In this document: positions 1 to 64,000 of the stretch, one piece after another
How the letters are laid out: every line of letters begins with the position of its first letter
Position numbering within the stretch: position 1 is the first letter of the stretch
From: Rhizobium sp. R635
GTDB lineage: Bacteria > Pseudomonadota > Alphaproteobacteria > Rhizobiales > Rhizobiaceae
Length of the DNA stretch: 64,000 nt
Direction: 5' to 3'
Assembly (NCBI RefSeq): GCF_002211285.1
Contig: NZ_LOKX01000018.1
Location: forward strand, 1-64,000
Program-made: the position numbers and the translations under genes
The notes under the pieces: generated by a model
Seen by the model: only the letters and a program-made list of their open reading frames with translations
Database searches by the model: none
What the model was told of the DNA's origin: nothing

Positions 1-1
1 G

Positions 2-109
2 AACCTCGTCAGAAATCCAAACGACAAGCACAGCCTCAAAGTCCGGCGAAAAAAGGCAAACCTCAACGACGACTATCTCGAAAAGCTCATCACCCAAGCA
101 ATAAATTAA
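2..109 (+). CDS. C-terminal end of an unidentified protein (partial)
   Basis: An open frame enters from the left edge and stops at TAA 107-109, giving 35 residues that end in YLEKLITQAIN. The composition is lysine- and asparagine-rich with a plausible amphipathic end, which reads more like a protein C-terminus than the proline- and arginine-rich product of the overlapping frame 1. The family cannot be recognised from so short a tail. The stretch is also richer in A/T than the che genes that follow, so it may belong to a different gene block. It converges on cheB. Confidence 0.35.
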   Translation, partial: NLVRNPNDKHSLKVRRKKANLNDDYLEKLITQAIN

Positions 110-186
110 CCTGAAGCGATTCCCCTGCGCATGGCTGCCCTGCAGCATCGCAAATCGCTCCCTTTGCCGGCCGGTTGGCGCCGATC

Positions 187-1284
187 TCAGAATTTCTGCT
201 GCGTTATCAGCACTTCGCGGGCGATCTGATCGAGCGGCAGGACGCGGTCGACGCCGCCCTTGGCGATCGCCTCCTTCGGCATGCCGAAAACGACGGAACT
301 CGCCTCGTCCTGCGCCACCGTGTAGGCGCCGGCCTGATGCATTTCCAGCATGCCGCGCGCGCCGTCGTCGCCCATGCCCGTCATGATGATTCCCATGGCG
401 TTCGAGCCGGCCGAACGCGCCGCCGAACGGAAGAGCACGTCGACGGACGGCCGGTGGCGGGAGACCAGCGGCCCTGTCTTCACGCTCACATGATAGCGCG
501 CGCCCTGGCGTTCGAGCAGCGTGTGCCTGTCGCCGGGCGCGATCAAGACATGGCCGCGCAGCACCGGATCGCCGTCAGCGGCCTCCTTGACCTCGACCTC
601 GCAGAGCCCGTTCAGCCGCTTGGCGAAGGCGGCGGTGAATTTCTCCGGCATATGCTGGACGATGACCATGCCGGGCGCATTGGCCGGCAGTTCCTCCAGG
701 AACTCGCGCAGTGCTTCGGTTCCGCCGGTGGAGGCGCCGACGCAGACGACCATCTCCGTCGTCTTCGCCATGGCCTGCCCCGTCGGCGGCGGCAGCATGG
801 CATCGGCCGTCAGCTTCTTGGCCGGCCCCTCGGCGGAAGCCGAGCGAATGGTCCCGGCCGCGCGGCGGACTGTGGAAAGCCGCGCCTGCGAGGCGCTCTT
901 GACGACTTCGCGAATGCGCATGGCGTCATCGGCAAGGCTGTCGGCGGCGCCGATCTTCGACTTCAGGATGACGTCGACGGCACCCGCCTCCAAAGCCTGA
1001 ATCAGCGTTTCCGAGCCCGCCTCGGTCAGCGACGAGCACATCACGACCGGGATCGGCCGCTGCGCCATCAGCTTGCGCAGGAAGGTGATGCCATCCATGC
1101 GCGGCATCTCCACGTCGAGCGTGATGACATCGGGGACCTCGTCCAGCAGCCTGCGCGCCGCCACGAAGGGATCGGACGCCACCGCCATGATCTCGATATC
1201 GGGATCCTGCTCCAGCACGTGGGCCAGCGTCTGCCGGACGCTGGCGGAATCGTCGATGATGAGAACGCGGATTTTCTTGCGCAT
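187..1284 (-). CDS. cheB: Protein-glutamate methylesterase/deamidase CheB
   Basis: This 365-residue cytoplasmic response regulator removes methyl groups from chemoreceptor glutamates once phosphorylated by CheA, and so drives adaptation. An N-terminal receiver domain (about 1-125) has the acidic pocket at D11/D12 and the phospho-acceptor at D57 in [11 protein letters not shown]. After a linker, the methylesterase domain (about 178-365) shows the catalytic Ser185 in GASTGG, His211 in VQHMPE and Asp306 or 307 in MTGMGDDG. The ATG at 1284 is chosen because the receiver domain begins right there ([12 protein letters not shown]); a longer open frame upstream has no family similarity. It is the last gene of the chemosensory operon, 8 nt after cheR. 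Confidence 0.96.
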
Positions 1285-1292
1285 GAACGCCT

Positions 1293-2147
1293 CTAGATAC
1301 GCTGGAACACCGTGTTCGAGACCTGTTTCAGCGGCAGGTCGAAACCGGTGATCGACTCGGAGTGGCCGATGAACATGTAGCCACCCTTCGCCAGGCAATC
1401 GCAGAGGCGGTTGAGCACGCCGGCCTGAGTCTGCTTGTCGAAGTAGATCAGCACGTTGCGGCAGAAGATGATATTCATCAAGTCGCCGACCGGATATTTG
1501 TCGTCCATCAGGTTCATCCGGGCAAACCCCACCCTGCTGCGCAGCTTCGGGTTTATGCGCACCTCCTTGCGGCCTTGCTGCTTGGCGACCAGCACATATT
1601 TGCGCTGCAGATCGCGCGGCACGGGCGCGATCAGGTCTTCCGGATAGATGCCCCGGCGCGCCGTCTGCAAGACGTCGGTGGAAAGATCGGTGGCAAGCAC
1701 GCTGTAGGAAACGTCGTTGCGACCTTCCGCGAATTCCGCCAGCACCATCGCCATCGTATAGGGTTCGGCCCCTGTCGAGCAGGCCGAACTCCAGGTGCGG
1801 ATGGTGCGCACGCCGCTATTGGCGATCGTCGGCAGCGCCACGGTCTGCATATATTCGAAATGCTTGGCTTCCCGAAAGAAGTCGGTCTTGTTGGTCGTCA
1901 CCACGTCGATCAGATAGACGGTTTCCTGGGCAAGCCCGTCGTGATTGAACAGGAAGTCGCAATAATCGTCGAAGGTCGAATGGTTGGTTGCGCGAAGGCG
2001 GCGCCGCAGCCGCCCTTCGAGCATCGTCAGCTTGGTCGGCGGCATCTTGATGCCGCTGTAGTCGTAGATGAACCGGGCAAGCTTTTCGAAATTGCGCTTG
2101 CTGATCCGATCACCCGGCAATTGGGTTTCCACCGCTGCCATACTCAT
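1293..2147 (-). CDS. cheR: Chemoreceptor methyltransferase CheR
   Basis: This 284-residue SAM-dependent enzyme methylates receptor glutamates. The N-terminal helical CheR domain (about 15-75) is followed by TNKTDFFRE (85-93), the SAM-binding loop [12 protein letters not shown] (119-130) and CRNVLIYF (229-236), all diagnostic of the family. Length is normal. There is no TPR extension. It lies between the second cheW and cheB, so methylation and demethylation enzymes are made together. The receptors encoded alongside lack a C-terminal NWxxF-type tethering peptide, so CheR probably acts directly on the receptor helices or uses another docking site (inference). Confidence 0.96.
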
Positions 2148-2176
2148 AGAAAGCAGTACTCCGGGTTGATGCGCGC

Positions 2177-2659
2177 TCAGGCGGCCGATTGCAGTGCCGA
2201 GGTATCCTCGCGCGACAAGAGCCGCGCGAGATCGATGATGACGACGAAGCCGTTTTCACGGCGAACGACGCCTGCAATATAGTCCGAGCGCCAGCGCACG
2301 CCGATGTCGGGCGCCGTCTCGATCTGGTCGTGCCGGAACGGCGTGACTTCGAAGACGCGGTCGGCGACGAGGCCCAGCGTCAGCAGCCGGCTTTCCATCG
2401 GCACGTCGAGGACGAGCACCCGCGTATGCGGCGTCGGCACGGTCTTCGTCATGCCGAGCTTCAATCGAAGATCGATCGTCGGCACGCCCTGCCCGCGCAC
2501 GTCACGCAGGCCGAGCAGATAGTCGGGACCGTTCGGAATCTTGAACGCTTCCGCATAGTCGAGGATTTCCCGCACGACCTCGACCGGCACGGCGAAGATC
2601 TCCTCGCCGAGGCTGAAGGTCACGAATTGCGCTTCCAGAGATGTCGGAGCCATGATCAC
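2177..2659 (-). CDS. cheW: Chemotaxis coupling protein CheW (second copy)
   Basis: A 160-residue CheW-domain protein linking receptors to CheA. The fold is visible across almost the full length: a first beta strand [15 protein letters not shown], then VREILDY, then [15 protein letters not shown], then a C-terminal [10 protein letters not shown]. The start is probably GTG 2659, which overlaps the stop of the preceding receptor (GTGA) and sits about 7 nt after an AGGA; ATG 2653 is the alternative and shortens it by two residues. It differs clearly from the other CheW of this operon (8622-9131), so the two may hold different positions in the array. Confidence 0.95.
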
Positions 2660-4464
2660 GCGCTTTCCTTGAATTCGGCGTCTCCATCATCGGGACCGCC
2701 CATGGAGAGATCGAGAGCGAAACCCTTCGCCCGCGCTTGCTGGCCGGCGACGCTGTTGGCGGCGGGGGTCCTGACACCGAGCTTGCGGCCGGTGAGGGGA
2801 GCCGAACTGCGGACAGTGACCTTCGCAGCCGGCGTCCGGGATTGGCGGTCGCCTGCCGCATCGATCTTGAAGAAGGCGATCGACGCCTGCAGTTCTTCGG
2901 CTTGGGAGGCGAGTTCCTCGGAAGTTGCAGACATCTCCTCGGAAGCGCCTGCATTCTGCTGCGTCACCCGGTCGAGCTGCTGGATCGCTTCATTGATCTG
3001 CGACGCGCCGATATCCTGCTCGCGGCAAGCGGCGCTGATTTCGGAAACCAGTTCGGCCGTCTTGCGGATGTCGGGCACCAGCCGGCCGAGCATGTCGCCG
3101 GCGTCCTGGGCAGCCTTGACCGTATCGCCCGACATCGAGCTGATTTCGGCAGCGGCCGACTGGCTGCGTTCGGCAAGCTTGCGCACCTCGGAGGCGACAA
3201 CCGCAAACCCCTTGCCGTGTTCGCCGGCACGCGCCGCTTCGACGGCGGCGTTGAGCGCCAGAAGATCGGTCTGGCGGGCGATTTCCTGAACGATGCTGAT
3301 CTTCTCGGCGATGGTCCGCATCGCCTGGACGGCGCGCGACACCGCTTCGCCGCTCATCTCGGCATCCTTGGCCGACTGGCGGGCGATCTTTTCGGTCTGC
3401 GCCGCGTTGTCGGCATTCTGCTTGATGTTGGCGGCCATCTCCTCCATCGAGGCGGACGCCTCTTCGGCGGAAGCCGCCTGTTCGCTGGCGCCCTGTGACA
3501 CCTGCTCGGAGCTCGAGGACAGTTCCTGGCTGCCGGCCGAAACATTTTCTGCGGCAGCAGCCGCATCGGCGACGACGCCACGCAGGCGCTCGACCATCTG
3601 CTCGAGCGCAATGCCGAGCGTATCCTTCTCCGAAAGCGGCTTCGGTGCGACAGTCAGATCGCCGTCGGCGATCTGCGCCGCAATGTTCGCGGTGATGCGA
3701 AGGTTCTCCGTCATGGTGTTGATCATGTTGACCAGATCCTTGATCTCGTCATTGCTTCTGATCTCGACCTTCTGGTTCAGGTCACCGATCGCGACAGCGC
3801 TGGCAACGTTCATGATCTTGCGCAAGCCGCTGTTGACGCCGAGCGCAATCCAAAGGGCAGCGGCGAAAGCAATGACGGAAGCCCCGATCGCTACACCGAT
3901 CAGCGTATTCTTCGTCGAGCTGTAAAGGATGTCTGTGTCGTTATCGGCTTGAGCCATCGCTTTTTGCTGAAGCGTGACGAGCGTCTCGAAAACATCTTCC
4001 AACTCCAGGACGAGGCCGCGAACCTCCCCTGAGGAAAGCGCCACGGCCCCTGCCCTGTCGCCGCCTTCCTGGGTAGAGGCGACTCTGTTGGAGCCTTCGT
4101 CGAAGCGTTTGGCGAGATCGAGCAGCCTGTCCCAACTGGGCTTGCCCTCGGGAGTTGCGAGCTGTTGGCCGGTTGTCACCAAAGCGATCATTTCATCCAC
4201 ACTCTTTGCGGCATTCTGATAGTGCTTCCTGACCATTTCAGGATCCATCTCCAGAAGGGCGTTTTTCTGCCAACGAACGGCATCGAGCTCGGCGGTCTTC
4301 GCTTCCATTGCCAGTTCCAGTCTTTTCGCGGGACCTGCAACAAGGTTGCTGACGGCGTCGTTCAGTGAACTAAGGCTCAAGATTCCATAGACCGCGCTGC
4401 CGGCCAGCAAGACTATGACAAAGCCGAAGGCGGCTGCGAGTTTAAGTTTGATCGTAATACGCAT
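2656..4464 (-). CDS. Methyl-accepting chemotaxis protein, two HAMP units
   Basis: A 602-residue inner-membrane chemoreceptor. TM1 is about 10-31, a periplasmic helical sensor of the 4HB_MCP type about 32-186, TM2 about 187-209. A first HAMP (about 210-257) is followed by a second HAMP-like unit (about 258-299, containing AQIADGDL and PKPLSEKD). The cytoplasmic hairpin has the conserved tip [17 protein letters not shown] (394-410) that binds CheA and CheW. It ends in a proline/alanine-rich linker and a tail [13 protein letters not shown]...ESA shared with the two neighbouring receptors. The ligand is not predictable. It is the third receptor transcribed in the operon, directly before cheW. Confidence 0.95.
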
Positions 4465-4687
4465 CTCAATATTCCTCTCTGAGAGCGAGGCAATAAATAT
4501 GGTCCAGGCGGCGCGGCATCATGCAGCAAAGAAATTCCGTCAGGCGAAAACCTGTTACAGGGAGAAGTACCGGCACCCCCAAGCGCCGGAAGCGTGTGTC
4601 ATGGGCCATGTGGCTGGCCCACGACAGTTTCGAACGGAGATAGCGCTCATGCACGTCTCCAGAGGAGCATTCTCCCCAAGGAGCGCG

Positions 4688-6610
4688 CTAGGCGCTCTCC
4701 CTAAACTCGTCGTCAACGGTGTCGGGACCGCCCATCGACATGTCGAGGGCAAACCCTTTCACTCGCGCCTGTTGAGCAGCGACGCTGCCGGCGGCCGGTT
4801 TCCTGGCCGCAGGCTTGCGGGCGGCGGGAGCGGGGCTCCGCACCGTCGTCCTGGCCGCCGGCGCGCGATCACGGCGGCTGCCTGCCGTATCGACCTTGAA
4901 GAAGGCGATCGACGTCTGCAGTTCTTCAGCCTGGCTCGCGAGCTCTTCCGAGGTAGCGGACATCTGCTCGGAGGCGCCGGCATTCTGCTGCGTCACCTTG
5001 TCGAGCTGCTGGATCGCCTCGTTGATCTGCGCCGCGCCGATATCCTGCTCGCGGCAGGCCGCACTGATCTCCGAGACCAGCTCGGCCGTCTTGCGGATGT
5101 CGGGCACCAGGCGGCCGAGCATTTCGCCGGCTTCCTGGGCTGCCGTCACGGTGTCGCTCGACATCGAGCTGATTTCGGCCGCCGCCGACTGGCTGCGTTC
5201 GGCAAGCTTGCGCACTTCCGAGGCGACAACCGCAAAGCCCTTGCCGTGCTCGCCGGCGCGGGCCGCTTCGACGGCCGCGTTGAGGGCGAGCAGGTCGGTT
5301 TGGCGGGCGATTTCCTGGACGATGCCGATCTTCTGGGCGATCGTGCGCATGGCATCGACCGCGCGGGAGACGGCCTCGCCGCTCGCTTCCGCATCCTTGG
5401 CGGACTGGCGGGCGATCTTTTCCGTCTGGGCCGCATTGTCGGCATTCTGCTTGATGTTCGAGGCCATCTCTTCCATCGAGGCGGAAGCTTCTTCGGCGGA
5501 AGCCGCCTGCTCCGTGGCGCCCTGCGATACCTGCTCGGAGCTTGCCGAAAGCTCCTGGCTGCCGGCCGAAACATTTTCGGCGGCCGAGATCGCGTCGGCG
5601 ACGACGCCGCGCAAGCGCTCGACCATCTGCTCCAGGGCAAGGCCCAGCGCATCCTTGTCGGAGAGCGGCTTCGGCGACACCGTCAAGTCGCCGTTGGCGA
5701 TCTGGTCGGCGATCCCTGCCGTGGTCCTGAGGTTGGCGATCATGCTCTGCATCGCGATGCCGAGCGTATCCTTGTCCGAGAGCGGCTTGGCATCGGTCGT
5801 CAGGTCGCCCATGGCGATCTGGTCGGCAAGGGCCGCCGTCGCGCGCAGGTTGGCGGTCATGGTGTTGACGGTATCGATGAGATCCTTGATCTCGTCATTG
5901 GTCCTGACGTCGACCTTCTGATTGAGATCGCCGATAGCCACGGCGTTTGCGACGCTCGTGATCTTCCGCAGGCCATTGTTGATTCCGAGCGTGATCCACA
6001 AGGCGGCGCCGAGAGCCACGAGCACGGCGATACCCGATGCCGTGGTGAGGATGAGCTTGGTCGAATCGTAAAGCTCGGTATTGGCATGGTCGGTCGCCTG
6101 CATGCTCTTGCGCTGGATCTCGATCAGGGAAGTGATCGCGCCAGCCATATCGTCGGTCATCACCCTGAGATCGCCGAGCGAAAGCGCAAGCGCGCCTGCC
6201 TTGTCGCCTCTGGCGTCGAGCTGCTGCAGTTCGGCGGATTTTTCGCGGAATTTTCCGCCGATCGCCCGCAGCTTCTCCCAATGGACCTTGCCTTCTGTCG
6301 TGGCGATGGCAAGGCCGGCATCGACGGTGTCGAACATGGCCTGCAGGTTCTGGTCGGCTTCCTTGTAAAAGCCGGCGGCGGTCTCGGGATCGGTGGAGAG
6401 CAGCGCGTTCTTCTGCGCGCGGATCGCGTTGACTTCGGCAATATTGGCATTCAGCGCCAGCTCCAGGCGGCGCACCGGCCCATCGATCATATCGCCGCTC
6501 GCCTCGTTCAAGGTGCCGAGGCTCAGGCTTCCGTAAACTGCGATGCCGATCAGAAGCAGCGTCATGACTGAGAAGGCAAGGCCGAGTTTGAGCTTAATGG
6601 TGAAACGCAT
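4688..6610 (-). CDS. Methyl-accepting chemotaxis protein, three HAMP units
   Basis: A 640-residue receptor, the longest of the three. It aligns without gaps to the downstream receptor over the first 257 residues: TM1 about 10-31, 4HB-type periplasmic domain, TM2 about 187-210, first HAMP about 211-257. Then come two direct repeats of 39-42 residues (258-296 and 297-338), each with ADQIAxGDLT and KPLSDKD, giving a HAMP triplet. The signalling hairpin is nearly identical to that of its neighbours. The start at ATG 6610 ([10 protein letters not shown]) matches the neighbours; the in-frame ATG upstream adds 18 residues unlike them. The C-terminal tail ends EFRESA. Confidence 0.95.
5597..5839 (-). 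repeat. Tandem intragenic repeat encoding HAMP units 2 and 3
   Basis: Two adjacent units of about 117-126 bp inside the long receptor gene encode residues 258-296 and 297-338. Both read (A/G)xADQIAxGDLT, KPLSDKD, LG(I/L)A and end in a hydrophobic LR pair. The downstream receptor has one such unit after its canonical HAMP and the upstream receptor has none, so unit number varies among the three paralogues. Confidence 0.8.
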
Positions 6611-6880
6611 GTGATACCCCGTTCTATGCGCAAAACGATTGGATAGAGAGACGTTCCGGTCCAAGGAACGCCGAACTTCAGAGTGATGTGTCTGAAAGGG
6701 GGAAAGCGACTACATTCACTTCCCGGCGGCCGGACATCTATCGGTCGCAGCGCCAACGCCTACACGCGTTGGGATATTTCCCGCCTCGGGCCACCAGGGC
6801 AGCCCGAGGGATCACATGAAGGCGAAGGCTGAGGCGCTTCACCCGGGAGAATGCTCGGCACTCTCCTCCAAGAGGCGCAT

Positions 6881-8590
6881 TTATGCGCTCTCTCTGAAAT
6901 CGTCGTCGCCGTCGTCAGGACCGCCCATCGACATGTCGAGAGCGAAGCCCTTGAGGCGCTGCTGCTGGGCCGAAACCGTCTGGCCGCGGCCCTGGCTTTG
7001 GGCGTGCGGAGCAGGCTTGCGGGCAACGGCCGGAGCCTTGATCACCTTGGCCGGGCCTTTCGGCTGCGTCTTCTGGGCACCGGGCCGTGCGCTGCCTGCC
7101 GTATCGACCTTGAAGAAGGCGATCGACGTCTGCAGTTCTTCGGCCTGGCTCGCGAGTTCTTCCGAGGTAGCGGACATCTGCTCGGAAGCACCGGCATTCT
7201 GCTGCGTCACCTTGTCGAGTTGCTGGATCGCCTCGTTGATCTGGGAGGCGCCGATATCCTGCTCGCGGCAGGCGGCGCTGATCTCGGAGACGAGTTCCGC
7301 CGTCTTGCGGATGTCGGGCACCAGACGGCCGAGCATCTCACCGGCATCGGCGGCGGCCTTTACGGTATCACCCGACATCGAGCTGATTTCGGCGGCGGCC
7401 GACTGGCTGCGTTCGGCAAGCTTGCGCACTTCCGAGGCCACGACCGCAAAACCCTTGCCGTGCTCGCCGGCGCGTGCTGCTTCCACAGCCGCGTTGAGTG
7501 CGAGAAGGTCGGTCTGGCGAGCGATTTCCTGGACGATGCTGATCTTCTGGGCGATCGTACGCATGGCATCGACAGCGCGCGTGACGGCTTCGCCACTGGC
7601 TTCCGCATCCTTGGCGGACTGGCGGGCGATCTTTTCGGTCTGCGCGGCGTTGTCGGCGTTCTGCTTGATGTTGGCGGCCATCTGCTCCATTGAAGCGGAA
7701 GCCTCCTCGGCGGAAGCCGCCTGTTCCGTGGCGCCCTGCGATACCTGCTCGGAGCTTGCCGAGAGCTGCTGGCTGCCGGACGAGACGTTTTCGGCGGCCG
7801 AAAGCGCGTCGGCGACGACGCCACGCAGGCGTTCGATCATGATGTTGACGTTGCCCAGAAGTTCGCCGATTTCGTCATGGCTGGTGATGTCGGCCATCTT
7901 CGTCAGATCGCCTTCCGCCACTTCGCGAACCACGGTGTTGGCGCGGCTGAGGCCCTTGCTGATCGTGCTGGCAATCCAGAAGGCCGTAATCGCGGCAATC
8001 AGCAGCGCAACGGCCGCGACGGCGATCATCGTCGTGCGTGTCGTCGCATACTGCTGGTCGGCCTCGGCGTCGGCACTCTTCATGCGCTGCTTTTCAAGAG
8101 CCAGAATTTCGGCGAGGGTCGAGTCGATATCGTTGGCCGCGGCACGCGCTGCCGTGATGGAGACGGTGTTTGCCCCCTCGGCATTGCCGGCCTTCAGATA
8201 GTCGCGGATCTGGTCGTCGGCTGCATTGAAAGCCTTGGAAAGCTCGGCGATGCGCGCCCAGCGGGCCTTGCCTTCTTCCGTCGCGAGCCCCAGCACATGG
8301 TTGAAGGCCTCGCTAAAATCCTTGCGAGCCTGGTTGCCCTTGTCGATCGCGCCGGCGCTTTCTTCAGGAGTGCGGGCGGTCAGCAGGTTCTTCTGCTGGC
8401 GGATGGCTTCGAGCTGCGCGATGTTGATCTGCTGCGCAAGGTCGAGGCGGGCCGCCGGGCCGGCAAGAAGATTGCCGATCGTATCGTTCAGCGATCCCAG
8501 GCTAAAGATACCGTAAGCGGCGGTGCCCAAAAGCATGAGGATGATGAAGGTGAACGCAGTCACCAGTTTCGTCTTGATTGTCAGTCGCAT
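6881..8590 (-). CDS. Methyl-accepting chemotaxis protein, single HAMP
   Basis: A 569-residue receptor, first of the three transcribed. TM1 about 10-30, periplasmic 4HB-type helical domain about 31-187, TM2 about 188-208, one HAMP about 209-257 ([20 protein letters not shown]), then the methylation helices and the conserved tip [17 protein letters not shown]. The sensor half resembles the other two receptors only loosely, while the signalling half is nearly identical, as expected for duplicates whose ligand sites diverged. The tail [23 protein letters not shown]-like end is shared. It follows cheW by 31 nt. Confidence 0.95.
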
Positions 8591-8621
8591 GGTCCAAAAC
8601 CCCCGTTGAATTCATCCGGCG

Positions 8622-9131
8622 TCAATTGACGGCCCCCGCCGCGTCATGCCTGGATGAAAAAATCGCCTGCAGGTTCGGGAGAATGATGAACTCCCCGCCC
8701 CTCTTCACCAGGCAGTTGATGTAGTCGGCGCGCCAGCGCATGCCGACGCTCGGCGGAGCCTCGCTGGCCGTCTTGGCAAGCGTCGTCACCTCGTTCACCT
8801 TGTCGGTTCTGAGGCCGACGAGCGTCGGCTCGCCCTGCAGATCGATCTCGATGACGATGAAACGGCTGTCGATCGTGGCCTCCGCCGCCTCCATTCCGAA
8901 GGCGAGGCGCAGGTCGGCGAGCGGAATGACCTTGCCGCGAAAGTTGATGACGCTCGCGACGAAGGGCTGGCTGCCCGGCACCGCGGTTTCCGGAAGCAGG
9001 TCCAGGATTTCCTGGACGATGACCGCTTCCAGCGCGAAGGTCTCGCCGTTGAGATCGAAGGTCAGGACCTCGACTTCCTCGGCATAGCTCCAGTGATTGT
9101 CAAATCGTTCGACTGTTGCTGCTGCGCTCAT
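8622..9131 (-). CDS. cheW: Chemotaxis coupling protein CheW (first copy)
   Basis: A 169-residue CheW-domain protein. The domain (about 20-160) shows EVLTFDLNGETFALEA, IVQEILD, PFVASVINFRGKVIPLADLR and a C-terminal EFIILPNL. The ATG at 9131 overlaps the cheA stop codon (ATGA), so it is translationally coupled to cheA and made in proportion to it. It is longer at the N-terminus than the second CheW of the operon. Confidence 0.95.
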   Translation of the reverse strand: MSAAATVERFDNHWSYAEEVEVLTFDLNGETFALEAVIVQEILDLLPETAVPGSQPFVASVINFRGKVIPLADLRLAFGMEAAEATIDSRFIVIEIDLQGEPTLVGLRTDKVNEVTTLAKTASEAPPSVGMRWRADYINCLVKRGGEFIILPNLQAIFSSRHDAAGAVN

Positions 9132-11179
9132 CCTGCTACCCGCAATTGCGCCTCCTGTTGCTGACCCGCGGCAACCAGGTGCCCGACGTCGAGAATGAGG
9201 GCGACGCTGCCGTCGCCGAGAATGGTCGCGCCCGAGAAGGTCGCCACGTTGTCGTGCAGTTTCGACATCGACTTGATGACCGTCTGGTGGTCGCCGATGA
9301 TCTGGTCGACGACGAGGCCGACGCGCTCCGTGCCGGTCGAGATCACCACGACCTTCTGATGCACGTCGGGTTTCGTGCCGGTGCGGAAGAGATCGCGCAG
9401 GCGCAGGAACGGCACCAGGCTGTCACGCAGCGAGATGAAGCTGCGGCCGCGCGAACGAAGATCTTCCTCAAGCGACAGTTCGAGGCATTCCTCGACCGCC
9501 GAGAGCGGAATGACGTAGCGGCCGGAACCGACACGCACCAGCAGGCCGTCGATGATGGCAAGCGTCAGCGGTATGCGCAGCGACACTTCCGAACCCTGAC
9601 CCGGCACGCTGACGATATCGATTGCGCCGCGCAGCGCTTCGACCGTCTTCTTGACCACGTCCATGCCGACGCCGCGCCCGGACAGATTGGTGATCGCGGC
9701 GGCCGTCGAGAAGCCGGGAGCGAAGATCAGTTGCAGCAGCTCCGAGTCCGAAAGCGGCTGGCCGGGATGGATCAGCCCTGAGGATTCGGCCTTGGCGCGG
9801 ACCCGTTCACGATTGATGCCCCGGCCGTCGTCCTTGATCGAAATGATTACCTCGCCGCCGGCCTGGCGGGCCGAAAGCGTCACGGTGCCGGCTTTGGCCT
9901 TGCCGGCAGCCAGGCGATCGGCAGGCATTTCCAAGCCATGATCGATCGAGTTGCGCACCAGATGCACCAGGGGATCGGCCAGGCGCTCGATGACCGTCTT
10001 GTCGACCTCGGTCGTTTCGCCCTCCGTCACCAGTTCGATCACCTTGCCGGTCTCGCGGGCGAGATCGTGGACGAGGCGGCGGAAGCGCGAGAAGAGGGTT
10101 GCGACCGGCACCATGCGCAGCACCATCATCGTGTCGCGCAGTTCGCCGGAAAGGCGTTCGATTTCTTCCGAGACGGAGCGCAGCGCGATATCGGTGCTGG
10201 CGCTCGCAAGCTGGCTGAGGCGCGATTGCGCGATGACGAGCTCGCCGACGCGGTCCATCAGTTCGTCCAGGCGTTCGGCCGGAACGCGTACGTTCTCGGC
10301 GGCCTTCGCCTGGCTTGCGGCAGCGGGCGCCTCGCGCCTGACCGGAACCGCCTCGACCGGGCGGAACTCCGGCACCACAGCCGGCGGAACCGGGATCGTC
10401 ATTGCTGCAGCGACAGGAGCAGCCGCCGGCTTTGCTTCGACAGCAGCGGCGGTTGCCGTTGCCGCGCCGTCGATCTCCTCGACGCTGAGTTCCATGTCGT
10501 CGAGCACGAAGATGAAGACGTCGTCGATCGCCGACCGGTCCTGCTCGCTGGTCAGCGTCACATCCCAGGAAACGTAGAGTTCCGTCGGAGTGAGCCCGTC
10601 GAGAGGCGGAATGGCCGAAGTGTCGGCGCACACGGTGCATTCGCCGAGATCACGCAGCTCGTCCAGAAGGCCGAGAGGATTGGTGCCGTTGGCCATCGAA
10701 TTGGCCGGCAGGCTGAAGCGAATGCGCCAGCTGTTCCTCTTCTTTGCCGGAACTTCGCGCACCGATGCGGGAGCGGCAGCAGCCGCTGCTGCGGGTGCCG
10801 CAGCCTTGCCGCCGACGGCAGCCTGCAGCTGCGCCAGAAGCTTATGCCCGATATCCCCGTGATCGGCGTCCGGCTGATCGACGAGGGCTCGCATGTGGTC
10901 CTGGGCGGCAAGAACCGCGGCGACGAGTTCACTGGTCGCCCCGACCTCGCCCTTGCGGACGCGGTCGAAGGCTGTTTCGCAATGATGGGTGAAGGCGGCG
11001 AGCGCCTCGAAGCCGAACATCGCGCCCGAGCCCTTGAGCGTGTGAAGCCCACGGAACACGGCGTCGACGAGATCCTTGTTGTCGAGATCGTGAGTGAGGT
11101 CGAGAAGGCCGGTCTCGATCGCTTCGAGGCATTCGGCAGCTTCCATGCGGAAGACGGCGACGGGATCGAGCGTGCTCAT
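9128..11179 (-). CDS. cheA: Chemotaxis histidine kinase CheA
   Basis: A 683-residue kinase that phosphorylates CheY and CheB. The P1 Hpt domain (about 1-105) carries His46 in GLHTLKGSGAMFGF. After an alanine-rich linker there is a middle domain (about 149-235, starting SWRIRFSLPAN) in place of a typical P2, then a second Ala/Pro linker (240-295). The dimerisation domain follows (about 297-360, RLDELMDRVGELVIAQSRL), then the HATPase with N-box HLVRNSIDHGLE (406-417), DDGRG (450-454) and GRGVGMD (501-507), and a C-terminal CheW-like P5 domain (about 535-670). Its ATG overlaps the cheY stop and its stop overlaps the cheW start. Confidence 0.97.
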   Translation of the reverse strand: MSTLDPVAVFRMEAAECLEAIETGLLDLTHDLDNKDLVDAVFRGLHTLKGSGAMFGFEALAAFTHHCETAFDRVRKGEVGATSELVAAVLAAQDHMRALVDQPDADHGDIGHKLLAQLQAAVGGKAAAPAAAAAAAPASVREVPAKKRNSWRIRFSLPANSMANGTNPLGLLDELRDLGECTVCADTSAIPPLDGLTPTELYVSWDVTLTSEQDRSAIDDVFIFVLDDMELSVEEIDGAATATAAAVEAKPAAAPVAAAMTIPVPPAVVPEFRPVEAVPVRREAPAAASQAKAAENVRVPAERLDELMDRVGELVIAQSRLSQLASASTDIALRSVSEEIERLSGELRDTMMVLRMVPVATLFSRFRRLVHDLARETGKVIELVTEGETTEVDKTVIERLADPLVHLVRNSIDHGLEMPADRLAAGKAKAGTVTLSARQAGGEVIISIKDDGRGINRERVRAKAESSGLIHPGQPLSDSELLQLIFAPGFSTAAAITNLSGRGVGMDVVKKTVEALRGAIDIVSVPGQGSEVSLRIPLTLAIIDGLLVRVGSGRYVIPLSAVEECLELSLEEDLRSRGRSFISLRDSLVPFLRLRDLFRTGTKPDVHQKVVVISTGTERVGLVVDQIIGDHQTVIKSMSKLHDNVATFSGATILGDGSVALILDVGHLVAAGQQQEAQLRVAG

Positions 11180-11544
11180 CTTCCTAAGACCTTCTTGACG
11201 ATCTTGACGAGGCTTTCCGGATCGAACGGCTTGGTCAGCCAGCCGGTCGCGCCGGCCGCCTTGGCGCGGGCCTTGAGATCGGCATCCGATTCCGTCGTCA
11301 GGAAGATGATCGGGACGCCTGCCTGGCCCGGCAGCTTGCGCAGCTCCTCGATCATCGTCAGCCCGTCCATGACGGGCATGTTGAGATCAGTCACGATCAG
11401 ATCGAAGCTGCCGCCCTTGGCCGCGGCAAGGCCCTCTGCCCCGTTGACCGCCTCGGTGACGCTGTAGCCGGCATTCGTCAGCGTGACCTTGGTGGTCAGG
11501 CGGATGCTGGCGGAATCATCTACGGTCAGGATATTTGCACTCAT
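11176..11544 (-). CDS. cheY: Single-domain response regulator CheY
   Basis: A 122-residue receiver domain with no output domain. Visible are the acidic pair D9/D10, phospho-acceptor D53 in VTDLNMPVMDG, switch T83/T84 and K105 in TKPFD. It is presumably phosphorylated by the neighbouring CheA and acts on the flagellar motor or on a motor-independent target. Start and stop codons overlap those of the STAS gene and cheA (ATGA in both cases). It is the only CheY in this operon. Confidence 0.96.
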   Translation of the reverse strand: MSANILTVDDSASIRLTTKVTLTNAGYSVTEAVNGAEGLAAAKGGSFDLIVTDLNMPVMDGLTMIEELRKLPGQAGVPIIFLTTESDADLKARAKAAGATGWLTKPFDPESLVKIVKKVLGR

Positions 11545-11870
11545 AACGTCACCTCTTTATGCAACCAGAAATTTAAGTCTTCTTGATCGAAGGATTCTAT
11601 AAAACCTGCGCGCTCAAGTACCTTCAGGACCGAGCCGCTGGCCGGCGAAGAAAGTTTGAACGTCTTTCCCTTGGCCTTTGCTTGACGACGCGAGGATTCG
11701 AGGAGTTGAACGAAACTCAGATCCGCTTCCGCGCCTTCGGGAATGCTGAGAGTAACTGCATCTCGACTGCGAAATTCATCAGTAATCTTGGAATATAATT
11801 CGGACGAATTGCGAATACTCAGCGCCTCCGGCAAATTTATAGATTCGTAATATTGTTTTGGAGTACCCAA
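11541..11870 (-). CDS. STAS-domain protein, first gene of the che operon
   Basis: About 109 residues with a STAS (anti-sigma-antagonist-like) fold: LPEALSIRNSSELYSKI, a short strand, LSFVQLLESSRRQAKAKGK, then FKLSSPASGSVLKVLERAGF. Small STAS proteins often head rhizobial and related che operons; the molecular role is unsettled. The open frame extends to 12026, but no good ribosome site precedes its ATGs. TTG 11870 is chosen because a GAGGGGG stretch (complement of 11876-11882) lies 5 nt upstream and the product then has the usual single-domain size. The conserved serine position of classical SpoIIAA cannot be assigned with confidence. The gene is visibly richer in A/T than its neighbours. Confidence 0.8.
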   Translation of the reverse strand: MGTPKQYYESINLPEALSIRNSSELYSKITDEFRSRDAVTLSIPEGAEADLSFVQLLESSRRQAKAKGKTFKLSSPASGSVLKVLERAGFIESFDQEDLNFWLHKEVTL

Positions 11871-12210
11871 CGCAGCCCCCTCGGCCAGAGAAATACTTGA
11901 TGACCCTAAGAGGACTCTCACGGCAGCGTTAATGGCGGGTAAACAGCGGTTGTATGAAACTGTCGTATAACGAGTCCCATGACTCCCAATTCTCATCGGG
12001 GATAAGTTGTATTTCCCCCTCAGCAATGGGAATTAAGCAAAGAAAAACAGCAAGTTGGACAATAATTGCCGGCTATGTGGTCTCGCACGGAGCGTCGTCC
12101 ACATCTTTCGTTAATCACAACGCAGGCGAGTCTGGCGCGTTTACCGGTCGTTTCCATCCTGCCCGTAAAAATAGAGTCAAATTGCCTGTGTTTTAAGAAA
12201 AGGTATAAAG
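11871..12210. other. Divergent intergenic region between the che operon and the receptor-like gene
   Basis: A 340-bp A/T-enriched region that must hold the promoters of the che operon (minus) and of the 580-codon gene (plus). Short open frames here have no recognisable product. No confident -35/-10 pair or sigma-54 site was found by eye. The GAGGGGG ribosome site of the STAS gene lies at its left end (minus strand) and an AAAAGG stretch lies before TTG 12211 at its right end. Confidence 0.6.
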
Positions 12211-13953
12211 TTGGCACACGCTCAGGTATCACCGCACGCTGCAGCCTACACACCGGGACGGGACGTCAGCCAGAGCCTTGAATCCGCCCGCAGTCAGGTC
12301 GAGGAACGTTTTCTTGAAGGCGGAACGGTGCTGCTGTCGGTGATGGATGTTCTCAACCGGCTATTGAATTCTCTCGAAAGCGTCACCACGGCGCTCGACA
12401 ACAAGGAGTCGAGCGATACCGGTGCCGATCTCCGCGCAACGGTGGAAAGCCTGACGGCACTGCCGGTCACCGAGGAAAACCGCCAGCAGGCGCTCGTCTC
12501 GCTTGCGCAGACCGGCAGGGATCTGCGCAAGCACGTCGCCGACATGCAGGAGACGATGCGTTATCTCAGAACCTTCGCCGTGACCGTAAAGATAACGGGC
12601 GCGGGCCTTCCCGAATTCGCCGGCTTCGCCCAGGAAATTCTGGAGCGCATCTATTCCGGCACCGATGAGGTCAACCGTTTCGCCACCCATCTCGACAGCC
12701 TCGAGAAAGAGGTCAAGCTCGCCGCCTCGCTCGGCGCCAGCGTTTCCCGAGGTTATGCCGATACCGTTCCGGCTGTCGCCGCGGCGCTGCGCGACGATGC
12801 CGCCAAGATCGCCGGGCACCGCAAGGATCTGGGCGTCGTTGCCCGCGAAGTCGGTGCGATTGCCCGCGGCGTCCAGGCCAAGGTCGCCTCGACATTATCC
12901 GCCCTGCAGATCGGCGACATCACCCGCCAGCGCATCGAGCATGTACAGGCGACGTTTTCGCTGCTCGAGGATTTCTTTGCCGGCGAGGAGGGCTCCAGGC
13001 TCGACGCCGGCGCGCGCCGGCGCCTCCAGAACGTCATTCATCATCTGACCGCGGCGCAGATGAGCGAGATGTGCGCCGATTTCCAGCGGGATTCGGAAAA
13101 CGTCGTGAAGACGATCGCAAGCTTCGACCACGACATGCGGGAAATTCTCAAGCTGCGCGATCAGATGAGCGGCGCGGGCGGCGAGGCCGACGGCAACTTC
13201 ATGCGTGCGCTCGAATCGAGCGTTTCCGCCGCCCATGAGATCGTCAAGCAGGTCGACACGGCGAGCCGGCAGGCCGACACGGTGAGCCAGTCGACGATCG
13301 GCACGGCCGCCAAGCTCTTCGAAGCGATCGGCAACATCCGCGCCGTCAAGACCGATATCCACTATATGGCTTTGAACACCAACCTGCGTTGCAGCCGCTT
13401 GGGCGAGGAAGGCAAGTCGATCAACGTCGTCACCGCCGAACTGCGCATCTTCGCCGGCAAGCTCGACGATTCCGCCGACGCCATCGTCAACGGCCTGCCG
13501 GCGCTCGAAGCCGCGGCCGGCCGCGTCGCCCCCGCCACCGATGCCGGAGCCGGCGGCCTGGACGAGAGCCTGACGGCGGCCGTCGACAACATCCGCTCAG
13601 CCGCCAACGTGATGGAAAATGAGCTGAAGGCGCTTGCCGAGAACGGCCGCGAGGTCGCCACCAAGATCAGCCTGCTGATCGGCAAGCTCGATTTCCAGCA
13701 TGATCTCGGCGACGTCCTTGCCCGCTCTGCCAATCTGCTCGAAAACGTCGCCGGTGCGGAGGTCGCCGATATCTCCGATCTCGCGGAGACGATCGCGCCG
13801 CTCGACCGCAAGATCTTCAAGCTCTACACGATGGTCCAGGAGCGCAACACCCATCGCGGCATCATCCCGGCGGGCAACGACGATACCCCGGCTCCCGTCG
13901 AGACCGCCAAAACCGAAGACGACGAGGACCTTTTCGCCGACGCGCTTTTCTGA
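12211..13953 (+). CDS. Soluble chemoreceptor-like coiled-coil protein with a DxxxQ motif
   Basis: A 580-residue protein without signal peptide or membrane segment, almost wholly helical. Residues 381-417 (DIHYMALNTNLRCSRLGEEGKSINVVTAELR region) align by eye with the chemoreceptor hairpin tip but lack most of its invariant residues. Residues 231-245 contain ALQIGDITRQRIEHV, in which D236 and Q240 match the DxxxQ spacing of the CheZ phosphatase motif. The end is acidic (EDDEDLFADALF). The start is TTG 12211 with AAAAGG upstream; no nearer ATG keeps the N-terminal helix. It is divergent from the che operon, so it may act as an accessory signalling or CheY-phosphatase protein. This function is inference. 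Confidence 0.75.
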   Translation: MAHAQVSPHAAAYTPGRDVSQSLESARSQVEERFLEGGTVLLSVMDVLNRLLNSLESVTTALDNKESSDTGADLRATVESLTALPVTEENRQQALVSLAQTGRDLRKHVADMQETMRYLRTFAVTVKITGAGLPEFAGFAQEILERIYSGTDEVNRFATHLDSLEKEVKLAASLGASVSRGYADTVPAVAAALRDDAAKIAGHRKDLGVVAREVGAIARGVQAKVASTLSALQIGDITRQRIEHVQATFSLLEDFFAGEEGSRLDAGARRRLQNVIHHLTAAQMSEMCADFQRDSENVVKTIASFDHDMREILKLRDQMSGAGGEADGNFMRALESSVSAAHEIVKQVDTASRQADTVSQSTIGTAAKLFEAIGNIRAVKTDIHYMALNTNLRCSRLGEEGKSINVVTAELRIFAGKLDDSADAIVNGLPALEAAAGRVAPATDAGAGGLDESLTAAVDNIRSAANVMENELKALAENGREVATKISLLIGKLDFQHDLGDVLARSANLLENVAGAEVADISDLAETIAPLDRKIFKLYTMVQERNTHRGIIPAGNDDTPAPVETAKTEDDEDLFADALF

Positions 13954-13988
13954 TTCACGCCGCCTGGGAGCGGCAAGCGCTTTAAACT

Positions 13989-14012
13989 GACAGGCGAGGC
14001 CGCTTGCCTGTC
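13989..14012. terminator. Hairpin between two convergent genes
   Basis: GACAGGC (13989-13995) and GCCTGTC (14006-14012) form a 7-bp stem with a 10-nt loop between the receptor-like gene and the convergent Sel1 gene. There is no T-run on either side, so it is at best a weak bidirectional terminator. Confidence 0.35.
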
Positions 14013-14033
14013 GTCAGAGGCGAAGAACGATCG

Positions 14034-15116
14034 CTATCGCCGCCGGAACTTGTTGGCCGCGTCGATCGCCGCCTTCTGCTGATCGTCCTCGATGCCGAGA
14101 TAGAAGTCCTCGAGCGAGGGATCGGAAAGCCCGGCACGGCGCGACAGCACGTACCATTTCGCCGCCTCGATCGGATTGGGCGGCGTGCCGATGGCGTTGA
14201 TGTAGAGATGGGCGAGCTTGTTCTGCGCGACGACGTTACCGCCATTGGCGGCAAGCTTCAGCCATTCGAAACCCTTGACGTAATCCTTCGGCCCGCCGAC
14301 GCCGTTAACCAGCCAGATGCCGAGATCGAGCTGGGCCGTGTCGAAGCCGGCACGCGCGGCGCGCACCATCCACTCGCGGGCGAGTTGCTTCTTTTCCTCC
14401 GGCAGGTCTTTTAGCGTCGCATAGATCTGCGCCACGGCATATTGCGAATCGGCAATGCCCTGCTCGGCCGATTTCTCGTAGAAGGGCAGCGCGAGCTTCA
14501 GGCCTTTTTCACCGGGATTGTCGGCGACGAGAAGCTGCGCCCAGTTGAATTCCGCCGATGGATTGCCGGCCTCGGCCGCCTTGTGCATGTAGCCGTCCGC
14601 CTTGGCCTTGTCACGCGGCACACCCTGGCCTTCCATCAGCATCAACGCATATTTGAACATGGCCGCCGCATCGCCGCCCTCGGCCGCCTTGCCATACCAG
14701 AAGGCGGCGTTCTTCACGTCCTTCTTGACGCCGAGGCCTTGCGACAGGATCTCGCCGATCAGCGTCTGCGCCGCCGGATCGCCGAGCTGGGCGCGCGGCA
14801 GCGCCTTATCCATCGCGGTCAGGTAATAGCCGCGCTGATAGGCACCGTAAGCCTCGTCGACCGGCCCCTTGTAATCCTTCTCGGGCGGCAGATCGGGCAG
14901 CTTTGCCCCCATGCGGTCGAATACGCCGACGCCATCGGAAGGCTTTACCTCCCCGCCGTCGAGCCGGTCGGTGCGGAAGGTCGACGCCGGTGCCGTGCCC
15001 GGCTGGCTGATGACGCTGTCGGGCGCCTGCGCCAGGACGATATCCGGCCCGGCCGCCGTGAAGGCGACCATGCTGGCGAGGGAATATTTCAAAAGGCGGG
15101 CGGGCGGGATCGGCAT
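14034..15116 (-). CDS. Exported Sel1-repeat (TPR-like) protein
   Basis: A 360-residue protein with an N-terminal signal-like segment (about 8-30) and then at least five Sel1-type helical repeats, seen as recurring AxxWYxKAAEGGDAAAMF, AxxYMHKAAEAGNPSAEFNW, ALPFYEKSAEQGIADSQYAV, AREWMVRAARAGFDTAQLDLG and GFEWLKLAANGGNVVAQNKL patterns. Such proteins are periplasmic or secreted scaffolds; the partner is unknown. ATG 15116 is preferred over an upstream in-frame ATG since it places the hydrophobic segment at the N-terminus and leaves a 10-nt gap after the ThiE-like gene, with which it likely forms an operon. Confidence 0.85.
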   Translation of the reverse strand: MPIPPARLLKYSLASMVAFTAAGPDIVLAQAPDSVISQPGTAPASTFRTDRLDGGEVKPSDGVGVFDRMGAKLPDLPPEKDYKGPVDEAYGAYQRGYYLTAMDKALPRAQLGDPAAQTLIGEILSQGLGVKKDVKNAAFWYGKAAEGGDAAAMFKYALMLMEGQGVPRDKAKADGYMHKAAEAGNPSAEFNWAQLLVADNPGEKGLKLALPFYEKSAEQGIADSQYAVAQIYATLKDLPEEKKQLAREWMVRAARAGFDTAQLDLGIWLVNGVGGPKDYVKGFEWLKLAANGGNVVAQNKLAHLYINAIGTPPNPIEAAKWYVLSRRAGLSDPSLEDFYLGIEDDQQKAAIDAANKFRRR

Positions 15117-15126
15117 GAGCGGGATT

Positions 15127-15780
15127 TCAATCCTCAAACCGTGGCGCTTTTTCGTCAAGCAGGGCGTTGATCTCGGCAACGATGGACGGCGCCCGGCCGG
15201 CTTCGCCGAAAACCGCCAGCCGCAGCGCCACGAACTCCGCCCCGGTTTCGGCGACCGCGAGCGCCGATGCGGGATCGGTGCCGCCCATGACGATGCAGGG
15301 GATCTCGATCATCGAGGCCCACCATTCGCCGAGCGCGAGGTTTTTCGGATGCGCTTCCGGCTTGATATCCCCGTCGAGCTTGCCGAAAAAGATATAGTCC
15401 GGCCTGGCCTCGCCGATCTCCAGCGCCGTATGCCGGTCGGCCGCATTGCCGCCGCCGACGATCAGCTTCGGCGCATGCTTGTCGATCGCCTCCGAAAGCG
15501 CCTCCGCATTGGCAGAAAGGTGCAGGCCGTCCGCCTTTGCCCGCCCCGCCACACGGCTGTCGCCAGCAATCAGCGCCGCAGCACCTGCATCCTGGATCAC
15601 CGGCACCAGCTTCTCGGCATGTTTCTGGAAGGTCCCGTCGTCGAGCCCGTATTGCGGCACGATCACGGAAGCGACGTCGCCGCCCTTCAGCGCGTCGGCG
15701 ACGATCTTTGCCTGTTCATCGGCATCGGCGATATCAGGCACGATGAGCACAAGGCGGCAGCGATTTTCCGGTTCGGTCAT
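15127..15780 (-). CDS. Thiamine-phosphate synthase-like (ThiE-type TIM barrel) protein
   Basis: A 217-residue protein of the ThiE/TenI superfamily: RLVLIVPDI first strand, DGLHLSA corresponding to the DGVHLGQ loop, PDYIFFGKLDG corresponding to the GPIF segment, and CIVMGGTDPASA. Several signature residues of true ThiE are altered (for example the TK following GPIF and the SxH context), so it may be a paralogue with another substrate rather than the pathway enzyme. The ATG follows GGAAGACCTC. It is transcribed just ahead of the Sel1 gene and divergently from the TauE/SafE permease. Confidence 0.75.
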   Translation of the reverse strand: MTEPENRCRLVLIVPDIADADEQAKIVADALKGGDVASVIVPQYGLDDGTFQKHAEKLVPVIQDAGAAALIAGDSRVAGRAKADGLHLSANAEALSEAIDKHAPKLIVGGGNAADRHTALEIGEARPDYIFFGKLDGDIKPEAHPKNLALGEWWASMIEIPCIVMGGTDPASALAVAETGAEFVALRLAVFGEAGRAPSIVAEINALLDEKAPRFED

Positions 15781-15886
15781 GAGGTCTTCCCGTTTCCTGC
15801 GAATTCCCTTTGAAAGGGCGGATCCGCACTCGTTTTGTGTGAGTAGTTCCGTTAGAGGAGGCTTGCAAGAGGAGGACGTCGAAAGC

Positions 15887-16654
15887 ATGCCGCAGGATCT
15901 GTCATTCTACTACGCCGCCGTGCCCGCCGTTCTGCTGGTAGGGCTCGCGAAAGGCGGCATGGGCGACGCTTTGTCGCTGATCGGCCTGCCTTTTCTCGCC
16001 CTCGTCGTCTCGCCGGTCGAGGCAGCGGCGATCCTGCTGCCGATCCTGGTCTTCATGGACATGATCTCGCTCGTCATCTGGCGCAAGCACGGCGACTGGG
16101 CGACGCTGAAAATCATGCTGCCCGGGGCCATCTTCGGCATCGGCCTCGGCTGGGCGACATCGGCGCTCGTTCCGGGCAATATTCTGCGCATCGTCATCGG
16201 CGCGGTGACCATCCTCTTCTGCCTGCGCTATTTCTGGAACAATTTCGGGCCCGGCGTCGGCAAGGTGATCCCGCCGCGCGGCCAGCGGCCGGTCGCGGCC
16301 GGCTTCTGGGGCGCGTTTTCAGGTTACGGCAGCTTCGTCGCCCATGCCGGCGGCCCGCCCTTCCAGATCTATGCCCTGCCGCTCAAACTGCAGCCGCGCG
16401 AATATACCGGCACCAGCGTCCGCTTCTTCGCGATCCTCAATGCCATCAAGCTCATTCCCTATTTCGCGCTCGGCCAGCTCGGCACGCAGAACCTTGCGAC
16501 CTCGGCGACCCTTCTGCCCTTTGCTCCGCTCGCCACCCTTGCCGGCGCCTGGTGCGTGCGGCGCATGAAGCCGGAGATCTTCTATCCCTTCATGTATGCG
16601 ATGGCCTTGATCTCCGCTTTCCTGATCGTGCGTGAAGGCCTTGCCGGCTGGTAA
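15887..16654 (+). CDS. TauE/SafE-family membrane permease
   Basis: A 255-residue inner-membrane protein with seven to eight hydrophobic segments (about 7-25, 37-55, 72-92, 97-113, 130-148, 180-200, 204-222, 230-250). The family exports or imports sulfur-containing or other small organic anions. The first helix contains GLAKGGMGDALSLIG, the typical family start, and the middle FSGYGSFVAHAGGPPFQIY is the second hallmark. ATG 15887 is preceded by AAGAGGAGG; the longer open frame upstream lies in the ThiE promoter region and has no membrane character. The substrate cannot be predicted. Confidence 0.9.
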   Translation: MPQDLSFYYAAVPAVLLVGLAKGGMGDALSLIGLPFLALVVSPVEAAAILLPILVFMDMISLVIWRKHGDWATLKIMLPGAIFGIGLGWATSALVPGNILRIVIGAVTILFCLRYFWNNFGPGVGKVIPPRGQRPVAAGFWGAFSGYGSFVAHAGGPPFQIYALPLKLQPREYTGTSVRFFAILNAIKLIPYFALGQLGTQNLATSATLLPFAPLATLAGAWCVRRMKPEIFYPFMYAMALISAFLIVREGLAGW

Positions 16655-16721
16655 AGGCCGCAGCTCGCTGCAATGCACAATTTCCTTGCTGGAACGGCCG
16701 GTTTGACGTAGCTTTCCCGGC

Positions 16722-16982
16722 ATGTCGAACACGGACCCTTTCTCTGCGATTGCCGATCCGAACCGGCGGTTTCTGCTGGAGGAATTGCGCCGTGCGCCAC
16801 GCACGGTCAACGAGCTCGCCGAAGGCCTGCCGATCAGCCGGCCGGCCGTGTCGCAGCATCTGAAGGCGCTGCTCGACAGCAACCTCGTCTCGGTGACGTC
16901 GGAAGGCACGAAGCGCATCTACACGGTCAACAACCGCGGCTTCGACAAGCTCAATTTATGGCTGGATCAGTTCTGGGCCTGA
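16722..16982 (+). CDS. Small ArsR-type winged-helix transcription regulator
   Basis: An 86-residue HTH protein: FSAIADPNRRFLLEEL is the typical first helix pair, TVNELAEGLPISRPAVSQHLKALLDSNLV the recognition helix-turn-helix, and SVTSEGTKRIYTVN the wing. No cysteine is present, so metal sensing through Cys ligands is excluded. The family size is normally 95-115, so this is a compact member, probably regulating its own or a neighbouring gene. It lies 67 nt downstream of the TauE/SafE permease on the same strand. Confidence 0.85.
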   Translation: MSNTDPFSAIADPNRRFLLEELRRAPRTVNELAEGLPISRPAVSQHLKALLDSNLVSVTSEGTKRIYTVNNRGFDKLNLWLDQFWA

Positions 16983-17049
16983 TGCGCACCCCGCAACCTG
17001 TGGGCACGATGCGAATCACGTGAACCATTGTGAGGCGCACCTCGCAAAA

Positions 17050-17085
17050 GCGCCAGCCGCGATACCCCAAGCATCGGACTGGCGC
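17050..17085. terminator. Stem-loop downstream of the ArsR-type gene
   Basis: GCGCCAG (17050-17056) pairs with CTGGCGC (17079-17085), loop 22 nt. No T-run follows. It may be the 3' end of the regulator transcript or part of an unrecognised structured RNA in the 204-bp gap before the YdcH-family gene. Confidence 0.3.
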
Positions 17086-17186
17086 AATTCTGGTGTCAAA
17101 TCACCGGGTCTTGCAGATTTTAGGCGGAATGGATTGGTTTTTACCTCTTCTAACGCAAGATGATCGCCCGGCGACTCTTGGGAAGA

Positions 17187-17360
17187 TTAATGGACGGATG
17201 ACTTGAGACGCTGAATCTCGTCCTTGATGCGCAGCTTACGGCGCTTGCATTCGGCAATTTCGGTATCAGAAATAGAGGGAGCTGTCCTGAGCGCGTGCAA
17301 CTCCTCCTCGAGTGCTACATGCTTCTTCTGGAGTGATTCAAGATGAGCTTCAACTGTCAT
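17187..17360 (-). CDS. YdcH-family (DUF465) small protein
   Basis: A 57-residue charged helical protein: TVEAHLESLQKKHVALEEEL, then DTEIAECKRRKLRIKDEIQRLK. The KxxKLxIKDEIxxL end is the DUF465 hallmark. Function is unknown. ATG 17360 is chosen because the family begins with the HLESLQKKH helix; the longer open frame adds an unrelated 45-residue extension. A paralogue is encoded divergently 228 bp away. Confidence 0.85.
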   Translation of the reverse strand: MTVEAHLESLQKKHVALEEELHALRTAPSISDTEIAECKRRKLRIKDEIQRLKSSVH

Positions 17361-17588
17361 TTGACCCTTCCTTCCTCTTACCTTTCCCCGACCATCTTCG
17401 TTGGGGACCAAGGTGTCAACCGCCGGACTGTGACACATTTTTGAAGGCTTGTCGAAGGCCAAAAGATGGAGATGAGATGGCAAATTCATGATCAAGACTA
17501 ACTAGCCGTTACCCGTATTTGATGATAGGAGCTTGCGGAAATCATCGGCAGATCGGACAAGATCCGAGGACGATAACGGGGAATGCAT

Positions 17589-17792
17589 ATGGCCGATCAG
17601 GAACAGGCGGAAATCAGGCTCATGGTGGCGCGTCTGCGTCAGGAGCACGAGGATTTCGACGCCGCGATCAATGCCATGATCGAAACCGGATGCGACGCTC
17701 TGCGAATCCAACGCATGAAAAAGAAGAAGCTGGTCATCAAGGACAAGCTCTCGAAACTGGAAGACCAGATCGTCCCTGACATCATCGCCTGA
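17589..17792 (+). CDS. YdcH-family (DUF465) small protein, divergent paralogue
   Basis: A 67-residue helical protein, [16 protein letters not shown], then [23 protein letters not shown], the last part being the DUF465 signature. ATG 17589 follows GGGGA by 6 nt; ATG 17583 is an alternative. It precedes purE by 16 nt and is probably cotranscribed with purEK, which suggests housekeeping expression rather than a pathway role. Confidence 0.85.
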
Positions 17793-17808
17793 GAGGAACG
17801 GCCTAGAG

Positions 17809-18303
17809 ATGACAGACAGACCGCCCGTCGCCATTATCATGGGCAGCCAATCGGATTGGGAGACCATGAAGAATGCGGCCGACACGCTGGAAGCCCTAGA
17901 GATCCCTTATGATGCGCGCATCATGTCAGCGCACCGCACGCCCGAGCGCATGATGAATTTCGCCAAGGGCGCGCGCGCGGAGGGCTTCAAGGTCATCATC
18001 GCCGGCGCCGGCGGCGCGGCACACCTGCCGGGCATGACGGCATCGATGACGCCGCTGCCGGTCTTCGGCGTGCCGGTCCAGTCGAAAACCATGTCCGGCC
18101 AGGACAGTCTTCTTTCCATCGTGCAGATGCCGGCCGGCATTCCTGTGGGAACGCTCGCGATCGGCAGGGCGGGCGCGGTCAACGCCGCCCTTCTCGCCGC
18201 TGCAGTGCTTGCCCTCTCCGACGAGGAAATCGCCGAGCGTCTCGACGAATGGCGCGAGCGCCAGAGTGCCGCCGTCGCCGAATATCCAATGGACGACCAA
18301 TGA
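17809..18303 (+). CDS. purE: N5-carboxyaminoimidazole ribonucleotide mutase PurE
   Basis: A 164-residue enzyme of purine synthesis converting N5-CAIR to CAIR. The N-terminus has [14 protein letters not shown], followed by SAHRTPERM carrying the catalytic His, and [12 protein letters not shown] and [13 protein letters not shown], all class I PurE hallmarks. Length is standard. The stop overlaps the purK start (ATGA), so the two subunits of the two-step carboxylation are coupled. Confidence 0.97.
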
Positions 18304-19376
18304 CCATAGCAACGATCGGCATTATCGGCGGCGGCCAGCTCGGCCGCATGCTGGCGATTGCCGCCGCGAGACTGAATTTCCGCACGATCATCCTCGAGCC
18401 GCAGGCCGATTGCCCGGCCGCCCAGCTCGCCAACCGGCAGATCGTCGCCGCCTATGACGACCCGGCGGCGCTCGCCGAACTGGCGGAAGCCTGCGATGTC
18501 GTCACCTACGAATTCGAGAACGTGCCCGTCGCGGCCGCCGAAGCGCTCTCGGCAAGCATTGCTGTCTATCCGCCTGCGAAAGCGCTGGAAGCCGCCCAGG
18601 ATCGGCTCGTCGAAAAGCGCTTCCTCAACGGCTGCGGCATATCGACCGCCCGCTTTCATGCGGTCGACAGCCAGGCCGATCTCCAAGCCGCGCTGAAAGA
18701 TTTCGGCGGCCAGGGTGTCTTGAAGACGCGCCGCCTCGGTTATGACGGCAAGGGTCAGAAGGTTTTTCGCTCGCCGGCCGATAGTTCCGACGGCGCCTAT
18801 GCCGCTCTCGGCTCCGTGCCGCTGATCCTCGAAAGCTTCGTCGCCTTCGAGCGCGAGGTCTCGATCATCGCCGCGCGCGCTGCCGATGGGACGGTCGTCT
18901 GCTTCGATCCTGCCGAGAATGTCCACCGCAACGGCATCCTCCACACCTCGACGGTTCCCGCAACGCTCTCTGCACAAACGGCGGACGCCGCCCGCCAGGC
19001 GGCCGAAAAGATCCTTGCCGCCTTGAACTATGTCGGCGTCATCGGCATCGAATTCTTCGTGCTCGCCGATGGCGGCCTGATCGCCAACGAGATGGCCCCG
19101 CGCGTGCACAATTCCGGCCACTGGACGGAAGCCGCCTGCGTCGTCAGCCAGTTCGAGCAGCATATCCGCGCCGTCGCCGGCCTGCCGCTCGGCAATGCCG
19201 ACCGCCATTCCGACTGCGTCATGCAGAACCTGATCGGCGACGATATCCTTGCCGTTCCCGACTGGCTGCGCCGCCCCGATACGCTGGTTCATCTCTACGG
19301 AAAGACGGAGTGGCGCACCGGCCGCAAGATGGGGCATGTCACCACCTTGACGCCTAAATCGCCGATTTCCCGGTGA
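18300..19376 (+). CDS. purK: N5-carboxyaminoimidazole ribonucleotide synthase PurK
   Basis: A 358-residue ATP-grasp enzyme making N5-CAIR from AIR, ATP and bicarbonate, the substrate for Pur[18 protein letters not shown] is the nucleotide-fold start, [20 protein letters not shown] the ATP-grasp glycine loop, and [16 protein letters not shown] the C-terminal metal/substrate site. Start ATG 18300 overlaps the purE stop. A structured RNA element and hairpin lie just after the stop. Confidence 0.97.
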
Positions 19377-19420
19377 GAAAACGCGGCCAAGTCCCGGGAA
19401 AAACACCGTCACGCGGTTGA

Positions 19421-19485
19421 CATGGTGGAGGTGACGGGGTATCTGCTCCCCCACCTAAGAGCGCGCCCCGACGGCGCGCTTTTCA
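19421..19485 (+). ncRNA. Candidate suhB/mmgR-type small RNA ending in a terminator
   Basis: Between purK and rpmJ the sequence has two hairpins. The first pairs GGTGG (19424-19428) with CCACC (19451-19455), with an inner GGGGTATCTGCTCCC stem. The second is AGCGCGCC (19460-19467) / GGCGCGCT (19473-19480) followed by TTTC, a rho-independent terminator. The GACGGGGTATCTGCTCCCCC core matches my memory of the suhB/mmgR (alpha-r8) sRNA family of rhizobia. It could be transcribed on its own or released from the purEK 3' end; a TTGACA at 19417-19422 is too close to serve as its -35. The 5' end is a guess. Confidence 0.6.
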
Positions 19486-19516
19486 TTGTTAAAGATCAAC
19501 ATCGCGGATCACAAAA

Positions 19517-19642
19517 ATGAAGATCAAGAATTCGCTCAAGTCGCTCAAGGCGCGTCACCGTGACAACCGTCTGGTTCGCCGCAAGGGCCGCATCTACATC
19601 ATCAACAAGCTGAACCCGCGTTACAAGGCTCGCCAGGGCTGA
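19517..19642 (+). CDS. rpmJ: 50S ribosomal protein L36
   Basis: A 41-residue basic protein, [17 protein letters not shown] then [22 protein letters not shown]. This is the longer, zinc-ligand-free L36 form usual in alphaproteobacteria: the CxxC...H/C zinc residues of the 37-residue form are missing. It stands alone outside the ribosomal protein operons, which is normal for this lineage. Too short for typical gene-length cut-offs, but unmistakable. Confidence 0.95.
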
Positions 19643-19753
19643 GTTCGCGCGTCCGGATCGCCTTGCCGCGCAAACCGCGCCTGCAACCATATCCGGTGGG
19701 TCGCTACGGTGATCACGTCAAATTTGTTTGATCTTCGGCGTTGGCGGACTAAT

Positions 19754-20368
19754 ATGTCCGCCATGCGCTTTTTTGCTTTGACATCAGCGGCGCTGCCGCT
19801 CGCCCTCATTCTGCTCACCTCCGTCTTTCCGGCCGCAGCCGCGGAAAAGGACGTCATTGTCGAGCAGACGAATGTCAACAGCTCGCCGAAACAACGCCTC
19901 GACCAGCTCTTCAGCCAGCTGAAGCGCGAACGCGACCCTGAAAAGGCCAGCGGCATCGCCAACGAGATCCGTCTGGAATGGAGCGATTCCGGCAGCGCCA
20001 CCATCAATCTCTTGATGCAGTGGGCCGACAAGGCGATCGAGGAAAAACGCAATCCCGCCGCCCTCGATTTCCTCGACGAGGCGATTGCGCTGAAGCCCGA
20101 TTACGCCGAGAGCTGGAATCGCCGCGCCACGCTGAATTACGCCATGGGTAACTATCGCAAGTCGATGTCCGACATCGAGCGGGTCTTGGATCTCGAGCCT
20201 CGCCATTTCGGAGCGCTCGCCGGCCTCGCGGCGATTCTCAGCAATGCCGGCAACGACCAGCTGGCATTGAAGGCCTGGCAGCAATTCCTCAATGTCTATC
20301 CCGCCGAACGCACGGCGCAGGAACAGGTCAACACGCTGTCAGAAAAACTCGCCGGCAACCGCACCTGA
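19754..20368 (+). CDS. Exported TPR-repeat protein
   Basis: A 204-residue protein with an N-terminal signal peptide (about 5-30, ALTSAALPLALILLTSVFP then AAAAE as cleavage region) and two to three TPR units, for example ALDFLDEAIALKPDYAESWNRRA and DIERVLDLEPRHFGALAGLA. It is probably a periplasmic scaffold. ATG 19754 or 19763 gives a good signal peptide; an ATG further upstream (19709) would add a charged 15-residue leader. No operon partner is obvious. Confidence 0.85.
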   Translation: MSAMRFFALTSAALPLALILLTSVFPAAAAEKDVIVEQTNVNSSPKQRLDQLFSQLKRERDPEKASGIANEIRLEWSDSGSATINLLMQWADKAIEEKRNPAALDFLDEAIALKPDYAESWNRRATLNYAMGNYRKSMSDIERVLDLEPRHFGALAGLAAILSNAGNDQLALKAWQQFLNVYPAERTAQEQVNTLSEKLAGNRT

Positions 20369-20436
20369 TTCCGGCTCACCGCGCTTGACCTCGGGTCGGG
20401 CCGCGCAGGTACCACCGTTGCTCATCCGTTAAGATC

Positions 20437-21492
20437 ATGCTTGCAGAAATTTCCGCTCTTCTCGCCCCGCTCGCCGCCGCCATCGGCTACTCCTCCTACA
20501 AGGCGCGGCAATTCGAACAGACCTATCCCAACATCGGCGAGTTGACTGATGTCGGCGGCTTCCGCATGAATGCTCTCCACATCAAACGCCCTGAAAATGC
20601 GGATCTGCCGGCGCTGGTCTTCATTCATGGCGCGAGCGGCAATCTGCTCGATCAAGCCGGCGCCTTCCGCGCCGCACTCGAAGGACGGGCGGAAATGCTC
20701 TTCGTCGATCGCCCCGGCCATGGCTATTCCGAGCGTGGCGGGCCGGAAAACGCAATTCCTTCCGGCCAGGCCGATGCGATCGCCACGCTGATGGAGAAGC
20801 GAGGGATTGAGAGGGCGATCATCGTCGGCCATTCCTTCGGCGGCGCGATCGCCGCCGCCTTCGGCGTGCGCCACCCGGAGAAGACGGCCGGGCTGCTCTT
20901 CCTCGCACCCGCCACCCATCCCTGGCCGGGCGGCATCGACTGGTATTATCACGTCGCGACGGCGCCACTCGTCGGCTGGCTCTTCAACCACGTAGTCGTC
21001 GTGCCGCTCGGGCTCAGCCGCGTGGAGCGCGGCACGCTGAACGTCTTCCGCCCCAATTCGCGGCCATCCGATTACATCGAGAAAACCGGTCCCTCGCTGG
21101 TGCTGAGGCCGCGGACCTTCCGCAACAATGCCGTCGACTTCAAAAGGCTGCTCGCTTACGTGAAGGAGCAGTCGCCGCTTTATTCGCGTATCACCGCTCC
21201 GACCGTCATCATAACAGGCGACAAGGACGAGATCGTCTGGGAACACCTGCATTCGCGCGGCCTTGCCCGCGACATAGAAGGCTCCGAACTCGTCACCATC
21301 AGCGGCGTCGGCCATAAGCCGGATTATCTCGCCACCGATGTCGCCATCGCCGCCATGGAAAAGATCGCCGGCGCGTCGCGCGACCTCCAGGCTGCCGCCC
21401 GCCGGGCCGAGGAAAGGCTCGCCTCCTCTCTCGGCGATCAAACGATCGCAATCCAGCCGCCGCTGATGCCGGGCGCCCTGCACGGCATTTGA
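20437..21492 (+). CDS. Alpha/beta-fold hydrolase
   Basis: A 351-residue hydrolase with a possible N-terminal membrane anchor (about 4-18). The oxyanion HG is in VFIHGASGN, the nucleophile elbow is GHSFGG (Ser133), the acid is in TGDKDEIV and the catalytic His in SGVGHKPDY. The cap region (about 170-230) contains a hydrophobic stretch. The substrate is unknown; haloalkane dehalogenase/epoxide hydrolase-like and lipase-like members look similar. It is followed by ggt after about 100 bp. Confidence 0.88.
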   Translation: MLAEISALLAPLAAAIGYSSYKARQFEQTYPNIGELTDVGGFRMNALHIKRPENADLPALVFIHGASGNLLDQAGAFRAALEGRAEMLFVDRPGHGYSERGGPENAIPSGQADAIATLMEKRGIERAIIVGHSFGGAIAAAFGVRHPEKTAGLLFLAPATHPWPGGIDWYYHVATAPLVGWLFNHVVVVPLGLSRVERGTLNVFRPNSRPSDYIEKTGPSLVLRPRTFRNNAVDFKRLLAYVKEQSPLYSRITAPTVIITGDKDEIVWEHLHSRGLARDIEGSELVTISGVGHKPDYLATDVAIAAMEKIAGASRDLQAAARRAEERLASSLGDQTIAIQPPLMPGALHGI

Positions 21493-21595
21493 TCCTTCCG
21501 GCTGCACCCTCCTCACACAAAGCCAATTTCCCGCATTGCCGCGAGCCGCGGCAGCCCCATATGTCTTTGCGGTATTGTCCATAGGAGGGGAAATC

Positions 21596-23332
21596 ATGGG
21601 CCGTCTGCATATCGGGGCGATCTCCGTCTTTACAGCACTGTCGCTGAGCCTGACCACGGCTTTCGCCGCGTCACCGGCGCCGGTTGAAGCCGAGCACGGC
21701 ATGGTCGTCACCGCCCAGCATCTGGCGACCGATGTCGGCGTCGAGGTGCTGAAGAGCGGCGGCAATGCCGTCGATGCTGCGGTTGCCGTCGGTTATGCGC
21801 TGGCGGTGGTCTATCCCTCGGCCGGCAATCTCGGCGGTGGCGGCTTCATGACCATCCGGCTGAAAGACGGCACGAAGACCTTCCTCGATTTCCGCGAACG
21901 CGCGCCGCTCGCCGCGACGAAGACCATGTATCTCGATGCCAAGGGCGATATCGTGCCCCGCGCCAGCCTCGACGGCTATCTCGCCATCGGCGTTCCCGGC
22001 TCCGTCATGGGCCTGGAGACCGCGCGCGAGAAATACGGCACCCGGCCCCGCGAGGATCTGATCGCGCCGGCGCTCCGCTTCGCCAGGGAAGGTTTCACGC
22101 TGGAACAGGGTGACGCGGCAATTCTCGCCGGCAGCGCCAAGCGCCTCGCCAAGGATGAAACGGCCGCAAAGATCTTCCTGAAACCGGACGGCAAGCCCTA
22201 TGCTTCGGGCGAAAAACTGCAGCAGCCGGATCTCGCCGCTGTGCTCGCGGCCATTTCCGAAAAAGGCCCCGACGCCTTCTATAAGGCCGCGCCCGCCGAG
22301 GCGATCGTCAAGGCGAGCCAGGCCAAGGGCGGCATCCTCGCCAAGGAGGATTTCGAACAATATGCCGTACGCGAATTGAAGCCGATCGAGTGCAACTATC
22401 GCGGCTACGACATCATCTCCTCGCCGCCGCCCTCCTCCGGCGGCGTCATCATCTGCGAAATCCTCAATGTTCTGGAGGGATACCCGCTCTCCTATCTCGG
22501 CTACAACTCGGCCGAAACGGTCCACGTGATGACCGAGGCGATGCGCTACGCCTATGTCGACCGAAACGCGGCGCTCGGCGACCCCGATTTCGTCGAGAAC
22601 CCGGTCGAAAAGCTTTTGGACAAGACCTATGCCAAGGAGATTGCCGCGAAGATCGATCCCTACAAGGCCGGCGTGTCCGCGAACCTGAAACCGCTCGGCG
22701 GCAAGGAAAGCACCGAGACGACGCATTATTCGATCATCGACGATGAGGGAAATGCGGTTGCCGTCACCTATACACTGAACGGCTCCTTCGGCGCTGCCGT
22801 CGTGGCGCCCGGCACCGGCGTGCTCCTCAACAACGAGATGGACGACTTCACCTCCAAACCCGGCGTGCCGAACCTCTACGGCCTCGTGCAGGGCGAGGCG
22901 AACGCCATCGCGCCGAAGAAGACGCCGCTCTCCTCGATGAGCCCGACGATCGTCACCCGCGACGGCAAACCCTTCATGGTGATCGGCAGCCCCGGCGGCT
23001 CGCGCATCATCACCATCACGCTGGAGGCGATCCTCAATGTCGTCGATTTCGGCATGGATATCAGCCAGGCGGTCAACGCCCCGCGCTTCCACCACCAATG
23101 GCAGCCCGACAAGATTTATCTCGAACCCTATGCGCTTTCGCCGGATACGGAAAAGGCGCTCGCCGCCATGGGCTACAGCTTCGACGGCGGCAATGACGGG
23201 CCGGTCTGGGGCCAGGCCGCCGGCATCCTCGTCGGCGGCAAAAGCCTCGCGGCCATCGAAAAGGGGGGCGGCGCCCGCTACAACGGCGCCATGGACAGCC
23301 GCGCGGTGGAAGGCTCGGCCAACGGCTATTGA
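21596..23332 (+). CDS. ggt: Gamma-glutamyltransferase (periplasmic)
   Basis: A 578-residue Ntn hydrolase that cleaves glutathione and other gamma-glutamyl compounds. A signal peptide (about 1-25, ending TAFAA) is followed by the large subunit; the autoprocessing and nucleophile Thr is at about 376 in ETTHYSI, and the small subunit contains NGSFGAAVV and SSMSPTIV and GSPGGSRI. ATG 21596 follows AGGAGGGG at 21583-21590; an earlier in-frame ATG lies upstream of that site. Standalone gene. Confidence 0.95.
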   Translation: MGRLHIGAISVFTALSLSLTTAFAASPAPVEAEHGMVVTAQHLATDVGVEVLKSGGNAVDAAVAVGYALAVVYPSAGNLGGGGFMTIRLKDGTKTFLDFRERAPLAATKTMYLDAKGDIVPRASLDGYLAIGVPGSVMGLETAREKYGTRPREDLIAPALRFAREGFTLEQGDAAILAGSAKRLAKDETAAKIFLKPDGKPYASGEKLQQPDLAAVLAAISEKGPDAFYKAAPAEAIVKASQAKGGILAKEDFEQYAVRELKPIECNYRGYDIISSPPPSSGGVIICEILNVLEGYPLSYLGYNSAETVHVMTEAMRYAYVDRNAALGDPDFVENPVEKLLDKTYAKEIAAKIDPYKAGVSANLKPLGGKESTETTHYSIIDDEGNAVAVTYTLNGSFGAAVVAPGTGVLLNNEMDDFTSKPGVPNLYGLVQGEANAIAPKKTPLSSMSPTIVTRDGKPFMVIGSPGGSRIITITLEAILNVVDFGMDISQAVNAPRFHHQWQPDKIYLEPYALSPDTEKALAAMGYSFDGGNDGPVWGQAAGILVGGKSLAAIEKGGGARYNGAMDSRAVEGSANGY

Positions 23333-23412
23333 TGGCCGGCGGCAGGCGCGATGTTCCATTCATGTCACGGTGACAAAGTCGCCGTTCACAAACCGTCTGC
23401 CGCATCCTATGC

Positions 23413-24420
23413 ATGAGCGTAGCCCGCAAGCAGGACGATTTCCGAATGGCCAGCATTGAAATGATTGTCGCCGCCCGCGCCCGTCTGCGCGGCCATATCA
23501 GACGCACGCCGCTTCTCTCCTCCCCCTTCCTGAACGAGATCGCCGGCCGGCGCCTGTTCGTCAAGGCGGAATGCCTCCAGCATACCGGCTCGTTCAAGTT
23601 CCGCGGTGGCTGGTCTGCCGTCTCCGGCCTCGATCCGTCTGTGCGTGCAAACGGCGTCATCGCCTTCTCCTCCGGCAACCATGCCCAGGGCGTCGCCCTT
23701 GCCGCCAAGCTGCACGGCGTACCCTCCGTCATCATCATGCCGAGCGATGCGCCGAAGCTGAAGATCGACAATACCCGCGCCTTCGGCGCGGACGTCGTGC
23801 TCTATGACCGCGCCAATGAGGATCGCGACGAGATCGGCGCGAAGCTCTCGGCCGAGCGCGGCCTGACGTTGATCAAGCCTTTCGACGAGCCGTTTGTGAT
23901 CGCCGGCCAAGGCACGACCGGCCTCGAAATCTCCGAGCAGGCTGCAGATGAAGGCATCGCATCAGCCGAAGTCCTCGTTCCCTGCGGCGGCGGCGGCTTG
24001 ACATCCGGTATCGCGCTCGCCCTCGAAGCCAGCGCTCCGGGCTTTCGCGTGCGTCCCTGCGAGCCCGAGAATTTCGACGACACCACCCGTTCGCTCGCCT
24101 CCGGCAGGATCGAACGCAATGCTTCGATGTCGGGTTCGATCTGCGATGCGATCGTCACGCCGCAGCCCGGCAACATCACCTTCCCTATCCTCAAGCGCCT
24201 CGTCGGCGCCGGCATCGTCGTCACCGACGAGGAGGCATTGCGCGCCATGGCGCTCGCCTTCGTCAGGCTGAAAATCGTCGTCGAGCCCGGCGGCGCAGTA
24301 GCGCTCGCCGCCGCCCTCTTCCACGGCGACGCACTGGAAAGCGACACGGTCGTCGCCGTCACCTCAGGCGGCAACGTCGATTCCCATATCTTCGCCATGG
24401 CGCTCGAACGCTTCGGCTGA
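23413..24420 (+). CDS. PLP-dependent threonine/serine dehydratase family protein
   Basis: A 335-residue fold-type II PLP enzyme. The Schiff-base Lys62 is in TGSFKFRGG, SSGNHAQGVALAA forms the substrate loop, and CGGGGLTSG binds the phosphate. There is no C-terminal ACT regulatory domain, so it belongs with catabolic threonine dehydratase, serine racemase and threo-3-hydroxyaspartate ammonia-lyase; these cannot be told apart by eye. Start ATG 23413 or the internal ATG 23446 (MASIEMIVAAR) are both possible. Confidence 0.9.
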   Translation: MSVARKQDDFRMASIEMIVAARARLRGHIRRTPLLSSPFLNEIAGRRLFVKAECLQHTGSFKFRGGWSAVSGLDPSVRANGVIAFSSGNHAQGVALAAKLHGVPSVIIMPSDAPKLKIDNTRAFGADVVLYDRANEDRDEIGAKLSAERGLTLIKPFDEPFVIAGQGTTGLEISEQAADEGIASAEVLVPCGGGGLTSGIALALEASAPGFRVRPCEPENFDDTTRSLASGRIERNASMSGSICDAIVTPQPGNITFPILKRLVGAGIVVTDEEALRAMALAFVRLKIVVEPGGAVALAAALFHGDALESDTVVAVTSGGNVDSHIFAMALERFG

Positions 24421-24527
24421 GACCTGGGTCGGCGCGGCCTTGGGAAGGCCGAGACGAAGCCGACAACATGATCTTCCTGTTGTTCGCGGCCAGTGCACGC
24501 GCCGGAGCGGTCAACAGTGATATCAGC

Positions 24528-25415
24528 TTACGCGCGCAGGGTGTCATGCACGGACTGAAGCACGAGTTCGGCAAGCCGCGCTCCCGCCGGCTGCAATTCG
24601 GCTTCCGCCCGGTGCAGGACCAGGCCGAGCTTCGGCAACTCAGGCAGGCCGATCGCCTCGGGCTCGAGTGCGCGGACCTTCGCCGGCAGGCCTACCGGGG
24701 TACGGATGGTCAGACCGAGACCTGCCGCTGTCGCGGCCCAGAGGCCGCCGAGACTGGGGCTGACGAAGGCGAGCCGCCAGGAGATGCCCGCCTCATCGAG
24801 TGCCCGCGTCGCCGCCGTTCGCAGCAGGCAAGGCGCTTCCAGCGAGGCGAGCGGCATCGGTTCGCCGCTTACCGCATGCCAGCCGGGTAATCCCTCGGCA
24901 GGGCCGATCCAGCGCATCGGCGCCTCGCCGATCACCTCGCAATGCGCCGTCAGCGTGCCGTCGCTCCACGCGAGCGCCAGATCGAGTTTGCCCGACGTCA
25001 CGCGCTCCAGCAATTCGGCGTTGCGCACCACCCGCGCCTCGATACGCACCTTCGGGTGAGCCCGGGCGAAACGGCCAAGCACCTCGGGCAACAGGGTTTC
25101 TCCGAAATCCTCCTGCAGGCCGAGCCGCACCCAGCCTTCCAGTTCGACGCTGTGGACAGCCGCCGCCGCCTCGTCGTTGAGTTCCAGCAATCGCCTGGCA
25201 TAACCGAGCATCGTCTCGCCGGCATCGGTCAGCGCCAGCCCGCGCCCCGCCTTGCGGAAGATCGGCGTGCCCGCCTGCTCCTCCAGCTTCTTCAACTGCG
25301 CGCTGACGGCCGAGGTCGAACGCCCGAGCTTTTCCGCCGCCTTGGCAAAATTGCCGAGCTCCATACCGGTCGAAAAAGTCCGAAGCACATCGAGATCGAA
25401 GATCGTCCGCCGCAT
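24528..25415 (-). CDS. LysR-family transcription regulator
   Basis: A 295-residue regulator. The winged HTH (about 5-65) has LRTFSTGMELGNFAKAAEKL and STSAVSAQLKKLEEQ, then the effector-binding domain (about 90-295). ATG 25415 starts directly at RRTIFDLDVL, the usual position; the open frame extends 75 codons upstream but that part reads through the divergent promoter. It is transcribed away from the tautomerase-cupin-DUF4865 operon and is the obvious candidate to regulate it. The shared region holds a perfect inverted repeat. Confidence 0.93.
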   Translation of the reverse strand: MRRTIFDLDVLRTFSTGMELGNFAKAAEKLGRSTSAVSAQLKKLEEQAGTPIFRKAGRGLALTDAGETMLGYARRLLELNDEAAAAVHSVELEGWVRLGLQEDFGETLLPEVLGRFARAHPKVRIEARVVRNAELLERVTSGKLDLALAWSDGTLTAHCEVIGEAPMRWIGPAEGLPGWHAVSGEPMPLASLEAPCLLRTAATRALDEAGISWRLAFVSPSLGGLWAATAAGLGLTIRTPVGLPAKVRALEPEAIGLPELPKLGLVLHRAEAELQPAGARLAELVLQSVHDTLRA

Positions 25416-25463
25416 CCCATAGTCCTTATTTTCGGGATCGTTAGTCCATAAAATTCTGGTTTT

Positions 25464-25492
25464 CAGCATCATCCTGTGCTGCGATGATGCTG
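25464..25492. promoter_or_regulatory. Perfect 10-bp inverted repeat, likely LysR operator
   Basis: CAGCATCATC (25464-25473) is the exact complement of GATGATGCTG (25483-25492), separated by 9 bp. It lies between the LysR gene and the tautomerase gene, 40 bp before the latter's ATG. Spacing and position fit a LysR-type binding site better than a terminator, since no T-run is present. A leader hairpin is the alternative. Confidence 0.6.
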
Positions 25493-25531
25493 TTGTCAAG
25501 GCCGCCGGACGGTCCAACCATGGAGATCCCA

Positions 25532-25951
25532 ATGCCCTTCGTTCGCATCTCTCTTCGCAAAGGCAAATCTGAAGATTATCTCGCAACGCTTGCCGACACC
25601 ATCCAGCGCGCCCTCGTCGAGACCTTCGACGTGCCCGCAAACGATCGCTTCCAGGCCATCCACCAGCACGATGAGAACGAGTTGATCTTCGACCGCAGCT
25701 ATCTCGCCGGCCCGCGCTCCGACGATTTCGTCTACATCTCCATCACCATAGGCAGGCCACGCTCCGCGGAGATGAAAGCGGCACTCTATCGCCGCCTCGC
25801 CGATCTCCTGGCGCAGTCGCCGGGCCTTCGGCCCGAGGACCTGATGATCGTCATCAGCACCAGCGCGCCCGAGGACTGGTCCTTCGGCGCCGGCATCGCC
25901 CAGATGACCGATCCCGACTGGCGGCTGCGGGCGCTCGGAGGCCGGCAATGA
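25532..25951 (+). CDS. Tautomerase/MIF-superfamily protein
   Basis: A 139-residue protein whose start MPFVRISL puts the catalytic Pro at position 2, the superfamily hallmark (4-oxalocrotonate tautomerase type). ATG 25532 follows GGAGAT; the two upstream in-frame ATGs would bury this proline. It contains two beta-alpha-beta units, the second beginning FVYISITIGRPR, and ends in WSFGAGIAQM. It heads a three-gene operon and overlaps the cupin gene by ATGA. The substrate is unknown. Confidence 0.88.
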   Translation: MPFVRISLRKGKSEDYLATLADTIQRALVETFDVPANDRFQAIHQHDENELIFDRSYLAGPRSDDFVYISITIGRPRSAEMKAALYRRLADLLAQSPGLRPEDLMIVISTSAPEDWSFGAGIAQMTDPDWRLRALGGRQ

Positions 25952-26349
25952 GCGCTTCGAACCCAAAAACGATGACCGTCAGGCGACCGGGCAAGGTGGT
26001 TCGCTCGCCGGAGGACGTAGCCACCGCCCCCTTCTGGGTAGAGATGCTGCTCGACGGCGCCGACGGCGAGAACACTGCGATGCGCGCCACGCTCGATCCC
26101 GGCACCATCACCCGCTGGCACACCCACCCGCAGGGCCAGTTGCTCTATGTGCTTTCGGGACAGGGGCTGGCGCAGAACGAGAGTGGCGCGGTCGAAGAAC
26201 TGCGTGCTGGCGACGCGATCTGGTTTGCACCCGGCGAGCGCCACTGGCATGGCGCGACCGATGATAGCCCCTTCAGCTATATCAGCATCCAGCCGAGCGA
26301 AAACGGCAGCGTTGTCGAATGGCTGGATCATGTGGAGAGACGCTCATGA
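25948..26349 (+). CDS. Cupin-domain protein
   Basis: A 133-residue single cupin. The first motif is HTHPQGQLLYVLSGQG (two His and the following Gln/Glu position) and the second GDAIWFAPGERHWHGA (His). These would bind one metal. The start overlaps the tautomerase stop and the stop overlaps the next start (ATGA in both). Likely a small-molecule enzyme or carrier of the same pathway. Confidence 0.88.
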   Translation: MSASNPKTMTVRRPGKVVRSPEDVATAPFWVEMLLDGADGENTAMRATLDPGTITRWHTHPQGQLLYVLSGQGLAQNESGAVEELRAGDAIWFAPGERHWHGATDDSPFSYISIQPSENGSVVEWLDHVERRS

Positions 26350-26900
26350 TCGCCATGCAATACGGCTTCACCCTGCCCGCCGATTACGACATGTCGATCA
26401 TCGACCGCCGCATCCGCGACAAGGGACCGCTGCTCGACGGCTTCCCCAATCTCGGCTTCAAGGCCTACCTCAGCGCCCGCAAAGGCGACTTCGGCAGCCG
26501 CGACAATCTCTATGCACCCTTCTATCTCTGGCAGAAGCCGGAAGGGGCAAGCGACTTCCTCTGCGGCCCGGGTTTCCAAGCGCTCACCGGCGCCTTCGGC
26601 TGGCCGCGGGTGAACACTTGGATCGTATGGCAGGCAGCCATCTCGCCCGAGATCGCCGCGGCCGCCTTTGCGACCCGCGACATCCTGCAGACGGAACCCT
26701 ATGCGCCGCTCGCCGATCTCCGCCGGGCGGAAAGCGCAGAGGCCGAAGCCGATCTGGCAGCAGGCGTGCTTGCTTCCGTCTCCGGCTTCGAACCGACGAC
26801 ATGGACACGCGTTCGCTTTAGATTATGGAAAGACATGCCTGAGATCGGCCGCCACACGCAGGCCTATCGCGTCGGCCACCTATCCCTCGCCCAGCCCTGA
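26346..26900 (+). CDS. DUF4865-type protein
   Basis: A 184-residue protein starting MIAMQYGFTLPADYDM, matching my memory of the DUF4865 family, which occurs beside tautomerase and LysR genes. Features visible are a C-terminal WTRVRFRLWKD segment and NLGFKAYL and FYLWQKPEGASDF. It has no signal peptide and looks like a ferredoxin-like alpha+beta fold. ATG 26346 overlaps the cupin stop. Function is unknown; the operon suggests it modifies the same compound. Confidence 0.75.
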   Translation: MIAMQYGFTLPADYDMSIIDRRIRDKGPLLDGFPNLGFKAYLSARKGDFGSRDNLYAPFYLWQKPEGASDFLCGPGFQALTGAFGWPRVNTWIVWQAAISPEIAAAAFATRDILQTEPYAPLADLRRAESAEAEADLAAGVLASVSGFEPTTWTRVRFRLWKDMPEIGRHTQAYRVGHLSLAQP

Positions 26901-26902
26901 TC

Positions 26903-27538
26903 TCAGGTCGTTGCCCGGCGGTAAAAGGCAAGCGATCCCGCAAGAGCCAGCAGCGCCCCGCCGCAGGCCCGCTCCAGCCACATGGCGCCCGACGTCTTCA
27001 GGAAACGCACCGCCTGCGAGCCAAAGAAGGCGTAGCCGAACATGATGATGAAATCGAGCGCGGCAAAGACGAGTGCGAGCAGCGCGTATTGCGCCGCCTG
27101 CGGCTCGCTCGGGTTAATGAACTGCGGCAGGAAGGCCGAGAAGAACAGATAGCCTTTCGGATTGGTCGCCGCGACCATGAAGCTCTTCAGCCCGATCGAA
27201 AAAGCCGACTTCGCGCCCGCCGCCTCGCCCGATTTCAGCGCCGCATCGATCGTGCCCTTCGAGCGCAGCAGCATGATGCCGAGAAAGGCGAGATAGGCTG
27301 CACCCGCCCATTTCAGCATCGAGAACCAGAATTCCGATGCCGCAAGCAGCGCACCGAGCCCAACCGCCACGGCGCCGATCAGCACGAAATCGGAGAGCAC
27401 CGCGCCGATCATGCCGGAGACCGCGCGGCGCAGGCCATGCCGTGAACCGTTGGTCAGCGCCAGCAGCACCGTTGGTCCCGGCGTCGCGATGCCGACGAAG
27501 GAAACCGCTGCAAATGCGATAAGCGTGACGACGTCCAT
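26903..27538 (-). CDS. LysE/RhtB-family amino-acid exporter
   Basis: A 211-residue inner-membrane protein with six hydrophobic segments. ATPGPTVLLALTNGSRHG is the family's N-terminal signature and NPKGYLFFSAFLPQFI the second. It exports amino acids or derivatives; the substrate is not predictable. Its 3' end is 2 nt from the convergent DUF4865 gene. Confidence 0.92.
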   Translation of the reverse strand: MDVVTLIAFAAVSFVGIATPGPTVLLALTNGSRHGLRRAVSGMIGAVLSDFVLIGAVAVGLGALLAASEFWFSMLKWAGAAYLAFLGIMLLRSKGTIDAALKSGEAAGAKSAFSIGLKSFMVAATNPKGYLFFSAFLPQFINPSEPQAAQYALLALVFAALDFIIMFGYAFFGSQAVRFLKTSGAMWLERACGGALLALAGSLAFYRRATT

Positions 27539-27604
27539 GATGATCCCTCCAAACCCGGATCGAGACTTGCACGCGCCGAAACCCTTGGCAATGCCGATCC
27601 CGCC

Positions 27605-27641
27605 AAGAAAAAGCCCGCCGCCTCTTCAGGCAGCGGGCTCG
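27605..27641 (-). terminator. Terminator of pyruvate kinase gene
   Basis: On the minus strand, GAGCCCGCTGCC...GGCGGCGGGCT forms a stem (27612-27639) followed by TTTTTCT. It lies 19 nt after the pyk stop. Confidence 0.8.
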
Positions 27642-27659
27642 ATCAAGGATGCGGTCGGA

Positions 27660-29098
<1,439 letters not shown>

Positions 29099-29099
<1 letters not shown>

Positions 29100-29584
29100 C
29101 AATTCTGGCTTTCTTGCGTCCCTGGGGTGTCGGAGAGTTGAACCATCCAGCTGCCCTGGCGGCCCGTGTCGTATTCCTTGAATCCCATCTTCTGATAACC
29201 CCGGGCATAACAATCCTGCACACCCGTGATCTTGAATTCGTTTTCCGCCACGCACATCTGCACGTCACCCGTCCATCGTCCTCCCCGGGCGGCGTCCTCT
29301 GCGTAAAGGTAATAATAGCGCGACTGCAACTCTCCCTCGATCAGCGTGGCGCAGGTCGTTGCCGGCACCTGCCACCAGCCTTCCGTGATCCAGCCGTCCT
29401 TGGCCCGGTAGCCGATGGCCACGCCGACGAGATTCTGCGTTCCGTTGCAGACACGGAAATCCGCGCGTGCGGCATCTGCGATGAAGAACGGCATGGCGGC
29501 TGCAAGAGCGAACAATGCGAGACGGACCAGCGGCCCGGACCGCGTGAGGAAACTTGGCGCGGCTTGGATCAACACGGCTCCCAA
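29099..29584 (-). CDS. Exported DUF1036 protein
   Basis: A 161-residue protein with a signal peptide (about 18-41, LALFALAAAMPFFIADA). The mature part has DFRVCNGTQNLVGVAIGYR, TEGWWQVPATTCATLIEG and YYYLYAEDA, characteristic of DUF1036. Four cysteines in the mature part could form disulfides. Function unknown. It precedes pyk with overlapping stop and start codons, an unusual link between an exported protein and a glycolytic enzyme. Confidence 0.88.
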
Positions 29585-29765
29585 ATAGCTCCACGGTTAT
29601 TCGTTGTCCGTGTCTTCTTGCGCCGCCATCATGCGAAAGTCAACGCAATGCTAATCGATTATATTTCCTTTCATAAGCTGTTCATCGAGGTTCATATCCG
29701 CCCGTCCCCGCCTGCTGCGCTTGAACCGGTCGCAGGCACATGCGATCACTGAGCCCGACTGCGCA

Positions 29766-30575
29766 ATGACGAACGGCAATTCCTTCATGGACGACTTCCA
29801 ATCCTTCGAAATCCTACCCGGAAAACATGACAAAGGCATGGTGATCCTCGCGGACCACGCGATGAACCGCCTTCCCGCCCGATATGAGAGGCTCGGACTG
29901 CCCGAGTCTGCCTTTGCCCGCCACATCGCCTATGACATCGGCATCGAGGGCCTGACGCGGCAGCTTTCGGCAAGGCTCGGCGTGCCCGCCGTTCTCGGCG
30001 GCTTCTCGCGCCTGCTGATCGACCCGAACCGCGGCGAGGACGATCCGACGCTGATCATGAAAATATCGGACGGCGCCGTCATATCGGGCAATCATCCGAT
30101 CGCGCAGGAAGAATGGGACTACCGCATCGAAACCTTCCATCGCCCCTATCACGCCGCGGTGGCCGAAACGATAAACGCCGTGGAGAACGCCACCGGCAAA
30201 GCGCCGCTGGTGCTGTCGCTGCATTCCTATACGCCCGCCTGGAAAGGCATTCCGCGCCCCTGGCAGGCCGCGGTCCTCTGGGACAGCGACCGCCGCGCCG
30301 TCGGCCCGCTGCTCGACATGCTGCGCGCCGATCCCGATCTCGTCGTCGGCGACAACGAACCCTATGACGGCGCGCTCAAGGGCGATACCATGTACCGCCA
30401 CTGCATGGTGACCGGCATTCCTCACGCGCTGCTTGAGGTGCGCCAGGACCTGATCGCGGACGAGGCCGGCATATCGGCATGGGCCGAGCGCCTTGCGCCG
30501 ATCTTTGCGGCAATGAATGCCGATCCCGCCATGCACGAATACGATGTCCACGTCTCGCGCACCGGTCCTTATTGA
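29766..30575 (+). CDS. N-formylglutamate amidohydrolase family protein
   Basis: A 269-residue protein of the FGase family (metal-dependent amidohydrolase hydrolysing N-formylglutamate or related compounds). Seen are VILADHAMNRLP, DIGIEGLTRQLS, LIDPNRGEDDPTLI and VLSLHSYTPAWKG with the metal/catalytic His, and GIPHALLEVRQDLI. ATG 29766 or 29787 could be the start; neither has a clear ribosome site. No other hut genes are nearby, so it may act on another N-acyl substrate. Confidence 0.88.
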   Translation: MTNGNSFMDDFQSFEILPGKHDKGMVILADHAMNRLPARYERLGLPESAFARHIAYDIGIEGLTRQLSARLGVPAVLGGFSRLLIDPNRGEDDPTLIMKISDGAVISGNHPIAQEEWDYRIETFHRPYHAAVAETINAVENATGKAPLVLSLHSYTPAWKGIPRPWQAAVLWDSDRRAVGPLLDMLRADPDLVVGDNEPYDGALKGDTMYRHCMVTGIPHALLEVRQDLIADEAGISAWAERLAPIFAAMNADPAMHEYDVHVSRTGPY

Positions 30576-30609
30576 ACGATAGGCCCCCATTGACGGAAAG
30601 GAGAGCGAG

Positions 30610-30915
30610 ATGACCACGCTCAGCAAGGAACAGCAGACCGAATTCGAGGCCGCCGCCTTCCGCCGCCTCGTCGCGCATCTTCGCGAACGCAGCGACGTCC
30701 AGAATATCGATCTGATGAATCTGGCCGGCTTCTGCCGCAACTGCCTGTCGAACTGGTATCGCGAAGCCGCCGAGGCCGAAGGCGTCGCGGTCACCAGGGA
30801 CGAATCACGCGAGATCGTCTATGGCATGCCTTACGAGGATTGGAAGAAACTCCACCAGAACGAGGCCTCGCCTGTGCAAAAGGCTGCTTTTGAACTGAAC
30901 AACCCGCACAAATAG
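30610..30915 (+). CDS. DUF1244 small protein
   Basis: A 101-residue cytoplasmic protein: VAHLRERSDVQNIDLMNLAG, FCRNCLSNWYREAA and YGMPYEDWKKLHQ are the DUF1244 hallmarks. Two cysteines (FCRNC) might bind metal. Function unknown. It is preceded by GGAAAGGAGA and follows the FGase gene by 34 nt, likely in one operon. Confidence 0.92.
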   Translation: MTTLSKEQQTEFEAAAFRRLVAHLRERSDVQNIDLMNLAGFCRNCLSNWYREAAEAEGVAVTRDESREIVYGMPYEDWKKLHQNEASPVQKAAFELNNPHK

Positions 30916-31003
30916 CTCGGGCGGCCGCGAACAGGCTTGACCGTGACGCCGCTTTCGCGGCAGTCACTGGCATCCAAAATCGATCACCAATCAGGAGAAC
31001 ACG

Positions 31004-31267
31004 ATGTCTGATGCTCATGGCGTCGCCCGCGACCAGCTTCGCGCTTTCATCGAGCGCATTGAACGGCTGGAAGAAGAAAAGAAGACCATCGCCGACGACA
31101 TCAAGGACGTCTACGGCGAAGCCAAGGGAATGGGCTTCGACACCAAGATCCTGAAGAAGGTCGTGGCGCTGCGCAAGAAGGACGAGCAGGAACGCATGGA
31201 AGAGGAAGCGATCCTCGACACCTACCTGCACGCGCTCGGCATGATCGAGTCTCCGCCGGAAGGCTGA
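31004..31267 (+). CDS. gapR: GapR-family (DUF2312) DNA-binding protein
   Basis: An 87-residue protein highly similar to Caulobacter GapR, which binds AT-rich overtwisted DNA and supports replication and transcription. [20 protein letters not shown] and the [20 protein letters not shown] core are diagnostic, followed by a helical C-terminus. It has its own ribosome site (CAGGAGA) and a strong terminator. Confidence 0.93.
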
Positions 31268-31290
31268 TCCTTCGCATCGCCGATCTCGAT

Positions 31291-31323
31291 AAAGCCGTCG
31301 GGCCTCCCGGCGGCTTTTCTTTT
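31291..31323 (+). terminator. Rho-independent terminator of gapR
   Basis: AAGCCGTCGGG / CCCGGCGGCTT stem with a short CCT loop (31292-31316) followed by TTCTTTTT, 24 nt after the gapR stop. Confidence 0.85.
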
Positions 31324-31371
31324 TGCGCGGGATATTGCTGGCCAAGCACCATTCGGCCGCTCGAACAGCCA

Positions 31372-31403
31372 AAAGAAAAACCGCCGGATCGCTCCAGCGG
31401 TTT
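31372..31403 (-). terminator. Terminator of the DUF882 gene
   Basis: On the minus strand AAACCGCTGG...CCGGCGGTTT folds (31378-31403) and is followed by TTTCTTTT. It ends the DUF882 transcript and faces the gapR terminator. Confidence 0.75.
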
Positions 31404-31426
31404 GGGTATTTCGACGATCGGCAGGC

Positions 31427-33271
31427 TCAGTTCGTGTTGAACTTGCGCACTTCCATGAAGTTGACGGCCGTGCCGCTGAAGCGGGCTGGATCGACCGAGG
31501 CGGTCTTCACGTTGAAGCCCTCGGCATAGACTGATGTCGGCTGGGCACGCATCGACTGGCTGACGAAGCGCGGCGCCTTGACCTGCTTGGAAGCCATTTC
31601 GAGCCGCGCATTGGTCAGCGCCCACTGCGAAATCATCTTCTGCGTCAGCTTCGGCTCGGTTCGAACGGTCGCGCGGCTGGCGTCGGCTGCGGCGGCTTGC
31701 TTCTGCGTCGGGCGGCCGCCCTTGGTGGGGAGGCCCGGCGCTACGGCGCCTTCGGCGGCCGGCGCGTCGAAACCGTCGCCGAAGCTTGCCGACTTCGTCA
31801 CCGGCGCCAATGCGGCAAGCTGCAGCGTCGGCTTTGCGGCAGGCGCCTGTTGCGGCATCGCGGCGGCGATTGCTTGCTCCACGCTCATCTCAGGCTGATG
31901 CGAAGCAACGTCGCTTTCGGCAGCCTTGTCGTTCTGCTGCTCCAGCGCCGCTGCGACGGCAGGCGAGAGCGTATCCTGATCGGCCTCGTCGGCCTCTGCT
32001 TCCGGATCGGCATCGGCCGCGGCAAGCAGGTTTTCCGCAACGGCCGGCCGTTCGACCGGTGTCGGAACCGGCATTCCGTTCTGCATGTTCGGATCGACCG
32101 ACGCCACTTCGGCGTCACCAGGCGCGCGGCGCTGGCCGAGAAGCGAGGGAACCGGAATGCTGTAGGCGCTGAGATCGGCGAACTGCTGCGGCTGGGCCTG
32201 ATCGGTCGGAAGCGCTGCGGCAAGGGCCTGCTGTGCGGCATTACCCGAAGACGGCGCCACCAGCGCACTCGCCATTTCGCTGCCGGCCGGCTGGTTGCTG
32301 AATGCCGGGCGAACCTGCGGCACCGGCGCGTTCAGGTCGGCGACTTCAGTCTGCTGCGGCTCGGCAGGAGCAGCGGGCTCGGCCTTCGGCGGCGTCGCCT
32401 TGGCGACGGCGGCCGGAGCCGAATCATCCGTATCGTCTTCCTGCTCGTCCGCCCCGCCGCCGAAGAGCGCGGCAAACAGCGTCTTGTGCTTCGGCGCCGA
32501 TTCGGAAGCGCTGGCGATCTCGATCTGCGTGCCGCTGGCGCGGCGCTTGTAGTCGGCCATTGCCTGCTGGTAGCCCGGCAGCGGCTTGCCATCGGCCGGA
32601 ATATGGATGGTGTTGCCGTTAGGGAAAAGCCGGACGAGCTCATCGCGGCTCATGCGCGGCCAGGCACGAACACCGCCGACATCCATGTGCACGAAGGGCG
32701 AGCCCGACTTCGGATAGAAGCCGACGCCGCCGACCTGCATCTTCATGCCGATGCCGCGCAGCGTCGCGAGCTTGACGTCGGGAATGAAGAAGTCCATCGC
32801 CTTGCCGAGCATATGCTGGCTCTTTTCGGCGACGCCGGATTGGCGCGAGCGGCCGCGCAGCATTTCATTGGTCGCCGGCGAGCGGAAGCCGCAGACGACG
32901 TTGATATAGTCCCTCGATCCGCTCTGGCGGTAGACTTCCCAGATCAGGTCGAACAGGCGCGGGTCCATCTTCGTCGGCTGGTTCTTGCGCCAGTCGCGCA
33001 GGAAGCGGTTCAGCTGCTCCAGACCCTTGGGATCGAACTTGCCGTTGCGCTTATAGGTGATGACGGCCTTTTCACCGGTGTGGATGAAATAGAGCTTGAG
33101 GCTGCGGGTTTCGCCCGCTGCCTGGGAAGGCGTACTGACGAATACCGGCGAGGAAACCGCAAGCGCAAGAAGGGCGGCCGCTACCGTCCTCACTGCCTTT
33201 CCGCAGATGTCGGCGCACAACGAACGCCAGCTCAAGCGCGAAGGCTTGGAATTCCCATTCAGATTCGGCAA
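31427..33271 (-). CDS. Exported DUF882/M15-like peptidase with long low-complexity tail
   Basis: A 614-residue protein. A signal peptide-like segment (about 25-50) leads to a D,D-carboxypeptidase-type (YcbK/M15A) domain (about 55-245). Zinc ligands are in SQHMLGKAMDF and PFVHMDVGG. Residues about 250-600 are Ala/Pro/Gln/Glu-rich and probably disordered. It likely acts on peptidoglycan in the periplasm. TTG 33271 (preceded by a GGGGA) is the assumed start; a GTG 26 codons in would also leave a signal peptide. Confidence 0.85.
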   Translation of the reverse strand: MPNLNGNSKPSRLSWRSLCADICGKAVRTVAAALLALAVSSPVFVSTPSQAAGETRSLKLYFIHTGEKAVITYKRNGKFDPKGLEQLNRFLRDWRKNQPTKMDPRLFDLIWEVYRQSGSRDYINVVCGFRSPATNEMLRGRSRQSGVAEKSQHMLGKAMDFFIPDVKLATLRGIGMKMQVGGVGFYPKSGSPFVHMDVGGVRAWPRMSRDELVRLFPNGNTIHIPADGKPLPGYQQAMADYKRRASGTQIEIASASESAPKHKTLFAALFGGGADEQEDDTDDSAPAAVAKATPPKAEPAAPAEPQQTEVADLNAPVPQVRPAFSNQPAGSEMASALVAPSSGNAAQQALAAALPTDQAQPQQFADLSAYSIPVPSLLGQRRAPGDAEVASVDPNMQNGMPVPTPVERPAVAENLLAAADADPEAEADEADQDTLSPAVAAALEQQNDKAAESDVASHQPEMSVEQAIAAAMPQQAPAAKPTLQLAALAPVTKSASFGDGFDAPAAEGAVAPGLPTKGGRPTQKQAAAADASRATVRTEPKLTQKMISQWALTNARLEMASKQVKAPRFVSQSMRAQPTSVYAEGFNVKTASVDPARFSGTAVNFMEVRKFNTN

Positions 33272-33449
33272 CTCGATCCCCGTCAGACAGACAATGTCCC
33301 GTACTGTCTCAGATGACTGTCAAATGCGGTCACACGATGGCAAAAATGCCACACATGATCAACCTTTTCTTTACATAGTGAAAGAGCCACTAACAAGTGG
33401 TTTATGATCAGTAACAAATCGTGGTTGCCCGAGTCTTAACAAATGGTGC
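33272..33449 (-). promoter_or_regulatory. Promoter region of the DUF882 gene
   Basis: An A/T-rich stretch of 178 bp between two minus-strand genes. It has a small CCACT/AGTGG hairpin near 33390-33404 that could end the upstream regulator gene, and must contain the DUF882 promoter. No precise boxes were identified. Confidence 0.4.
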
Positions 33450-34994
33450 TTAAGCCGCATCTTTCTGGGGATTATCCGGATCTATGCCGTAATCTTTGAG
33501 CTTGCGATAAAGTGTGGATCGCCCGATCCCGAGCTTGCGCGCCACTTGACTCATCTGCCCGCGATAGAATTTGAGTGCGAATCGGATGAGTTCCTCCTCG
33601 ACGTCGGCAAGCTTGCGCACATCGCCTGAGGGGTTGACGCTGGCGATCGCATTGTCGGAAGTCTCCGACAGGCGGTGATGCACATCCCCCGGCGTCGGCG
33701 CCCGGTAATCCTCGCCATATGCCTCATCCGGGTCGATCCCGGTGTTGTCGGCAACGAGCGCCAGATGATCCACCACTTCATATTCCGGAAGCTGGGCGGC
33801 AATCTGCGGGAAGTCCGCCTCGGTCAGCTCCGGCCCCTCGGCCAGAACGACCGCGCGGAAGATCGCGTTTTCGAGCTGGCGGATATTGCCCGGCCAGTCA
33901 TAGGCAGTCAGCAGCGCCAGCGCGCCTGAGTTCACTGTCATGCGGCGGCCGTTCTTCTGCTCGCTGGAGAAGCGGTCGGCAAAGACGCGCACCAGATGCG
34001 GAATGTCTTCCTTGCGCTTGCGCAGCGCCGGAATGGTGATCGGGAAGACATTGAGGCGGTAATAGAGGTCCTCGCGGAAATGGCCGTTCTTGACCTCTTC
34101 GATCAAGTCCTTGTTGGTCGCCGAAATCAGCCGGACATTGACCTTGTGCGCGGTGCGTGCACCAACGGTCTCGATCTCGCCCTGCTGCACGGCGCGCAGC
34201 AGCTTCACCTGCACCTCGAGCGGCAGGTCGCCGATTTCATCGAGGAAGATCGTGCCGCCGTCGGCTTCCATGAACTTGCCGATGTGACGTTCGGTCGCGC
34301 CGGTGAAAGCGCCCTTTTCATGGCCGAAGAGAATGCTTTCGACCAGGTTGTGCGGGATCGCCCCGCAATTGACGGTGACGAACGGCTTGTTCGAGCGCTC
34401 GCCGCCGGACTGTATGGCGCGCGCCACCAGCTCCTTGCCGACGCCGGATTCGCCTTCGAGCACGACGGGGATGTTGGATTGTGCCGCCCGCTGGGCGAGG
34501 TCGATGACGCGGATCATCGCCGGGCTTGCCGAAACGATGTCGTCGAAACCGACGGAGCCTGAGCGCGACCGGCGTCCGGCCCGCGCCTTCACCTCACGCT
34601 GGTCGAGCTTCATCGCATTCGAAATCGAGGTGGCGATCCGCTCGGGCGAAACCGGCTTGACGACGAAATCGAAGGCGCCGGCGCGCATCGCCTGCACCAC
34701 GGTCTCGATGCCGCCCTGCCCCGTCTGCACGATGACGGGGATCTGCGTGCCGAATTCGTGAAGCGCGTCGAGAAATTCGAGGCCGGTCATCTCCGGCATC
34801 ATCAGGTCGAGCACGATGACATTGAAAAGGCCGCTGTCGCGCTTGACCATTTCAAGGCCGATACGGCCGTTTTCCGCCTGGTGCACGACATGGCCGTGAC
34901 GCTCGATTGCGTTCTTGAGCAGGCGGCGCTGCACCGGGTCGTCTTCGACCACGAGGATTTGCCCTGCTCCCTTGAGCTCATTGTAACCGGTCAT
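33450..34994 (-). CDS. Sigma-54-dependent response regulator
   Basis: A 514-residue NtrC-type activator. Receiver domain (about 10-125) with D63 in VLDLMMPEMTG; AAA+ domain (about 150-380) with Walker A GESGVGKE (181-188), the sigma-54 contact loop GAFTGA (228-233), Walker B GGTIFLDEIGD; a C-terminal Fis-type HTH (about 470-505, VARKLGIGRSTLYRKLKDYG). A linker of about 80 residues, rich in acidic residues, separates the last two. No histidine kinase gene is adjacent, so the partner is encoded elsewhere or it is an orphan. Confidence 0.95.
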   Translation of the reverse strand: MTGYNELKGAGQILVVEDDPVQRRLLKNAIERHGHVVHQAENGRIGLEMVKRDSGLFNVIVLDLMMPEMTGLEFLDALHEFGTQIPVIVQTGQGGIETVVQAMRAGAFDFVVKPVSPERIATSISNAMKLDQREVKARAGRRSRSGSVGFDDIVSASPAMIRVIDLAQRAAQSNIPVVLEGESGVGKELVARAIQSGGERSNKPFVTVNCGAIPHNLVESILFGHEKGAFTGATERHIGKFMEADGGTIFLDEIGDLPLEVQVKLLRAVQQGEIETVGARTAHKVNVRLISATNKDLIEEVKNGHFREDLYYRLNVFPITIPALRKRKEDIPHLVRVFADRFSSEQKNGRRMTVNSGALALLTAYDWPGNIRQLENAIFRAVVLAEGPELTEADFPQIAAQLPEYEVVDHLALVADNTGIDPDEAYGEDYRAPTPGDVHHRLSETSDNAIASVNPSGDVRKLADVEEELIRFALKFYRGQMSQVARKLGIGRSTLYRKLKDYGIDPDNPQKDAA

Positions 34995-35304
34995 TGTCGC
35001 TCCACTTCATGCGAAACCCTGGAGCGCACTCTGGCAGAAAGGCTTGAACATCCAGTTTTGAGAAACAATTGCATTTTAACGATTGTGACGACCGTTTTTC
35101 GTGCCGAAGCGAGGCCTTTCATCCGCTGAAAAGCCCTTGATACCGGGCCTTGTCGCGCTTGCTGCACCGCAGCTCCCTTCAGACGGGCATGGGTCGCTGT
35201 AGCAGTTTGAACCTTCGCGTCGCGCTTTCTGAAAATCGATTCCGATTTTCGGGCCGATGCGCTAGACAAGCAAACCTGTTATAAAGTGGAGAGGAATTGC
35301 GCCC
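34995..35304. other. Gene-free region between the response regulator and the oligopeptidase
   Basis: A 310-bp divergent gap. It must hold both promoters. Its right part carries a hairpin-containing repeat (35205-35275). Short open frames in it read through this repeat and have no family resemblance. Confidence 0.5.
35205..35275. repeat. Short intergenic repeat with palindromic core
   Basis: GAAAATCG ATTC CGATTTTC (35231-35250) forms an 8-bp stem, flanked by GTCGCGCTTTCT and GGGCCGATGCGCTAGA. This pattern recurs, from memory, in many rhizobial intergenic regions. It may act as an mRNA or DNA-level element in front of the oligopeptidase gene. Confidence 0.5.
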
Positions 35305-37158
35305 ATGAAAATCAAGCTCCCGCACGCACGCCTTCTCTTGTCGGCAGCAGCGCCGAGTGGGGCCGCCGATCCCGCGCTCGGCGATCTGCCGGTCTGGAAG
35401 CTGCAGGATCTCTATCCCTCCGCCACGTCAACCGCTTTCGTCGCCGACATGGAAAAAGCCGGCAAGGCCGCGATCGCCTTTGAAGAGAAGTGGAAGAGCA
35501 AACTTGCCGAAGCGGCGGCCAAGACCGGCGGCGAAGGCATCGGCGCGGCGCTGCAGGAATATGAGGCGCTCGACGATCTCATGGGCCGCCTCGGCTCCTT
35601 TGCCGGCCTCACCTATTTCTCCGACACCACCAATCCGGCCAATGGCAAGCTTTACGGCGACGTGCAGGCCAAGATTACCGAATTCTCAGGTCATCTGCTG
35701 TTCTTCGCGCTGGAACTGAACCGCATCGACGATGCGGTGATCGACGCCAGCATGGCGAACGATCCCGATGCCGGCCATTACCGTCCCTGGCTCATCGACC
35801 TTAGGAAAGACAAGCCCTACCAGCTCGACGACAGGCTGGAACAGCTCTTCCTCGAAAAGTCGATGACGTCGGCCGCCGCCTTCAACCGCCTGTTCGACGA
35901 AACCATGGCGGAACTGCGCTATGAGATCGACGGCAACAAAGTGCCGCTCGAAGTGGCGTTGAACATGCTGCAGGAGAAGGATCCGGAAGCGCGGCGCAAG
36001 GCGGCCATGGCGCTTGCCGAAACCTTCAAGGCGAATATCCGCATCTTCACGCTGATCACCAACACGCTTGCCAAGGACAAGGATATCGCCGACCGCTGGC
36101 GCGGGTTCGAGGACATCGCCGACTCCAGGCATCTGGCCAACCGCGTCGAGCGCGAGGTTGTCGATGCGCTGGCTGCGGCCGTGCGCGAAGCCTATCCCCG
36201 CCTGTCGCACCGCTATTATAAAATGAAGGCGAAATGGCTCGGCATGGAGCAGATGAATTTCTGGGACCGCAACGCGCCGCTTCCGGAAACCTCGAGCGCC
36301 ATCATCTCCTGGCCCGAAGCAAGAGAAACGGTGCTTTCGGCCTACGGCAACTTCGCCCCCGAGATGGCCGATATCGCCAGGCGCTTCTTCGACGAACAAT
36401 GGATCGACGCTCCGGTCCGTCCCGGCAAGGCGCCCGGCGCCTTCGCCCATCCGACGGTTCCCTCGGCCCATCCCTATGTGCTCGTCAATTATATGGGCAA
36501 GCCGCGCGACGTGATGACGCTTGCCCACGAGCTCGGCCATGGCGTGCACCAGGTTCTCGCCGGCGCGCAGGGTGCGCTGATGTGCCAGACGCCGCTGACG
36601 CTTGCCGAAACCGCATCGGTCTTCGGCGAGATGCTGACCTTCCGCGCGCTCCTGGAAAAGACCACCGACAAACGCGAGCGCAAGGCGATGCTCGCCCAGA
36701 AGGTCGAGGACATGATCAATACGGTCGTGCGCCAGATCGCCTTCTACGAATTCGAGCGCAAGCTGCACACCGCCCGCAAGGCAGGCGAACTCACCGCCGA
36801 CGATATCGGCGAGCTCTGGCTCTCCGTCCAGTCGGAAAGCCTCGGGCCTGCGATCAACATTTCCGAGGGCTACGAGACCTATTGGGCCTATATCCCCCAC
36901 TTCATCCATTCACCCTTCTATGTCTACGCCTATGCCTTCGGCGATTGCCTGGTGAATTCGCTCTACGCCGTCTACCAGAAGGCCGAGAAGGGCTTTCAGG
37001 AGAAGTATTTCGAGCTCTTGAAGGCCGGCGGCACCAAGCATCACTCGGAACTCCTGAAGCCTTTCGGCCTCGACGCCACCAATCCGTCGTTCTGGAGCCA
37101 GGGCCTGTCGATGATCGAAGGGCTGATCGATGAGCTGGAAGCGTTAGATAAAGCGTGA
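35305..37158 (+). CDS. pepF: M3-family oligoendopeptidase (PepF-type)
   Basis: A 617-residue zinc peptidase that degrades oligopeptides in the cytoplasm. The zinc site HELGH is at 408-412 with the third ligand expected in ETASVFGEML. The long helical N-domain (about 30-200) and the C-terminal AYAFGDCLVNSLY are typical of the pepF/M3 family. ATG 35305 follows GGAGAGGAATTGCG. Confidence 0.94.
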   Translation: MKIKLPHARLLLSAAAPSGAADPALGDLPVWKLQDLYPSATSTAFVADMEKAGKAAIAFEEKWKSKLAEAAAKTGGEGIGAALQEYEALDDLMGRLGSFAGLTYFSDTTNPANGKLYGDVQAKITEFSGHLLFFALELNRIDDAVIDASMANDPDAGHYRPWLIDLRKDKPYQLDDRLEQLFLEKSMTSAAAFNRLFDETMAELRYEIDGNKVPLEVALNMLQEKDPEARRKAAMALAETFKANIRIFTLITNTLAKDKDIADRWRGFEDIADSRHLANRVEREVVDALAAAVREAYPRLSHRYYKMKAKWLGMEQMNFWDRNAPLPETSSAIISWPEARETVLSAYGNFAPEMADIARRFFDEQWIDAPVRPGKAPGAFAHPTVPSAHPYVLVNYMGKPRDVMTLAHELGHGVHQVLAGAQGALMCQTPLTLAETASVFGEMLTFRALLEKTTDKRERKAMLAQKVEDMINTVVRQIAFYEFERKLHTARKAGELTADDIGELWLSVQSESLGPAINISEGYETYWAYIPHFIHSPFYVYAYAFGDCLVNSLYAVYQKAEKGFQEKYFELLKAGGTKHHSELLKPFGLDATNPSFWSQGLSMIEGLIDELEALDKA

Positions 37159-37196
37159 ATTCTCGTCGCCAGGAGCGGGGAGGCGGCAACGAGTCC

Positions 37197-37336
37197 CTTC
37201 TCTCCATAGGGGAGAGGTGCCGGCAGGCGGATGAGGGGGCGACATAGCAGAACCTGTCCTTCGCATATGCTCAGGACGTCGCTTCGCTCCTCCCCCTCAT
37301 CTGCCCTTCGGGCATCTTCTCCCCCGTGGGGAGAAG
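37197..37336. repeat. RIME-like palindromic intergenic element
   Basis: Left arm 37197-37239 and right arm 37292-37336 are imperfect inverted complements. The left arm runs CTTCTCTCC...GGCGGATGAGGGGG and the right arm CCCCCTCATCTGCC...GGGGAGAAG. The 52-bp spacer contains AACCTGTCCTTCGCATATGC. This matches my memory of rhizobium-specific intergenic mosaic elements. It lies between pepF and pabB. Confidence 0.8.
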
Positions 37337-37403
37337 GGAAAAATACCTCGCCCTCCCAATCGCATCTTGAGTGATGAGGAGCAGAACAAACCGAAAGCGT
37401 TGC

Positions 37404-38561
37404 GTGACTGACAAACCCTATATTCTCTTCCGCGACGACACTTCAGGCCAGGTGATGCTTTTCGCCGAGCCGGCTGAGATCATCATTGCCAGGACGCGCA
37501 GCGAATTCTTCGCCGGCCTCGCCCGCTTGGAAGAAGCCAGGGCCGAGGGCAAATGGCTTGCCGGCTACATGGCCTACGAGGCCGGATATCTCTTCGAGGA
37601 AAAACTCGCGTCCTTTGCCGGAGAGGGCCGCGAAACGCCGCTCCTTTGTTTCGGCGTCTTCGACGCGCCGCAGCCGGACACGCACCCGCTCGCCCAGCCG
37701 AAACAGCGTCTCGAAAACGAAGAGTTCCTGACCGCCCCGAAAGCCGGATGGGATTTCCCTATATATAAAGAGCGTTTCGACCGCCTTCACGAGCACCTGC
37801 GGCTCGGCGACGCCTATCAGGCGAACCTCACCATGCCGGTCGAAGCCCGCTGGACCGGCGATCCCCGTGCCGCCTTCTGGTCGCTGATCGAACGCCAACC
37901 GGTCAAATACGGCGCACTGGTCGATCTCGGCGGCCCGATCATCCTGTCGCGTTCGCCTGAACTCTTCTTCCGCACCGATGAAGAGGGCTGGATCGAGACC
38001 CATCCGATGAAGGGTACGGCAAAACGCGGCGCCAGCCCCGCCGAAGATGCCGAAATCATCGCGGCCATGCGGGCCGATATCAAGACGCAGGCCGAAAACC
38101 GCATGATTGTCGATCTGCTGCGCAACGACATCTCCCGCATCACCGAGGTCGGCACGCTCGACGTGCCGAAACTCTTCGACGTCGAGACCTATCCGACCGT
38201 CCACCAGATGGTGAGCCATGTGCAGGCAAGGCTGCGTCCCGGCCTTTCGATCCGCGATATCTTTGCAGCCCTCTTCCCCTGCGGGTCGATCACCGGCGCC
38301 CCGAAGATCCGGGCGATGGAAATTCTCCACGCGCTCGAAGATACCCCGCGCGACGCCTATTGCGGCGCGATCGGCATGATCTCGCCCAGCGGCGCCATGC
38401 GTTTTTCCGTCGCCATCCGCACCGTCACGCTTTTCGATGATGGGAAAGCAGTCTTCAATGTCGGCGGCGGCATCGTCTTCGATTCCACTGCCGAGGCCGA
38501 ATATGAGGAATGCCTGCTCAAGGCCCGCTTCGCCATCGGCGACCAATGGATCGCGCGATGA
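37404..38561 (+). CDS. pabB: Aminodeoxychorismate synthase component I (PabB)
   Basis: A 385-residue chorismate-binding enzyme that aminates chorismate for folate synthesis. Signature residues: HPMKGTAKRG (catalytic Lys), ENRMIVDLLRNDISR, CGSITGAPK, and a C-terminal NVGGGIVFDSTAEAEYEE. The N-terminal part is shorter than in TrpE, as for PabB. GTG 37404 is assumed; ATG 37374 adds ten basic residues. Its stop overlaps the pabC start. No glutaminase (PabA) gene is adjacent. Confidence 0.9.
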   Translation: MTDKPYILFRDDTSGQVMLFAEPAEIIIARTRSEFFAGLARLEEARAEGKWLAGYMAYEAGYLFEEKLASFAGEGRETPLLCFGVFDAPQPDTHPLAQPKQRLENEEFLTAPKAGWDFPIYKERFDRLHEHLRLGDAYQANLTMPVEARWTGDPRAAFWSLIERQPVKYGALVDLGGPIILSRSPELFFRTDEEGWIETHPMKGTAKRGASPAEDAEIIAAMRADIKTQAENRMIVDLLRNDISRITEVGTLDVPKLFDVETYPTVHQMVSHVQARLRPGLSIRDIFAALFPCGSITGAPKIRAMEILHALEDTPRDAYCGAIGMISPSGAMRFSVAIRTVTLFDDGKAVFNVGGGIVFDSTAEAEYEECLLKARFAIGDQWIAR

Positions 38562-39187
38562 CCGATTTCTCGCTGATCGAGACGCTGCGCTGGCAGCCCG
38601 GCGATGGCTTCATCCGCTGGCGCCTGCATCTCGCCCGGCTTTCCCGCTCCGCCCGTCGCCTCGGTTTTCCGCAACCGGTCGGCGCGGCGGCAAAGCTCGA
38701 TGAAGCCGTCGCCGAGGCCACAGGCCCATTGCGCATCCGCCTGACCTTCGATCCGCAAGGCAAAATCGAAGTAACGAGCGCGCCCTTTGTCCCGCTGCCC
38801 CCGGAGACCGTCTGGAGCGTTCGCATCGCCAAGATCCGTCTCGACTCCGCCGACAGGCTGCTGCACGTCAAGACCACGCGCCGCGCCGTCTACGAGACCG
38901 CCCGTGCCGAATATGCGCCTGCGGAGGCGGATGAAGTCATCCTTTTGAACGAGCGCGGCGAAGTCTGCGAAGGCACCATCACCTCCGTCTTCCTGGACGA
39001 CGGAACCGGCATCCTGCGCACCCCGCCGATTTCATGCGGCCTGCTCGCCGGTGTGCTGCGCACCGAACTCATCTGCGGGCGCAAGGCCCGCGTCGGCCGT
39101 CTGACACTTGCCGATCTCGATGCCGGCACGCTCTATGTCGGTAACTCGCTGCGCGGACTGATCCGCGCAAACCTCCTCAGGAATTGA
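38558..39187 (+). CDS. pabC: Aminodeoxychorismate lyase-like (aminotransferase class IV)
   Basis: A 209-residue PLP protein. The catalytic Lys is in LHVKTTRRAVYE, and LNERGEVCEGTITSVFL and VGNSLRGLI are class IV aminotransferase motifs. It would cleave aminodeoxychorismate to p-aminobenzoate, completing the step started by PabB. The start overlaps the pabB stop (ATGA). Confidence 0.9.
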   Translation: MTDFSLIETLRWQPGDGFIRWRLHLARLSRSARRLGFPQPVGAAAKLDEAVAEATGPLRIRLTFDPQGKIEVTSAPFVPLPPETVWSVRIAKIRLDSADRLLHVKTTRRAVYETARAEYAPAEADEVILLNERGEVCEGTITSVFLDDGTGILRTPPISCGLLAGVLRTELICGRKARVGRLTLADLDAGTLYVGNSLRGLIRANLLRN

Positions 39188-39189
39188 CC

Positions 39190-39474
39190 ATGTTCATTCT
39201 CTCCCTCACCTACGTAAAATCCAACGATGAAGCCGATAGGCACATGGAGCCGCACATGGCCTGGGTGAAGGAGGGTTACGCCAAAGGCTGGTTCCTCGCC
39301 TCCGGCCGCAAGGTGCCGCGCACCGGCGGCGCGATCCTCGCCATCGGCGACCGCGCCGCGATCGAAGCCTATGTCGCCGCCGATCCCTTCACCATCCACG
39401 GCGTTGCCGAATACGAAATCACCGAACTTGCGATAACGACGACGGTTGAAGGACTGGAAATCCTGAAGCGCTAA
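39190..39474 (+). CDS. YciI-like protein
   Basis: A 94-residue small alpha/beta protein: FILSLTYVKSNDEADRHMEPHMAWVKEGYAKG, with H/D residues in the typical YciI places, and VAADPFTIHGVAEYEI. Function is unclear; homologues are described as small dehydratase-like proteins. ATG 39190 has AGGA 8 nt upstream and nearly abuts pabC, so it is probably the third gene of that operon. Confidence 0.88.
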   Translation: MFILSLTYVKSNDEADRHMEPHMAWVKEGYAKGWFLASGRKVPRTGGAILAIGDRAAIEAYVAADPFTIHGVAEYEITELAITTTVEGLEILKR

Positions 39475-39580
39475 CCATCTGGCGCCTGCTCTTCAGCTAT
39501 GGCATTCACGACGATCACGTGAAGAATATTGACAATATGTGCTACGCCACCCACAATCACGAGAAAATAAGGGTAAACCA

Positions 39581-39832
39581 ATGGCGTCAGGCAGCATTCA
39601 CGTAAAGGTCAGCGGTGCGCTTCAGGATCATATCCAGCAGCAGATCGGCGATGATGGCCTCTACGAAAACGCGAGCGAATACATCCGTGCTTTGATCCGG
39701 CGCGATTTGCAAACGCGTGATGAAGCATGGGATGCCCTTCAAAAGGAACTCGCACCCGCGATGCGGGCCGCCGATGGTGAGTTTGTCGCTGTCAGCGCCG
39801 AGGATGTCATTCGCCGCAACAAACGCCGCTGA
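39581..39832 (+). CDS. parD: ParD-type antitoxin
   Basis: An 83-residue ribbon-helix-helix protein: IHVKVSGALQDHIQQQI, ENASEYIRALIRRDL is the ParD DNA-binding signature. It neutralises the adjacent ParE toxin and represses its own operon. ATG 39581 has AAGGGT upstream. Composition is richer in A/T than the surroundings, consistent with an acquired module. Confidence 0.9.
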   Translation: MASGSIHVKVSGALQDHIQQQIGDDGLYENASEYIRALIRRDLQTRDEAWDALQKELAPAMRAADGEFVAVSAEDVIRRNKRR

Positions 39833-39837
39833 CTGTG

Positions 39838-40185
39838 ATGGCTTATCGGTTTTATCCGCGTGCAGACGCTGCACAGGACAAGATTTGGCGCGATACGTAT
39901 GAAACGTGGGGAGAAAAGCAGGCGGATGCCTATATCCTCGGGCTGCATGGTCGGTTGCAGCGCCTATGCGAGGAGCGACTTATCTGGCGCCAGCTTCCAC
40001 AGCGATTGGCCATTCCCGCAGATATCAAGCACCATGCTTATTTCAGCCGTTATGAACATCACTACATTTTCTTTCGCGAACTCGATAACGGCGATATTGG
40101 CGTGATGAGCATTCTTCACGAGCGGATGGATTTGCCGGTAAGGCTTAGAGAGGACTTGGTAGCTCATTCGAGCAAGGGATCGTAA
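39838..40185 (+). CDS. parE: ParE/RelE-superfamily toxin
   Basis: A 115-residue plasmid stabilisation-type protein: YRFYPRADAAQDKIWRDTYE, ILGLHGRLQRLCEE, YFSRYEHHYIFFRE and VMSILHERMDL match ParE/RelE folds. Its target (gyrase for ParE, mRNA for RelE) cannot be told by eye. ATG 39838 or GTG 39835 start it, right after the antitoxin stop. Confidence 0.88.
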   Translation: MAYRFYPRADAAQDKIWRDTYETWGEKQADAYILGLHGRLQRLCEERLIWRQLPQRLAIPADIKHHAYFSRYEHHYIFFRELDNGDIGVMSILHERMDLPVRLREDLVAHSSKGS

Positions 40186-40375
40186 TAGGCATATTCCAAA
40201 ACACGACACATCGGGTAGCCGACCTTCCGCCCACCCGATATTTGCCCTTTCCCCGTCAACGCTCTTTATTGTGACGCCGTTTTGTGGTTAGAGCCGGTCA
40301 CTTCGCAATTTCTGCGGCAATCTCACAAGAATTCTTCGGGCTTCCCGCCTTCGTCGCCTTCCACAGGAGAAAAGA

Positions 40376-41827
40376 ATGACGGAACAGAACTATCCGGTAT
40401 ACGCCGAAATTACCGGTCCGATCGTGATGATCGGCTTTGGCTCCATCGGCCGCGGCACCCTGCCCCTGATCGAGCGCCACTTCAAATTCGACAAGAGCCG
40501 GATGGTCGTTATCGACCCGCGCGAAGAGCCCTCCGACATGGAGATCCTGAAGAAGCACGGCGTCCGCCATATCAAGGAATATGTCACCAAGGACAATTAC
40601 AAGGAACTGCTGAAGCCACTGCTGACGGAAGGCGAAGGCCAGGGTTTCTGCGTCAACCTCTCGGTCGACACCTCCTCGCTCGACCTCATCAAGCTCTGCC
40701 GCAAGCATGACGTGCTCTATGTCGACACCGTCGTCGAGCCCTGGCTCGGCTTCTATTTCGACAAGGGCATGAGCAATGCCGACCGCACCAACTATGCGCT
40801 GCGCGAAACCGTGCGCAAGGAAAAGGCGAAGAATCCGGGCGGCGCCACGGCCGTTTCCACCTGCGGCGCCAATCCGGGCATGGTTTCCTGGTTCGTCAAG
40901 CAGGCGCTCGTCAACCTCGCCAACGACACCGGCCTGAAGTTCGACGAACCTGACCAGCATGATCGTGAAGGCTGGGCCAAGCTCATGAAGAAGCTCGGCG
41001 TCAAGGGCGTCCACATCGCCGAGCGCGACACCCAGCGCACCAAGCACCCGAAGCCGCTCAACGTCTTCTGGAACACCTGGTCCGTCGAAGGCTTCATCTC
41101 CGAAGGCATGCAGCCGGCCGAACTCGGCTGGGGCACGCATGAGCAGTGGATGCCGAAGAACGCCAAGAAGCACAAGAAGGGCAACAAGGCCGCCATCTAT
41201 CTGGAGCAGCCCGGCGCCAACACTCGCGTGCGTACCTGGTGCCCGACCCCTGGCCCGCAATACGGCTTCCTCGTCACCCACAACGAGTCGATCTCGATCG
41301 CCGACTACTTCACGGTCCGCGACAAGGACGGCGAAGTAACCTTCCGCCCGACCTGCCATTATGCCTATCATCCGGCCAACGACGCCGTGCTCTCGCTGCA
41401 TGAGATGTTCGGCAACGGCGGCACGCCGCAGCCGGTTCATCACGTTCTCGACGAGGACGAGCTGGAGGACGGCATCGACGAACTCGGCGTGCTGCTCTAC
41501 GGCCACGAGAAGAATGCCTATTGGTATGGTTCGCGCCTGTCGCTGGAGGAAACCCGCCGCATCGCGCCTTATCAGAACGCCACCGGCCTGCAGGTCACGT
41601 CAGCCGTTCTCGCCGGCATGGTCTGGGCGCTCGAGAACCCGAAGGCCGGCATCGTCGAAGCCGACGAGATCGATTACAAGCGCTGCCTCGAAGTGCAGAT
41701 GCCCTATCTCGGCCCGGTCGAAGGCCACTATACCGACTGGACCCCGCTCGACGGCCGTCCCGGTCTCTTCCCCGAGGATATCGACACCAAGGATCCCTGG
41801 CAGTTCAGGAACATTCTCGTTCGCTGA
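40376..41827 (+). CDS. hss: Homospermidine synthase
   Basis: A 483-residue NAD-dependent enzyme making homospermidine from putrescine, a main polyamine of rhizobia. The N-terminal Rossmann fold is IVMIGFGSIGRGTLPLI; CGANPGMVSWFVKQALV and WCPTPGPQYGFLVTHNE and VDTVVEPWLG follow the saccharopine-dehydrogenase-like pattern. Length is as expected. It has a strong terminator after the stop. Confidence 0.95.
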   Translation: MTEQNYPVYAEITGPIVMIGFGSIGRGTLPLIERHFKFDKSRMVVIDPREEPSDMEILKKHGVRHIKEYVTKDNYKELLKPLLTEGEGQGFCVNLSVDTSSLDLIKLCRKHDVLYVDTVVEPWLGFYFDKGMSNADRTNYALRETVRKEKAKNPGGATAVSTCGANPGMVSWFVKQALVNLANDTGLKFDEPDQHDREGWAKLMKKLGVKGVHIAERDTQRTKHPKPLNVFWNTWSVEGFISEGMQPAELGWGTHEQWMPKNAKKHKKGNKAAIYLEQPGANTRVRTWCPTPGPQYGFLVTHNESISIADYFTVRDKDGEVTFRPTCHYAYHPANDAVLSLHEMFGNGGTPQPVHHVLDEDELEDGIDELGVLLYGHEKNAYWYGSRLSLEETRRIAPYQNATGLQVTSAVLAGMVWALENPKAGIVEADEIDYKRCLEVQMPYLGPVEGHYTDWTPLDGRPGLFPEDIDTKDPWQFRNILVR

Positions 41828-41848
41828 GATCGTCAGTGCAACTTGAAG

Positions 41849-41875
41849 ATGCCCGCCGCGAGGCGGGCATTTTTG
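41849..41875 (+). terminator. Terminator of hss
   Basis: ATGCCCGCC (41849-41857) pairs with GGCGGGCAT (41862-41870), loop GCGA, followed by TTTTTG. It sits 21 nt after the hss stop. Confidence 0.9.
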
Positions 41876-41996
41876 TAACGCCGGCTGTATAAATTCTGCC
41901 CGCCGCCTTCCAAGGCTTGCCATCCTGGCGGGTGCACGCCATGTTTTGCCCGAACTGCAGCGGGGTCCGCCGCGCCGATTCGCCGGGAGAAGCCTT

Positions 41997-42365
41997 ATGA
42001 ATATCAAAACTGGTCTCGTTCTTGTCGGTGCAGCAGCCGCGCTTGCCGCCTGCGTTTCATCAGGACCGCGCCCCCTGCCGGTTGCAAACACGCCCGCGCC
42101 CACCGGCGTCGAAGGCAGCTGGAGCGATCCGAACGGTATCGTTTCCACCTTCCAGGGCGGCACGTTCACCACCCGCACTACCGACAGCAACCAGTTGCTC
42201 GCCTCCGGCACCTATATCAACACCTCGCCGACGCTGGTCGAGATCAACATGACCTCGCTGGTGCGCAAGACCCAGTCCAAGGTCAATTGCGCCCTCGTAA
42301 ATCCGAGCCAGCTGAATTGCACCTCGGATTCCGGCGCACAGTTCACGCTTTCCCGCCGCGGCTGA
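41997..42365 (+). CDS. Omp10-like outer-membrane lipoprotein
   Basis: A 122-residue protein with a lipobox ([11 protein letters not shown], lipidated Cys19). The mature sequence ([56 protein letters not shown]) matches Brucella Omp10 closely. Omp10 is a surface lipoprotein of Brucella. Gene has GGGAGA upstream and stands apart from other envelope genes. Confidence 0.9.
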
Positions 42366-42374
42366 CAAGGACGG

Positions 42375-42725
42375 ATGGGCGATAGGCTTGCGGGGATAAG
42401 CACCGTGCGAGCCTTCGCCGGTTACCTCGTCCTGCTGCTCGCACTGCCGCTTGCGGCACTTGCCGTCGTCCTGCCGGCCAATGTCTACCGCGCCCAGGGC
42501 ATCGCCGCCCCCGATTGCGACGGGCCGCTGCAGGTTTTGATCTTCGCTCTGCCGGCCCTCTTGATCTATGGCGCCGGCGCATTCCTTGCCTACCGGAGCG
42601 GTAGACGCTTTCACCGCATCCTTTCCCTTCTCTGCCTGCTCGTCGCACTGGCCACTCTTCCCAACATTGCGGAAGCTGCGCGCGAACTCTACCGAAACGC
42701 CGTCGACGGCGAATGCTTGGGCTAG
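42375..42725 (+). CDS. Small hypothetical membrane protein
   Basis: A 116-residue protein with three hydrophobic segments (about 13-36, 51-71, 79-97). It follows the Omp10-like gene by 9 nt, probably cotranscribed. Two Cys (PDCD and GECL) are at the likely periplasmic or exposed ends. No family recognised. Confidence 0.6.
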   Translation: MGDRLAGISTVRAFAGYLVLLLALPLAALAVVLPANVYRAQGIAAPDCDGPLQVLIFALPALLIYGAGAFLAYRSGRRFHRILSLLCLLVALATLPNIAEAARELYRNAVDGECLG

Positions 42726-42828
42726 AGCATGTCGCGCAAAAGTGTGCAGTGGTTTTGCGTTAACGACATGCGTAAAACAAAGACCTAAAGCGCGAAGAGC
42801 GAATCTGAAAGATCGCGACGCGCTTTAG
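42723..42828. repeat. Two-hairpin intergenic repeat
   Basis: GCATGTCG (42727-42734) pairs with CGACATGC (42764-42771), with GCAAAA/TTTTGC continuing inside, and CTAAAGCGCG (42785-42794) is the exact complement of CGCGCTTTAG (42819-42828). The AGCATGTCGCGCAAAAGTGTGC start resembles, from memory, a repeat dispersed in Rhizobium genomes. It occupies the gap before the 5'-nucleotidase gene. Confidence 0.7.
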
Positions 42829-43001
42829 TCACCCGGCTTTTTTGTCTGCCGCCTCTTGGAAAGAATCCCTTCTGATCCAGCTTTCCCTTGCGGTCGCGCA
42901 TCGTCTCGTGGAACATCTGCGCGCCGGGAAACCGCCCCGGCGGACTATGGAAGGGATCGGCGAGGATCGGGGAATCTCTCGCCTCAATCAGGAGAACAGG
43001 G

Positions 43002-44957
43002 ATGACGAAGTCTTTCAGCTTCGGTCTTTTGACCGCGTCCATGCTGGCGCTGAGCGCGGGTGCCGCCTTTGCGGATTACGAACTCAATATTCTTCATATC
43101 AACGATTTCCATTCACGCATCGAATCGATCAACAAGTTCGACTCCACCTGCTCGGCCGAAGAGGAAGGCAAGAAGGAATGCTTCGGCGGCGCGGCCCGCC
43201 TGAAGACCGCGATCGACCAGCGCCGCCAGGCGCTGTCGGGCAAGAACGTTCTCCTGCTGAATGCCGGCGACAATTTTCAAGGCTCGCTGTTTTACACGAC
43301 CTACAAGGGCGCAGCCGAAGCTGAATTCCTGAACATGATGAAGTTCGACGCCATGACCGTCGGCAACCATGAATTCGACGACAGCGAGGACGGGCTCGCG
43401 ACCTTCCTCGACAAGGTGCAATTCCCTGTCGTGACGGCGAACGTCAAGGCGGCAGCCGCCTCCAAGCTCGGCGACCGCATCAAGCCCTCGCTGGTGCTCG
43501 ATGTCGGCGGCCAGAAGATCGGCATCGTCGGCGCTGTCACCAACGATACGCCCGAGCTTTCCTCACCCGGCCCGAACGTCACGATCGCCGACGACGTTGA
43601 GACCATTACATCAGCCGTTCAGGAGCTGAAGGGCCAGGGTGTCAACAAGATCATCGCGCTGACCCATGTCGGCTACCCCCGCGACCTCGCCGTGATCGCC
43701 AAGATCCCAGACGTCGATGTCGTCGTGGGCGGCCATTCGCATAGCCTGCTCTCGAATACCGATCCGAAGGCCGAAGGCCCGTATCCGACGATGGTCGACA
43801 ACCCCGGCGGCTACAAGGTGCCGGTCGTCCAGGCCGCCTCCTACAGCAAATATCTCGGCGATCTCGTCGTCAATTTCGACGATAACGGCGTCGTCAAGGA
43901 CGCCAAGGGCGATCCGATCCTGGTCGACTCTTCCTTCACACCCGATCCTGCCGTCATCACCCGCGTTGCCGAACTGGCAAAGCCGATCGAGGAACTGCGC
44001 AAGAAGGTGATCGGCTCCTCCGAAGGCCCGATCGAGGGCGACCGCAAGGTCTGCCGCGTCAAGGAATGCTCGATGGGCAATCTGGTGGCCGACGCCATGC
44101 TCGACCGCACGAAGAACCAGGGCGTCACCATCGCCTTCCAGAACGGCGGCGGCCTGCGCGCCTCGATCGACGGCGGCGACGTCACCCAGGGCGAGGTCAT
44201 CACCGTCCTGCCTTTCCAGAACACCCTCGCCACTTTTGAAACGACCGGTGCCGATGTCGTCAAGGCGCTCGAAAACGGCGTGAGCCAGATCGATCAGGGC
44301 GCCGGACGCTTCCCGCAGGTCGCCGGCCTGAAGTTCTCGTTCGACCAATCGAAGCCTGTCGGCAGCCGCGTCAGCGATGTCCAGGTGAAGGAGGGCGACA
44401 ACTTCGCGCCGATCGACCCGGCCAAGTCCTACAAAGTCGCCACCAACAACTTCATGCGATCAGGCGGCGATGGCTATTCGATCTTCAAGGACGGCAAGAA
44501 CGCCTATGATTACGGCCCGGATCTTGCCGACGTGACCGCCGGATATCTGGCAGCTCATTCGCCTTATAAGCCCTACACCGATGGCCGCGTCACCGAAACC
44601 GGCGCGACTGTGGCACAGGCGCCCGCTGCCGAACCGGCGGCTCCCGCTCCCGCGCCGGCAGCACCTGCGCCGGCCACCGAGCCCGCTCCCGCCCCTGCGG
44701 CGCCGGCTGCACCCGCCCCGGCCACCGAGCCGGCCCCGGCAACTCCCGCGCCTGCTACGGAACCGGCTCCGGCAGCCTCCGCACCCGCCGCAACGACGCC
44801 CTCCACCCACGTCATCGCGGCGGGCGACACCTTCTGGGATCTCGCCGTCACCTTCTATGGCGATGGTACGTTGTGGCGGAAGCTTTCGGAGGCCAACGGC
44901 AAGCCGAACCCACGTCACCTGACGGTCGGCAAGGAGATCGAGGTTCCTGCCAAGTAA
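43002..44957 (+). CDS. Secreted 5'-nucleotidase with C-terminal LysM domain
   Basis: A 651-residue protein. Signal peptide (about 1-23), metallophosphatase domain (about 25-270) with NDFHSR, NAGDNFQG, VGNHEFDD and GHSHSL metal sites, 5'-nucleotidase C-terminal domain (about 350-515), then a Pro/Ala/Glu-rich linker of about 65 residues, then a LysM domain (about 605-650, VIAAGDTFWDLAVTFYGDG). It hydrolyses nucleotides in the periplasm and the LysM domain would hold it on peptidoglycan. ATG 43002 has AGGAGAACAGG upstream. Confidence 0.92.
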   Translation: MTKSFSFGLLTASMLALSAGAAFADYELNILHINDFHSRIESINKFDSTCSAEEEGKKECFGGAARLKTAIDQRRQALSGKNVLLLNAGDNFQGSLFYTTYKGAAEAEFLNMMKFDAMTVGNHEFDDSEDGLATFLDKVQFPVVTANVKAAAASKLGDRIKPSLVLDVGGQKIGIVGAVTNDTPELSSPGPNVTIADDVETITSAVQELKGQGVNKIIALTHVGYPRDLAVIAKIPDVDVVVGGHSHSLLSNTDPKAEGPYPTMVDNPGGYKVPVVQAASYSKYLGDLVVNFDDNGVVKDAKGDPILVDSSFTPDPAVITRVAELAKPIEELRKKVIGSSEGPIEGDRKVCRVKECSMGNLVADAMLDRTKNQGVTIAFQNGGGLRASIDGGDVTQGEVITVLPFQNTLATFETTGADVVKALENGVSQIDQGAGRFPQVAGLKFSFDQSKPVGSRVSDVQVKEGDNFAPIDPAKSYKVATNNFMRSGGDGYSIFKDGKNAYDYGPDLADVTAGYLAAHSPYKPYTDGRVTETGATVAQAPAAEPAAPAPAPAAPAPATEPAPAPAAPAAPAPATEPAPATPAPATEPAPAASAPAATTPSTHVIAAGDTFWDLAVTFYGDGTLWRKLSEANGKPNPRHLTVGKEIEVPAK

Positions 44958-44980
44958 GACGATTTGTCCCGATTGTCGTG

Positions 44981-45018
44981 GCCGGTCCGGGCTTTCCCGG
45001 GCCGGCTTTTCTTTCTAT
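44981..45018 (+). terminator. Terminator of the 5'-nucleotidase gene
   Basis: GCCGGTCCGGG / CCCGGGCCGGC stem (44981-45006) followed by TTTTCTTTCT. Confidence 0.85.
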
Positions 45019-45083
45019 AGGGTGAACCGTGATCTCGCGGCTGCGTATGAGCCAACGAGATGAAAAAGAGCGTTGGGGCCAGA

Positions 45084-46118
45084 ATGACCGCAGATATTTC
45101 ACTCCGCCCGGCGGACCATCCGGCCGTCAAGTCAGGCAAGGTCGGCGTCCTGCTGGTTAATCTCGGCACGCCCGACGGCACCGACTACATCTCGATGCGC
45201 CGCTATCTCAGGGAATTCCTGACCGATCGCCGTGTCATCGAATGGTCGCCCTGGAAGTGGTATCCGATCCTCTTCGGCGTGGTACTCAACAGGCGCCCGC
45301 AGAAGGTCGGCAAGGCTTATGAGCTGATCTGGAACAAGGAGAGGAACGAAAGTTATCTCCGTACCTATACGCGCAACCAGTCGGAACTGATGGCCGAGCG
45401 GCTCAAGGATCTTGCCAATGTCAAGGTCGACTGGGCGATGCGCTACGGCACGCCGTCGATCGCTTCGCGCATCGAGGCGCTGAAGGAAGACGGCTGCGAC
45501 CGCATCGTGCTCTTCCCGCTCTACCCGCAATATGCGGCGGCGACGACTGCGACCGTCAACGACAAGGCCTTCCAGAAACTGCTCACCATGCGCTGGCAGC
45601 CGGCGCTGCGCACCGTGCCCGACTATCATGACGACGAGACCTATATCGAGGCGCTCGCCCAATCCGTCGAAAAGCACCTTTCGACGCTGGACTGGAAGCC
45701 GGAGATGCTGCTTGCCTCCTTCCACGGCATTCCGATGTCCTATTTCAAAAAGGGCGATCCCTATTACTGCCAATGCCAGAAGACCGGCCGGCTGCTGCGC
45801 GAACGGCTCGGGCTGACCAAGGAAAATTTCATGGTCACCTTCCAGTCCCGCTTCGGGCCGGAGGAATGGTTGCAGCCCTATACCGACAAGACGGTGGAGA
45901 AGCTCGCCCAGGACGGCGTCAAGCGCATCGCCGTCATCAATCCCGGCTTCGTCTCCGACTGTCTGGAAACGCTGGAAGAGATCGCCGAACAGGCCGCCCA
46001 CTCCTTCCATGAGAATGGCGGCGACAAGTTCACGCATATTCCCTGCCTCAACGACGGCGAGGACGGCATGAAGGTGCTGGAAAAGGTCGTTCGCCGCGAA
46101 TTGCAGGGCTGGGCCTGA
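45084..46118 (+). CDS. hemH: Ferrochelatase
   Basis: A 344-residue enzyme inserting ferrous iron into protoporphyrin IX, the last step of heme synthesis. KVGVLLVNLGTPD, AMRYGTP, RIVLFPLYPQYA and LLASFHGIPMSYF with the catalytic His, and NPGFVSDCLETLEEI are all diagnostic. ATG 45084 (MTADISL) is preferred; ATG 45060 would add eight residues. Confidence 0.96.
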   Translation: MTADISLRPADHPAVKSGKVGVLLVNLGTPDGTDYISMRRYLREFLTDRRVIEWSPWKWYPILFGVVLNRRPQKVGKAYELIWNKERNESYLRTYTRNQSELMAERLKDLANVKVDWAMRYGTPSIASRIEALKEDGCDRIVLFPLYPQYAAATTATVNDKAFQKLLTMRWQPALRTVPDYHDDETYIEALAQSVEKHLSTLDWKPEMLLASFHGIPMSYFKKGDPYYCQCQKTGRLLRERLGLTKENFMVTFQSRFGPEEWLQPYTDKTVEKLAQDGVKRIAVINPGFVSDCLETLEEIAEQAAHSFHENGGDKFTHIPCLNDGEDGMKVLEKVVRRELQGWA

Positions 46119-46264
46119 GAATAGGTCCAAGGACCTTGCCGTGACGAGCCTCCTTTCACCGGGAGGCCGTGCATTCGCGTGTCATTTCTTCCTCGCAAAG
46201 AACATGCTAACTCACCACATCAGTTGTGAGGCGCTTGCGCATGCGCCGATGGGAGGAATTTTTC

Positions 46265-47299
46265 ATGCTGTTCGGCGGCTTCGACATCGTCGTGATCGTG
46301 CTCGTCATCTTCGTCATCCTCGTGCTTTTTGCCGGGATCAAGACCGTGCCGCAGGGCTATCGCTACACCATCGAGCGCTTCGGCCGCTATACCCGCACGC
46401 TGGAGCCGGGCCTCAACCTCATCACCCCTTTCATCGAGCGTGTCGGCGCGCGGATGAACGTGATGGAGCAGGTGCTGAATGTGCCGACGCAGGAAGTGAT
46501 CACCAAGGACAATGCTTCGGTTTCAGCCGATGCCGTCGCCTTCTTTCAGGTTCTGAATGCCGCCCAGGCCGCCTATCAGGTGTCCCACCTCGAAAATGCC
46601 ATCCTCAATCTCACCATGACCAATATCCGCTCGGTCATGGGATCGATGGATCTCGACGAACTGCTTTCCAACCGCGATGCGATCAATGACCGGCTGCTGC
46701 GCGTCGTCGACGAGGCCGTGCAGCCCTGGGGCATCAAGGTCACCCGCGTCGAGATCAAGGACATCCAGCCGCCGCGCGACCTCGTCGACGCGATGGCCCG
46801 CCAGATGAAGGCCGAGCGCGAAAAGCGCGCCCAGGTGCTGGAGGCGGAAGGCTCGCGCAATGCCCAGATCCTGAGAGCCGAGGGCGCCAAGCAATCCGCC
46901 ATCCTGCAGGCCGAAGGCCAGCGCGAAGCTGCCTTCCGCAACGCCGAAGCCCGCGAGCGACTGGCCGAGGCCGAGGCCAAGGCGACGAAGATGGTTTCCG
47001 AAGCGATCGCCGCCGGCGACGTCCAGGCGATCAACTATTTCGTTGCGCAAAAATACACCGAAGCGCTCGCCTCGGTCGGTTCGGCGCCCAATTCCAAGAT
47101 CGTGCTGATGCCGATGGAAGCCTCTTCCATCCTGAGTTCGCTCGGCGGCATCGGCGCCATCGCCCGCGAAGTCTTCGGTGACGCCGGCAATCCGCCGCCG
47201 CCTCCCCCGCCGCGTCCGCGCCCCGCCCCGGCCCGCTCGACGCCGTCGATCAATCCACCGCTTCCCAACAATCCCTTCAATCCCGATCAGGAGCGATGA
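46265..47299 (+). CDS. SPFH/Band 7 (stomatin-like QmcA) membrane protein
   Basis: A 344-residue protein with one N-terminal TM (about 5-26), the SPFH domain (about 28-190, [43 protein letters not shown]), then an Ala/Glu-rich coiled coil (about 190-250) and a poly-Pro C-terminus. ATG 46265 follows GGGAGGAAT. It pairs with the NfeD gene 3 nt downstream, a classic membrane-microdomain pair. Confidence 0.93.
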
Positions 47300-47302
47300 G
47301 CC

Positions 47303-47758
47303 ATGCTGGCGAAGATCATCGCCGAACTCGGTCCGTGGAGCTGGTGGGTCGCAGGCCTGGTGCTGCTCGCCGCCGAAATGATCGTGCCTGGCTTCTTCCT
47401 GGTGTGGATCGGCCTTGCCGCCTTGATCGTCGGCGCGCTGTCGCTGCTCTTCTGGGACAGTGCCTTCTGGGTCTGGGAGCTGCAGGCGATCCTTTTTGCG
47501 CTTCTCACCGTCGCCACCACCTTTGCCGGCCGCCGGCTGACGCTGCGCAATGCCGCGACCGACGAGCCCTTCCTCAATCAGCGCGGCGCGAGCCTCGTCG
47601 GGCGCACGGCGACGCTGCAGGAACCGATCCGCGAAGGCCGCGGCCGCATCCGCCTCGACGATACGCTATGGCAGGTCATGGGGCCTGATTTGCCCGCGGG
47701 AACACAGGTGAAGGTGATTTCGTGTCACGGCCGCGACCTGCGGGTCGAACCCGTCTGA
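47303..47758 (+). CDS. NfeD-family membrane protein
   Basis: A 151-residue protein with two to three TM segments (about 12-34, 38-56, 60-78) and a C-terminal OB-fold domain (about 95-148, GRTATLQEPIREGRGRIRLDD). It is expected to partner the upstream SPFH protein in membrane quality control. Confidence 0.92.
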   Translation: MLAKIIAELGPWSWWVAGLVLLAAEMIVPGFFLVWIGLAALIVGALSLLFWDSAFWVWELQAILFALLTVATTFAGRRLTLRNAATDEPFLNQRGASLVGRTATLQEPIREGRGRIRLDDTLWQVMGPDLPAGTQVKVISCHGRDLRVEPV

Positions 47759-48754
47759 TCAGGCAACCCCGATCCGCAGCAGGTCGTGGAAATGCACCAG
47801 CCCGACCGGACGGTTGTCCTCGTCGATGACGATCAGCGCGCCGATGTGATGCTGGTTGAGCAGTGCCAGTGCGGCGGTCGCCAGCATCGTCGGCTTCACC
47901 GTCTTCGGCGTCTTCGTCATGATGTCGTCGACGGCAAGATCGGCAAGGTTGCGCGTCAGGTTGCGCGCCATGTCGCCTTCGGTGACGATGCCGCAGAGCC
48001 GGCCATCCCCGTCAAGCACGCCGACGCAGCCGAAATGCTTGCGCGACAACACGGTGATCGCCTCCGGCATCGGCGTGCCCTTGGCAACCAGCGGCAGCTT
48101 CTCGCCGGTATGCATGATATCGGCGACATGCATCAGGCTCGCGCCGAGCTTGCCGCCGGGATGGAAGACGTGAAAATCTGTGGCGGTAAAGCCCCGCGCC
48201 TCCAGGAGCGCCACCGCCAGAGCGTCGCCGAGCGCAAGCTGCATCAGCGTCGAGGTCGTCGGGGCCAGGCCGTTGGGGCAGGCCTCCTGCTCGTTCGGCA
48301 CCAGAAGGATGATATCGGCTGCACTCGCAAGCGAGGAACGTTCGCTGCAGGTGATCGCGATCAGCGGAATGGAGAAGCGCCGCGTGTAGGAGATGATGCT
48401 CTTGAGCTCGGCGCTCTCGCCGCCCTTGGAAATCGCCAGGACGACGTCATCGCGCGCGATCATGCCGAGATCGCCGTGATTGGCTTCGGCCGCATGCACG
48501 AAAAAGGCGGGCGTTCCCGTCGAAGCGAACGTCGCCGCGATCTTCGCGCCGATATGCCCGCTCTTGCCGACGCCGGTGACGATCACGCGCCCGGAGATGT
48601 CGCCGATGGTCTCCACCGCCTTTGTGAAAGGACCGGCCAACCCATCGTCAAAGGCTCGTTCGAGTGCCTCGAGACCGCGTTTTTCGGTCTCTATCGTGCG
48701 TTTTGCCGATTCGAGCACGCTGTTTTCAACGAGTTTGATCGCTCTCTTGTTCAT
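47759..48754 (-). CDS. kdsD: KpsF/GutQ-family arabinose-5-phosphate isomerase
   Basis: A 331-residue sugar isomerase, SIS domain (about 30-180) with VIVTGVGKSGHIGAK and AEANHGDLGMI and SKGGESAEL, then two CBS domains (about 205-331, DIMHTGEKLPLV and DIMTKTPKTV). It makes arabinose-5-phosphate for Kdo of lipopolysaccharide. Convergent with nfeD, sharing the end of the coding region (0 nt gap). Confidence 0.92.
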   Translation of the reverse strand: MNKRAIKLVENSVLESAKRTIETEKRGLEALERAFDDGLAGPFTKAVETIGDISGRVIVTGVGKSGHIGAKIAATFASTGTPAFFVHAAEANHGDLGMIARDDVVLAISKGGESAELKSIISYTRRFSIPLIAITCSERSSLASAADIILLVPNEQEACPNGLAPTTSTLMQLALGDALAVALLEARGFTATDFHVFHPGGKLGASLMHVADIMHTGEKLPLVAKGTPMPEAITVLSRKHFGCVGVLDGDGRLCGIVTEGDMARNLTRNLADLAVDDIMTKTPKTVKPTMLATAALALLNQHHIGALIVIDEDNRPVGLVHFHDLLRIGVA

Positions 48755-48896
48755 GGAGATGCGTTAGACCTTTTCACTTTCCAAGTCCACCCCGCACCAT
48801 TTCCGAAATGTGAACGGCGCCTGCCCGCGGCAACGAATGATTAACCACAAGGCTTTACCTTTGGGTAAGAACCGAAAGCATGTCAGGCACGAATTG

Positions 48897-50435
48897 ATGG
48901 GCCAGCCAAAACAGACGAGCAGTGTGACGCCGCTCCGCGCCATGAGCCGTGTCGTCTGCTTTACTGCGTTCGGCGGCCTGCTTCTCGGCCAGACGCCGGC
49001 TTTCGCGCAGTCCGCCTCATTGCAGTCGGCGACCAGCCGCGCAGCGTCCTCCGAGAACAATCGCGCGACGACGGGCGCGGCATCCGAAGCCGGCTTCGAT
49101 GACGAGAGCGACGGCTTGGCCACGCCGGCGGCAAACGGCGCTGCCGCAAACACGGACGATGCCCAGAGGCCCGCCATACCGGACGCGCAATACGGCGACG
49201 ACATCACCGGCTCCATTCTTGATGAGGACATGCGCCGGCTGAACACCCGCGAGGCCTTGGTCGATGAGACGCTGCCGCGCCGCAAGGCCACCGAAAGCGC
49301 CTCGACGGCGGAAACGCCGGGCATTCCGATCGGCACGTTCGTACTCCGCCCGAGCGTGACCCAAAGCATCAACACCGAGACCACCAAGGACGGCGATACC
49401 AGGCAGCATCGCGCCTTCCTCGAAACCGATGCGGCCGCGACACTCACATCCGACTGGGGACGTCACCAGCTGACCGTCACCTCGGAAGGCGCCTGGCAGA
49501 AGAATATCAGCGGCGAGGGCGAAGAGCAGCCGTCCTTCAAGGTCAACGGCGATCTCCGGCTGGATCTTCCCGACGATACGGTCGCGCACCTGACGGCCGG
49601 GTACAATTTCTACCGCGAGGATACGGACGATCCCGACGCCATCGCCGATGCCACGCAGCAGTCCGACGTGCAGGAGTTCACCGCCGGCGCTTCGGTCCAG
49701 CGCGATTTCGGCATCCTGCGCGGCACGACGGCGCTGGGGCTCAGCCGTTCGATCTATTCCGACGCCACGCTTGCAAACGGCACGACCGTGACCCTGAGCG
49801 ACCGCAACCAGACGACCGGCACGCTGCGCGGGCGCGTCGGCTATGAGCTGTCGCCCGCACTCATCCCCTTCATCGAAGCCACGGTTGGCCGCACGATCTA
49901 TGACGAAACGCGCGACTCCGCCGGTTACGAACGTTCGGGCCACAGCTATGGCGCCAAGGCGGGCGTCGAGGTCGATCTCGGCGAAAAGCTGAAGGGTGAA
50001 GTCGGCATCGGCTACGCGATGGCGGATTTCGAAGACAGCCGGCTGTCCTCGATCGATACGGCCACGCTCGATGCGAGCCTGCTCTGGTCGCCGATCCGCG
50101 GCACCGATGTCAATCTCGACCTGCAGACGAGCATCCAGCCCTCGACGACGGCAGGCGAGAGCGGCTACGTCTCGCACGCGCTGACGACGACGGTCACCCA
50201 CCAGCTGCGCGACAATCTCGTCGGGACGATGATCGGCGGCGTCATATGGCGCGATTATCCCACGGACAGCACCATCAACGACGAGCTCGTTTATACCACG
50301 GCGACCGGCCTGACCTGGAACATCAACCGCTATCTCGATCTGACCAGCACGCTCGGCTACGAGCTGACCACGCGCAAGGACGGCGACGACTCCCAGCAAT
50401 GGCGCGCCGGCGTCGGCCTCAAGCTGAAAAGATAA
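48897..50435 (+). CDS. Outer-membrane beta-barrel protein (BBP2-type)
   Basis: A 512-residue exported protein. A signal peptide-like segment (about 17-36, CFTAFGGLLLGQTPAFAQ) precedes a disordered acidic region (about 40-150), then alternating beta strands to the end, for example AHLTAGYNFYRED, LTVTSEGAW, GRVGYELSPALIPFI and a C-terminal GVGLKLKR, as in the outer-membrane beta-barrel BBP2_2 family. Function unknown. ATG 48897 is chosen; ATG 48942 is possible. Divergent from kdsD. Confidence 0.82.
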   Translation: MGQPKQTSSVTPLRAMSRVVCFTAFGGLLLGQTPAFAQSASLQSATSRAASSENNRATTGAASEAGFDDESDGLATPAANGAAANTDDAQRPAIPDAQYGDDITGSILDEDMRRLNTREALVDETLPRRKATESASTAETPGIPIGTFVLRPSVTQSINTETTKDGDTRQHRAFLETDAAATLTSDWGRHQLTVTSEGAWQKNISGEGEEQPSFKVNGDLRLDLPDDTVAHLTAGYNFYREDTDDPDAIADATQQSDVQEFTAGASVQRDFGILRGTTALGLSRSIYSDATLANGTTVTLSDRNQTTGTLRGRVGYELSPALIPFIEATVGRTIYDETRDSAGYERSGHSYGAKAGVEVDLGEKLKGEVGIGYAMADFEDSRLSSIDTATLDASLLWSPIRGTDVNLDLQTSIQPSTTAGESGYVSHALTTTVTHQLRDNLVGTMIGGVIWRDYPTDSTINDELVYTTATGLTWNINRYLDLTSTLGYELTTRKDGDDSQQWRAGVGLKLKR

Positions 50436-50466
50436 ACGCCGCGCCTCCGATGGGAGGCGCGGCGTT
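50435..50466. terminator. Bidirectional terminator
   Basis: AACGCCGCGCCTCC (50435-50448) pairs with GGAGGCGCGGCGTT (50453-50466), loop GATG. On the minus strand it is followed by TATCTTTT, so it may end galU as well as the beta-barrel gene. Confidence 0.75.
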
Positions 50467-50494
50467 CTATCACTGATAGGCTTGGGCGGAAATC

Positions 50495-51382
50495 TTACTT
50501 CAGCCCTGCAAGCAATTCCTTGAAGCCGCCTTCGACGGACGGACGGATGTCGGCACGTTCGAGGGCATAGGCGACGTTCGCCAGGATGAAGCCGTCCTTG
50601 GCGCCGCAGTCGTAGGTCGTGCCGCGGAAATGGTAACCGGCGAAATCCTGTTCCTTCAGCAGCTTCAGCATGCCGTCGGTGAGCTGGATCTCGTTGCCGG
50701 CGCCGCGCTCCTGGGTTTCGAGGATCTTGAAGATCTCCGGCTGCAGGATGTAGCGGCCGTTGATGAAGAAGTTGGAAGGCGCCGTTCCCTTGGCGGGCTT
50801 TTCCACCATGCCGGTGATGCGGAAGCCCTCGCCGATCGCTTCGCCGACGCCGACGATGCCGTATTTATGCGCCTGGTCGGGCGCGCATTCCTCGACGGCG
50901 ATGATATTGCCGCCGCTCTGGCCGTAAAGGTCGATCATGCCCTTCATGCAGCCCTTGTCGCCCTTCATGATCATATCGGGCAGCAGCAGTGCGAAGGGCT
51001 CGTCGCCGACGATCTCGCGGGCGCACCAGACGGCATGGCCGAGGCCGAGCGGCTCCTGCTGGCGGGTGAAGCTCACCGTGCCGGCTTTCGGCAGCTGCTG
51101 GGCGAGAAGGGTGATTTCCGCCTTCTTGGCGCGTTCGCGCAGCGTCTGTTCCAGCTCGAAATGAATATCGAAATAATCTTCGATGACGTGCTTGTTGCGT
51201 CCGGTGACGAAGACCAGATGCTCGATCCCTGCTTCGATCGCCTCGTCGACGACATATTGAATGATTGGCTTGTCGACGACCGTCAACATTTCCTTGGGAA
51301 CAGCCTTCGTTGCCGGTAGGAATCGCGTCCCCAATCCGGCAACCGGAAATACTGCTTTACGAACTTTGCTGTGCTGAGCCAC
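50495..51382 (-). CDS. galU: UTP-glucose-1-phosphate uridylyltransferase
   Basis: A 295-residue enzyme making UDP-glucose for exopolysaccharide and lipopolysaccharide. [47 protein letters not shown] and [14 protein letters not shown] are GalU signatures. The start is GTG 51382 with GGAGG upstream. It is the divergent partner of the transglycosylase gene. Confidence 0.96.
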
Positions 51383-51585
51383 ACCGGCCTCCTGCTTCGA
51401 TCATATCGCTTTGGAAATAGAGCTTTTTAGCTTCAACTAGTATAGAATTGCTACTGTTTTGCAACTGATGACCGTCGCGGGCCGTCATGGTAAAGAATTT
51501 GTTGACTCCGTTCCTGTAGTCTCGGGTTTGGGCGGACATGATGCCCCGCTGCACCGGAAACTGAAGATGTGGGATACGACTGTCG

Positions 51586-52809
51586 ATGACCCAGAATCAC
51601 AAAAACTCCCTTCGTGGTCTTGCTCTCGCCTTCGTTGTCGCCGCCCAGGTTGGGCTGGTCCCCGACAACGCGAAAGCTGATTCCCGGTTCCAGAAATGGA
51701 TCGCGGATTTTTACCAAACAGCCGCTCAGAGTGGCATCAGTAAGGCAACCTATCAAAAGGCCTTTTCCGGGGTGAGCGAGCCCGATCCCACCGTGCTCGA
51801 AAAGGCGGCCTATCAGCCGGAATTCACCTCTAAGATCTGGGACTACGTCGATTCGCGCGTCAATCCCTACACCGTCAAGATCGGCCGCGAGATGGCGGTC
51901 AAGCACGCAAGGACGCTCGCTGCGATCGAACAGCGATTCGGCGTCGACAAGACCATTCTTCTCGCCATCTGGTCGATGGAATCGAATTACGGCGCGATCC
52001 TCGACAAGGACGACCGGCTGCATTACGTGCCCCGCGCTTTGGCAACGCTTGGCTATGCCGATCCGAGCCGCGCCAAGTTCGCCAAGAAGCAGTTGATTGC
52101 CGCGCTGAAGATCCTGCAGAACGGTGACGTGCCCGCGCGGGAGATGACCGGCTCCTGGGCCGGCGCCATGGGCCACACCCAGTTCATCCCGACGAGCTAT
52201 CTGCTCTATGCCGTCGACGCCGACGGCAATGGTCACCGCGACATCTGGAACTCGGTGCCGGATGCGCTGGCGACCTCGGCCAACCTGCTGATGAAGAACG
52301 GCTGGGATACCGGCAAGACCTGGGGCTACGAAGTCGTCGTTCCCGCGGCCGCGGCCAAGCAGGCCGGCAAGACCCATACGCTGGCCCAATGGGCCGAGCT
52401 CGGCCTGAAACGCCCGAACGGCAAGGCCTTTCGCGAAGGCGGCACCAAGGCCGTGCTGAAGATGCCGGCCGGGCCCGGTGGCCCCGGCTTCCTGATGACG
52501 GCCAACTTCTTCACCATCAAGAACTACAATGCGTCGGACAGCTACGCCCTTGCCGTCGGCCTGCTGGCCGACCAGATCGCCGGTTACGGCGGCATGCAAC
52601 AGCGCTGGCCGCGCCCGGACGGCGCGCTCGACATCACCGAGAAATTCGAGCTGCAGACGCGTCTCAAGACGCTCGGCTATTACAATGGCGAGGTCGACGG
52701 CAATTTCGGATCGGGTTCGAAGGCGGCGATATCGGCCGTGCAGGAGCGCATCGGCATGCAGCCGGACGGCGAGCCGTCGCTGCCGCTTCTGAACGCGCTT
52801 CGCCGCTAG
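51586..52809 (+). CDS. Lytic murein transglycosylase (MltB/SLT_2 type)
   Basis: A 407-residue exported enzyme that cuts peptidoglycan glycan strands. Signal peptide about 1-32, SLT_2 domain (about 35-330) with catalytic Glu in AIWSMESNYG and the AMGHTQFIPTSYL motif, then a PG_binding_1 domain (about 345-405, LGYYNGEVDGNFGSGS). Length as usual. Confidence 0.94.
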   Translation: MTQNHKNSLRGLALAFVVAAQVGLVPDNAKADSRFQKWIADFYQTAAQSGISKATYQKAFSGVSEPDPTVLEKAAYQPEFTSKIWDYVDSRVNPYTVKIGREMAVKHARTLAAIEQRFGVDKTILLAIWSMESNYGAILDKDDRLHYVPRALATLGYADPSRAKFAKKQLIAALKILQNGDVPAREMTGSWAGAMGHTQFIPTSYLLYAVDADGNGHRDIWNSVPDALATSANLLMKNGWDTGKTWGYEVVVPAAAAKQAGKTHTLAQWAELGLKRPNGKAFREGGTKAVLKMPAGPGGPGFLMTANFFTIKNYNASDSYALAVGLLADQIAGYGGMQQRWPRPDGALDITEKFELQTRLKTLGYYNGEVDGNFGSGSKAAISAVQERIGMQPDGEPSLPLLNALRR

Positions 52810-52894
52810 AACCGGTGTAACCGTGACCTACATAAAGCGGGAGTAGACGCTGGCCTGCCCTCAGTGCAAGATGCCGGCAGATGCGGAACTGCCC

Positions 52895-54109
52895 ATGACC
52901 AAGAAAACTGACCGGACCCCTCAAAGCCGCTGGCTCATGCTCGCCTTGATGGCGGCTTCGCTGGGTCTCGGCGCGCTTGCGCCGGTGGCTGTCGCGCAAG
53001 CCCAGGAGCAGCGCTACCAGCGCCGGTCGATTCTCGATTTCTTCCTCGGCCGGCGCTATCTCGACGACGGGCCGCAGGCCCCTGACGTCCAGCAGCCGAG
53101 ACGCCAGCAGCGCAAGCGCCCGCCGGCGCAGAAAGCCGTGGTCAGCCCCCGCACCGCGCCGCCGATCCGCGCTCCCGTACAGGAGGAGCCGGTCGTGCAG
53201 AAACTCGCCGACGCCCGCAAGATCCTGATCGTCGGCGATTTCCTTGCCAGCGGCCTCGGCGACGGCCTGACCGCTGCCTTCGAGACGTCGCCCGGCGTCA
53301 TCGTCGAGGCTCGCGGCAATGTTTCCTCGGGTCTCGTCCGCGACGATTATTACGACTGGCCGGAACAATTGCCGAAGATGATCGACGAGCTGAAGCCGGC
53401 CATGGTCGTCGTCATGATCGGCGCCAACGACCGTCAGCAGATGGTGACCGACACCGCCAAGGAAAAATTCCGCACCGACGGCTGGTTTGCCGAATATCGT
53501 CGGCGTGTGCTCTCCTTCGGCAAGGAAGTCGCCGATCGCAAGATCCCGCTGCTCTGGGTCGGCCTTCCCGCCTTCGAATCCGATCAGATGACGGCCGATG
53601 CCGTCCAGATGAACCAGCTCTACCGCAACCAGGTCGAGAGCATCGGCGGCGAATTCATCGATATCTGGGATGGTTTCGTCGACGAAAACGGCAACTTCAT
53701 CGTCACCGGATCGGATGTGAACGGCCAGCAGGTACGCCTGCGCACGTCCGACGGCATCAACCTGACCCAGGCCGGCCGACGCAAGCTCGCCTTCTACGTG
53801 GAAAAGCCCGCCCGCCGCATTCTCGGCACCCAGGCAAGCCCGGATCTGGTGCGCCTGGACGAAAGCAACCTGCCGGGTCTCGGCCTTCCCACCAACCCGG
53901 TCGAGCACACCGTACCGATCAGCCTCTCCGATCCCAATCTCGACGGCGGCGCCGAGCTTCTCGGCGCAAGACCGCCCCCTGTGACGCTGACGAAGTCGCC
54001 GCGCGATCTCCTGGTCGAGCAGGGTGAGATGACGCCGGCACCCGTCGGGCGCGTCGACGACTACCGCATGCCGGCGGCCAAGACGCCGGCCGAAGTCTCG
54101 GTGAAATAA
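52895..54109 (+). CDS. Exported SGNH-hydrolase (DUF459) family protein
   Basis: A 404-residue protein, with signal peptide (about 15-37), a basic, Gln/Pro-rich linker (about 45-105), then an SGNH-type domain (about 110-310). MVVVMIGANDRQ gives the N-D/H positions, and LIVGDFLASGLGDGL the S-containing block (D/S context altered: GDFLAS rather than GDS). The end is Pro-rich. Possibly an O-acyltransferase/esterase of envelope polymers. ATG 52895 is assumed; ATG 52871 is possible. Confidence 0.85.
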   Translation: MTKKTDRTPQSRWLMLALMAASLGLGALAPVAVAQAQEQRYQRRSILDFFLGRRYLDDGPQAPDVQQPRRQQRKRPPAQKAVVSPRTAPPIRAPVQEEPVVQKLADARKILIVGDFLASGLGDGLTAAFETSPGVIVEARGNVSSGLVRDDYYDWPEQLPKMIDELKPAMVVVMIGANDRQQMVTDTAKEKFRTDGWFAEYRRRVLSFGKEVADRKIPLLWVGLPAFESDQMTADAVQMNQLYRNQVESIGGEFIDIWDGFVDENGNFIVTGSDVNGQQVRLRTSDGINLTQAGRRKLAFYVEKPARRILGTQASPDLVRLDESNLPGLGLPTNPVEHTVPISLSDPNLDGGAELLGARPPPVTLTKSPRDLLVEQGEMTPAPVGRVDDYRMPAAKTPAEVSVK

Positions 54110-54110
54110 C

Positions 54111-54138
54111 AAGGCCGCGCGAGACGCGCCTTCTTTTC
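54111..54138 (+). terminator. Terminator of the SGNH gene
   Basis: AAGG-C-CGCG / CGCG-CCTT stem-loop (54111-54132) followed by TTTTCG. Confidence 0.6.
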
Positions 54139-54140
54139 GT

Positions 54141-54764
54141 TTACGCCGCCTGCGGCCAGCTCAGATAATAATAGTTCGAACCGATCAGACCGAAGAAGGC
54201 GTTGCTGTCGTTCGTCTGATCGACATAGCTGCCGTTCTCCTTGACGAAGGCGCCGTCGGAGCCGCGCTCCAGATGCGCATCGAGGAAGTCGCTCCAGCCG
54301 CTGACATCGATCGCCTCGCCAGCTTTGCTTTCCCCTGCCTCATCGGGATCGTCAACGTCCCAGGCGGCGATCGAGACGCCCTGCGTCGGATCAGAGATGG
54401 TGAGCGTGCCCGCTTCGAGTGCCGCCAGCATGTCGTGAGCCTTGCCGCTTTCGCCTTCGGCCGCGGCCGCTTCTTGCAGCTGCTGCTTCAGCATCGACAT
54501 GAAGGAGGCGCTGGTCACATCGGCGCTGTCGCCGGTCGTATCACTCTCATCGGACGTCTCGTCCTTCGACGAAAGCGTGTCGAGCAGCCCAGACAGCGCC
54601 TGATTGGAAAGAAGCGACGCGGAGCTCGAATCGAGCCCGTAGCTGCTCAGAATGCTTGCCGCCGACGAACTCTGCGTATCCTCCGCGCTTTCATCGGCGC
54701 TGCGAAGATTCTTCAGGGCGTATTGGGCCGAAACCATCCTGGTATTGTCGAGTGCAGAAACCAT
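54141..54764 (-). CDS. Acidic serine-rich protein of unknown function
   Basis: A 207-residue protein, strongly acidic and rich in Ser, Ala and Leu, without signal peptide, TM segment or Cys. The N-terminal third (LSSYGLDSSSASLLSNQALSG) is low complexity; residues about 80-120 look helical (FMSMLKQQLQEAAAA). The end is aromatic (FFGLIGSNYYYLSWPQ). ATG 54764 is the only convenient start. No domain is recognised; no partner gene is apparent. Confidence 0.7.
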   Translation of the reverse strand: MVSALDNTRMVSAQYALKNLRSADESAEDTQSSSAASILSSYGLDSSSASLLSNQALSGLLDTLSSKDETSDESDTTGDSADVTSASFMSMLKQQLQEAAAAEGESGKAHDMLAALEAGTLTISDPTQGVSIAAWDVDDPDEAGESKAGEAIDVSGWSDFLDAHLERGSDGAFVKENGSYVDQTNDSNAFFGLIGSNYYYLSWPQAA

Positions 54765-54987
54765 GTGAATAATCCTTGTCGATCATTCGCGGCGGTCATA
54801 TTGCCTGGCGCCGCGGCCGATGGTGAAATGCCTTGGCCGGCACGGCGGGGCACATCCGCTCCGGTCGCCGCCGGCTCCTCCTGAGCCCGCGTCAGGCATC
54901 AGCGTCACCGCCCGGCATTGCTTGAGGCTTGCGTCCCACCTCGGCGCGTCAAGCGGTCGCACCGGCAAAAGAGCGCCTTACCGGACG

Positions 54988-55016
54988 TAAAAAAACTCCG
55001 CCGGAAGGGCGGAGTT
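54988..55016 (-). terminator. Rho-independent terminator of gltD
   Basis: On the minus strand AACTCCGCC/GGCGGAGTT forms a 9-bp stem (54994-55002 with 55008-55016) followed by TTTTTTTAC. A textbook terminator. Confidence 0.92.
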
Positions 55017-55046
55017 CGTGTCTTTGCCAGCCTGTATGAGCCGAGA

Positions 55047-56501
55047 TCAGTTCGGCAGGACGCTCGAGCCCATCAATGCCTCGTCGATGGCGCGTGCCGC
55101 CTGGCGGCCTTCGCGGATCGCCCAGACCACCAGCGACTGGCCGCGGCGCACGTCGCCCGCCGTCCAGAACTTGTCGACCGAGGTCTTGTAGTCGCGGTCG
55201 TTGGCGACGACGTTGGTCGAGCCGCGCTTGTCGGTGTTGAGCGTCAGCTTGCCTTCGAGCTCCTTCAATACGCTTGTCGTGAACGGGCCGCGGAAACCGA
55301 TGGCGATGAAGGCGAGATCGGCGCGGATGACGAATTCCGTGCCGGCAACCGGCCGCCGGCGCTCGTCGACCTCGCAGCATTTGACACCCGTCAGCACGCC
55401 GTCTTCGCCGACGAATTCGAGCGTCGCCACCTGGAATTCACGCACGGCGCCCTCGGCCTGCGAGGAGGAGGTGCGCATTTTCGTCGCCCAGAAGGGCCAG
55501 ACGGCGAGCTTGTCTTCCTTCTCAGGCGGCTGCGGCCGGATGTCGAGCTGAGTAACCTTGACGGCCCCCTGGCGGAACGCCGTGCCGACGCAGTCCGAAG
55601 CCGTATCGCCGCCGCCGACGACGACGACATGCTTGGCTCCGGCCAGGATCGGATCAGACGGCCAGCCGACGCTGTCGATGTTTTCGCGCCCGACGCGGCG
55701 GTTCTGCTGCACGAGATAAGGCATCGCATCATGCACGCCGGCAAGATCCGTGCCCGGGATGCCCGCCTCGCGCGGTGTCTCGGAGCCGCCGCAATAGAGG
55801 ACGGCGTCGTGATCGGCGAGCAGCTGCTCGACCTTGACGTCGACGCCGACATTGACGCCGCAATGGAAGGTGACGCCCTCGCCCTTCATCTGCTCGACGC
55901 GGCGATCGATGAAGTTCTTCTCCATCTTGAAATCGGGGATACCGTAGCGCAGCAGCCCGCCCGGCTTGGTCTCGCGCTCGTAGACATGCACCTCATGGCC
56001 GGCGCGGCCGAGCTGCTGGGCAGCCGCCATGCCGGCGGGACCGGAGCCGATGACGGCGACCTTCTTGCCCGTATGAACGGTGGCCGGCTGCGGCCTGATG
56101 AAGCCGAGCTCATAAGCCTTGTCGGCAATCGCCTGCTCGACCGTCTTGATCGCGACCGGCGCATCCTCGAGATTCAGCGTGCAGGCTTCCTCGCAAGGCG
56201 CGGGGCAGACGCGGCCGGTGAACTCCGGGAAGTTGTTGGTCGAATGCAGGTTCTGGATCGCCGCTTCCCAGTTGTTGTTGTAGACGAGGTCGTTCCAATC
56301 CGGAATCTGGTTGTGAACCGGGCAGCCGGTGGGGCCGTGACAATAGGGGATGCCACAGTCCATGCAGCGCGCGGCCTGTTTCTGCACTTCCGGGTCCGAC
56401 ATCGGGATCGTGAACTCGCGGAAATGCCGGATGCGATCCGACGCCGGCTGGTACTTCGCCACCTGCCGGTCGATTTCCAGAAATCCTGTAACCTTACCCA
56501 T
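55047..56501 (-). CDS. gltD: Glutamate synthase small subunit GltD
   Basis: A 484-residue FAD/NADPH oxidoreductase feeding electrons to GltB. Two 4Fe-4S clusters are predicted by CMDCGIPYCHGPTGCPV and CPAPCEEACTLN. The FAD site is VAVIGSGPAGMAAAQQL, the NADPH site VVVGGGDTASDC. ATG 56501 is used because the family starts GKVTGFLEIDRQ; an in-frame ATG upstream adds seven residues. 226 nt separate it from the gltB stop. Confidence 0.96.
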   Translation of the reverse strand: MGKVTGFLEIDRQVAKYQPASDRIRHFREFTIPMSDPEVQKQAARCMDCGIPYCHGPTGCPVHNQIPDWNDLVYNNNWEAAIQNLHSTNNFPEFTGRVCPAPCEEACTLNLEDAPVAIKTVEQAIADKAYELGFIRPQPATVHTGKKVAVIGSGPAGMAAAQQLGRAGHEVHVYERETKPGGLLRYGIPDFKMEKNFIDRRVEQMKGEGVTFHCGVNVGVDVKVEQLLADHDAVLYCGGSETPREAGIPGTDLAGVHDAMPYLVQQNRRVGRENIDSVGWPSDPILAGAKHVVVVGGGDTASDCVGTAFRQGAVKVTQLDIRPQPPEKEDKLAVWPFWATKMRTSSSQAEGAVREFQVATLEFVGEDGVLTGVKCCEVDERRRPVAGTEFVIRADLAFIAIGFRGPFTTSVLKELEGKLTLNTDKRGSTNVVANDRDYKTSVDKFWTAGDVRRGQSLVVWAIREGRQAARAIDEALMGSSVLPN

Positions 56502-56682
56502 TTCTTCGTCCCTTACCCTCATGACCGCCTCACCGCGGCCAGTTGTCTGTCGTCAGTCCCCGGTGTTCCGGGCGGGTTGCTTGTCTTGACCGTCATTGGA
56601 ACGGATCTCCTGAAGGACACCGGGCGATCCGGACGGCCCATCGCCGTCGTCATGATCGTTCGAGTCATCGAGATGTTTCCGT

Positions 56683-56715
56683 CATCCGCCACCCACACTC
56701 GGCAAGTGGCGGATG
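56683..56715 (-). promoter_or_regulatory. Hairpin in the gltB-gltD intergenic region
   Basis: CATCCGCCAC (56683-56692) pairs with GTGGCGGATG (56706-56715), loop 13 nt, ending 12 nt after the gltB stop on the minus strand. There is no T-run. It could stabilise the gltB mRNA end or partially attenuate reading into gltD. Confidence 0.55.
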
Positions 56716-56727
56716 CTCCGGTTCAAA

Positions 56728-61449
<4,722 letters not shown>

Positions 61450-61989
61450 CGTCTTTCCTCCTGTCGAAGCCCGCGGGGCTGCGGGCGGCTTTTCGTCTTG
61501 CGCCGCAACCCGAAAATAGGTCCGTCGCATGACAGCGCTGTTGCATTGTGAAGATCGGCCGCAGACATCTGCTTCTCGAGGAAAGCAAACCGTCGCGTTC
61601 CGCGCCCGCCATTCGCCTCCGCGCGCCGCCTGGGGCTTGACGCTCGGAAGAACTATAGCGTGAAAGCCCGTCGCTGCCAGGGTTTTCGGCGCCTCTTCGG
61701 CCGCAAGGGCCAAAATAGGACAGCAACACTGCCCTAATTCATCAGTTCCATGCCAGAAACGATCTCGGTCCGCAAGAGCGTCACGTCAAAAATCGTGATT
61801 TTGCGACGGAAGATTGCCAGATAATCCACGATGGCGAAATAAAATTACGCATTCAATCCCTATTCTTTTTATTGATTGCGTAATTCAATTTTCGTGATGT
61901 GTCGGGGGCGACAACCTTGATCCCGTGAAGCTTTGGCGTAAGGTCCGCTGCGAACCTCCCAGCTCCTTCCACTCCCCACGGTCTCCGCC
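61450..61989. other. 540-bp gene-free region upstream of gltB
   Basis: Divergent region between gltB (minus) and the threonine aldolase gene (plus). Left part is GC-rich leader of gltB; right part (about 61740-61920) is strikingly AT-rich and holds an imperfect 15-bp inverted repeat. No coding frame there resembles a protein. Confidence 0.7.
61843..61885. promoter_or_regulatory. Imperfect 15-bp inverted repeat, candidate operator for gltB or threonine aldolase
   Basis: AATTACGCATTCAAT (61843-61857) faces ATTGATTGCGTAATT (61871-61885); their complements differ at one position, with a 13-bp spacer. The AT-rich context and position suggest a site for a transcription factor (Lrp/AsnC- or LysR-type). 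Which gene it controls is not shown by sequence. Confidence 0.55.
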
Positions 61990-63042
61990 ATGTTCTTTGC
62001 TTCCGATAATTGGGCTGGCGCCCACCGATCCATTGCCGAACGCCTGCTCGCGGAATCGGCCGGCTTCGCTCCTGCCTATGGCGCCGGCGATCTCGACAAA
62101 AAGGTCGAGGCCCGCTTCTCAGAGATCTTCGAGCGTGAGGTTTCCGTCTTCTTCGTCGCCACCGGCACGGCCGCCAACTCGCTGGCGCTGGCGAGCGTCC
62201 AGCGGCCCGGCGGGATTACCTTCTGCCATTCGGAAGCCCATGTGATCGAAGATGAATGCGGCGCGCCGGAATTCTTCTCCGGCTCCGCCCGCCTGATCGC
62301 CGTCGACGGCGAAGCGGGCAAGATCGATCCGGCCAGTCTCTCGTCGAAGATCGCGCACTTCCCCGAGGATGCCCTCCGTCATGGCCGCGCCAGCGCTGTC
62401 ACCATCACCCAGGCGACCGAGATCGGCACCGTCTATTCGCTGCCGGAGATCGGCGAGATCGCCGCCATATCGAGGAAACGGAACCTGCCGCTCCACATGG
62501 ATGGCGCCCGCTTCGCCAATGCACTGGTGGCCCTCGGCGCCACCCCAGCCGAAATGACCTGGAAGCGTGGCGTCGACATGCTGTCCTTCGGCGGCACCAA
62601 GAACGGCTGCTGGTGCGCGGAAGCGATCGTCTTCTTCAACCCGGACCAGGCAAAGGAAATGCCTTTCATCCGCAAACGCGCCGCCCAGCATTTCTCCAAG
62701 TCGCGCTTCATCGCGGCCCAGTTCGATGCCTATTTCGAAAACGGCCTCTGGCTCGATCTCGCCCGCCATTCGAACACCATGGCCGACCGCTTGCGCGCCG
62801 GCATCGGCGCCAGCAGCGCCGCACGCCTGGCCTGGCCGACCGCATCCAACGAAGTCTTTGCCGTCATCAGCAAACGAGCGGCCAAAACCGCCGAGGAAAA
62901 GGGCGCGAAATTCTACGAATGGCCCGTCCCCACGACAACGCCCGATCTCGTTTCCGAAAGCGAGACCCTGATCCGCCTCGTCACCAGCTTCGCGACGACC
63001 GAGGCCGACGTCGATGGCTTCCTCAAGTGTCTGGCGGCCTGA
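61990..63042 (+). CDS. ltaE: Low-specificity L-threonine aldolase family protein
   Basis: A 350-residue PLP enzyme splitting threonine (or related beta-hydroxy amino acids) to glycine and aldehyde. FVATGTAANSLALAS is the PLP-phosphate site, HMDGARFANALVAL contains the conserved Asp, and LSFGGTKNG contains the Schiff-base Lys. The start ATG 61990 gives MFFASDNWAGAHR, typical for the family. A LysR gene converges from the right. Confidence 0.92.
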   Translation: MFFASDNWAGAHRSIAERLLAESAGFAPAYGAGDLDKKVEARFSEIFEREVSVFFVATGTAANSLALASVQRPGGITFCHSEAHVIEDECGAPEFFSGSARLIAVDGEAGKIDPASLSSKIAHFPEDALRHGRASAVTITQATEIGTVYSLPEIGEIAAISRKRNLPLHMDGARFANALVALGATPAEMTWKRGVDMLSFGGTKNGCWCAEAIVFFNPDQAKEMPFIRKRAAQHFSKSRFIAAQFDAYFENGLWLDLARHSNTMADRLRAGIGASSAARLAWPTASNEVFAVISKRAAKTAEEKGAKFYEWPVPTTTPDLVSESETLIRLVTSFATTEADVDGFLKCLAA

Positions 63043-63061
63043 TCGCCCGGACGGCGATGTC

Positions 63062-63949
63062 TTACGCCGACTTCAGCCTTCTCACCTTTTGCAGAATATC
63101 GTCCGAAAGTGCCGCGACCAGCGCCTGATCCGCTCCCTTGCGCGGCACCAGCACGAACTCCACATCCTCCAGCACCGGCAGCCGTCCCGCGGCAATTTCC
63201 TTCAGCCCTGAAGGCGCCATGCTGCGCGGCTGCACCAAGACACCCATTCCGGCCCGCGCCGCCGCCGTCAGGCCGCTGAGGCTGCCGCAGGTGCAGACGA
63301 TCCGCCATGCCACGCCGTTTCGTCCAAGCGCCTCCAGCGCGATCGCCCGCGTGACGCTCGGCGGCGGAAAGGCGATCAGCGGCAGGAGACCGGAGGCGAG
63401 CACATGCTCGGGATCGCGCGCCAGCCAGACGAGCGGTTCGCGATAGACCAGTTTCCCCCGCGCGTCGCCGAGCCGGCGCTTGGCGAGCACCAGATCGATC
63501 TCGCCATTGTCCTGCATCTCGTAAAGGACGCCCGATAGCGCCACGGTCAGCTCCAGGTCGACGGATGGATGCGAGCGAACGAAATCCTCCAGCACCGCCG
63601 GCAGCTGGCTGGTGACGAAATCCTCCGAAACCCCGAGCCGCAGGCTGCCGCGCAGGCTGTTGCTCCTAAACAGCGACTGCACCTGCCCCTCGATCGAGAG
63701 CATGGCGCGCGCATGCGAAAGCAGCGCCTCGCCATCGCCGGTCAGCATTACCTTGTGCGTGTCGCGCGCCAGCAGCTTGCGCCCGAGCGTGGCTTCCAGC
63801 CGCTGTATGTGCTGGCTGACCGTGGATTGGCCGAGACCCAGCCTTTCCGCGGCAAGCGTGAAGCTGCCCATCTGTTCGACGGCAACGAAACTGCGCAATT
63901 GCGAGAGGTCGAGCAAATCCTGATCCTCGATAACTGTTATTCCTTGCAT
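63062..63949 (-). CDS. LysR-family transcription regulator
   Basis: A 295-residue regulator with an N-terminal winged HTH (about 15-75, LRSFVAVEQMGSFTLAAERLGLGQSTVSQHIQRLE) and a C-terminal effector domain. The target is probably the divergent gene whose start lies just past the right edge. Its end is 19 nt from the threonine aldolase gene, which it might or might not also control. Confidence 0.93.
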   Translation of the reverse strand: MQGITVIEDQDLLDLSQLRSFVAVEQMGSFTLAAERLGLGQSTVSQHIQRLEATLGRKLLARDTHKVMLTGDGEALLSHARAMLSIEGQVQSLFRSNSLRGSLRLGVSEDFVTSQLPAVLEDFVRSHPSVDLELTVALSGVLYEMQDNGEIDLVLAKRRLGDARGKLVYREPLVWLARDPEHVLASGLLPLIAFPPPSVTRAIALEALGRNGVAWRIVCTCGSLSGLTAAARAGMGVLVQPRSMAPSGLKEIAAGRLPVLEDVEFVLVPRKGADQALVAALSDDILQKVRRLKSA

Positions 63950-64000
63950 CCTGGATCATAATGGACGACAGAACAATGACTATTCTTATTGCTGCGAGAC

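Follow-up and report, generated by a model that had tools for sequence, protein, structure and literature searches.

In CheZ of E. coli, D143 binds the CheY lysine and Q147 orients the attacking water, and the end of the protein binds CheY. The available part of one source describes the conserved stretch of CheZ as AXXFQ followed by DXXXQ (PMC7750401). Another protein with DXXXQ, CheT of S. meliloti, speeds the decay of one CheY-P and closely resembles CheZ in its AlphaFold model, according to the accessible sections of a review (PMC12654446). In the available passages of two papers McpA/CttP-like receptors (PA0180, VCA1088) are assigned to F7 clusters and to class 24H, McpA is reported to associate with the F6 array, and CttP to have a role in taxis to trichloroethylene (PMC7184735, PMC7534058). 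The same portion of the first of them adds that the array does not need the McpA-like receptors (PA0180, VCA1088), that no heptad class can be assigned to them, that their C-terminus is highly conserved and its important role is "unclear", that PA0180 has valine at position 2 of its last five residues, and that at stages 1 and 2 cheZ occurs in F6 systems only (PMC7184735). For rhizobia, the available part of a further paper gives the che2 cluster of R. leguminosarum 3841, class F8, as cheY3A2W2mcrCBA-cheW3R2B2 (RL4036 to RL4028; PMC7617929).

The window analysed here is the whole stretch of 64,000 nucleotides from Rhizobium sp. R635 (contig NZ_LOKX01000018.1, positions 1 to 64,000). It carries a ten-gene operon in the order STAS-CheY-CheA-CheW-MCP-MCP-MCP-CheW-CheR-CheB (ORF list and Pfam) and, divergent from it, the gene of a 580-aa protein; the first codons of this gene and of the STAS gene are 184 bases apart on opposite strands (Table 1). 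Judged by gene order, the operon matches che2 as published for R. leguminosarum 3841 (class F8), and the published listing, in its available part, omits both the STAS gene and the gene of the 580-aa protein (PMC7617929). The operon contains a single CheY and no phosphatase gene. Two CheA genes were found in the whole genome, and Pfam gave no match to CheZ (PF04344), CheC or CheX anywhere in it. In the 580-aa protein itself Pfam found nothing above cut-off, PF04344 included, and no CheC or CheX domain; the top match, sub-threshold, is to the MCP signalling domain (PF00015, residues 337-426, 23.6 bits with a cut-off of 34.6). Among the named loci fetched, its closest homologs belong to Rhizobium species and are at most 92% identical (R. 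vallis, R. pisi). The first-pass annotation had started from a receptor-like open reading frame with a receptor tip (386-403) and DITRQ (236-240), divergent from an operon without phosphatase, and all these elements are indeed present: the gene is on the + strand and the ten che/STAS genes on the - strand. By the description in the available part of the review, CheT resembles the 580-aa protein in being a DXXXQ protein of a rhizobial che operon that is not CheZ by sequence, and differs in belonging to the F7 che1 cluster and in that no receptor tip is mentioned for it there (PMC12654446). The promoter scan found no promoter-like site and the Rfam scan no RNA family. One terminator-like site was found, with 2.2 expected by chance.

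Table 1. Positions of the genes and protein features discussed in the text (coordinates in the window)
Feature	Position	Strand	Basis
Two-unit receptor-like protein, candidate CheZ-like phosphatase	12211..13953	+	ORF, TTG start, 580 aa; homologs; AlphaFold2
Unit 1, hairpin with intact DxxxQ helix (residues 14-300)	12250..13110	+	hhalign, AF2, Foldseek
Unit 1 degenerate receptor tip (residues 123-147)	12577..12651	+	aligns to single-unit ALNAxIEAARAGE tip
CheZ-like active-site helix ALQIGDITRQRIEH (residues 231-244)	12901..12942	+	conservation, profile comparison
Unit 2 receptor tip MALNTNLRCSRLGEEGKS (residues 386-403)	13366..13419	+	sub-threshold MCPsignal; match to ordinary MCPs
LDFQHDLGDVL, apparently decayed copy of the DxxxQ helix (residues 493-503)	13687..13719	+	unit 2 aligned with single-unit receptors
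YTMVQERNTH, near-invariant motif (residues 539-548)	13825..13854	+	aligns to end segment of single-unit receptors
C-terminal peptide EDDEDLFADALF, acidic-hydrophobic (residues 569-580), candidate tether for CheY	13915..13950	+	AF2 helix; conserved ALF end
STAS-domain protein, leading gene of the divergent operon	11541..12026	-	PF13466
CheY, proposed substrate	11176..11544	-	PF00072; CheY proteins nearest among solved structures
CheA, assigned to class F8 from synteny with the published che2	9128..11179	-	Pfam
CheW	8622..9131	-	PF01584
MCP without DxxxQ helix	6881..8590	-	PF00015
MCP without DxxxQ helix	4688..6664	-	PF00015
MCP without DxxxQ helix	2656..4464	-	PF00015
CheW, second copy	2177..2659	-	PF01584
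CheR	1293..2147	-	PF01739
CheB	187..1398	-	Pfam

DITRQ lies within ALQIGDITRQRIEHV, with the codons of D236 and Q240 at 12916-12918 and 12928-12930. The bare motif, on which the first-pass annotation had relied, is worthless as evidence: the 580-aa protein has two DxxxQ, at least one DxxxQ appears in 81% of 2000 shuffles, and it is therefore conservation, not the presence of the motif, that counts. In a set of 20 sequences composed of the 580-aa protein and 19 diverged homologs, the best-conserved 10-residue windows are, in a tie, GDITRQRIEH and YMALNTNLRC of the receptor tip (z 3.04). D236 and Q240 are kept in all 49 aligned homologs covering the region (50 rows were aligned, and the truncated L048 was left out of this count). 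Homologs for this estimate were picked by similarity over the whole protein, down to about 22% identity, and sequence sets selected by the motif were left out of it. The same pair is kept in nine of nine further loci from genomes where a CheA search with five candidates a genome gave no F8 CheA; in L175 T238 and E243 are altered and D236 and Q240 are retained. The second DxxxQ (residues 356-360) is conserved in only 6 of the 20 sequences. At E 0.001 at least one match was registered in 143 of 200 relatives, the weak ones mostly via the receptor tip. Thus D and Q, four residues apart on a predicted helix, are invariant in the protein's own family, which is the arrangement expected of CheZ. In the diverged set the conserved pattern is the longer GDxTRQRxEH, with G235, T238, R239, R241, E243 and H244 invariant too. 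For a catalytic pair alone these residues would not be needed, and the tip of unit 2 is conserved as well as the motif. Both facts are in line with another explanation, that the motif helix serves for structure or docking and the protein is a soluble receptor-like adaptor, which binds CheY or CheA/CheW and does not dephosphorylate CheY.

What weakens this explanation is the resemblance of the motif helix to the active helix of CheZ rather than to ordinary receptor helices. In hhalign, whose P-values are pairwise and uncorrected, the motif helix (residues 205-262) is homologous to CheZ with P 7.5e-6 and probability 84, D and Q being in register; the same helix against 16 ordinary MCPs gave P 0.009, and ordinary MCPs against the CheZ profile P 0.035. 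The active-site helix AxxxxD[IL]TxQR[IV] is common, in register, to the 580-aa protein and CheZ (PF04344, E. coli 1kmi and CheZ of the order's other families). One sequence from CheZ of these families is ACNFQDITGQRITKV, and the Rhizobium helix follows in the same register with G replacing Q before D. From AXXFQ the 580-aa protein keeps A231 and has I234 for F and G235 for Q, FQ being retained in its single-unit relatives described below. Unlike CheZ, the 580-aa protein is not matched by the Pfam CheZ profile, has G at -1, and appears to be built of receptor-type hairpins in two tandem units. The longer unit with the motif matched CheZ weakly (probability 46, P 2.1e-4, with 0.0054 for reversed CheZ), and since unit 2, which lacks D and Q, also scores (P 9.5e-4), this longer-unit signal is partly generic, coming from helical bundles or receptor ancestry. 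The best of 100 column-shuffled controls of the longer unit against CheZ (default local mode, new seed) reached P 0.051; reversed controls cover the longer units and the single-unit family. An earlier hhalign run in another alignment mode had given P 0.0015 for the CheZ match and P 4e-24 for one of 100 column shuffles; this unexplained outlier was taken for a fault of the run, which was replaced. When PDB sequences were searched with the profile of unit 1, receptors and helical bundles came up and no CheZ. On the helical wheel D236 and Q240 lie off the hydrophobic face at windows of 7-14 per side; we do not rely on this result because the moment is small and the result fails at 18.

The full-length AlphaFold2 model is helical (mean pLDDT 80.4, pTM 0.55) and places the motif on a helix of residues 233-257 with a break at 232. 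Modelled separately, residues 67-305 form a hairpin with the turn at about 130-133 and an unbroken motif helix (pLDDT 88.9, pTM 0.49). In Foldseek the top six rows for residues 67-305 were chemoreceptor domains (best E 0.011), accompanied by generic bundles, and the full model gave pore-forming proteins, SMC arms, ion channels and chemoreceptors. Neither query gave a match with E < 0.001, CheZ was absent among those listed, and as to function the fold searches are uninformative.

Relatives of another architecture came from wider searches. Searched across the class, the unit 1 profile matched 7 of 385 genomes, the source genome included. Two weaker hits, L184 and L182, are MCPs above the Pfam cut-off (E 9e-31 and 7e-25); their tip is followed by LQFQDRTKQRLEHV or MQFQDLTKQRIEGI, and they end in IELF. 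A profile of this end found matches in 31 of 398 genomes of the phylum. From the 30 proteins listed, 15 are 383-443 residues long; a receptor tip was recognised by pattern in 13 of these 15, and 11 of the 13 have both CheY and CheA matches in the fetched stretch. Their C-terminal ends are DITFF, NIELF and similar. The phylum search also gave L209, an ordinary CheZ by sequence, and the remainder were shorter or longer proteins. Because a search based on the motif would be circular, the first 333 residues of one single-unit member, free of the motif, were compared with 148 genomes of one family. This query found 25 places in 24 genomes, its own place included, and all 25 have FxDxxxQ and a [DE]ITFF end, with CheA matched in each fetched stretch. 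Unit 2 appears to share the hairpin tip of MCPs (PF00015); the DxxxQ helix is missing in ordinary MCPs, none of 16 having the motif. The single-unit family is similar to CheZ (P 1.1e-5, reversed 0.052) with D and Q in register. Its motif variants include FQDRVSQ and FQDLAKQ, where D and Q are kept though other motif residues differ, which is a further argument against a mere adaptor; taking both sides together, we consider the adaptor unlikely, if the foremost of the alternatives. One member, WP_320579541.1 of Pseudomonas sp. HR96 (plasmid copy), is annotated as a methyl-accepting chemotaxis protein, and the gene order there is receptor, response regulator, STAS, CheA, MCP, CheW, CheR, CheD, CheB.

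Both units of the 580-aa protein are homologous to this family. Unit 1 (14-300) matches it with P 2.4e-10 (reversed 0.016), D236 and Q240 falling on the D and Q of the family and the segment AVTVKITGAGLPEFAGFAQEI on its receptor tip; masking the motif leaves a weak match in that register (P 5.9e-4). Unit 2 (residues 300-580) matches it with P 2.4e-15 (reversed 0.006), tip on tip, and its segment LDFQHDLGDVL aligns to the FQDxxxQ helix, with H497 and D501 where the family has D and Q; none of the 20 sequences has D and Q at positions 497 and 501. Against ordinary MCPs unit 2 gave P 2e-9 and unit 1 no match (P 0.012), so the receptor ancestry of unit 1 rests on the single-unit family. Likewise, since direct comparison of the two units was not significant (P 0.009), duplication rests on their shared match to this family. 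The neighbourhood of the gene fits the single-unit family too, while the features of a single-unit receptor are split: D and Q without the tip in unit 1, the tip and the end without D and Q in unit 2. We read this as a probable tandem duplication followed by complementary loss, in which unit 1 would have kept the catalytic pair and unit 2 the tip. The first-pass annotation had joined tip and DxxxQ and suggested that a combined receptor mimic and phosphatase would be a new architecture. Instead, the two stand in different halves of an apparently two-unit protein, and single-unit versions exist near cheY/cheA in other Proteobacteria. What stood was the idea of a receptor mimic with a CheZ-type site next to an operon lacking a phosphatase, for which the helix match, the match of both halves to receptors with that helix and the linkage to F8 give strong sequence support; the interpretation was partly supported, appearing right in direction and too narrow in scope.

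The degenerate tip of unit 1 and the degenerate DxxxQ copy of unit 2 are also what one would expect of a functionless chemoreceptor in decay, with the motif inherited by chance. Invariance of the motif over great divergence and the intact frame with conserved end in all 69 named genomes that have the operon alongside make this very improbable. The gene is linked to the F8 kinase. Outside the genus full-length homologs were found in four sampled genomes (G124, G148, G153 and G176), and the same four, with no others in the list, have a CheA at least 54% identical to that of the operon, as scored with 5 candidates a genome across the sampled relatives. In three of the four the gene stands directly after cheB. 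Of 200 relatives 50 have a CheZ match, all of them outside the genus; since G153 and G176 have both proteins, the 580-aa protein is not a simple replacement of CheZ. Among 80 named genomes with the gene, 77 have an F8-like CheA, 69 in the flanks and eight elsewhere (68-76% identity); L045, without a gene score, was left out of this count, and loci L046 and L047, which stop short of cheA and are minus there, have their cheA in L188 and L186.

The remaining three of the 80 have no CheA above 45%, and in two of them the gene is split or its end lost. Twelve sampled relatives without F8 CheA, for which all candidates were scored, have one CheA each with 43-45% identity (G003, where the contig ends within the gene, was left out). 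In five of these the copy is truncated or split or lacks its C-terminus (G021, G030, G075, G076, G108), in four the last residues are altered (G006, G029, G096, G112), and in three the copy looks intact (G024, G074, G101). Loss of the end in 5 of 12 copies without F8 CheA and in none of 43 sampled-relative copies with CheA gives Fisher P 0.0002; frank decay in two of three named genomes without F8 CheA and in none of 77 with it gives P 0.0009. The two tests are not independent, because the named and the sampled-relative genome sets overlap. Decay after loss of the operon is seen in part of the copies and is not universal. The three intact-looking genes are what could be expected if the protein were a phosphatase for some other response regulator, such as the Che1 CheYs, the receiver domain of CheB or an orphan regulator. 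The eight named genomes where the gene does not adjoin the operon (seven are Agrobacterium vitis/Allorhizobium-like or unnamed Rhizobiales) may be counted on the same side, but precisely these have an F8-like CheA elsewhere, and vicinity to F8 CheA in 69 of the 80 named genomes points the other way. Such a substrate appears somewhat less probable than the adaptor, and the CheY of the adjacent operon is most likely the one. D53, N55, T83, E85 and K105 of this CheY presumably correspond to E. coli CheY positions, to which they are assigned by a constant offset.

The C-terminus may complete the likeness to CheZ. AlphaFold2 gives a low-confidence stretch around residues 552-570 and then a short helix, 571-579, with pLDDT < 50. 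The end ALF is present in all 69 copies from named genomes with the operon alongside (for example, EDLFADALF and DEDIDDALF). CheZ of the order ends, for example, in SQDDIDALFD, and SQDQVDDLLD stands close to the end of E. coli CheZ. An acidic-hydrophobic C-terminal end after a low-confidence linker would be common to both proteins; this likeness of a short peptide, compared by eye, is suggestive only.

Based on this data we put at roughly 0.7 the probability that the 580-aa protein is a CheZ-like phosphatase of CheY-P on a chemoreceptor scaffold, preferring this reading because it explains the motif, the end, the linkage and the absence of CheZ from the genus. The protein is probably the missing off-switch of the second chemotaxis pathway. 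The steps of catalysis, substrate recognition, tethering and array contact, which we infer, would be as follows. The helix of unit 1 would present D236 and Q240 to the phosphorylated CheY of the adjacent operon, with D236 binding the conserved CheY lysine and Q240 orienting the attacking water. The tail with the EDDEDLFADALF helix may tether CheY, like the end of CheZ, and the tip of unit 2 may position the enzyme within or close to the receptor array or make its activity depend on the state of the array.

The single-unit family resembles McpA/CttP-like receptors (PA0180, VCA1088) in operon place and in the conserved C-terminal extension, as these are described in the available parts of the sources, and the remark there on the valine of PA0180 fits the [DE][IV]TFF ends of the family (PMC7184735). 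Since operon position and C-terminus agree with these descriptions, the family is likely the McpA/CttP-like group. PA0180 and VCA1088 differ in a reported membrane region, in the connection with trichloroethylene taxis and the F6 array, and in that the available passages mention no phosphatase role (PMC7184735, PMC7534058). Reports that McpA associates with the F6 array and that CttP has a role in taxis to trichloroethylene count against a phosphatase. The literature searched, with most subscription journals outside its scope, did not describe any receptor-like protein that carries a CheZ active site. It is an evenly balanced question whether receptor-shaped CheZ-type phosphatases form a widespread unrecognised class, serving as the off-switch of F8 and early F7 systems and including McpA/CttP-like receptors, with the Rhizobium protein as a duplicated form whose roles are split between the units. 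If this is true, the receptor tip would couple dephosphorylation to the array, and a receptor would act by dephosphorylating CheY and not only via CheA. According to the available part of PMC7617929, Rhizobium che2 has an effect on the formation of bacteroids and on the maturation of nodules, and the words CheZ and phosphatase are absent from the main text of that paper. A CheZ-type site on a receptor scaffold would account for a che2 pathway without a named phosphatase as well as for the conserved end of McpA-like receptors.

Several matches of the phylum-wide search with a profile built from the DxxxQ-bearing end of single-unit receptors were registered in short open frames of 163-260 aa (loci L192, L207, L199, L201 and L212), which carry MQFQDATRQQLEHV or FQFYDKLTQRLDHV-like helices and terminate, for example, in DSIDLF, EVDLF or DDIELF. 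The receptor tip, as defined by our tip pattern, was absent from all five of these frames, and in both L192 and L207 the short frame is adjoined by a CheY. They look like additional small CheZ-like proteins.

Coordinates of short open frames with a DxxxQ helix
Feature	Locus	Position	Strand	Basis
Short DxxxQ open frame	L192	1477-1965		profile match
Short DxxxQ open frame	L207	981-1760		profile match

At L204, L211, L214 and L216 FDDITSQRLEHV, FDDITAQR or YDDITAQRLAHV is carried by open frames of 574-602 aa with such C-terminal ends as GFELF, GFEMF or DIELF, and these are possibly a separate branch of long receptor-like DxxxQ proteins.

Another motif, YTMxxERxxH (window positions 13825-13854), is almost invariant across the family of the window protein and recurs as YTMKEERVVH near the end of L184, a single-unit receptor. 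Two homologs on Shinella plasmids (H4 and H8) bear the annotation “type VII secretion target”. Pfam PF10824 (EspC) was matched at E <=0.1 by 25 of the 45 family members, the match of the window protein being under the Pfam cut-off, and the label was probably transferred falsely from this profile.

The divergent che2 operon begins with a STAS-domain gene (11541-12026, minus strand), which does not appear in the list of che2 genes as published (PMC7617929). The Pseudomonas sp. HR96 cluster has a STAS gene as well, with the response regulator on one side of it and cheA on the other. In four Rhizobium genomes (L172, L173, L174 and L179) che2 is nearly or wholly gone beside the divergent gene, its remnants being STAS alone, STAS with pieces of CheY and CheB, or CheB alone; these loci are snapshots of operon loss.
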